From the IMG/VR virus record IMGVR_UViG_3300035698_003757, positions 1 through 22,259 of that record: a stretch of 22,259 nt of DNA; one strand, written 5' to 3'. Both the position numbers and the translations under genes were made by a program. Of the stretch, positions 1 through 22,259 are shown piece by piece (within the stretch, counting starts at the first letter, position 1; each line of letters starts with the position of its first letter). The stretch is from a virus. The notes below the pieces were generated by a model. That model was not told the DNA's origin, ran no database searches, and saw only the letters and a list, made by a program, of their open reading frames with translations.

Positions 1-2630
1 AATTTATTTTCAGCCATAGTGCGTTCTTTGCCTTTTAAACCTTTTTTATTAGAAACCCTCCGTGCTATCTGCCCTACAGCTGCGTCGTACGCTATGGCAT
101 TTGCCCATGCGTCCAAAGCTCTAAGAGCGTTAGTTGGTGGCGTTACGAACTTACCTATTTTCCTGACAGTAGCATTTGGACTTCTACTGAAAGCACCTAT
201 AGAAGAACTCATTTCTTGCGCCCATTTAGTTTCAAACTCTTGTATTTTGCCTGTCCGTATGACTTGACCGGCTGCTTTACGTCCGCGTTTGAATCCAGAT
301 TTATACCCAAGTAGCATGGGGACTATCTCGTTCAGGTATCTCGACCTCGGTTTTCCGGTTAGTTTAGAGTACGGCATATCAATAGCCGCTGTCATCAAGC
401 TATGAGGCACTTGGTACATAGACCATAGTGTATTACCAACCGTATTCACAACATGAGTCGGCGGGCCTGAAAGTATAGCGTTATACCAATACTCTAAAGC
501 ATAATCAGAAAGTTTAGGATTACCAAGACGCTTAATGAATGTTTTCATTTCCATAGGGTTGGACGTATCAAGCGCTTTAAATTCTTTAAGTTCTCTCTCG
601 TTCAGCCCTCGTTTTAACTTAACATAAGCCGACGCCATAGCCCTAACAGAAACCTCTTTCTTTTGTGCATTTAAGTCTCTACCCGCTTCACTCGCCACTC
701 TATTTAAAGGCTCCCATATCTCTTTATTAAATTTATCAAACTCGGCATTAAATTTTTCTGGTGTTTTTTTTAAAACATCACTAAGCCTGTCAATAGAAGC
801 AACCTCTATCTTACGCATAGCGTCCTTCTCTACCACATTTAGTTTCTCCCCCGCTTGTGATTTTTTTAAAACTGCATCTGTGGCTATTTTATTTAATAAT
901 AATTCTTCACTTAAAACATCAAGCTCTTCCCATGTCTGTATTTTTTTCTTAGAACCCTTCGCAATCTCAGTCTGAAATTCCTTAAACTCTCTCGGTACAT
1001 TTTGCTTCTCAAGATTAATAGATTTAGCATACTTTTTAAGCTCAGTAGTTTTCTCTCCTAATAAAGCTGCTACTTTAGGGTCTATTTTTAAATCAATAAG
1101 ATATTCTTCAACCGTTTTGTTTACCCTTTGGGCATTACGCTTAAATACTTTTATATCCTTAACCAAACGACCATACGCTTCTGTTTGCCTTATGGTACGC
1201 GCAGCATTGCCTATTTCTCCACGTTCGCCTAATAGGGCATTAACGTCGCTTAAGGTGTCTTTAATGGTGCGTTGTTTAATGTCTCCCTTATCAAGTTTAG
1301 CTTCCATAACAGAAACTTGGCTTTTATCAAAAGCGGCATAGTCTATTTTCCCAGTTGTATGTTTTATAGCAAGCCCATCATGCCCTTTTTCTTTTGCCTC
1401 TTTAACTTTAGTGAGTTCTTTTTTCCTATCCCAAAGAGTTTCTTTGATATTTACTTCCATAGGATTTTTAATATCAAATTTAAGCTTGTAAATATCCCCC
1501 TTCATTTCTTTTATAGTTTCAGGTGGTTTCCTATATGGGTAATGAGATTCTACTATATTTGCAAATTGACCTGCTGTTTCTTTTTCAGTTGTGCCCCAAG
1601 ATAAACCATCTTTATTTGTAAACTCAGTTAATCCTTTTTTACTTCTTCCTTGATAGACGGTTATCGGTTTTTTTGTTTTCTTCGGTTCTTCTTTAAATAT
1701 TTCTTTATATTCATCAACTTTTGTTTTATATTCAGTCCCAGCTTTTAGACTTTCTTCTTCTCTTGCAAGTCTTTTTATTGACTTACCTATAACCTTATTC
1801 TTAGCTCGCCGAATATTAATCTCGTTCATCTTTTTTCGTTTGTACTCAATGCCCTCTGGGGTCTGCAAATATCCTTCGAGTTCTTCTGTGCCTTTGTCCA
1901 ACAGGCTTTTTGCTTCTGCTTCTGCTGCGGCTTTCTTCTCGCCTTTAAGTTTCTTTGAAGCCTCAAGCATCTTTCCTGATTTTTTAATACTTGTTTTCCA
2001 TGTAGCGTGTGCGCCACCAAGAACACCGATTTCAAGAATAGAAACAAAAAAATTATGTGCATTAGGGGAAGTTTCTTTATTAATCCAAGGCTCAACCACA
2101 GCATCTAAGCCTTTATGTAATTTCTCAAAACCCTTACCTACAAGTTCTGTACTTGCTTTACCAGACTTAGATTTCGGTGGTTCAACAACCCCACCGAGAG
2201 ATGATATGTACTGAGCTACTTTATTGCCCATTGCCTCTTGTTCCTCTTTAGTCTTAGCGTCATCAAATCCGAGAGCTTTTTGAGCCCGTTTTACAAGTTC
2301 AAGAGGTTTTTCTATCGGCGTATCTTTAGCTAATTTCTCAATAGCATTTTGTATTTTAGATCCTGCAATAGCCCCGTACTGTCCTATTATCGCCGGAAGG
2401 TACGTAGCCACCCCCACACCCAAAGTTTTAGTAGTTTCGTAAGTACCGATAGCAACGTCTTTAACTGTATCACCAATGGTCTCAGGTGGTTTCCACTGAG
2501 CCGCTGCCGTATCAAATGCGTCTTGCTCTTGTTCAGGCGGTTGCCACTGAGCCGCTGCCGTATCAAATGCGTCTTGCTCTTGTTCAGGCGGTTGCCATTG
2601 CTCCGCAAATGTATCAAATAAATCGGTCAT
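1..2630 (-). CDS. Large ejection (internal virion) protein with ADP-ribosyltransferase-like domain, 3' end outside window
   Basis: One uninterrupted frame of 876 codons starts at ATG 2630 and runs off the left edge. The start overlaps the previous stop (TAATG). Position after the gp7-like and coiled-coil genes matches the gp16-type ejection protein of P22-like phages, delivered into the cell with DNA. Visible parts: tandem 17-aa repeats rich in WQPPEQEQDAFD (residues about 1-50); a Gly/Ala-rich, possibly membrane-active stretch (about 65-90); Lys/Glu-rich helices; an ART-PolyVal-like domain at about 320-445 (VYQGRS, GLSWGTTEKETAGQFA, DIKNPMEV, GHDGLAI, DYAAFDKSQV); more coiled coil; then a segment at about 712-735 with LSGPPTHVVNTVGNT, typical of large phage polyvalent or ejection proteins. 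The usual YHGT is YQGR here, so the activity is uncertain. Phage identity is confident; the enzymatic role is inference. Confidence 0.8.
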   Translation of the reverse strand, partial: MTDLFDTFAEQWQPPEQEQDAFDTAAAQWQPPEQEQDAFDTAAAQWKPPETIGDTVKDVAIGTYETTKTLGVGVATYLPAIIGQYGAIAGSKIQNAIEKLAKDTPIEKPLELVKRAQKALGFDDAKTKEEQEAMGNKVAQYISSLGGVVEPPKSKSGKASTELVGKGFEKLHKGLDAVVEPWINKETSPNAHNFFVSILEIGVLGGAHATWKTSIKKSGKMLEASKKLKGEKKAAAEAEAKSLLDKGTEELEGYLQTPEGIEYKRKKMNEINIRRAKNKVIGKSIKRLAREEESLKAGTEYKTKVDEYKEIFKEEPKKTKKPITVYQGRSKKGLTEFTNKDGLSWGTTEKETAGQFANIVESHYPYRKPPETIKEMKGDIYKLKFDIKNPMEVNIKETLWDRKKELTKVKEAKEKGHDGLAIKHTTGKIDYAAFDKSQVSVMEAKLDKGDIKQRTIKDTLSDVNALLGERGEIGNAARTIRQTEAYGRLVKDIKVFKRNAQRVNKTVEEYLIDLKIDPKVAALLGEKTTELKKYAKSINLEKQNVPREFKEFQTEIAKGSKKKIQTWEELDVLSEELLLNKIATDAVLKKSQAGEKLNVVEKDAMRKIEVASIDRLSDVLKKTPEKFNAEFDKFNKEIWEPLNRVASEAGRDLNAQKKEVSVRAMASAYVKLKRGLNERELKEFKALDTSNPMEMKTFIKRLGNPKLSDYALEYWYNAILSGPPTHVVNTVGNTLWSMYQVPHSLMTAAIDMPYSKLTGKPRSRYLNEIVPMLLGYKSGFKRGRKAAGQVIRTGKIQEFETKWAQEMSSSIGAFSRSPNATVRKIGKFVTPPTNALRALDAWANAIAYDAAVGQIARRVSNKKGLKGKERTMAENK
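2493..2630 (-). repeat. 51-bp tandem repeat coding 17-aa units at the N-terminus of the ejection protein
   Basis: Two 51-bp units (2493-2543 and 2544-2594) are identical by eye, and a third diverged, incomplete unit reaches the start codon. They encode repeats of the form DTAAAQWQPPEQEQDAF. The period is a multiple of three, so copy number can change without breaking the frame. Confidence 0.9.
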
Positions 2631-3574
2631 TACCAATTATACCCTCTTTCTTCAGCTAACTTTTTTGCAGCTTGTAAGTCACCGTTAGTCTCATCCATAA
2701 AACCTAACACAATCTCTTGATTTATGGGCTTCTCTGCTGGTGAAGTTTCCTCCTCCTGTACTGGTAGAACCTCCTCCTCCCCCTCTGGTACCATCCCCCC
2801 TCGGTTGACGGGATTAGCATTAGGTCCTAAGTCCGGCACTTCTGGTTCAACCCCTATCGCCCTGTTAACTATCTCTGTAGCTTTATCGTATGACCTAAGC
2901 GCCGTTCGTGGCATAAAGTCCCTATCCCCCCATCTCTTAGTAAGTCTGTCCAAAGTCTTTTGTGCATTTGAAATAGTGTCTTTAATTTCAGTAGCCGCTT
3001 TTTTAACCTCAGCAGCTTTGACTTTAAGCTCTTCCCCTTTCTCTTTAGCCCTCTGTTTAATAATAGCCGCACGCCCCTCTGAGGTCATTTTAGAATAATT
3101 ACCCACGGCTTTACTCTTCCACGCTTCAAATTCCAGTCCAGACATTTTAGGGACTTTACTTATATCAGGATACGCACCTTTTGGAACATGACCGGTTTCT
3201 GTACCATAGTTTATTAAATCCGGAATAGACTCTTTAGTGGAGCCAGGCAAAAAGCTATAAAAATTGTCCATAACTGTCTTAACATTCTTTTGCTCTTTAG
3301 CTATAAGATTAGCTTTATCCATAGCCCCCGCAGTCTCATTTTTAATTATAGCTGCTTTATTCTTTAACTCCGCGCTCTCTACCCCCGCTTCCATCATCGC
3401 ATTTTTAGCATGTATCACATTATAATCAGGGGCTATAGCGCCGACCCTCTCAGTTTTAGGTGCAATAGTTCTGCCTCTTGGCATTGATATCCGAGTACTA
3501 CCGCCACCATGAGACTTATTGTATGCCAATCGTGCGCTCAGTCCCGCTTGCATAGCTCCAACATAATCTACCAT
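2630..3574 (-). CDS. Putative ejection / internal virion protein (gp20 position)
   Basis: The protein has 314 aa from the ATG at 3574, which overlaps the stop of the upstream gene (TAATG) and has a GGGGG-rich ribosome site just before it. A longer GTG start at 3598 is possible but adds only eight residues inside the upstream gene. The middle (roughly residues 60-235) is Lys/Ala/Glu-rich and strongly predicted coiled coil, followed by an acidic Pro/Glu linker and a short C-terminal helix ending LAEERGYNW, a tail motif I associate with internal phage proteins. It lies between the gp7-like and the giant ejection gene and is coupled to both. By position it corresponds to P22 gp20, but I see no sequence proof of that; function is inferred from context. 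Confidence 0.65.
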   Translation of the reverse strand: MVDYVGAMQAGLSARLAYNKSHGGGSTRISMPRGRTIAPKTERVGAIAPDYNVIHAKNAMMEAGVESAELKNKAAIIKNETAGAMDKANLIAKEQKNVKTVMDNFYSFLPGSTKESIPDLINYGTETGHVPKGAYPDISKVPKMSGLEFEAWKSKAVGNYSKMTSEGRAAIIKQRAKEKGEELKVKAAEVKKAATEIKDTISNAQKTLDRLTKRWGDRDFMPRTALRSYDKATEIVNRAIGVEPEVPDLGPNANPVNRGGMVPEGEEEVLPVQEEETSPAEKPINQEIVLGFMDETNGDLQAAKKLAEERGYNW

Positions 3575-4398
3575 TAGAATTGATCCCCCTGTTTCCACGC
3601 TTGATACGCGTAATCTCGTTCATTCGCAGCTTGATCCGCGTCATTCCATATGTTAGTCGCGTTCATGTCACCCTCATATGTGGCACTGGCACCGTAATTT
3701 CGTTCATTTCCTATCTGCTGATTACCGGCAAATCTATTTTGAGCAGAGTCTCTTGCCCCTTGCATAGAGTACCCAGCCATTTTATCAGCAGCACCTAAGC
3801 CCTGACCTGATAAGTTTTGTAATGGGTTAAGAGAATCATAGTACCTATTTAGGAATTTATCATACTCATTGGAAGCATAGTCCTGAGAATACCGTGCTGT
3901 ACCCTTTAAAGCTGCGCCACTTAGCACTCCACCACGTGCCGCTGCTGATCGTTCAAGAGCCTTCTGCCCCTCTTTAAGTCGAAATTGGTATCCAGGACCT
4001 TCTTTAAAATCACCCGGGCCATCGGAAATTTTCTTCTGTAGTTGACCGAGTGCATCTAAACCAGCTTGCCTCCATGGATTAACATCCGACCTCGCTTGAG
4101 CTGTAGCAGCCGTTGTATCTGCTTGTGCATCAACCATACTCTGTTGATACATTTTAATATTTTCATCTGACGCCGCACGTCTTTTAGCAGCTGCTGCTTT
4201 TGAGGAGTCTGCTGCTTTTCGAGCTGCTTTTTTAGCTCTACCCGCCGCTTTACGCTGTGTGGATTTAGAATCTTTACGCGCTTTAGCTAACTGCGCTCTT
4301 TTCGCTTGGAGTTTCCTATAAGAATCCCCAGGCCAACCGTGTCCCGGTATATGCTGGCTCTCAAGGTCTGATATTTCTTGTTCTAATTTTGTTGTCAT
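3574..4398 (-). CDS. DNA transfer / ejection protein, P22 gp7-like
   Basis: The protein has 274 aa. Residues about 30-85 are a Lys/Ala/Arg-rich helical region. A Gln/Ala-rich region then leads into the recognisable block NPWRQAGLDALGQL, PGYQFRLKEGQKALERSAAARGG and GTARYSQDYASNEYDKFLNRY. This 'W..AG..AL..L ... F....G..AL.RSAAARGG..SG' pattern is typical of phage DNA-transfer proteins of the gp7 group, which leave the virion to help DNA cross the envelope. The N-terminus starts MTTKLEQEISDLE at ATG 4398, which touches the stop of the upstream gene (ATGA-type overlap). The downstream ejection gene starts on its stop codon. Family assignment is fairly sure; the exact role in this phage is inferred. 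Confidence 0.82.
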   Translation of the reverse strand: MTTKLEQEISDLESQHIPGHGWPGDSYRKLQAKRAQLAKARKDSKSTQRKAAGRAKKAARKAADSSKAAAAKRRAASDENIKMYQQSMVDAQADTTAATAQARSDVNPWRQAGLDALGQLQKKISDGPGDFKEGPGYQFRLKEGQKALERSAAARGGVLSGAALKGTARYSQDYASNEYDKFLNRYYDSLNPLQNLSGQGLGAADKMAGYSMQGARDSAQNRFAGNQQIGNERNYGASATYEGDMNATNIWNDADQAANERDYAYQAWKQGDQF

Positions 4399-4736
4399 TA
4401 TGCCACCTCATACCCGGAAATTCTACAACCAATTTTATAAGTAGTAGATGCTACCATTGATATAAACCCCTCTGCTTCTAATTCATGATTTTCCATACTG
4501 TCACAAACCCAAGTTTCACCAGGTGCTAACGCTTTTTCTTTTACAATCCTATTAGCATAACCACTTATCATTCCGGATGAAACTAAATTTATAGTTACCG
4601 TTACCACCGCCGTATGATCGTTTACAAAGGTGACTTTTTTTATTACAGCCCTTGTGCTCTCTGGTACTGTATAGTACGTAGCTACCGCATCCGTAATTCC
4701 TACTCCTGCTACCATTTCTTTTAGCAATGTCGTCAT
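4398..4736 (-). CDS. Small virion structural protein (beta-sandwich-like), unknown role
   Basis: The 112-aa protein MTTLLKEMVAGVG... has alternating beta-strand character, with segments such as RAVIKKVTFVNDHTAVVTVTI and a conserved-looking LAPGETWVCDS turn. These are typical of small Ig-like virion proteins in this type of phage, but no named family can be assigned. It starts two bases after the duplicated hub domain ends, and its stop overlaps the gp7-like start. It occupies the place where P22 has gp26/gp14, yet nothing in it looks like a trimeric needle. No Shine-Dalgarno is obvious; the leader just before ATG (TTTTAAAT) is copied from the preceding gene junction, so translation probably depends on coupling. 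Confidence 0.7.
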   Translation of the reverse strand: MTTLLKEMVAGVGITDAVATYYTVPESTRAVIKKVTFVNDHTAVVTVTINLVSSGMISGYANRIVKEKALAPGETWVCDSMENHELEAEGFISMVASTTYKIGCRISGYEVA

Positions 4737-4738
4737 AT

Positions 4739-5200
4739 TTAAAACCTACACTTTCTTAGTATACTGTACGCTCCTATCAAAACCACTTTAACAGGCGCAG
4801 AAATTGTTAATTCATATATCCGGTTTCTACTCTTACCGAGTGACCTCCATATAGCCCGTATCCCTCGTTCCCCATATTCCCCTATGCTAACTGCTTCTCC
4901 GGTACTAAAGGTATTACCACCATCATTAGACCATTTAAGTGTAGCTTCAGGAGCAGTACCCCCAGAGAGACCTACTCCAGCTTCAAATTCTATTTCAATT
5001 TTACTATGAAGGACATTATTTTTTTCATTATTAATTATCTGAGTCCGACGTACTCTCGTAATCGCGTCCCCATTGTCAGTGTAGGTATCCATATTAAGCG
5101 CATACAATTTACCATTAGCTTTATCGCCTATTATGGTTTTACCATTAAATTGGATACCACCAGTTATACCCGTCGCACCCCTATGTCGCCCTTGTGCCAT
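4739..5200 (-). CDS. Free-standing duplicate of the gp10-type hub C-terminal domain
   Basis: The 153-aa protein begins MAQGRHR and corresponds along its whole length to residues 354-503 of the preceding gene product; by eye about 108 of 150 aligned residues are identical. Shared blocks include LYALNMDTYTD, AITRxRRTQI, PEATLKWS, AIWRSLGKSR and YELTISAPVK. In P22-type phages this domain (nxDgxT/W-type beta sandwich following the propeller) is the C-terminal part of the gp10 hub protein. Even the gene junction is duplicated: both copies end KCRF, TAA, AT, then ATG of the next gene. No Shine-Dalgarno is visible. It may assemble with the truncated hub protein from 6711-8792. Duplication is seen directly; the role is inference. 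Confidence 0.8.
   Translation of the reverse strand: MAQGRHRGATGITGGIQFNGKTIIGDKANGKLYALNMDTYTDNGDAITRVRRTQIINNEKNNVLHSKIEIEFEAGVGLSGGTAPEATLKWSNDGGNTFSTGEAVSIGEYGERGIRAIWRSLGKSRNRIYELTISAPVKVVLIGAYSILRKCRF
4742..5194 (-). repeat. Duplicated gp10 C-terminal domain, copy 2
   Basis: This is the second copy, carried by the stand-alone 153-aa gene. One extra residue is present in the loop after IIGD. Differences are spread along the domain, so the duplication is not brand new. Confidence 0.85.
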
Positions 5201-5202
5201 AT

Positions 5203-6714
5203 TTAAAATCTACACTTTTTTAGTATACTATAAGCACCTATTATAATAATCTTAACAGGCGCAGAAATTGTTAATTCATATATTCTATCCCTACTTTTAC
5301 CAAGCGACCTCCATATGGCTCTTACTCCCCAATCATCATACTCACCTATACTCGTCGTTTCTCCATCACTAAATGTGTCACCATTATCATCTGACCATTT
5401 AAGCGTTGCCTCCGGGTCATCCCCCCCAGAAATACCTACTCCCGCTTCAAATTCTACTTCAATTCTATTATGTAGTATATTAATCTCATCATCACCAACA
5501 ATCTGTGTTCTTCGTATTCTTGTAATTGCCTCCCCTCCGTCAGTATATGTATCCATGTTAAGCGCATATAACACACCGACATTATCGCCTATTACGGTTT
5601 TCTCATTAAAAAGTACACCACCATCTATACCTACTATGCCCCTGTGCCGTCCTTGAGAGGGAGCATATAGCATAATGGAGTGCTTCCCTCCTATCCCCTG
5701 AGCCACACTGTTAACCTTCCATGTGCCAACTTGTGTTAGTGTGGTTCTGTCGACTTCATCACCTAATCCTAATTGACCATAGTAATTACGCCCAGTTGCC
5801 CATAATGTTCCATCAGTCTTAACCGCCATTGTATGCTGATGCACACAAGACACTATATCCCACACCGACAAACTGCCAACCTGTGTAAACTCAAGTACCT
5901 TAGTGGTTCCACCAAGTCCTAACTGCCCGTACGTACCACTCCCAGTAACCCATAGAGTACCGTCAGTCTTAGTAGCCATAGTGCATGTAATACCACAAGA
6001 AACTGACGCCCACGTTGTTAGCGCACCAACTTGTGTTAGTGTGGTTCTCTCAACTTCGTCACCTAACCCTAATCTTCCATCCGTACCCTCCCCCGTAGCC
6101 CACAATGTACCATCAGTCTTAATTGCCATTGTATGCAAATCACCACAAGCAACAGAGCTCCAGGTTGTTAGCGCACCAACTTGTGTGAATTCCAGCCTAT
6201 CAGCACCCCCACCTAACCCTAATTGCCCTGAACTATCTCGACCAGTAGCCCATAATGTACCGTCGGTTCTAATTGCCATTGTGGATAATGACCCACAAGA
6301 GACCGAAGCCCATTCAGATGACGCTCCAGCTTGAGTAAATGAGTATTTAGTATATAGGTCACCGACTCCTAATTGACCATAGCCATTAGCGCCTGTAGCC
6401 CATATAGTACCGTCCGTTTGTATAGCTACTGAGTGATAATACCCACAAGCAACAGCACTATAGGTTGCCACTACGCTAACTATTGTAAACTCTTTTAACG
6501 TAAAAGCACCCGAGATACCTAATTGTCCATCAAGGTTCCATCCAGTAGCCCATAGTTTACCATCGGATTTAATAGCCATAGAATATAGCTCACCAATTGC
6601 AATATAACTCCACGTTGCCAACGTTCCCGCTTGAGTGAATTCAGTTTTGCTAAGCTTGTCTCCAATACCTAATTGCCCAACAGAACCGGAACCAGTACCC
6701 CATAACGTAGTCAT
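5203..6714 (-). CDS. RCC1-repeat beta-propeller fused to gp10-type hub C-terminal domain
   Basis: The protein has 503 aa from ATG 6714, which overlaps the stop of the upstream hub gene (ATGA) and has GGAAGAG six bases upstream; an ATG at 6729 would add five residues. Residues 1-353 contain seven ~50-aa RCC1 repeats with the motif LWATG....GQLGLGD ... W..V.CG..HTMAIKTDGT, enough for one closed seven-bladed propeller. Residues 354-503 (QGRHR to KCRF) are the gp10-type C-terminal hub domain. In homologous hub proteins I would expect QGRHR to follow the WHEW motif that ends the upstream gene, so the propeller seems to have been inserted at, and to have split, the hub gene. The propeller may be an exposed binding domain on the tail; that is inference. 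Confidence 0.85.
   Translation of the reverse strand: MTTLWGTGSGSVGQLGIGDKLSKTEFTQAGTLATWSYIAIGELYSMAIKSDGKLWATGWNLDGQLGISGAFTLKEFTIVSVVATYSAVACGYYHSVAIQTDGTIWATGANGYGQLGVGDLYTKYSFTQAGASSEWASVSCGSLSTMAIRTDGTLWATGRDSSGQLGLGGGADRLEFTQVGALTTWSSVACGDLHTMAIKTDGTLWATGEGTDGRLGLGDEVERTTLTQVGALTTWASVSCGITCTMATKTDGTLWVTGSGTYGQLGLGGTTKVLEFTQVGSLSVWDIVSCVHQHTMAVKTDGTLWATGRNYYGQLGLGDEVDRTTLTQVGTWKVNSVAQGIGGKHSIMLYAPSQGRHRGIVGIDGGVLFNEKTVIGDNVGVLYALNMDTYTDGGEAITRIRRTQIVGDDEINILHNRIEVEFEAGVGISGGDDPEATLKWSDDNGDTFSDGETTSIGEYDDWGVRAIWRSLGKSRDRIYELTISAPVKIIIIGAYSILKKCRF
5206..5655 (-). repeat. Duplicated gp10 C-terminal domain, copy 1
   Basis: This segment is paralogous to 4742-5194, about 70% identical at protein level by eye. 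It includes the same 3' end and gene junction (TGTAGATTTTAAATATG against TGTAGGTTTTAAATATG). Confidence 0.85.
5656..6714 (-). repeat. Seven tandem RCC1-type repeats (~150 bp period)
   Basis: The DNA encoding residues 1-353 of the fusion protein is made of seven units of about 150 bp. The best-conserved part of each codes TMAIKTDGTLWATG and GQLGLGD. Several units share long runs at nucleotide level (for example the stretches around 5740 and 6040), which points to recent internal duplication or gene conversion. Confidence 0.85.
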
Positions 6715-8792
6715 GACAAACTCTTCCATTCATGCCATTGTTTATCTTTGACATTTACTACCCACGTTTGATCGGCTGTTGGGAAGGATATAACATAAAA
6801 TGTACGCCCCTCTAATGAATAAGTATACGCTAAAGCATCTTCTACCGTTGTGTATGTTGACATTTGGTATTCTATAGCTGAAGTAGAAATAGTTTCAAAA
6901 GAATACCCCCTATTCCTAATGATAGTTTTTTTATTAGATAACCAGTATAAAACACCCTCTATTTCCGCTACTGAAGTTAACGACCCGCACCCTATGTCCA
7001 AAATAGCACCTGGTACTCTTTGAAATGGAAAATCAGCGTTACCAGAGTTATAATATACTTCAGTTGAATACTCCCCAAAAAGCCATATATTTTGACGTGT
7101 CGTTCCAATGCCCACTAAAGTATCTGGTGATGCTTCGGCTGTTGCAAAATCAAGTGAATCCCATGCGTAACCGTCATATAGCCCTGATAATTGTATTTTA
7201 CCAGAATCTTTAACCGACACTATAAAATACCCATCAAAAAATACACAATCTGTTGCTTCTGGGAATTTATCTCCTTCTCCCGGTGAAACCATAGCCCTAT
7301 CGCCAGTACCGCTACCTGCTACAGCTATAAATTCTGTTCCACCAAAAGTTACACTTGTCCATGTGTTATCCGCAGGACTCGTTTCTGTTTTCCATGTAAC
7401 CCCGTCATCAGATGTCATTATTCTATTAGACGTACCCGTATCAGCTACCGCTGCAAAACTACTACCCCCATAAGCAACCGATTGCCAGTTATTATTAGCC
7501 GCGCTAACTCTTATAGTCCATGTAGTACCGTCTGGTGAAGTCATAACCCTATTTCCGGTACCTGAATCAGCTACCGCTACAAATAGCCCACCACCATATG
7601 TAACATCTGTCCATGTGTTATTAGCGGCACTAGCCCTTATAGTCCATGAGATTCCGTTAGTCGAGGTCATAACCCTATTTCCGGTACCTGTGTCGGCTAC
7701 AGCTACAAATGTTCCGTTCCCATACGTTACTGATTGCCAATCGTTATCCGCTGCGCTAGTTCTTGTTGTCCAAGTAATCCCATCTGGGGAGGTAAGAACC
7801 CTATTTCCTGTTCCTGTATCAGACACAGCTACAAATAGCCCGCCACCGTATGCAACACTTGTCCAGTCGTTATCTACAGTCGTTACCCTAAACGACCATG
7901 TAATTCCGTCTTCTGAAGTCATAGCGTTCCAGGAGACACCAGAATCAGATACAGCTACGAATGTTCCGTTTCCGTATGTAATATCTGTCCAATCGTTGTC
8001 AGCACGAATGGAAACAGTTTTACCTATTGCTGTTCCACTCGTGAGTGCGACGGCTAAGGTTACTGTATCCCCAGATGGTGTCCCATTAATAGTCGTCCAT
8101 TGGGTAGTACCGTCATCTAACTCTATCCCTATAGTATCCCCATCGGAAAGCCCGGTAATATCAACTACATCTATAGTAAGATTTGTTACTACCCCAGCTA
8201 CTTTAATAGTGGTAATAAAAATAGCGGGACTTACACCTATCGCCCAAGTAATTCCGTCCGAAGATGTCATTACCCTATTGACCGTACCGTCATTTGATAC
8301 CGCTACAAATAACCCATTCCCGTATGTAACTGCTACCCATGTGTTATCAGCAGCACTCGTTCCCGACGCCCAAACCGCCGCACCATCAGCTATGGCAGTT
8401 AGTAATCCGGTAGTTACAATATACCCTTTATCCGTACTGTCACAAATTAATAATTCTAAGCCATTGTTAGCCATTCCAACATGCCCAGTAGCAGTTGTTA
8501 TCGTCCCCAAACTTGTTTCTGTACCAGCGGAATCAATCTCGTATACTGTGTTTCCTACTATCGCATATAAATAATCCCCCATAACGTGCATACGCCTTAC
8601 TATAGCTGTTTTACCAGTATCACAGAAATCGTCTGTTCCCGGCGTCCCATACATAGCTATAGGTGTTTTACCCTCATTCTTGTCATAAACAGGAAACAAA
8701 TTTATACTCTGTTGGGCATTTATACTTTTCGATCTGCCCTCATATGCGCCACCAAGAAACGGGATTTGAATAGTAGTACCTGGTTCAGCCAT
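6711..8792 (-). CDS. Tail hub / packaged-DNA stabilisation protein, P22 gp10-like, C-terminally truncated and carrying an inserted repeat propeller
   Basis: The protein has 693 aa from ATG 8792, chosen because GGGGAGG lies five bases upstream and the previous stop is one base away. Residues 1-140 (IPFLGGAYEGRSKSINAQQSINLFP ... TPGTDDF) and 515-693 (FFDGYFIVS, LVGIGTTRQNIWLFG, STEVYYNSG, WHEWKSLS) fit gp10-type hub proteins that lie below the portal and gp4 and close the DNA channel. Between them, residues about 148-515 hold seven ~40-aa repeats (YGxGxFVAVxDxGTxNRVMTSxDGxTW). Residues 194-264 are a foreign module also found in the gp4-like neighbour. The usual C-terminal domain is missing here but encoded by the next two genes. 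Function is probable from family and order. Confidence 0.82.
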   Translation of the reverse strand: MAEPGTTIQIPFLGGAYEGRSKSINAQQSINLFPVYDKNEGKTPIAMYGTPGTDDFCDTGKTAIVRRMHVMGDYLYAIVGNTVYEIDSAGTETSLGTITTATGHVGMANNGLELLICDSTDKGYIVTTGLLTAIADGAAVWASGTSAADNTWVAVTYGNGLFVAVSNDGTVNRVMTSSDGITWAIGVSPAIFITTIKVAGVVTNLTIDVVDITGLSDGDTIGIELDDGTTQWTTINGTPSGDTVTLAVALTSGTAIGKTVSIRADNDWTDITYGNGTFVAVSDSGVSWNAMTSEDGITWSFRVTTVDNDWTSVAYGGGLFVAVSDTGTGNRVLTSPDGITWTTRTSAADNDWQSVTYGNGTFVAVADTGTGNRVMTSTNGISWTIRASAANNTWTDVTYGGGLFVAVADSGTGNRVMTSPDGTTWTIRVSAANNNWQSVAYGGSSFAAVADTGTSNRIMTSDDGVTWKTETSPADNTWTSVTFGGTEFIAVAGSGTGDRAMVSPGEGDKFPEATDCVFFDGYFIVSVKDSGKIQLSGLYDGYAWDSLDFATAEASPDTLVGIGTTRQNIWLFGEYSTEVYYNSGNADFPFQRVPGAILDIGCGSLTSVAEIEGVLYWLSNKKTIIRNRGYSFETISTSAIEYQMSTYTTVEDALAYTYSLEGRTFYVISFPTADQTWVVNVKDKQWHEWKSLS
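7248..8351 (-). repeat. Seven ~40-aa repeats (~120 bp period) inserted in the hub gene
   Basis: Units follow the pattern (D/N)N.W..V.YG.G.FVAV.D.GT.NRVMTS.DG.TW. The SxDGxTW part resembles, but is one residue shorter than, sialidase-type Asp boxes. Repeat 1 (residues 148-190) is separated from repeats 2-7 by the module at 8001-8213. Seven units suggest a seven-bladed propeller. Confidence 0.85.
8001..8213 (-). repeat. Module shared with the gp4-like gene, copy in the hub gene
   Basis: Residues 194-264 of the hub protein (IKVAGVV ... GIELDDGTTQWTTING ... ALTSGTAIGKTV) match residues 94-163 of the gp4-like protein. The core 8083-8133 is identical over 51 bp to 9323-9373. Confidence 0.9.
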
Positions 8793-8793
8793 A

Positions 8794-9732
8794 TTACCTC
8801 CCCATGCCCGGTTGAAAGAAAGTAGACGCCTTTTCAGCATCAAACGTACTGGCCATAAATTTGGTTGAAGCCGCTAAATTCTTTAACTCTCTATCTATCG
8901 GAACACCTGTTTTAAGAGCTATACGAACCGCTAAATTAAGAACTATAGTATCCGTCCACTCTGGAGGAAACTCGCCGTCATCATCGGTAGCATCAAAATC
9001 CATAATAGGTACTTTTACAGTCGCTTTTATACGTTGCTGTGGGTCAGCATTAGTAGGCCACACGTGTAAAATTCCGTTAGTTAATTGAGGATCATACCAA
9101 AATTGTGTTACTTGGCCTGTACTGTCCTTATCTGACAACGCCATATACTCTTCTTGTGATATTTTTATTAAAGGAGTTTCATTCTCACTTGAATTAACGT
9201 TACGGGCTTCTATTATTTCAAGAGGTCTTTGGGCTTTGGTTGTATACACATAAACATAATTATCTATAGCCGCAGCACTGGTAAGTGCGGTAGTTAAAGT
9301 TACTACATACGTTGCCGGATCGCCATTAATAGTCGTCCATTGGGTAGTACCGTCATCTAACTCTATCCCTATATAATCCGCATCAGAAATCCCGGTAAGA
9401 CTATCCACTGTAATAGTCGCATCAGCAGCTACCCCTGCTACTTTCATAGCAGTCATTACAACCCCTGATGTAGCAGTAAAATTGTCACCTGACGGTCCTA
9501 ATGAATATGTCTCACCTCCGGATTTAAGGAATAAAGTAACTTTCCTATTTAGCCACAGAAAAATACTCTCTGTCTGCCAGCCCTTTAGCATCATATTGAG
9601 AGTTACACCACCATCTGTAAGCTCCGTAGCCGTAAGTGTAGACCGTATATCAACCGCCCCTATGTACCTGTAGGCCTGTGTTATTAACTCGTCTCTATCT
9701 AAAACAAAATCATACGATCCAGAGGTAGTCAT
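8794..9732 (-). CDS. Head-to-tail adaptor / head completion protein, P22 gp4-like
   Basis: The protein has 312 aa starting at ATG 9732 on the stop of the upstream gene (TAATG), with GGGGG ten bases before. The N-terminal block (residues 11-55: DELITQAYRYIGAV ... LTATELTDGGVTLNMMLKGWQTE) follows the gp4 pattern 'L...A.r.lG.......t..e...a...Ln.ml..wq'. The C-terminal block (256-300: PPEWTDTIVLNLAVRIALKTG ... LKNLAASTKFMAS) also fits this family. Gp4-type proteins bind the portal after packaging and form the base for the hub. Residues 94-163 are a separate beta-rich module, common in the enlarged gp4 relatives of marine-type phages, and it was copied into the neighbouring hub gene. Fairly sure. 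Confidence 0.82.
   Translation of the reverse strand: MTTSGSYDFVLDRDELITQAYRYIGAVDIRSTLTATELTDGGVTLNMMLKGWQTESIFLWLNRKVTLFLKSGGETYSLGPSGDNFTATSGVVMTAMKVAGVAADATITVDSLTGISDADYIGIELDDGTTQWTTINGDPATYVVTLTTALTSAAAIDNYVYVYTTKAQRPLEIIEARNVNSSENETPLIKISQEEYMALSDKDSTGQVTQFWYDPQLTNGILHVWPTNADPQQRIKATVKVPIMDFDATDDDGEFPPEWTDTIVLNLAVRIALKTGVPIDRELKNLAASTKFMASTFDAEKASTFFQPGMGR
9244..9453 (-). repeat. Module shared with the hub gene, copy in the gp4-like gene
   Basis: The module encodes MKVAGVAADATITVDSLTG, then GIELDDGTTQWTTING and a TTALTSAAAIDN tail. It is identical to the hub-gene copy over 51 bp (9323-9373) and similar on both sides. Confidence 0.9.
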
Positions 9733-9968
9733 TATAAATCCCCCGCTGTTACTTCGTTATCCGTAAGGTAATATGGGTCGGGGTCAGGCCGTGGATTAGG
9801 AACTGATTGTCTATCCGCCTTCCCCCGAACAAAATCTTGTGGCTGTCTTGTTTCAAAACAGTCCTCACATACCCACAGACCGTTCCATTCTCTTTTAGTA
9901 TCACTCTGGCGGTATCTCATACCACACTTGTCACATATCCTCCAGAATTGCCCAGGTATATATGACAT
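9732..9968 (-). CDS. Small zinc-ribbon virion-associated protein
   Basis: The 78-aa protein MSYIPGQFWRICDKCG... starts at ATG 9968, overlapping the previous stop (TAATG); a TTG at 9986 is an unlikely alternative. Two CxxC pairs, C12/C15 and C34/C37, enclose a W-N-G-L-W segment, a classic zinc ribbon. The following QPQDFVRGKADRQ and Pro/Asp-rich tail are a pattern I recognise from small proteins in the head-tail joining region of many phages (CDKCG ... WNGLWVCEDC ... PQDF). The biochemical role is unknown; possibilities are a structural metal knot in the connector or a DNA-binding accessory. It is translationally coupled to the gp4-like gene downstream. Confidence 0.8.
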   Translation of the reverse strand: MSYIPGQFWRICDKCGMRYRQSDTKREWNGLWVCEDCFETRQPQDFVRGKADRQSVPNPRPDPDPYYLTDNEVTAGDL

Positions 9969-10399
9969 TATTTTAGTCTCAAGCAAATAGTAATATCATA
10001 TACATCCCCTAAATCAAAACCTGTCGACGTTAGGATAATATTCCCGGTTCTATCCCCATCTTCCCCCGGATCTACAAGCCCACCATTTCTTTTGAAATTT
10101 ATAAAACCATTATTCTCCGTAATTATATAAATTAAACTCAAAGGGGCTCTATCCCAGTTTAAAACTATTCTGGTAAAACCTGTTTGGGAAAATTTAATAG
10201 ACTCAATAACAGTACGAGTACAAATTTCTCCTACTGTTGTACGAAGGTCAGCTATTTTTACTTTTATTACATCTGTTTCCCCTGTGCCATCGCTGACGCA
10301 GGTAAAACGTTTTGTAACTCTTTTCCAACCATTATTGTCGGGAGCATTACCGTCCCAATTAGGAGGGTACACCCACTGTTCGGTTACTGTATCAACCAT
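9968..10399 (-). CDS. Conserved-looking virion protein of unknown function
   Basis: The 143-aa protein MVDTVTEQWVYPPNWDG... has an AGGGGG site seven bases before the ATG. It is rich in beta-strand segments (KRFTCVSDGTGETDVIKVKIADLR, RTVIESIKFSQTGFTRIVLNWD, GNIILTSTGFDLGDVYDITICLRLK) and has no signal peptide or membrane segment. It lies between the 237-aa structural gene and the zinc-ribbon gene, a spot often occupied by a small virion protein of the same look. No family name can be given. It could be a head-decoration or joining protein. Confidence 0.7.
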   Translation of the reverse strand: MVDTVTEQWVYPPNWDGNAPDNNGWKRVTKRFTCVSDGTGETDVIKVKIADLRTTVGEICTRTVIESIKFSQTGFTRIVLNWDRAPLSLIYIITENNGFINFKRNGGLVDPGEDGDRTGNIILTSTGFDLGDVYDITICLRLK

Positions 10400-10408
10400 A
10401 GTGACCCC

Positions 10409-11122
10409 CTATCTTTCCATTGCTGCAAAAATATAATCAACAGTCATTGTGCTAGCAGCAGCTTCTCCAGCTTGGCATCCAAAAGAAACAGCCATATATT
10501 CATCATTTGGTATTGTTCCAGAAGAAAGCGTACCCTTCTCAACGTCATCAATGAAATAATGGATAGTATCTACTCCATCCCAATAAAAACCCATTGTAAT
10601 ATCAGTAGCGTCTACTAATGCTCCTATTGCAGCAGCAGTAGTATCTACACTGTTTTTTACACAATGAATATCTATATTTGCATCTCCATCATCTGAGACA
10701 AACCATATACCATCAGTTGGCGCTCCTGCTATTGGAGTAGTATCTGTTACATAAATCCCAACTATAAAATCCGTCTGGTCTACATCGCTACCTTGAAACT
10801 TAGTTTTAAACCAAGCCTTTTTACCAGCTTGAATACGCCATGCCTCAAGATCATCAGTACCCCCGTCATTTGACCTTTGCAACATCACACCATCATCCTC
10901 TGACGTATCTGTTGTAATAAAAGCAGCCCCGCCTACATATATGTCTGATGGAACAACAGTGGACGTACCAACTTTGGTTACAACCCAATCCGTATCTAAG
11001 TAGGGCATAAAATCGTCCCAGAATACAACAACCTTAGTCGGGTCCATTTCTAAAAACGAAGCCAAAGTACTACCGGTCGCTACGTTTGTTACTCCATTTG
11101 AATATCTTTTTGGTGAACTCAT
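10409..11122 (-). CDS. Putative virion structural protein, lectin-like beta-sandwich
   Basis: The 237-aa protein MSSPKRYSNGVTNVATGSTLASFLEMDPTKV... has GGAG eleven bases before the ATG and a terminator-like hairpin pair directly upstream (11138-11175), so it may start its own transcription unit. After a short N-terminal arm comes VVFWDDFMPYL and a series of beta-strands with WRIQAGKKAWFKTKFQ, VGIYVTDTTP, GIWFVSDDGDANIDIHC and TMGFYWDGVDTIHYFIDD. This resembles jelly-roll or concanavalin-type domains in phage structural proteins and is an impression of fold, not a motif match. A capsid-decorating or adhesion role is possible. Confidence 0.65.
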   Translation of the reverse strand: MSSPKRYSNGVTNVATGSTLASFLEMDPTKVVVFWDDFMPYLDTDWVVTKVGTSTVVPSDIYVGGAAFITTDTSEDDGVMLQRSNDGGTDDLEAWRIQAGKKAWFKTKFQGSDVDQTDFIVGIYVTDTTPIAGAPTDGIWFVSDDGDANIDIHCVKNSVDTTAAAIGALVDATDITMGFYWDGVDTIHYFIDDVEKGTLSSGTIPNDEYMAVSFGCQAGEAAASTMTVDYIFAAMER

Positions 11123-11137
11123 ATCAATCTCTCCTAT

Positions 11138-11175
11138 AAAAGCGTTCTAATGAACGCCCCCGAAGGGGCGCTTTT
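11138..11175. terminator. Nested, bidirectional terminator-like hairpins
   Basis: Two hairpins share bases. GCGTTC-TAAT-GAACGC (11142-11157) is followed on the minus strand by TTTTATA and acts as a leftward terminator candidate. CGCCCC-CGAA-GGGGCG (11155-11170) is followed on the plus strand by CTTTTATA. AAAAGCG (11138-11144) can also pair with CGCTTTT (11169-11175) to close an outer stem. The element sits in the only gap between the 99-aa and the 237-aa genes. Confidence 0.7.
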
Positions 11176-11473
11176 ATAATTGTAGCAGAAATTTAATTCC
11201 CGCTTCTTTCGTACTCCATTCTCCTCTGGCGTGTATAACCAATTTTTTAACTTTTGACCAATGAAGGTCGTCTAACTCCTCACGTACATAAGTCACACCT
11301 GGTTCCATCACTGCCTCAACCTTTGGCTCAGGTGTTACCTCTGGCGGTTTAATAATAATAAAAATCTCCCTACTATTATTATTAAACCGAACCTCTGTGG
11401 CGTTAAGTCCTTTAAGACTCATTATACTTTCAACACCTTCAGTGGTCTCCGATACAAAATGTAATCTTCCCAT
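11174..11473 (-). CDS. Small protein of unknown function with possible C-terminal HeH/LEM-like helix pair
   Basis: I choose ATG 11473 (99 aa, MGRLHFVSETTEG...) because GGAG lies about nine bases upstream and the previous stop is 13 bases away; the ORF extends to an ATG at 11512, which would overlap the upstream gene by 26 bp. The N-terminal half is beta-like (ATEVRFNNNSREIFIII), then a Pro/Glu-rich linker. The C-terminal 35 residues (EELDDLHWSKVKKLVIHARG, then EWSTKEAGIKFLL) look like the short helix-extended-loop-helix modules seen in several phage head proteins. That similarity is tentative. A capsid-associated role is plausible from location only. Confidence 0.6.
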   Translation of the reverse strand: MGRLHFVSETTEGVESIMSLKGLNATEVRFNNNSREIFIIIKPPEVTPEPKVEAVMEPGVTYVREELDDLHWSKVKKLVIHARGEWSTKEAGIKFLLQL

Positions 11474-11486
11474 AACTATAACTCCA

Positions 11487-11996
11487 TTAGCGTTTTTCTT
11501 GTATTTCCTCATATCCGTACTTTAATGCGTTATGTGCCCTTAATAAAGTTGAACTACCTTGGATAGTTACCTTAATCCCAAGCCCCCTTGCGTAACCCAT
11601 CCAGTACTCAACATTAGGTTTTTGCTGCTCATACTCTGTACCTGTCGCCATAGCGCAACCGTACATATCTATTTTAGTTGCGCCCTTATAAATTGCATAA
11701 GCTATCATATACGAAACACTATTTGTAAAATAATCAGTGTGCATCTCTTTTATCGGAAATTCGATTAAAGATGGTATGTCTGGACGTTTTTTTAACCCAA
11801 TCATTGGGACGTTTGTTCTATTTACATACTCTTTTGATTTAACCATCGCAATAATATCTGAATACTTATCAAAATCGTGCATATTAAAAACAAGTTTAAC
11901 GTCTCTTCTATAGCAAAGATCATTAACGCCCCAAGTTTCACCTTGCTCGGGCGCATCTTTCCAACCCCTACCTTTCCCTATGATAGTTATTTCCAT
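11487..11996 (-). CDS. Rossmann-like protein of unknown function, DUF115/sialyltransferase-like pattern
   Basis: The 169-aa protein MEITIIGKGRGWKDAP... starts directly after the beta-helix gene stop (TAGATG), without a clear Shine-Dalgarno, so it is probably coupled. A first strand and Gly-rich turn (ITIIGKGRGW, residues 3-12) are followed by WGVND (22-26), VFNMHDFDK (36-44), TNSVSYMIAYAIYKGATKIDM (91-111), YGCAM (112-116) and a last strand GIKVTIQGSS (140-149). The order GxGxSW / xGVND / HD / S..Y....A...G...I...G is reminiscent of the DUF115 and CST-I sialyltransferase-type Rossmann folds that handle nucleotide sugars. It could modify virion or host glycans. This is a pattern impression, not proof; it is not a standard virion gene. 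Confidence 0.6.
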   Translation of the reverse strand: MEITIIGKGRGWKDAPEQGETWGVNDLCYRRDVKLVFNMHDFDKYSDIIAMVKSKEYVNRTNVPMIGLKKRPDIPSLIEFPIKEMHTDYFTNSVSYMIAYAIYKGATKIDMYGCAMATGTEYEQQKPNVEYWMGYARGLGIKVTIQGSSTLLRAHNALKYGYEEIQEKR

Positions 11997-12971
11997 CTAA
12001 GTAGTTGCCTGAATACCATAACCACCGGCGGCAGCGTAAGTAGGTAATGCACTATATATACCGGTAGCCGTACCGAAAGCAGTACAACCGTGTTGGAATG
12101 AGGTTCCAGTTAAAAGAACTTCACCGATAGTAAGAGCATGAGTACCCCCTATTGCCACAGCAGGAGTAGCCACCGATCTGGCAGTTGCAATAAAAGAACA
12201 ATCCCTAAATTCAAGAGGCCCTTCAATATCAGTAGCTGAAGTCCACCAAACAAAAGCATTAGTAGTGCCCCCGGCATACCTCCAAAACCTGCAATTCCTA
12301 AACAGGCTATCTACGCAATATTCGCCAGATACTAACTCTCTGGTCAACATTACACAGGGTCTTACAATAGCTGCGCTTATCCCAAGCACATTTGTTCCGA
12401 AGGTACAATCGTCAAAGGAGGCATTGTTACCATTCATAGCAAGCTCTGCCGCACTTGTTTCTGTAGTGTCGGTAGACTTATAAAATTCACAAGATGTATA
12501 TTTCGCATACTCACCTGCTTCAGCGACAGTATAAAGACTTTCGGCCTTAGTATTACCGGAATCAAACTTTATGTTATGAAAACTATTTCTGATACCTGTG
12601 TTTTTAACAGCGGCAATATCTGTAGCTACTGTAGTTACACCCATAGTTATTCTTGCATTAGCACCCATTGGCCTTCCACCTGTACCGTCTATCCCAACAA
12701 AATGCACTCTGTTTTTAGCAACAGTAAGCATCTCAGTCAGAGCATGTCCGGTATTTCCCATCAAACAAACCACATCATTTTTATTGGTTGTAACCGAATC
12801 GTTTGCTTTATCAAGTGTTTTAAAAGGTTTATCAATACTAGTACCTTTATTACCATCACTACCTGTTCCGTAATTTACAAAATAATATGTACCGTCCGTA
12901 ATAGGGATCCCACCAACCATAGGAACACCATTCCATGTAGGTATCCCCTGTCCAAAACTATATTTACTCAT
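11997..12971 (-). CDS. Right-handed beta-helix virion protein
   Basis: The 324-aa protein MSKYSFGQGIPTWNG... has AAGGAG eight bases before the ATG. Residues 32-56 (YGTGSDGNKGTSIDKPFKTLDKA) form the 'GtGSDgN.Gts..kPf.Tl..A' entry motif common to secreted or phage parallel beta-helix proteins. The rest shows ~20-25 aa rungs such as RNSFHNIKFDS, AKYTSCEFYKS, ASFDDCTFGT, DSLFRNCRFW and LEFRDCSFIA, with stacked Cys/Phe positions typical of pectate-lyase-like coils. No catalytic set is evident. It lies immediately after the coat gene behind a stem-loop, which fits an abundant particle protein such as a fibre, capsid spike or tailspike-like adhesin. The fold is fairly sure; the role is inferred. Confidence 0.72.
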   Translation of the reverse strand: MSKYSFGQGIPTWNGVPMVGGIPITDGTYYFVNYGTGSDGNKGTSIDKPFKTLDKANDSVTTNKNDVVCLMGNTGHALTEMLTVAKNRVHFVGIDGTGGRPMGANARITMGVTTVATDIAAVKNTGIRNSFHNIKFDSGNTKAESLYTVAEAGEYAKYTSCEFYKSTDTTETSAAELAMNGNNASFDDCTFGTNVLGISAAIVRPCVMLTRELVSGEYCVDSLFRNCRFWRYAGGTTNAFVWWTSATDIEGPLEFRDCSFIATARSVATPAVAIGGTHALTIGEVLLTGTSFQHGCTAFGTATGIYSALPTYAAAGGYGIQATT

Positions 12972-12995
12972 AATACCACTCCTTATTTTAGAGCA

Positions 12996-13020
12996 GTAGG
13001 GAGCCGAGTAAGCTCCCTAC
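12996..13020. other. Perfect 9-bp stem-loop after the coat gene
   Basis: GTAGGGAGC-(7 nt)-GCTCCCTAC lies 11 bp beyond the coat-protein stop codon. No U-run follows on either strand, so a simple intrinsic terminator is unlikely. A transcript-stabilising or processing hairpin, or partial attenuation between the highly expressed coat gene and downstream genes, is more likely. Confidence 0.6.
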
Positions 13021-13031
13021 CAGTATGCTAA

Positions 13032-13940
13032 CTAAGCTCCAGCGCTTCCAAAAATTCCACGAGGATCTGTATTACCCACAGAAAATCTCATGTAAGATTT
13101 AGCAAGTGCATTGTCCGTATTAAACTCATTATCCTGTTTTAAAGGAATATTATTTCTATCATACATCATCATACCACGAGGCGCGTTAGTTCTTACAAAC
13201 CATGCGTCAGCATCGGTAAAATAATGGTTCATTTTAATACCACCAGGAAGGGCATTAACGCTTTTAAGAACATTAATGCCGTTATTAGCTGAATCGCTTT
13301 GTAACGTAGATTTCATAATCCTGTTAGCATTCCACCACTCGTTAGGATGAATATGTAAACTTTGAGGAATTAAAGCTATCTTATGACCTTTATCATTCTC
13401 TGCTGTCATAATCTGATTTAACAGGTCCTCAAGTGCTGCTTCAGACAAATCCGCAGCGGTAGACAATTCGTTACTCCAAGTACCTGCCGTTGATGTATGA
13501 AGTGTAGAACATAATTCAAGCCCGTCACCGAACGTATAATCACTATTAAACGCCCTATTATAAATATTAGCAGCCACAATTTCTTTAGTCTGACGCATAG
13601 AAAAAGCATTAGACTGTGCTCTACGCTTACTTACCATTTCATACAAACCATCTTCTCGCTCTTCAAAAGTACAAATGTACCCCAAAGCATAGGCTACATG
13701 CGTATATCTTGTCACGTACCCCTGAGATTCATCATCATAGGATACAGACGCACCTTGCGCTTTTATTGGTGCGAGTCCAAATCCTGTTAACTGCACATCT
13801 TCCTCATACGCTCTATTGGAAGTTTCGATAGTAAATAAATCTTTAAATTCTTCACTGTGCTCACCGTAAGTACGTCCCCACCAAGCTTTCACTCCTGGCC
13901 ATAGTGCTTTCGGGTGATTTGATGTCATTATAACGCCCAT
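13032..13940 (-). CDS. Major capsid (coat) protein
   Basis: The 302-aa protein starts at ATG 13940, with AAAGGAG seven bases upstream; ATG 13928 is internal. It begins MGVIMTSNHPKALWPGVKAWWGRTYGEH, followed by FTIETSNRAYEEDVQLTGFGLAPIKAQGASVSYDDESQ, a sequence type known in HK97-fold major head proteins. Further family-like blocks are YICTFEEREDGLYEMVSKRRAQSNAFSMRQTKE, a central HIHPNEWWNANRIMKS and a C-terminal ANNGINVLKSVNALPGGIKMNHYFTDADAWFVRTN. Length and location (after scaffold, before connector genes) agree with a coat protein, and no protease or delta domain is present in the gene. A perfect stem-loop follows. Highly confident as coat protein; the exact subfamily is not certain. Confidence 0.88.
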   Translation of the reverse strand: MGVIMTSNHPKALWPGVKAWWGRTYGEHSEEFKDLFTIETSNRAYEEDVQLTGFGLAPIKAQGASVSYDDESQGYVTRYTHVAYALGYICTFEEREDGLYEMVSKRRAQSNAFSMRQTKEIVAANIYNRAFNSDYTFGDGLELCSTLHTSTAGTWSNELSTAADLSEAALEDLLNQIMTAENDKGHKIALIPQSLHIHPNEWWNANRIMKSTLQSDSANNGINVLKSVNALPGGIKMNHYFTDADAWFVRTNAPRGMMMYDRNNIPLKQDNEFNTDNALAKSYMRFSVGNTDPRGIFGSAGA

Positions 13941-13952
13941 ATCAAGTCTCCT

Positions 13953-14564
13953 TTAAGTTGTAGCGTAACCAGTTGTGCATCTCTGTGAATGCAAATTAAT
14001 CATAAACTCCCAATTTGCATGGGCACCAATGTCATTACCGACTTTATTGACAAGCCCCAGTATTCTTAATTTTAACGTAGCAGTACTGGCTACAGTGGTA
14101 CTGTCAATTTCCATTCCACTCCTACCAGTAGTCGTAGAACCACTGTGTGTAAATATCATATCCGCATTAGATCCACATGCGGCGTATGTAAGTGGTGTTG
14201 TGTCCCCATCTTCCTGCATCTCAAATACGAGGTCAGGATCATCCGCAACATAAACAATTCGTTCGGTACTTGCCGGGTTATAAGTTTTATCGAGATCCGA
14301 TGCAAGAGGATTAAAATTTACAATAAAACCAGTTAAATATGTACTACCGGCTGCTGTAGCTTTTTCTACCTCTGGCAAAGTCCCTGGACCATTCCCTAAA
14401 TACTCCGTATCATTCGATAGCCCCGTTACAAGAACTGCATCTCCCCTGTACATTGCGACTGCATAATCCCCCGCAAGATAATAAGGTGTAACAGCCCCGT
14501 TATAAGGTGCTCCATTTTTATGCCGAATGGGTACCCCACCCATAGGCGCATCTGTATTAGCCAT
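13953..14564 (-). CDS. Putative capsid decoration / head structural protein
   Basis: The 203-aa protein MANTDAPMGGVPIRHKNG... has TAGGAGT six bases before the ATG. It lies between the scaffold-side genes and the coat gene with only 12 bp to the latter. The N-terminal part (PMGGVPIRHKNGAPYNGAVTPYYL ... DYAVAMYRGDAVLVTG) is a beta-barrel-like pattern I associate with small head proteins encoded beside the coat gene of podovirus-like phages. The remaining sequence alternates strands and loops (STYLTGFIVNFNP, ERIVYVADDPDLVFEMQEDGD, ATLKLRILGLVNKVGND). A head-stabilising or cement function is likely from position but not proven. Confidence 0.7.
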   Translation of the reverse strand: MANTDAPMGGVPIRHKNGAPYNGAVTPYYLAGDYAVAMYRGDAVLVTGLSNDTEYLGNGPGTLPEVEKATAAGSTYLTGFIVNFNPLASDLDKTYNPASTERIVYVADDPDLVFEMQEDGDTTPLTYAACGSNADMIFTHSGSTTTGRSGMEIDSTTVASTATLKLRILGLVNKVGNDIGAHANWEFMINLHSQRCTTGYATT

Positions 14565-14573
14565 AGTTTACTC

Positions 14574-14987
14574 CTAATTCTTTATTTTAATGCCCTCCTT
14601 TGGGACATATCGTCCGTCAGCACCCGGTCTCCCGTTACTGTCGGCTCCCTGTCTGAGCGCATCTTCTGTTAAATGTATCGCTTTACCTTTTGCAATCTGG
14701 TCAGCGTTATACAATATATTTGTTATCTCCATTAAATACCCTTTAGTACCCTCGGTTTTGTCAACTACCTTAGACACAGCATTACCAAGACTATCATTGT
14801 GATTTTTAACATCTTTATCCTCAAATTCAGCATCGTCCCTTTGAACTAAAGCATAGCCTCCATCAATTGCGTCTTTTACCCTGTTTCCTACGTCATTTAC
14901 CCATCGTCTCTGAAATCCATGTTTACCAGAAACAGCTAAATTCTGACGTGCTACCCCTAACGGTACTCTTTTTTTCCTGTCTACCAT
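14574..14987 (-). CDS. Small head-module protein of unknown function
   Basis: The 137-aa protein MVDRKKRVPLGVARQNLAV... overlaps the end of the scaffold gene by 7 bp and has GAGGG seven bases before its ATG. The basic N-terminus (RKKRVPLGVARQNLAVSGK, then GFQRRWVND) with a following GGYALVQRDDAEFEDKD is a pattern I recall from small proteins that sit between scaffold and coat genes. The C-terminal part is helical (YLMEITNILYNADQIAKGKAI) and ends in a Lys-rich tail. It might bind nucleic acid or act with the scaffold in assembly. No functional family can be named with certainty. Confidence 0.65.
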   Translation of the reverse strand: MVDRKKRVPLGVARQNLAVSGKHGFQRRWVNDVGNRVKDAIDGGYALVQRDDAEFEDKDVKNHNDSLGNAVSKVVDKTEGTKGYLMEITNILYNADQIAKGKAIHLTEDALRQGADSNGRPGADGRYVPKEGIKIKN

Positions 14988-15781
14988 TCGTAATCCCTCA
15001 CATAATCTTTTTTAGTGAAATCAGGTATTTCTTTACAAAACCTGTCACACTCTACTCTCGCGTCTGCCGGTAAATTGGCGTACGTATGTTTACCTGGGTT
15101 TGGAACTGCCTCGTCAATACCGCTATCTACTACAGTGGGTACTGCCCTATTTTTGTTCCCGAACTTATCCGGGAATCTTGCCTTAACTTCTTCTTTCACT
15201 TTGTCATAGAATTTTTTACCTGTCAAGTCTTTATTCTGTGACGCTACGTATTTAGATATACTCGCTGCATAAGACGCCAATACATCGTCCTCTGCAAACC
15301 ATTGATTTCCGTCGGATATCCACTCCTCTAATTCAGGATCATTTTCATTTTCATCCACCGTATCTATCGTAGGAATTTCGACCTCCTTCGCCTCTTCAGT
15401 AAGCGCATCTTTTTCTGTTTCTATCTGATCAAAAGCTTCAACGTCTCCGTCTCTTGTAGCTTTTCGTTGTTTAGCAGATAGGTCTTTCATAGCCCTATTG
15501 TACGCTTTATCCACAGAATCCTTAGTGAACGTACGGTAATCACCGAATGTCTTTTTTAATCTTGTAATGTCCCTATTCAATGTGTGCACTGTGCCAGTAA
15601 GTTTACCCACACGCTCACGCATTATCGGGATTTCATTTTTACCACGTTCAACAAATCGGTCTGCTTCTACCCATTTTTTCGAATCACCCTTAAACTCATC
15701 TTCAGGAACCCAACCCATAACTTTTGCTTCGTCCTCTATACTCGGTGCCTCTGGTGCCTCTGGTGCCTCTGCGTCTGTCAT
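14981..15781 (-). CDS. Scaffolding protein
   Basis: The 266-aa acidic protein starts at ATG 15781, two bases after the GroES stop, with AGGGGG seven bases upstream. Its N-terminus contains a three-fold Glu-Ala-Pro repeat from a 9-bp tandem repeat, then the signature AKVMGWVPEDEFKGDSKKWVEADRFVERGKNEIP (residues ~19-52), which recurs in scaffold proteins of podovirus-like phages. A long coiled coil follows (IMRERVGKLTGTVHTLNRDITRLKK, and KAYNRAMKDLSAKQRKATRD). A C-terminal domain has YANLPADARVECDRFCKEIP and FTKKDYVRDYEW. Position just before the head structural genes fits. The scaffold would be lost from the mature capsid. Confidence 0.82.
   Translation of the reverse strand: MTDAEAPEAPEAPSIEDEAKVMGWVPEDEFKGDSKKWVEADRFVERGKNEIPIMRERVGKLTGTVHTLNRDITRLKKTFGDYRTFTKDSVDKAYNRAMKDLSAKQRKATRDGDVEAFDQIETEKDALTEEAKEVEIPTIDTVDENENDPELEEWISDGNQWFAEDDVLASYAASISKYVASQNKDLTGKKFYDKVKEEVKARFPDKFGNKNRAVPTVVDSGIDEAVPNPGKHTYANLPADARVECDRFCKEIPDFTKKDYVRDYEW
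15744..15770 (-). repeat. Three tandem 9-bp repeats in the scaffold gene
   Basis: The unit GGTGCCTCT (plus strand) occurs three times in a row and encodes (E-A-P) repeats near the N-terminus of the scaffold. Length can change by three residues per slip without frameshift. Confidence 0.85.
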
Positions 15782-15783
15782 AC

Positions 15784-16140
15784 CTAACCCCCTATTATTG
15801 CTGCTATATCCTTATCATTCATTAACTGATATTTCTCTTTGTCTTTACCTGTAACTTTATACCCTGCGTGCTTAGCGACATATACCCTATCGCCTACCTT
15901 TGGTACATCACCCTTAAAATCCTCAAAAGCATTACCTCCCGCTGCTATCAAAGTAGCTTGCTCTTGCATCATTTTTTCTTTTTCTACAAGTGCTATTGGT
16001 ATAATTATCCCCCCCGGTGTCTTTTCGTCCACACTATCGAGTTTAACTAATATCTTATACTCAACAGGTAATAAACCGCTATGATTAATAGCTCCACATG
16101 GTTTATCCCCCGAAGGTTTCTTACTCTTCAACATTCCCAT
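15784..16140 (-). CDS. Phage GroES-type co-chaperonin (Cpn10)
   Basis: The 118-aa protein starts at ATG 16140, with GGAGG five bases upstream. After ~20 extra N-terminal residues comes the Cpn10 pattern: LPVEYKILVKLDSVDEKTPGGIIIP (residues 24-48, the mobile-loop region with GGIIIP), ATLIAAGGNAFEDF (62-75), PKVGDRVYVAKHAG (80-93) and YQLMNDKDIAAII (104-116). GroES is about 97 aa. The protein should cap a GroEL ring to fold coat or other phage proteins, as T4 gp31 does. Its place between portal and scaffold fits that role. No GroEL partner is seen in this window, so host GroEL is the likely partner. The mobile loop carries an extended, charged PIALVEKEKMMQ stretch. Confident family assignment. 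Confidence 0.92.
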   Translation of the reverse strand: MGMLKSKKPSGDKPCGAINHSGLLPVEYKILVKLDSVDEKTPGGIIIPIALVEKEKMMQEQATLIAAGGNAFEDFKGDVPKVGDRVYVAKHAGYKVTGKDKEKYQLMNDKDIAAIIGG

Positions 16141-16351
16141 CCGTTACCTCCATTTCCAGTATAAGATCAATACCATACAAAATCCCTACTGACCTAGCTG
16201 TTGCCTCTGCTGTACTGTTGTCTCCCCTTAACGTTGCGCCATTAATTAAACCATACTCATACGCGGCCCTCTGGTCTCTGAGCAACTTCAGGACTTCCCT
16301 GGTTATTTCCTGATCCTTCCACGCCAGATGCTGATTTTTTGTCATACTCAT
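16121..16351 (-). CDS. Small helical protein of unknown function, overlapping the portal gene
   Basis: The 76-aa protein MSMTKNQHLAWKDQEITREV... starts at ATG 16351, inside the 3' end of the portal gene, in another frame; the overlap is 95 bp. AAAGGA lies eight bases before. It also overlaps the co-chaperonin start by 20 bp. The sequence is mostly helical (EITREVLKLLRDQRAAYEYGLINGATL, ATARSVGILYGIDLILE) and resembles the 'E....R...Ai..Al..G..l......TA..TA...G...GL..lL' proteins found next to portals in many phages. Its role is unknown, but its place in the operon is consistent with head assembly. Confidence 0.75.
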   Translation of the reverse strand: MSMTKNQHLAWKDQEITREVLKLLRDQRAAYEYGLINGATLRGDNSTAEATARSVGILYGIDLILEMEVTDGNVEE

Positions 16352-18191
16352 CCTTCATTCCTTTCATTTGGTCTCTTATTTCCTCAAGCTTCGCTTTATA
16401 TAAATCAAGCTGTATACCTTCCTCTACGCCCTCGGCTTTAGCAAGATTTAATATTCCTTTTGTAAATACCTCTTCCATACCAGCAAACACACTCATATTC
16501 TTAAAATGAGACTCCTTTTTGTCCATCTCAAGTCTTTCACGTTCGACTGCTATCATTTCTATTTCCGGATTCATTGGCGGTTTTGGTCTCTTATCAGGAG
16601 GTAGTAGTAATACGCTTGGTGCTTTAACAGCTTTTAAGTACTGTGCTGTAACACCATCTTCATCCAGCCCATCACGCCCTGATATCTTTAACAATGATTC
16701 CGCGAGAGCGACCCTTTGCACATCTAACGCAAATATAGGCTCTGCCGCCGGTGTGATATCGTACCCATCTTTACTAAAATCTTCTCTGGACACTTCTCTA
16801 TCGACTACCTTAAAATACTTTTTATCTTCAGCATACTTATAATTCAGATGGTATATTAACTTGAATTCCTCTGTTAAAGACCTGTATATGCGTTTGTATA
16901 TACCACTAAAAACCTTTAACCCCTGTTCTATTAGAGCGGTAATAGTGGCAGCCGATACGTTCTCGCCTGGCTTTTGCCCTGACATAGCATCCTGAACAGA
17001 GGAAATATCCTTACCTGCTGATATTAATAACCCAAGTAACTGAAATAACACTTGTGAGGGTTGTTGTATCGGTAACGGAAATATACCACTCTTCAGGTCT
17101 TGCCCCATAACATCTGTAGTTTTCCACTCACCTGGCTTAAATGCGACCTTGCCACCCTGTAATTTAACCCCTCTTGCAAGAAAGCCCCCACCTGTATTGG
17201 AAAGAGTACCTGCATCAAGTAACTGATTTATTATAGTATTTATTGAGCTATTTATGGGATATAAGAGCGTTCCGAAACCAATGTCATAAAACCCACTATC
17301 CGGATTAGGAATGAACGGATACTTAATAAAATGCTGTATAGGTTCGATTTTAATTAACTTACCATTCTCAAATACCACACCATCCACATCATACCGAGCT
17401 ACAATACGCATTACTGTATTTGTGGATTTATGTACAGTAACGATATATGGTTCCTCATATCCGTCCTCATCTAAATCAAGCCACCTATGCTGCTCTATGT
17501 ACAAACGTGGCGCGTCGTTATCACTATCCGGATCACTTTCGGAACCTAATTCAGTGTCCTTCCATAGCCCTTTTGCTACCATTTCAAATTTATGATTGTC
17601 ATACCGGTATATTCTATGGGAAACACGTCTCGCAGTTTCCAAATTCTCAGCTTTAACATTAACTACCACGTCATCATACGTAAGAAATTTAGATGCTACT
17701 GTTCCTTTTAAACTATCAAAATATATTTTCCGAAAACATGTACCTACTATAGGGAGATTATGGAGCATACGGTCTGTACCGTCCATCCACCCTTGTATTT
17801 CTTCAGTAAGCTGATAGTCCATGTACATACTTACACGCTCTGACCGCTCCTCTTTAACCCGCTCCTCGTCATCACCTGTGATTTTAAAGTTAACAATCTT
17901 TTCATCCGGAACCAACTCTGGAAAAGCTCTACTGGCAAATTGTATAGTGGCGACCGTTATCAACGGGTGTTTAACATTTGCAGCTCCAGGCCATGGGGTA
18001 GATTTCTCCTCGTAGGTCTGTTTAGCAAGATCCATAGCCTCTTTATTAATTTTATCTATATCACTTCGAGAATTAAAATCAATATCATAATCTCTTGTAA
18101 CTTTAGCCCCAATCTCACTTAGCTTCTCTGGTGTCAGCATATCAGCTATATTAACTGCGTTCATAAGTGTATCTAATTTTTTAATGGTCAT
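16257..18191 (-). CDS. Portal (head-tail connector) protein
   Basis: The 644-aa protein starts at ATG 18191 with AAGGAG nine bases upstream and 19 bp after TerL. The size fits P22-type portals. Visible portal-like regions: early SDIDKINKEAMDLAKQ and YEEKSTPWPGAANVKHPLITVA; PFIPNPDSGFYDIGFGTLLYPINSSINTIINQLLDAG in the wing/stem; GGKVAFKPGEWKTTDVMGQD; and SSVQDAMSGQKPGENVSAATITALIEQGLKVFSGIYKRIYRSL. A Glu/Lys-rich coiled coil near the C-terminus (EMIAVERERLEMDKKES) may correspond to the barrel. The portal ring receives TerL and DNA during packaging and later binds the gp4-like adaptor. Confident from motif order and position directly after TerL. Confidence 0.88.
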   Translation of the reverse strand: MTIKKLDTLMNAVNIADMLTPEKLSEIGAKVTRDYDIDFNSRSDIDKINKEAMDLAKQTYEEKSTPWPGAANVKHPLITVATIQFASRAFPELVPDEKIVNFKITGDDEERVKEERSERVSMYMDYQLTEEIQGWMDGTDRMLHNLPIVGTCFRKIYFDSLKGTVASKFLTYDDVVVNVKAENLETARRVSHRIYRYDNHKFEMVAKGLWKDTELGSESDPDSDNDAPRLYIEQHRWLDLDEDGYEEPYIVTVHKSTNTVMRIVARYDVDGVVFENGKLIKIEPIQHFIKYPFIPNPDSGFYDIGFGTLLYPINSSINTIINQLLDAGTLSNTGGGFLARGVKLQGGKVAFKPGEWKTTDVMGQDLKSGIFPLPIQQPSQVLFQLLGLLISAGKDISSVQDAMSGQKPGENVSAATITALIEQGLKVFSGIYKRIYRSLTEEFKLIYHLNYKYAEDKKYFKVVDREVSREDFSKDGYDITPAAEPIFALDVQRVALAESLLKISGRDGLDEDGVTAQYLKAVKAPSVLLLPPDKRPKPPMNPEIEMIAVERERLEMDKKESHFKNMSVFAGMEEVFTKGILNLAKAEGVEEGIQLDLYKAKLEEIRDQMKGMKDEYDKKSASGVEGSGNNQGSPEVAQRPEGRV

Positions 18192-18210
18192 CTACTGTAT
18201 CTCCTTGGCA

Positions 18211-19668
18211 TTAATACCCCCCGACCCCTGTTGTCTCACGAGTGTACTCATCCTCTTCTTGCCCGTAGTTTACCGGTGTCCATTCGGTGTTAAGTAACAT
18301 AAGTCTATATAAATTTTCCATCATATCATCGTCTTCTTTCTTCGGCTTCTGTGTGTCTTTATCATACATATATCCTTCAATTTCCATTATAGTCCGTACC
18401 AAATCATCAAATATGTACAATGATGGCTCTTGGTTTGGTCCGTGCAGATGGTTTTTAACTTCAAGAATGCCTGAATTTTTATCCTTAGATGCCGTTTTTA
18501 ACATGTATCCATACTGCCATAGTTCCCAGGCTATTTTATCAAATACCGTATTCGAGTTGTTACTGTCTCCTTTAGCCAACGGATCCACAATTATAGTACC
18601 GATGCGATACTGTTGCTGACGAGCGAACCTTACTACCTCTTGACCTACCCACGTACCGTCACCGTGCGCCCATATCTCGTTAACCAAATACCGCGTGCTA
18701 TTCGGAGCTGTAGCACAAAATAGTATCGCCTGTTCCTTACGGGGATGGATATCTATAGCCACATCCACAATCCAATCAATTGGCACCCTAAACCTTTCCA
18801 TCAGGTGACGTGATCTCTCGTATTTCGGGTATACTAACCCACTCATGTAAGAGGGGACGCCTCTTAGTCTTGCGTCTTTTTCTTCGTCTGTAAGTGTTTT
18901 GGCAAATTGGCTTATCCCCTCTTTTGTGATACCATAGCCCTCATTATCATAGATTTCACCATGAACATTAAATACCGACAAGTCAGGTTTCCCCGTATCA
19001 TCGACGGCTTTAATGACTTCTCTATCTACCCACGCCTCTTTAAGAAGCGTCATGCAAAATAATTCTCTACCCTTACGATCAATTAACCCACGAGCATTAG
19101 CTATACGTATAGCACGTTTAGGCGGTTCATCATATATTATTAAGTCTCCTGACCACCCTTCATGCAATTCCGCCTCTTGTCCGTTAGACAATATCTCAAT
19201 CGTACTACCGGTTTCCACATCCTCCCATTTAGCCTCAACACCCATACTGTTCTTTTTCTTTTTTAACGCTCTTCCTTTTGGCCACCATTTTTCCAACTCA
19301 GGAATTACCACAGATTTTATCTGTTGCTCCCAGTCTTGCCCTATGTACCGTATCTTACGTGGTTTCCTATGGGGAAACACAAGTGTATTACCATTCCATG
19401 GGTAAAAACCTATACAGGTGGAGATAGCTATAACCCCGCCTATCGTTGTTTTTCCTATTCTGTTTCCTCCCGTAAATGTAAAAACCTTATATAATGGGTC
19501 TTCCCATGCGTCGAGAAGTTTTTTCTGAAGGGGATTTGGTCTGTCAAAAAATTCTATTAGATTATTCGTACGGTAGTCCACTATCTGGGATAGCACAGTG
19601 TTCTCTTTAAACTTAACAGCCTTGAGCTGCTTTAGTAACTCTGCTTTAGTGGGTTTAGTGGCGATCAT
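18211..19668 (-). CDS. terL: Terminase large subunit (TerL), ATPase-nuclease packaging motor
   Basis: The 485-aa protein MIATKPTKAELLKQ... starts at ATG 19668, one base after the previous stop. Walker A is TGGNRIGKTT (66-75), Walker B DLIIYDEPP (175-183) with D180/E181. The adaptor-type segment RPNPLQKKLLDAWEDPLYKVF precedes Walker A. The RNase H-like nuclease part has VDVAIDIHPRKEQAI (301-315; D302, D306), IIVDPLAKGD (359-368; D362) and a late acidic KKEDDDMMENLYRL (443-456). This layout is that of phage TerL proteins, which translocate DNA into the prohead through the portal and cut it. The length is typical. No obvious defect in the catalytic residues is seen. Confidence 0.93.
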   Translation of the reverse strand: MIATKPTKAELLKQLKAVKFKENTVLSQIVDYRTNNLIEFFDRPNPLQKKLLDAWEDPLYKVFTFTGGNRIGKTTIGGVIAISTCIGFYPWNGNTLVFPHRKPRKIRYIGQDWEQQIKSVVIPELEKWWPKGRALKKKKNSMGVEAKWEDVETGSTIEILSNGQEAELHEGWSGDLIIYDEPPKRAIRIANARGLIDRKGRELFCMTLLKEAWVDREVIKAVDDTGKPDLSVFNVHGEIYDNEGYGITKEGISQFAKTLTDEEKDARLRGVPSYMSGLVYPKYERSRHLMERFRVPIDWIVDVAIDIHPRKEQAILFCATAPNSTRYLVNEIWAHGDGTWVGQEVVRFARQQQYRIGTIIVDPLAKGDSNNSNTVFDKIAWELWQYGYMLKTASKDKNSGILEVKNHLHGPNQEPSLYIFDDLVRTIMEIEGYMYDKDTQKPKKEDDDMMENLYRLMLLNTEWTPVNYGQEEDEYTRETTGVGGY

Positions 19669-19669
19669 A

Positions 19670-19885
19670 TTATTCTATTGTACCCTCGTAACTTAAAGAA
19701 AACCTAAGCCATATAATTTCCACACATTTATATCTTTCTATAAGACTAATTTTTATCCGCGGTACCCAATACCACCAAGAATACCCAAATCTACATTTTT
19801 GACCGCAAGATTCAAGATGTCTTTTAGTACCCTCGTCCCCATATCTATCCGAACTCATAAACATAATTTGCATATTGTTAGTCAT
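19670..19885 (-). CDS. Small protein of unknown function
   Basis: The 71-aa protein MTNNMQIMFMSSDRYGD... has GAGGGG nine bases before ATG 19885 and ends one base before TerL. It contains an aromatic, Cys-containing centre (SCGQKC, then FGYSWWYWVPRIKI) and a basic/hydrophobic C-terminus (LIERYKCVEIIWLRFSLSY). I do not recognise a family. The tight packing between two coupled genes and the ribosome site are the main reasons to accept it. Confidence 0.55.
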   Translation of the reverse strand: MTNNMQIMFMSSDRYGDEGTKRHLESCGQKCRFGYSWWYWVPRIKISLIERYKCVEIIWLRFSLSYEGTIE

Positions 19886-19903
19886 TTATGCACCCCTCTC
19901 CTA

Positions 19904-20059
19904 TCATTCCTTTAATGGCGGGAGACCCGCGGCTTCTCTTAGTTTTCTATTGCGTTCAGCTACTACACTAATCAGGCCTTTTGGATTAATCACAACCTTT
20001 TTCTTCTTTTTTTCTCCGCTATACTCTTCGTCATTACTGTTTGCACTATTGTCTGCCAT
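19904..20059 (-). CDS. Very small basic protein of unknown function
   Basis: The 51-aa protein MADNSANSNDEEYSGEKKKKK, then VVINPKGLISVVAERNRKLREAAGLPPLKE. GGAGG lies five bases before ATG 20059, and the next gene starts 18 bp downstream of its stop. An acidic start, a run of five lysines and a short amphipathic helix (ISVVAERNRKLREAAG) suggest nucleic-acid or terminase contact, but that is only a guess. Confidence 0.65.
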   Translation of the reverse strand: MADNSANSNDEEYSGEKKKKKVVINPKGLISVVAERNRKLREAAGLPPLKE

Positions 20060-20093
20060 GTGTGCCTCCTTTTATGTAAATTTTTAATATACG

Positions 20094-20366
20094 CTACGCC
20101 GTGCTCTGCGCTACTGTAGCTACGATTGGACTTTTATATATTTTTAATATCGAGGGACGCTCTATACTACGAAACGACCCGGGGGGAGGGGGGTTGCCAG
20201 GGTTACGGGTGGCGCCACCTGTACCCTCATTATCTATCGCACGACAGCCTACAGCCGAAGCCTTCTCGAACGAACCGACCCCACCGATCATGTAGGTGGC
20301 GCCACCCACCGTTACTATGGTAACGTTACCACCGTTACACCCGTATGGATAGGGGTTAATATTCAT
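20094..20366 (-). CDS. Small Gly/Pro-rich protein of unknown function, overlapping the TerS-like gene
   Basis: The 90-aa protein MNINPYPYGCNGGNVTIVTVGGATYMIGGVG... starts at ATG 20366 with AGGAGG six bases upstream and overlaps the end of the HTH gene by 11 bp. Composition is unusual: Gly-rich first half, then a GNPPPPGSFRS Pro stretch. Base composition is GC-rich compared with neighbours because the gene holds three perfect 12-bp palindromes and a G-quadruplex motif on the plus strand. It may be a true gene, or its sequence may be shaped mainly by a DNA site. No family recognised. Confidence 0.6.
   Translation of the reverse strand: MNINPYPYGCNGGNVTIVTVGGATYMIGGVGSFEKASAVGCRAIDNEGTGGATRNPGNPPPPGSFRSIERPSILKIYKSPIVATVAQSTA
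20181..20209 (+). other. G-quadruplex-forming motif
   Basis: Four G-tracts of at least three bases (G6, G6, G3, G3) are separated by loops of 1, 6 and 4 bases on the plus strand. This meets the simple G4 rule. It is one base from the first of three perfect palindromes and lies inside the 90-aa gene. Confidence 0.6.
20208..20330. other. Cluster of three perfect 12-bp palindromes next to the TerS-like gene
   Basis: GGTGGCGCCACC occurs at 20208-20219 and again at 20295-20306, and GGTAACGTTACC at 20319-20330. The first two are identical and 87 bp apart. In headful phages the pac site recognised by the small terminase is in or near its gene, so this is a candidate packaging or regulatory site. 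Confidence 0.5.
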
Positions 20367-20772
20367 TCAGCGCCTCCTCTAATTGCTTACGTTCCCGGTT
20401 GAGTTCATCTAAACTGGAAGTTAGCTCCTTATATGCCACATTGCTAGTCGATTGTCCCTTCTCCAAACGAGTCATATTGCCTACAGTACCAAGGGCGTAC
20501 GCTACATTATTGAGGCTGGCTTTTTCAACTCGGCTTGGGTCAACAAGTTCATGAAGTAACCGTGCCTCTACGCTCTCCAGTATCGCTCCCTTCTGTCCCC
20601 TGTACGCTGCTACTTCCCCAGGTTTAAGAAGTAATGCGCTAAATCGGGCGAGCGCTTGTTCCGCTGCTTGCTTTGTAGCTCCAAAATACTGACCAATATC
20701 CTTATAACTTAGGCCTTTTTTCATCCTCAGTTCAAGCGCCTTATTAATATCAATCTTTGAATTAGTACCCAA
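20356..20772 (-). CDS. HTH DNA-binding protein, probable terminase small subunit
   Basis: The 138-aa protein starts at a TTG (20772), with AAGGA about 11 bases upstream; the in-frame stop TAA two codons earlier leaves little alternative, and the first ATG (residue 17) would cut the HTH. Residues ~7-45 (IDINKALELRMKKGLSYKDIGQYFGATKQAAEQAL) form a helix-turn-helix with the 'G.sykdIg..fg.tkqa...al' pattern. VDPSRVEKASLNNVAYALGTVGNMTRLEKGQST (77-109) is a block I know from small DNA-binding proteins upstream of TerL. A C-terminal coiled coil follows (SLDELNRERKQLEEALNEY). First gene of the leftward operon, three genes before TerL. TerS is likely; a regulator is the alternative. Confidence 0.72.
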   Translation of the reverse strand: MGTNSKIDINKALELRMKKGLSYKDIGQYFGATKQAAEQALARFSALLLKPGEVAAYRGQKGAILESVEARLLHELVDPSRVEKASLNNVAYALGTVGNMTRLEKGQSTSNVAYKELTSSLDELNRERKQLEEALNEY

Positions 20773-20793
20773 AATTTAGTCAATCCTTAAAAA

Positions 20794-20805
20794 GTCGTTA
20801 ACGAC
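20794..20805. promoter_or_regulatory. 12-bp perfect palindrome upstream of the HTH gene
   Basis: GTCGTTAACGAC lies 22 bp before the TTG start of the HTH protein. It could be an operator (self-control by the HTH protein) or a protein-binding site for another regulator. Confidence 0.4.
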
Positions 20806-21225
20806 AGTGCCCATTTAAACCTGTTACAGTAATTATGAATAGCATAAGTAGCATAGAAATAGCAAGCAACCCTGTACTATTTTAACTCATATACACAAAG
20901 GGTATTTCAAGACCCCACCCCACTCTATCTCTCCTCTATTACTCTACCCTTAACTGAGAGAGAGTAGTATAAGTATAAGGCAACCAGTGCTGACGTATGT
21001 CTTGACGGATATACCCCTCATACCCCACGATTTCAGGTTGTACGCTCCCACCCATATACGTATATCATGTATAACGTATATAATAGCTATATGCACTAAA
21101 CATATATATGTACATCATTAGCTCTAAGCTCCCTATAACTCAAATGGTCAGGGGTACCAATTTTCACCCCTCAAGCCCCTGTGTTTATGGGCTTACCCCT
21201 TTGCCCGAACCAATTTAGCTTGGTG

Positions 21226-21239
21226 GGGTGTTGACACCC
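21226..21239. promoter_or_regulatory. Operator-like inverted repeat over the -35 box
   Basis: GGGTGT-TG-ACACCC covers the whole -35 hexamer TTGACA (21231-21236). A protein bound here would block RNA polymerase, so it is a candidate repressor site for the rightward promoter. Confidence 0.5.
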
Positions 21240-21259
21240 TGTAGCGCCTATGATATACT
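21231..21259 (+). promoter_or_regulatory. Sigma70-type promoter for the rightward genes
   Basis: TTGACA (21231-21236), a 17-bp spacer and TATACT (21254-21259) give a near-consensus promoter. The first gene starts 40 bp downstream after AGGAGG. A TATAAT also lies at 21261-21266. Confidence 0.85.
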
Positions 21260-21298
21260 TTATAATAGAGTATTTTTACATTTATAGGAGGCTACACT

Positions 21299-21496
21299 AT
21301 GTTTTTTGGAATGATAGACGATTTAGAATTATTTGTTGAGGCTACAGGAGCGCTACGAGTATCTTATAACAAGCACTTAGAGTTTACTCCGGGAGCGCTA
21401 CAGATTGTAACAACACAAGTAATTGTGCAATACAAGCGTGAGCATAACATGCCGATCGGCGTATTTAGGCTACGCGTGAAGGTAAGAATACAATGA
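21299..21496 (+). CDS. Small early-type protein of unknown function
   Basis: The 65-aa protein MFFGMIDDLELFVEATGALR... has AGGAGG eight bases before the ATG and a near-consensus promoter 40 bp upstream, so expression is convincing. It ends in a basic beta-like tail (GVFRLRVKVRIQ). The stop overlaps the next start (ATGA), so the two genes are translationally coupled. No family recognised. As first gene after a regulated promoter it may be an early regulator or an anti-host protein; this is inference from position. Confidence 0.7.
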   Translation: MFFGMIDDLELFVEATGALRVSYNKHLEFTPGALQIVTTQVIVQYKREHNMPIGVFRLRVKVRIQ

Positions 21497-21963
21497 GACT
21501 AGGTGAATCGCTTGGTGATCCCGCCGACATATCGGAACAGTTGGATATATCAGGTCCAGGTTGGACTGCGGACCAGATCAGATATGATGTGTCATTGATA
21601 AAATTACAGCAAGACTTGTACAGAATAACCAGAGCTGAATATGGAACGAGACTATTAAGACCGGTAGATAACACTTGCAAAGGTCAAATGTTAACTATTA
21701 TATATAAGGGCACTGGTTCACCAGTGACCATCCTGTGTAATAATATGACGCTCGTACTCTTACCGCCCGTCACCACTGACACAAGGAAAAAGCTTGTAAC
21801 CGCTATACCCGTGCACATATTCGACGCTTTGAATAACCAGGTTGCCAGCGCAAACAGTATTATAAACACGCTCATGCGGGAATGGTATAACGACCAGGCA
21901 CCAGCACCAGCGCCCACGACACCGACACCAGGCGCGACCACAGGATCGGCTGATAATAGTTAA
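21493..21963 (+). CDS. Early-type protein of unknown function with Pro/Thr-rich tail
   Basis: The 156-aa protein MRLGESLGDPADISEQLDIS... is coupled to the previous gene by ATGA and has AAGG nine bases upstream. Residues 24-60 (WTADQIRYDVSLIKLQQDLYRITRAEYGTR) look helical, then a beta-rich part (QMLTIIYKGTGSPVTILCNNMTLVLLPPV), a helical part (LVTAIPVHIFDALNNQVASANSIINTLMREWYND) and a disordered tail (APAPAPTTPTPGATTG). No known motif is seen. It is not likely to be structural since it is on the opposite strand to the virion operon. Confidence 0.7.
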   Translation: MRLGESLGDPADISEQLDISGPGWTADQIRYDVSLIKLQQDLYRITRAEYGTRLLRPVDNTCKGQMLTIIYKGTGSPVTILCNNMTLVLLPPVTTDTRKKLVTAIPVHIFDALNNQVASANSIINTLMREWYNDQAPAPAPTTPTPGATTGSADNS

Positions 21964-22042
21964 ACTTATATGAAAATAGCAGATAATAGCAGATAATTAT
22001 CCACCATTGCCCCTAATCGGCTGTAATCGCCCCTCACTGAAT

Positions 22043-22071
22043 TTGACCGGTAAGGGGTGCTGGTGTAGAGT
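22043..22071 (+). promoter_or_regulatory. Second sigma70-type rightward promoter
   Basis: TTGACC (22043-22048), a spacer of exactly 17 bp and TAGAGT (22066-22071) lie 34 bp before the next small gene. The -10 is less good than in the first promoter. Confidence 0.55.
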
Positions 22072-22085
22072 GAGTCATGATTAAC

Positions 22086-22099
22086 TATTAATAAGGAGA
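22086..22099 (+). repeat. Repeated leader / ribosome binding site, copy 1
   Basis: TATTAATAAGGAGA ends six bases before ATG 22106. The same 14 bases precede the next gene at 22200-22213, and the flanks (TTAAC/TTAAT before, CCG/TCG after) are alike. Confidence 0.75.
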
Positions 22100-22105
22100 C
22101 CGGCT

Positions 22106-22198
22106 ATGCAGACTTTTAAAGACTTCCCTGAGAACATCCCTTTAAATACAAGACTTTCCTTTCCACCTAAACTTTTCGTAGCAATTAACGAGGCTTAA
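22106..22198 (+). CDS. Tiny protein (30 aa) of unknown function
   Basis: MQTFKDFPENIPLNTRLSFP, then PKLFVAINEA. It has a strong AAGGAG site and a promoter just upstream. It is too short for homology judgement. The well-formed leader, identical to that of the next gene, argues for real translation, or for a leader peptide controlling the downstream gene. Confidence 0.55.
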   Translation: MQTFKDFPENIPLNTRLSFPPKLFVAINEA

Positions 22199-22199
22199 T

Positions 22200-22213
22200 T
22201 ATTAATAAGGAGA
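22200..22213 (+). repeat. Repeated leader / ribosome binding site, copy 2
   Basis: TATTAATAAGGAGA precedes ATG 22221 by seven bases. The upstream gene's TAA is part of the same extended leader. Confidence 0.75.
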
Positions 22214-22220
22214 TCGAGGC

Positions 22221-22259
22221 ATGACCGATTATAAAACAGATATAATAAAGGTTAAAGAC
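22221..22259 (+). CDS. Start of a further rightward gene, cut by the window edge
   Basis: Thirteen codons (MTDYKTDIIKVKD) are open to the end of the window after a strong AAGGAG leader. Nothing can be said about function. Confidence 0.55.
   Translation, partial: MTDYKTDIIKVKD

What the first reader, a model, noticed from the sequence alone, without database searches (positions are those of the whole stretch)
1300..1670. ADP-ribosyltransferase-like domain inside the giant ejection protein
VYQGRS ... GLSWGTTEKETAGQFA ... GDIYKLKFDIKNPMEV ... GHDGLAI ... DYAAFDKSQV follows the ART-PolyVal pattern known from polyvalent phage proteins. If active, the phage injects an ART together with its DNA, comparable in idea to T4 Alt. 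The usual YHGT is YQGR, so either an altered or a dead enzyme is possible.
Basis: partly seen in the sequence, partly recalled or inferred. Interest (0 to 1): 0.8.

Follow-up and report, generated by a model that had tools for sequence, protein, structure and literature searches.

The report
Altered ADP-ribosyltransferase domain in ejection protein
A short-tailed phage carries, inside the protein it ejects into its host at the start of infection, a swappable domain with the fold of toxin-like ADP-ribosyltransferases; its usual catalytic histidine is replaced by glutamine, and an unrelated phage shares that replacement, so it looks like a real variant subfamily rather than a broken copy, although enzyme activity is unproven.

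Summary
The domain is real: minus strand, window 1293-1673, residues 322-448 of an 878-aa, contig-cut protein. It belongs to the ART-PolyVal family (Pfam PF18760, E 3e-5 for the isolated domain but 25.2 bits against a cut-off of 31.2; 41.9 bits with a 66-member profile against 15.9 for the best of 5000 shuffles). AlphaFold2 gives a confident model (pLDDT 82.7) matching PARP, ParT, MbcT and NatT folds. The carrier is a T7 gp16-type internal virion (ejection) protein, judged from its full-length homologue L002 (phrog_6651, E 4e-19). The 87%-identical L002 lacks the ART. A distant gp16-type protein, L120, carries a separate, canonical (YHGT) ART exactly where ~82%-identical relatives have none: ARTs are cassettes gained at least twice. 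YQGR replaces YHGT. A scan that left H or Q free at that site found a 48%-identical ART with YQGRSKKGLT in an unrelated polyvalent phage protein (L139), which passes the Pfam cut-off; H-to-Q is a subfamily signature, not private decay or sequencing error. Delivery is inferred from the carrier. Catalysis, target and topology are not shown. New variant of a known kind.

The parts
3..2636 (-). T7 gp16-type internal virion (ejection) protein, 878 residues present, C-terminus cut by the contig end; likely start ATG at 2630 (numbering here runs from the TTG at 2636)
   Evidence: Open frame; full-length 87%-identical homologue L002 (1246 aa) matches phrog_6651 internal virion protein E 4e-19 and annotated internal virion proteins of T7-like phages by tblastn
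1293..1673 (-). ART-PolyVal domain (residues 322-448), YQGR subfamily
1644..1658 (-). strand-1 motif VYQGR; Q329 (codon 1652-1650) at the catalytic His position, R331 at the Thr/Ser position
   Evidence: H in 63/66 family members; Q shared with L139
1596..1598 (-). W347 at the strand-2 aromatic (Tyr) position; the following family Phe is Gly348
   Evidence: family column Y24/F20/W16 of 66 and F62/66; profile alignment
1563..1565 (-). F358 at the second pocket aromatic (family Y45/F13)
1377..1379 (-). D420 of GHDG, which opens beta strand 5 of the model; assigned here to the Asp of the H-Y-D triad
   Evidence: D in 58/65; strand 107-111 of the model follows it; the H-Y-D definition is from PMC5512222, the assignment to this column is my inference
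1314..1343 (-). last core strands DYAAFDKSQV with the family Gln (Q440)
   Evidence: Q 64/64 in the profile (members without QIK were excluded; count)
1677..1847 (-). helical linker (residues 264-320) just N-terminal of the ART; L002 has a second, 62%-identical copy of it and no ART
   Evidence: two hits of residues 264-318 in L002; alignment A3
3..1283 (-). conserved ejection-protein core (from residue 452), 87% identical in L002 and 48% in L003
2630..3598 (-). 322-aa gene at the gp15 position between the other two ejection genes; no family match
   Evidence: position only
3574..4398 (-). gp14/gp7-like DNA ejection protein, 274 aa
   Evidence: phrog_598 'DNA ejection', E 3.3e-21

Best explanation
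The phage carries an ART-fold cargo cassette on its gp16-type ejection protein. The cassette sits in a variable linker just before the conserved ejection core, so it is built into the virion with the other ejection proteins and leaves the head at the start of infection. Shown: family, fold, the carrier's homology, cassette presence or absence in close relatives, and a conserved YQGR subfamily in two unrelated phages. Inferred from the carrier family: packaging and ejection. Inferred and least certain: once across the envelope the domain binds NAD+ or an ADP-ribosyl group through the retained aromatic (W347/F358) and Asp420 pocket, and modifies or sequesters a host factor early in infection. 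With Gln in place of the triad His, I expect weak, altered or target-restricted transfer, or NAD hydrolysis, rather than ordinary ART-PolyVal activity.
For: Pfam ART-PolyVal E 3e-5; own profile 41.9 bits against 15.9 for 5000 shuffles. AF2 pLDDT 82.7, pTM 0.77, matching ParT (Foldseek prob 1.00, E 3.4e-3), PARP2 Z 9.3 over 110 residues at 3.2 A, MbcT and NatT, and 41 viral models at E<1e-3, many named ART-PolyVal. Carrier: phrog_6651 internal virion protein, T7-like IVP D hits, neighbouring phrog_598 ejection gene. Cassette: absent in L002, L003, L118, L119; independent canonical ART cleanly inserted in L120/L124 against L121/L123. Subfamily: L139 ART 48% identical with YQGRSKKGLT, over the Pfam cut-off at 48.4 bits, clade support 100/98. 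A solved virion pre-ejectosome protein, cyanophage A4 gp27 (9k3a_B), holds an ART-like fold (prob 0.99; Z 6.4).
Against: The triad His is replaced and the strand-2 Phe (62/66) is Gly; PARP13, which lacks the His, is inactive (PMC9964302). The window domain alone misses the Pfam cut-off and has a longer branch than L139 (1.07 vs 0.20). Topology is unknown: T7 gp16-N is periplasmic and gp16-C (411-1118) is placed in the cytoplasm (PMC8954989), and this domain lies near that boundary; NAD+ is cytoplasmic (general knowledge). No homologue of the carrier is known from an isolate with virion proteomics.
Confidence: 0.55

Rival explanations
1. Pseudo-ART: the domain keeps the fold but is not an enzyme. 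It works as a binding module (for NAD+, ADP-ribose, nucleic acid or a protein partner), or as an inhibitor of host NAD- or ADPr-based defence.
For: H-to-Q, T-to-R and F-to-G in the pocket, the Q and R shared with L139, where the YQGR ART follows a canonical YHGS ART in the same chain, as expected if the second copy took a non-catalytic role. His loss inactivates PARP13.
Against: Aromatic, NP, GxDG and Q positions are conserved between the two phages, and an intact pocket is also what a working enzyme would keep. Natural family members also have T or S at the His (3/66).
Confidence: 0.35
2. Decaying passenger: an acquired ART on its way to loss, kept only because it is in frame.
For: Present in one of five related ejection proteins; long branch of the window copy and loss of the QIK lysine. 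In the separate L120/L124 cassette, replacement changes exceed silent ones (7 vs 1, against 33 vs 54 in the rest of the gene, Fisher p 0.009), compatible with relaxed constraint.
Against: The Q motif is shared with L139 at 48% overall identity, including 11 consecutive residues (VYQGRSKKGLT). A random decay would not converge on it. The same 7-vs-1 excess would also fit diversifying selection, the numbers are tiny and the comparison was chosen after the fact.
Confidence: 0.1
3. Structural spacer: the insertion merely lengthens a linker of the ejection protein, equivalent to the duplicated helical linker of L002.
For: It occupies the place where L002 has a second linker copy.
Against: It is a full ART domain with family motifs, not a generic spacer; L003, L118 and L119 do without either.
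Confidence: 0.05

Closest known systems
ART-PolyVal (PF18760), Tox-ART-HYD2 clade of polyvalent proteins (Iyer et al. 2017, PMC5512222)
   Same: Profile, fold, strand-5 Asp, aromatic pocket positions, occurrence in large virion-linked phage proteins
   Different: Catalytic His is Gln, Thr is Arg, strand-2 Phe is Gly; the carrier is a gp16-type ejection protein in which no second enzymatic domain was found
Second ART of the polyvalent protein of IMG/VR contig 3300029449_000007 (L139:6514-6894)
   Same: 48% identity, YQGRSKKGLT motif, W in strand 2
   Different: Sits in a 2273-aa protein with a methyltransferase-like domain and a canonical ART; that phage has no detected homologue of this ejection protein
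T4 Alt (packaged, injected ART)
   Same: Idea: an ART-fold protein delivered from the head
   Different: Alt is of the R-S-E clade and has shown activity; here Q-W-D, activity unknown, and part of the ejection machine itself
Cyanophage A4 gp27 in the pre-ejectosome (PDB 9K3A; Hou et al. 2025, cited in PMC12810830)
   Same: ART-like fold with a YHGT segment inside a head-resident ejectosome protein
   Different: Unrelated 1717-aa protein, canonical His; the original paper could not be read here, so whether its authors named the domain is unknown
L120/L124 internal virion proteins (IMG/VR)
   Same: ART cassette inserted N-terminal of the core of a gp16-type protein
   Different: Canonical YHGT, 16% identical domain, an independent gain

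Membership tests
ART-PolyVal (PF18760) | Profile score over the curated cut-off of 31.2 bits | tested here: inconclusive
   Window 25.2 bits, E 3e-5, under the cut-off; its YQGR sister 48.4 bits, over it
ART-PolyVal (PF18760) | ART fold | tested here: met
   AF2 pLDDT 82.7; PARP2 Z 9.3 over 110 residues, ParT Foldseek prob 1.00
ART-PolyVal (PF18760) | His in strand 1 (H-Y-D triad) | tested here: not met
   Q329; H in 63/66 members. So: a relative and likely variant subfamily, not a canonical member
ART-PolyVal (PF18760) | Tyr in strand 2 | tested here: inconclusive
   W347; the column is Y24/F20/W16 in the family itself
ART-PolyVal (PF18760) | Asp in strand 5 | tested here: met
   D420 directly before model strand 107-111; D in 58/65; assignment of the triad Asp to this column is inferred
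ART-PolyVal (PF18760) | ADP-ribosyl transfer from NAD+ | not testable with these tools
   Needs biochemistry
T4 Alt/VIP2 (R-S-E clade) | Arg, Ser, Glu active site | tested here: not met
   Q329, W347, D420 at the equivalent positions; clade definition from PMC5512222
T7 gp16-type internal virion protein | Homology to internal virion protein D | tested here: met
   Through full-length L002: phrog_6651 E 4e-19; S-TIP28 E 6e-14, ProddE E 8e-15. No direct match to solved T7 gp16 sequences
T7 gp16-type internal virion protein | Last of three adjacent ejection genes | tested here: inconclusive
   phrog_598 ejection gene two genes upstream and a 322-aa gene between; the middle gene has no family match
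Polyvalent protein | Two or more domains of unrelated biochemical activity in one chain | tested here: inconclusive
   Only the ART is recognised and the C-terminus is missing; full-length L002 shows no Pfam domain at all

The most novel reading that the evidence does not exclude
YQGR domains are a distinct, catalytically working ART class (Gln-aromatic-Asp instead of His-Tyr-Asp) that moves between giant polyvalent proteins and T7-type ejectosomes, so that the DNA-delivery machine itself carries an exchangeable host-modifying enzyme.
Probability: 0.25. Interest if true: 0.75.

Novelty: new variant of a known kind. Interest (0 to 1): 0.5.

Why it matters
ARTs in virion-delivered phage proteins were predicted in 2017, but mostly in giant polyvalent, MuF or portal fusions. 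Here the carrier is a gp16-type ejection protein, a component whose homologue in T7 forms the DNA channel, and the ART is a clean presence/absence cassette gained at least twice. Matched natural pairs (with and without the ART) make the function of an ejected ART testable, and the conserved Gln asks whether the ART fold can work without its triad His.

Tried and rejected
Single-protein scan of IMG/VR with the window ART found no relative; a mixed six-member alignment was too diverse to scan. NCBIfam and PADLOC: nothing. Sequence searches of the PDB with the ART and with the ejection protein: no relevant hit. Both genome-contig scans (ejection core; YQGR pair) and the plasmid search were empty, so no host can be named. 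Rejected: chance resemblance (shuffle control); Alt-clade membership (active-site residues); sequencing error as the cause of Gln (L139). Considered and not relied on: low G+C of the ART segment (33% against 40-41% in the flanks) as a sign of recent transfer, because the neighbouring linker is equally low (30%). The L120/L124 substitution excess rests on 8 changes and was post hoc. The Pfam hit ISP_coupler at residues 608-649 is far below its cut-off and was ignored. The 66-member set was gathered with patterns VVDENGE or FNPNQI and trimmed on QIK, so its conservation counts lean towards canonical members.

Full report
What is there. The window is a complete IMG/VR record of 22,259 bases holding the structural half of a short-tailed phage, all on the minus strand: terminase-like, portal, capsid, head-closure and ejection genes. 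The last gene (3-2636, minus) is cut by the contig end after 878 codons.

Is it an ART? Pfam ART-PolyVal matches the isolated domain at E 3e-5 and 25.2 bits, short of the curated 31.2. To test this independently I collected 80 ART-PolyVal loci from IMG/VR, built a profile of 66 and scored the window: 41.9 bits, i-E 3.5e-10 in a space of 38,000. The best of 5000 shuffles of the same domain reached 15.9 bits. AlphaFold2 with 49 relatives gave pLDDT 82.7 and pTM 0.77. Foldseek's best solved matches are the ART toxin ParT (prob 1.00, E 3.4e-3), then MbcT and tankyrases. VIA-align gives PARP2 Z 9.3 (110 residues, 3.2 A) and a run of PARP, MbcT and NatT structures. Among predicted viral proteins 41 match at E<1e-3, many named ART-PolyVal. 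The model used an alignment of ART relatives, so fold and sequence evidence are not fully independent.

The active site. Iyer et al. define this clade by His in strand 1, Tyr in strand 2 and Asp in strand 5 (PMC5512222). In my 66 members the strand-1 His is present in 63, the strand-2 aromatic is Y/F/W, and the GxDG Asp is present in 58 of 65. The window has Q329, W347 and D420. Two further changes are T-to-R (R331) and F-to-G (G348).

Error, decay or subfamily? A DNA pattern across the site, which left the codon free to read His or Gln but fixed the following GRSKK, was scanned over IMG/VR. It hit one contig, L139, in a 2273-aa protein carrying a canonical YHGS ART and then an ART reading VYQGRSKKGLT. 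That second ART is 48% identical to the window's over 119 residues, exceeds the Pfam cut-off (48.4 bits) and groups with the window at 100/98 support. Because the pattern fixed the Arg, only the Gln is an independent observation. The L139 protein's N-terminus matches F116-like phage structural and DarB-like proteins and its contig shows no relative of the window's ejection protein. The Gln is therefore a subfamily feature that occurs in unrelated carriers. The window copy is the faster-evolving of the two (branch 1.07 vs 0.20).

The carrier. A full-length homologue, L002 (1246 aa, 87% identical in the core), matches phrog_6651 'internal virion protein' at 4e-19 and annotated internal virion proteins of T7-like phages. 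The gene two upstream is a phrog_598 DNA-ejection protein, so the order resembles the gp14-gp15-gp16 trio. Profile searches did not reach solved T7 gp16 sequences. The assignment rests on these intermediates.

A cassette, gained more than once. L002 has no ART; in its place is a second copy of the helical linker. L003, L118 and L119 also lack it. A separate group of gp16-type proteins contains L120 and L124, whose ART (YHGT, E 4e-7 and 2.5e-6) is inserted cleanly where L121 and L123, about 82% identical, have nothing. Its model is also an ART fold, though with lower scores (pLDDT 83.1; ParT Z 6.9). The two ARTs lie far apart in the tree, so these are separate gains. Between L120 and L124 the ART has 7 replacement and 1 silent change against 33 and 54 elsewhere (Fisher p 0.009). 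This is a small, post hoc hint of relaxed or diversifying selection, for that cassette only.

A solved precedent. Cyanophage A4 gp27, part of the pre-ejectosome in PDB 9K3A, matches the ART models (prob 0.99, Z 6.4) and contains a YHGT segment near residue 1424, although my own profile did not score it. An ART-like domain can thus sit in an ejectosome inside a head. The original paper was not available.

How it probably works. Ejection proteins leave the head before or with the DNA (PMC8954989). If the same holds here the ART enters with them. In T7 the N-terminal part of gp16 stays in the periplasm and the C-terminal part (411-1118) is placed in the cytoplasm. This ART lies just before the conserved core, so either side is possible, and only the cytoplasm offers NAD+ (general knowledge). 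I take an early effector with altered catalysis or NAD/ADP-ribose binding as most likely, with a non-enzymatic pseudo-ART close behind. PARP13 shows that His loss can abolish activity (PMC9964302).

Verdict. Observation confirmed; interpretation partly supported. A new variant (YQGR subfamily, gp16-type carrier) of a known kind (ART-PolyVal in virion-delivered proteins).

Noticed in passing
L120:4015-7920 and L124 vs L121:4327-8088 and L123:4333-8088: A clean ~106-residue ART-PolyVal insertion with intact YHGT in one group of gp16-type internal virion proteins, absent in ~82%-identical relatives.
   Followed up: yes
L139:2554-9375: 2273-aa polyvalent protein with methyltransferase-like region, a HENKH metallopeptidase-like motif, and two ARTs in tandem, canonical YHGS then YQGR.
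   Followed up: partly
L137:20116-25269 (Anabaena phage A-4L gp27, PDB 9K3A chain B): Pre-ejectosome protein labelled 'tail protein' with an ART-like segment (YHGT near residue 1424) preceded by what looks like a ParB-like stretch; possibly unannotated.
   Followed up: partly
window 5203-6729 minus: 508-aa protein made of repeats resembling RCC1-type repeats (GxLxATGxxxxGQLGxG), between head-closure and ejection genes; its C-terminal ~150 residues resemble the next gene (4739-5200).
   Followed up: no
window 6711-8843 minus: Head-closure (Hc3-type) protein with a large internal array of repeats (SADNxWxxVxYGxGxFVAVxDxGTxNRVMTSxDGxTW) inserted before the phrog_578 part; the repeat region accounts for many of the matches in L008-L021.
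   Followed up: no
window 2491-2630 minus: Near-identical tandem copies of a short N-terminal repeat (DAFDTAAAQWQPPEQEQ) at the start of the ejection protein.
   Followed up: no

Follow-up and report, generated by a model that had tools for sequence, protein, structure and literature searches.

Split P22 gp10-type tail hub with recurrent exchange of a fused propeller at the break in uncultured short-tailed phages

The tail hub, a ring (nozzle, head closure) which plugs the tail, is one of the best-conserved components of short-tailed phages. In hubs of the P22 gp10 type the subunit is usually a single polypeptide, a feature not shown to be essential. Propellers are also found in phage proteins other than the hub; the receptor-binding protein of phi11 has a propeller domain which is putatively receptor-binding (PMC4901313), and RCC1 proteins were detected by mass spectrometry in the virions of W70 (PMC11370258) and GAP32 (PMC5259590). 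In SU10 the short fibre docks on blade 1, the velcro-closed blade (PMC9509320). In eukaryotes, the open propellers of Sec13 and Seh1 are closed by a seventh blade supplied by Sec31, Sec16, Nup85 or Sea2-4 (PMC9646525). The locus described here is a split variant of the P22 gp10-type hub rather than a typical member, with its subunit divided over two or three cistrons. A small-scale literature search, which had most subscription papers outside its reach, found no description of a gp10 hub that is split.

The window (the whole stretch of DNA that was analysed, 22,259 nts) derives from an uncultured short-tailed phage, and both the window and all of its split relatives are metagenomic. The genes discussed are all on the minus strand. 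Gene 1 (6711-8792; 693 aa from its ATG, with the C-terminal end QWHEWKSLS) encodes the N-part of the gp10/Hc3 tail hub; it matches phrog_578 (head closure Hc3, P22 gp10 family, 486 positions) at 1e-68, ending at position 325, and is matched by phmmer to the hubs 7eeq (Pam1) and 9vyg (Pan3). It is joined by an ATGA overlap to gene 2 (5203-6714; 503 aa, alternative ATG at 6729), which encodes an RCC1 propeller (5683-6714) followed by a hub C-part, termed C1 (5206-5655), matching positions 337-466 of phrog_578 at 2.4e-21. Gene 3 (4739-5200; 153 aa, N-terminus MAQGRHR) begins two bases past gene 2 and is a free hub C-part, C2, matching the same positions, 337-466, at 1.1e-28. The following small gene (4398-4736), which is conserved in the split relatives and bounds the cassette site at its far end, begins at the same distance from gene 3. 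Gene 1 and then gene 2 or 3 match this one PHROG in order, over most of the profile and as far as position 466 of 486, and so encode successive portions of a single hub. The head-tail adaptor gene (8794-9732; Pfam SU10_adaptor 5.5e-6, phrog_637 5.3e-6) lies upstream of the hub genes, as it does for gp10-type hubs, whose hexameric ring sits between adaptor and needle. Pfam RCC1 (PF00415) is found in gene 2 in seven stretches (134.7 bits, 1.5e-39), over the curated cutoff, which agrees with the seven repeats that a preliminary description of this DNA had placed ahead of the QGRHR domain; its ORF coordinates and reading frames for all three genes also hold on re-checking.

Relatives were obtained by scanning viral contigs with the C-part and the N-part as queries. 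The 85 distinct N-hubs obtained comprise 66 that are unsplit, 15 that are split and have a readable cassette, and four that are truncated; a separate scan of genome contigs gave two hubs only, both distant and unsplit. Each unsplit hub is encoded by one ORF, in most cases ~467 aa long, in which WHEW runs on into QGRHR or HR and which includes the C domain; in the nearest of them, L095/L157, the stretch GQWHEWSSLDGTTPEIHRATCG is read through. WHEWKSLS is therefore not the end of a complete family without a QGRHR domain, and the proposed split of a gp10-type hub at WHEW/QGRHR is confirmed. The split is seen in ~16 contigs from several metagenomes, and because it recurs in this way the overlap at 6711-6714 is not a frameshift error. 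Split relatives usually have an N-hub of about 315 aa and all fall in one corner of the N-hub tree. The unsplit L095 groups within the clade of split hubs, though at forks with weak support, which would allow for a reversion of the split or for two separate origins.

The position of the break was mapped on an AlphaFold2 model of the unsplit sister L095 (pLDDT 87.9, pTM 0.89). This model matches the Pan3 hub (9vyg_M, Z 39.0), P22 gp10 (8eap_D, Z 37.7, 439 residues, 2.6 A) and the Sf6 and Pam1 hubs, followed by crAss001, SU10 and others, so that the gp10 fold of a seven-bladed propeller and a platform sandwich is seen on the unsplit sister. Lone WD40-type propellers align to residues ~42-355 of the model, and the break, which in this numbering comes after WHEW (309-312) and before HR (323), thus falls inside the hub's propeller. 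Blade 6 is at 277-316, blade 7 at 333-353 and the platform sandwich at 356-475 (blade numbers being our reading of strand order), and the gene boundary precedes blade 7. On this map, gene 1 is predicted to hold the velcro strand at its N-terminus and six of the seven blades, while the C-part would hold blade 7 (5557-5655 in C1, 5093-5194 in C2) and the platform beta-sandwich (4742-5092 in C2). A cut through the hub's central propeller was not expected. The hub had previously been described as modular, with a propeller plugged in, and the added propeller is indeed swappable, but the break lies within the hub's own propeller and not between whole domains. In an AlphaFold2 model of gene 2, the RCC1 propeller (residues 1-330) has pLDDT values of 76-97 by blocks and adopts the RCC1/UVR8 fold, with UVR8 as best PDB match (6dd7, E 2.5e-32, TMt 0.87). 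The C-part of the same model has pLDDT values of 30-60 from a thin alignment of 6 sequences; these low values may be due to the thin alignment or to a failure to fold alone.

Two types of cassette follow the N-hub in split phages. In type A there is a gene of ~229 aa, I229, and then a kelch-like propeller fused to the C-part; in type B an RCC1 propeller fused to the C-part follows directly. I229 is present with the kelch-type split hubs, and none was found in the RCC1-only split hubs. Most split relatives carry I229 and kelch and not RCC1, and the idea that RCC1 caused the split is therefore not supported. Of the earlier suggestion that an RCC1 insertion had split the hub, the location stands, as the propeller does sit at the split, but the split itself is clade-wide.

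The N-hub tree requires five changes between the RCC1 and the I229 plus kelch states among 15 split tips. Phages L096 and L097, from one metagenome, provide a natural experiment: their N-hubs are 94.6% identical in DNA and their readable C-parts 92.6%, and the cassettes between them are unrelated. The same pattern is found for L051/L054, L055/L066 and the window/L084. In pairwise DNA comparisons, similarity is lost at the stop codon of gene 1 or close to it. In three of the four pairs it returns at the QGRHR boundary or next to it; for L055/L066 it returns some 40 residues past this boundary, to which the breakpoint is therefore not pinned. N-part and C-part identities are correlated across 14 phages (r 0.79; 0/5000 Mantel permutations), including pairs with different propeller kinds (r 0.85). 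The RCC1 propeller does not track the N-part (r -0.16, only 10 pairs), and the kelch-like propeller does so partially (r 0.68, 36 pairs). Since the N- and C-parts co-diverge and RCC1 does not follow the N-part, the C-part stays with the phage backbone and the propeller is exchanged. That both the split and the exchange are real we consider very close to certain.

The kelch-like propeller is matched weakly by Pfam kelch (E 0.004-0.006) and strongly only by phrog_27227, and its name is therefore descriptive. I229 has marginal PHROG matches only, and its Pfam matches are without weight. Many unrelated viral contigs (L166-L243) have an I229 gene adjoining a kelch-like gene of phrog_27227; those of L170 and L178 have the kelch-like part in fusion with domains of tail proteins, and in L178 a tape-measure gene lies upstream. 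Given this pairing outside hubs and the tail-domain fusions, I229 and the kelch-like gene look like a travelling tail cassette, which probably has a role in adsorption, with I229 possibly the partner or chaperone of the propeller. Multi-copy RCC1 genes have been reported in Rak2-like phages, and one viral contig (L008, 1-9333) similarly has several RCC1 genes in a row, the majority ~375 aa long. RCC1 arrays of large phages were considered as a source of the RCC1 module.

Overall, we read the locus as a two-polypeptide gp10-type hub with a swappable propeller at the N-terminus of its C-part, and give this reading a probability of about 0.68. Gene 1 would provide six blades of the hub's seven-bladed propeller, and the second polypeptide would provide blade 7 and the platform, thereby closing the subunit of the ring in trans. 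This second polypeptide would have the plug-in site at its N-terminus, occupied by RCC1 in the window and by the kelch-like propeller, with I229, in sister phages. Recombination from the gene 1 stop to the C-part boundary would swap the propeller, the N- and C-parts keeping to the phage backbone, and the propeller on the outside of the ring would bind the host surface as a receptor-binding module. The positions of the ring, which would be hexameric by homology, could be filled by RCC1-C1 or by bare C2. Closure of the propeller in trans by the C-part is probable from homology and is backed by the co-divergence of N and C. As propellers occur in phage receptor-binding proteins and RCC1 proteins in virions, receptor binding is a fair reading for the attached propeller, and by this analogy we think it rather likely that it is such a module; nothing was found in support of the capping role that had been offered beside it. 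We put forward more tentatively that propellers may be closed in trans by a duplicable chain of blade and platform, so that different adhesive propellers could be fitted to the same ring and a single virion could combine bare positions with decorated ones, or positions bearing RCC1 with others bearing kelch. The recurrent swap at the cut points to a plug-in site for changing the phage's grip, and a plug-in point which keeps the ring and changes the propeller would explain how such phages alter attachment.

The window carries the C-part twice, and C1 and C2 share 72% identity in protein and 74.5% in DNA, in line with the figure of about 70% given before. The gene-end/TAAatATG junction occurs after both, as had also been described. 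The differences between them are mostly synonymous (dN 0.18, dS 1.05). At third codon positions the two are 57% alike, compared with 43-45% with L084, and this closeness would fit duplication in this lineage or gene conversion. C1, C2 and the C-part of L084 form a 100/99 clade, within which the protein tree gives no firm order. An origin of C1 in a distant phage, brought in with RCC1, is not supported, in view of this clade and of the third-position closeness. Gene 3 and the next gene are collinear with L084, matching its C-part and the gene after that (72% in DNA), and relative to L084 the window has RCC1-C1 in addition and is missing I229 and the kelch propeller. Judged from the sequences, gene 3 appears better read as the resident C-part, having lost its propeller, and RCC1-C1 as the added copy, than as the spare restoring the ancestral subunit that it was first taken for. 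Among the relatives examined, a bare C gene like gene 3 is seen in the window only. A second locus with two C-parts, in the order N, I229, kelch-C, RCC1-C', is inferred by joining L048 and L053 via a 78-bp exact overlap, and its C copies are about 90% identical in DNA. Loci of this kind may be intermediates in the exchange, or else functional hubs with two adhesins.

On balance a working role for gene 3 is favoured. Gene 3 might instead be a decaying, role-less relic of a replaced kelch-C, with RCC1-C1 alone entering the ring, as its collinearity with the C-part of the L084 kelch-C would allow and as the RCC1 phages with a visible downstream side (L054, L055 and L061) suggest by managing without a bare C. 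This is less likely, however, given that its frame is intact, that dN between C1 and C2 is far below dS and that its start is spaced from gene 2 in the same manner as its neighbour's start is from gene 3.

A receptor-binding propeller also has to be weighed against one acting as a structural cap or tail brace. The propellers of the T7 nozzle gate the channel (PMC6702177), hence structural roles are possible, but some five swaps for an unrelated propeller on an unchanged ring are not expected of a brace, and we regard this as distinctly improbable. Fewer grounds still exist for believing that the C-part and its propeller are a separate accessory virion protein which docks on the hub, the N-part being closed in another way. 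C-part polypeptides can duplicate and bear different domains, as such a protein might; against this, blade 7 and the platform are in one chain in the unsplit hubs and in the solved P22, Sf6, Pam1 and Pan3 hubs, the N- and C-parts co-diverge, and the C-part was found in every split phage whose two flanks are both visible. Finally, although the window is a linear metagenomic contig of 22 kb, an artefact of assembly or frameshift, in which one gene was broken by errors and two strains were joined, is hardly credible given the recurrence of the split across contigs and metagenomes, the mostly synonymous differences between the C copies and the second two-C locus of L048/L053.

Gene 1 contains a further propeller, absent from the preliminary description, which is an EPTP/Ycf48-like insert of seven repeats (7266-8396; Pfam EPTP 54.8 bits, cutoff 21) between hub blades 2 and 3. 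It is common to the window and its sister L084 only; none of the remaining split relatives has it. Within it, at 8004-8201, lies a domain of ~66 aa, matched by the adaptor profile at 6e-21; this type of domain (..TIDVDSITGLSDGDxIGIELDDGTTQWTTING.., ~66-90 aa) is present both there and in the adaptor gene (within 8794-9732), has several copies in L084, and seems to hop between adjoining tail genes. Hub loops take extra domains at several places. The unsplit hub of L104 (4613-8026, 1137 aa) has an insert of ~570 aa within its N-terminal part, the hubs of L123, L130 and L140 have inserts of ~75-85 aa between blades 2 and 3, and those of L080, L107 and L165 have inserts in the platform. An adaptor ORF of 533 aa in L048 (1968-3569) is by appearance internally duplicated.

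The hubs of P22 (gp10), Sf6, Pam1 and Pan3 are the closest described systems, and resemble this one in sequence family (PHROG 578), in fold (Z 35-39, for the unsplit sister) and in their place downstream of the adaptor gene. They differ in being one chain, whereas the window's hub is cut before blade 7 and has an extra propeller fused at the cut. The T7 gp12 and SU10 gp17 nozzles (PMC6702177, PMC9509320) likewise combine a seven-bladed propeller with a platform; they have nozzle domains inserted near blades 2-3 and fibres which dock at the velcro-closed blade or propeller end. However, each is one chain of far more distant sequence and has a docked fibre in place of a fused propeller. The SU10 nozzle domains are inserted close to where gene 1 has its EPTP insert, an equivalence that is approximate because blade numbering differs between papers. 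An RCC1 propeller in a phage hub had been presented as an apparently new architecture. RCC1 virion proteins as such are already known (PMC11370258, PMC5259590), but for the propellers of phi11, W70 and GAP32 neither fusion to the C-part of a hub nor exchange at a hub split is reported. The closure in trans that we infer here would work in the same way as that of Sec13 and Seh1, which are eukaryotic coat proteins and with which no homology is claimed; if true, the split hub would be a possible phage case of a propeller closed in trans.

Follow-up and report, generated by a model that had tools for sequence, protein, structure and literature searches.

Phage tail proteins are well known to be mosaics of domains, but where a domain came from and by which process usually cannot be seen, since donor and recipient lie in different genomes. 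Among tailspike depolymerases, LKA1 gp49 contains a barrel described as an insertion domain, with a comparable fold noted in P22 coat and V-ATPase (PMC5701251), and the barrel of KP34 gp57 is presented as the fingerprint of one depolymerase class (PMC10653864). Capsids of crAss-like phages are described as carrying a barrel insertion, the I-domain (PMC10172136). Otherwise unrelated phage proteins were reported to share domains, with ongoing exchange (Smug et al. 2023, PMC10684548), and lambda Red is reported to recombine DNA with 22% divergence (Martinsohn et al. 2008, PMC2327257).

The window, by which we mean the whole stretch of DNA analysed here, is a virus record of 22,259 bases from IMG/VR and belongs to an uncultured short-tailed phage. 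A search of genome contigs with its adaptor returned six MAG contigs, too mixed in taxa to assign a host. Here, adjacent genes are the likely source and recipient of a domain, relatives polarise the event, and a tract resolved at codon level marks a probable later exchange.

The gene at 8794–9732 (minus strand, 312 aa) encodes a head-to-tail adaptor with a middle insertion domain, which by sequence kinship and predicted core fold is of the P22 gp4 type. It matches Pfam SU10_adaptor and PHROG Ad3 (Ad3 E = 5e-6), a profile built from 67 adaptors matches P22 gp4 (E = 4.5e-4), and the core of an AF2 model based on 67 aligned adaptors (pLDDT 90) superposes on P22 gp4 (9pgg_Ax; Z 16.1, rmsd 2.1, 111 residues). 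Besides this gp4 core, the model contains a compact unit of six strands (residues 92–163), corresponding to the module delimited by alignment and model at residues 90–166 (9235–9465, minus strand).

The neighbouring gene at 6711–8792 (minus strand, 693 aa), whose ATG at 8792 stands behind GGGGAGG, encodes a P22 gp10-type hub without the C-terminal domain. Its assignment is based on PHROG head closure Hc3 (phrog_578, E = 1e-68), on a profile match to P22 gp10 (E = 5e-10) and on the fold of its model (P22 gp10, 8eap_D; Z 26.6, 293 residues). Body and C-terminal domain of gp10 do not occur in one chain in the window; the C-terminal domain sits on two other ORFs, and the hub is therefore a split variant of the gp10 type. 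According to domain searches, the ORF at 5203–6729 (minus strand), with an ATG at 6714 overlapping the hub stop, encodes an RCC1-type propeller followed by the missing C-terminal domain (5206–5655). A second, stand-alone copy of that domain (153 aa; PHROG and comparison) lies at 4739–5200 on the same strand. The two C-terminal copies also share a 32-bp identical stretch, a weaker case of identity, as long a run being reached in 365 of 20,000 codon shuffles.

Between its N-terminal and body parts the hub contains seven 42-residue repeats (7266–8354, minus strand), which were modelled as a propeller inserted in the gp10 body (residues 137–508; best match virginiamycin B lyase, Z 31.8). The second copy of the module (7998–8222, minus strand; residues 191–265, by alignment and model) lies between blades 1 and 2. 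The hub model is weaker than that of the adaptor (pLDDT 69 overall, about 40–60 over most of the module), and in it the module is predicted to have the same six strands as in the adaptor at a nearly constant offset. A preliminary description of this DNA had recognised a gp4-like adaptor and a hub, and had placed the module after repeat 1 of the hub repeat block; family, profile and predicted fold agree with the former, and the interruption can be seen directly in the 42-residue repeats. Only the limits of the module given above differ slightly from those first proposed.

As had been described, positions 8083–8133 and 9323–9373 are identical; the exact run of 51 bp is maximal, and both copies lie on the minus strand, in the same frame of both genes and 1240 bp apart. 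The further statement that about 70 flanking codons align was also borne out: the module alignment round the tract spans 210 nt, is gapless and shows 73% identity (153/210). Outside the tract the two copies share 61% DNA identity (90/147). Shuffling the aligned module 200,000 times by nucleotide, and as often by codon pair, never produced a run of such length. The whole window holds only one longer exact direct repeat, a 54-bp tandem repeat at 2493/2544, and the next dispersed exact direct repeat after the tract measures 32 bp. The tract falls on the most conserved hairpin of the module, IGIELDDGTTQWTTIN, which has several invariant or nearly invariant residues.

An assembly artefact, in the form of a misassembled repeat in a metagenome contig, is an extremely improbable source of this identity. 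The contig is a virus record from IMG/VR, and the tract was found in no second contig: an exact 47-base probe of it found 0 viral contigs, and hence no near relative showing the state before the exchange. However, both copies reside in intact in-frame genes, each with correct flanks on both sides, a switch at the repeat would have fused adaptor and hub halves, and the module occupies the same place in the hub in two other contigs.

Codons of the module were compared in all 1275 pairs of 51 modules from 32 chosen genomes (21 within-genome and 1254 between-genome pairs), with pieces below 46 residues left out, so that the split outer copy of locus L004 is absent from the 51. In the window pair, 16/16 whole codons match within the tract versus 14/50 outside it, third positions agree at 16/16 versus 28/50, and residues shared by both copies use the same codon at 15/15 versus 14/24 (Fisher p = 0.003). 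The second-best tract score among the 1275 pairs (12/16) was likewise obtained within one genome, between the adaptor and the upstream copy of L018; the best score among the between-genome pairs was 10/16, and their longest identical run was 30 bp. The 19 within-genome pairs other than those of the window and L018 had runs of at most 19 bp, 18 of them at 5–9 bp. When the hub modules of L003 and L004 (first hub copy) were compared with their own adaptors, 6/21 and 16/43 codons were the same and synonymous sites looked saturated, from which it follows that conversion is not general.

These counts bear on the simplest denial of any exchange, namely that selection on the protein has simply preserved the best-conserved hairpin in two old copies. 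The hairpin is indeed the most conserved part of the module, but the silent positions are identical too. Moreover, in the 37 of 1254 between-genome pairs whose tract residues are identical at 15/16 or more positions, no more than 9/16 codons agree, which means that protein conservation does not explain the window tract, and codon usage of the window alone predicts a same-codon frequency of 0.37. Being contradicted by the codon test, this explanation is very improbable. Judged from the sequence, the tract is best read as the mark of a later gene conversion, and it shows a local excess of identity, silent sites included.

The direction of this putative conversion can be approached through the relatives. 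Tract residues agree at 12–15/16 with those of 13 kin adaptors and at 9–11/16 with those of the L003 hub copy and two L004 hub copies, so the hub (8083–8133) looks like the recipient and the adaptor (9323–9373) like the donor, in a comparison whose hub orthologues come from only two genomes and evolve fast, and in which the split outer L004 copy is unscored, though by eye closer to the tract. Because hub modules evolve faster, the adaptor-like tract lends support to this direction and does not prove it.

The distribution of the whole module among related loci was considered next to a tree of adaptors built without the module (161 rows, 113 with and 48 without it). The adaptors of L003–L008 (77 to 35% identical) carry the module; in the more distant adaptors of L009–L012 the N-terminal part runs straight into the C-terminal part without it. 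On the tree, the rows nearest to the window by path are L003, L004 and then L005, all three with the module, and the window falls in starred sets of three and then four adaptors (97 and 98, both starred). Module presence requires at least six changes on this tree, and the module was therefore gained or lost several times in adaptors. In L003 and L004, with adaptors 77% identical, the hub has the module at the same site as the window hub, after blade 1. L005 combines an adaptor with the module and a hub of 346 aa without repeats and without module, and the simplest history is a gain by the hub once the lineage had separated from L005.

In an overall tally of 190 locus clusters, 110 adaptor clusters were with the module, 49 without and five of both kinds, a count that is biased, most loci having been retrieved with the module or the adaptor as query. 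A fairer count comes from the loci fetched by the hub query, a subset which includes a few contigs already fetched via other queries: here the module was present in 8/53 adaptors and 0/78 hubs. The L003 hub, which runs off the contig end, was left out of the full-hub tally. The hubs seen to carry the module are those of the window, L003 and L004, at one and the same place, and that of L204, where it stands between the body and the C-terminal domain and represents a separate hub copy in another phage. A query of blade 1, module and blade 2 returned L003 and L004 again and no further hub of the window's build; it also returned, in L272, a separate protein made up of these repeats and lacking the module.

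Copying from adaptor to hub is accordingly the direction supported at the level of whole modules, because the nearest adaptors carry the module, the L005 hub lacks it and none of the 78 hubs from the hub query has it. The preliminary description had proposed this direction and had called the copying recent; had all hubs carried the module and adaptors lacked it, its proposal would have been refuted, and the opposite distribution was seen. Recency of the whole copy was not upheld. Since the hub module occupies the same site in two diverged relatives, the insertion looks older than the 51-bp tract, and it is the local exchange that appears recent. A recent copying of the entire module, with the remainder diverging fast, would fit the same-codon frequency outside the tract (14/24), which exceeds the 0.37 predicted from codon usage, but the presence of the module at the same place in the L003 and L004 hubs and the low DNA identity outside the tract (only 61%) speak against it, and we regard it as improbable.

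A small ORF upstream of the adaptor is a further carrier: in 17/164 adaptor-bearing clusters it contains the module, in most cases at the C-terminus. The counterpart in the window (9732–9986, minus strand; identified by comparison) has a zinc-ribbon-like N-terminal motif, named by eye, and no module. In L045 the adaptor is without the module and the upstream ORF has it. A search for the module in other phage proteins, as had been suggested, thus led to these upstream ORFs and, separately, to the L204 hub. In a module tree of 88 rows, from which 22 duplicate or near-duplicate loci and module pieces below 50 residues were left out, the 13 upstream-ORF modules make up two old groups, apart from those of L018 and L045, which are placed among the adaptor modules. 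The hub modules lie within a starred set that holds 14 kin adaptor modules, and a single clade of hub modules was not rejected (AU test, p = 0.54); with 67 columns the module trees are too short to tell one hub insertion from several. Separate hub insertions at one site, or later replacement, are an alternative because the module of the window hub resembles adaptor modules at least as closely as its counterparts in the L003 and L004 hubs, and because the L003 hub module is a long branch.

The same trees bear on the origin of the hub module. It could have come from the adaptor or tail protein of another phage, with only the 51-bp tract contributed by the resident adaptor; by path, the adaptor module nearest to the window hub module is that of L013 and not its own. 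However, a clade of the two window modules was not rejected (AU p = 0.54), and the hub modules of the window, L003 and L004 fall within kin adaptor modules, which makes a distant source unlikely. We consider such a foreign origin somewhat unlikely.

Further signs of exchange within genomes concentrate at one point of the module. The L018 adaptor and upstream ORF have a common 26-bp run and the same codon at 27/43 positions, with 0.32 predicted from codon usage. The L004 hub bears two extra copies of the module, one nested inside another after GIKID and before DDGVTQWT. This nesting point, the shared run of L018 (LDDGTLQWT) and the window tract all lie on the same hairpin, as would be the case if recombination were initiated where near-identity extends furthest. 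The idea of a small mobile module in tail-machine proteins, raised in the preliminary description, stands insofar as a domain moves among genes; a mobile element with ends of its own finds no support, as the hub junctions share only the trinucleotide GCT in place of the short direct repeats that had been envisaged, although an old insertion could have lost its duplication.

We therefore do not see the tract and the module as products of one event: an old copying of the barrel from adaptor to hub, followed much later by conversion of the tract in the window lineage, is in our judgement likely. The adaptors of this lineage carry a predicted six-stranded barrel as an insertion domain. From its fold and from known cases, the barrel probably enters and leaves its host chain at close points, and so can be plugged into a loop with the host protein unbroken. 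The whole folded barrel would then have been copied from a kin adaptor into the neighbouring hub gene, between the first two blades of a seven-blade propeller, itself an acquisition of the hub; this would date to a common ancestor of L003, L004 and the window phage. Much later, in the window lineage, the two copies probably recombined at the hairpin, the hub taking adaptor sequence over a patch of 51 bp or slightly more. From the fold and its precedents, we infer that the barrels most likely form outward knobs on neighbouring rings, where they would add contacts between subunits or to nearby tail parts.

A wider reading is that the neck operon acts as a within-genome bank of parts, with the barrel kept in the adaptor, copied anew into hub and upstream ORF, and brought back into step by recombination that starts at the hairpin, so that adjoining knobs of the virion would evolve in concert; we put this forward tentatively and think it unlikely in this full form. 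The hub loop between the N-terminal part and the body is a loading site, occupied by the propeller in the window group and by a LamG-like domain in L204, and the junction of body and C-terminal domain is a second one. This suggests that the hub takes up exchangeable surface domains at such sites, namely propeller, LamG lectin-like domain and barrel. The locus offers a testable case of how neck proteins gain domains, in which a resident barrel is copied and the imperfect copies then recombine, and shows how phages can remodel the tail machine from their own existing parts.

What was copied is a domain that folds as a unit. Structure prediction gives the module the form of a beta-barrel with six strands, a fold that tailspikes, tail tips and P22 coat are already known to carry as an insertion domain: in the adaptor model such a barrel is inserted in the host domain and matches 4ru4, 7w1c, 6e0v and 9n71 (Z 9.4–11.8). 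The module alone had no match in Pfam and one weak match, to no clear family, among PHROGs. Its best structural match was the barrel in a tail tube entry of Acinetobacter phage Mystique (9n71; Z 11.8, rmsd 1.8, 75 residues, 20% identity), followed among tailspikes by K1 lyase (7w1c, Z 10.2), LKA1 gp49 (Z 9.7, rmsd 2.2, 73 residues) and Phi92 gp150 (Z 9.4). Tail-tip entries of phages Chi and lambda were also matched, and the P22 coat I-domain more weakly (Z 7.2); sequence identity was low in these structural alignments. Separately, weak Foldseek rows to ubiquitin E1 enzymes had raised the idea of an E1 FCCH domain, which was dropped, the literature search having returned no phage paper on it.

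By title, the literature search found no paper matching this case on gene conversion between paralogous phage tail genes, on domain shuffling together with gene conversion or on adaptor insertion domains. Like the module, the barrels of the tailspike depolymerases LKA1 gp49, phi297 gp61, AP22 gp54 and KP34 gp57 are six-stranded and plugged into another domain, but they shape the sugar-cleaving groove on a beta-helix, whereas the module sits in an adaptor ring protein and a hub. The I-domains of P22 coat and crAss-like phages are likewise barrel insertions in a virion structural protein, located in the capsid shell and not in the tail machine; given the weak structural score to the P22 I-domain, we claim only a shared arrangement. 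The Mystique barrel, closest in fold, belongs to a different host protein. The 22% divergence reported to be bridged by lambda Red (PMC2327257) approaches the 27% between the two window modules, although the lambda work was experimental. Smug et al. 2023 compare proteins across genomes and are agnostic as to process, and the terms 'intragenomic' and 'within the same genome' are absent from the main text of that paper (PMC10684548); here, the likely source and recipient adjoin in one genome and are linked by a codon-level tract. The fold and the principle are thus known, and what is new is a well-resolved case within a single genome.

The hub ORF of the window (P22 gp10-type) was devoid of the hub C-terminal domain, two copies of which were located downstream on the minus strand, one behind an RCC1 propeller (window 5203-6729) and the other alone (window 4739-5200). 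Both copies shared 72% identity, including a 32-bp stretch that was identical in the two. A separate ORF for this domain was also seen in the window's relatives L004, L005, L013-L015, L020, L021, L024, L035, L043 and L074. Within this kin group the separate domain was often preceded by a repeat domain of varying type: the window, L035 and L043 had RCC1 there, as did L024 according to a reading of its sequence, and L004, L005 and L015 had kelch-like repeats, named mostly by eye. Further along the minus strand of the window, the start of an 878-aa ORF contained a tandem duplication of a 51-bp unit with exact identity across 54 bp (window 2493-2597; DAFDTAAAQWQPPEQEQ repeats).

Doubled adaptors (P22 gp4-type) were observed in several of the compared phage loci. 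L074 (4125-5744) and L075 each carried a tandem fusion of two adaptors per ORF, with the predicted beta-barrel module present in the second and absent from the first; in L033, L242 and L257, two adjoining adaptor ORFs were found, one with the module and one without. In the 944-aa hub of L204 (L204:4928-7759), the barrel module was positioned between the body and the C-terminal domain, and a Laminin_G_3 domain was inserted between the N-terminal part and the body.

A stand-alone protein of another phage (L272:3830-5047) was built of approximately seven 42-residue repeats of the hub-propeller type and lacked the module; the hub-type propeller, too, is therefore a part that passes from one phage protein to another.
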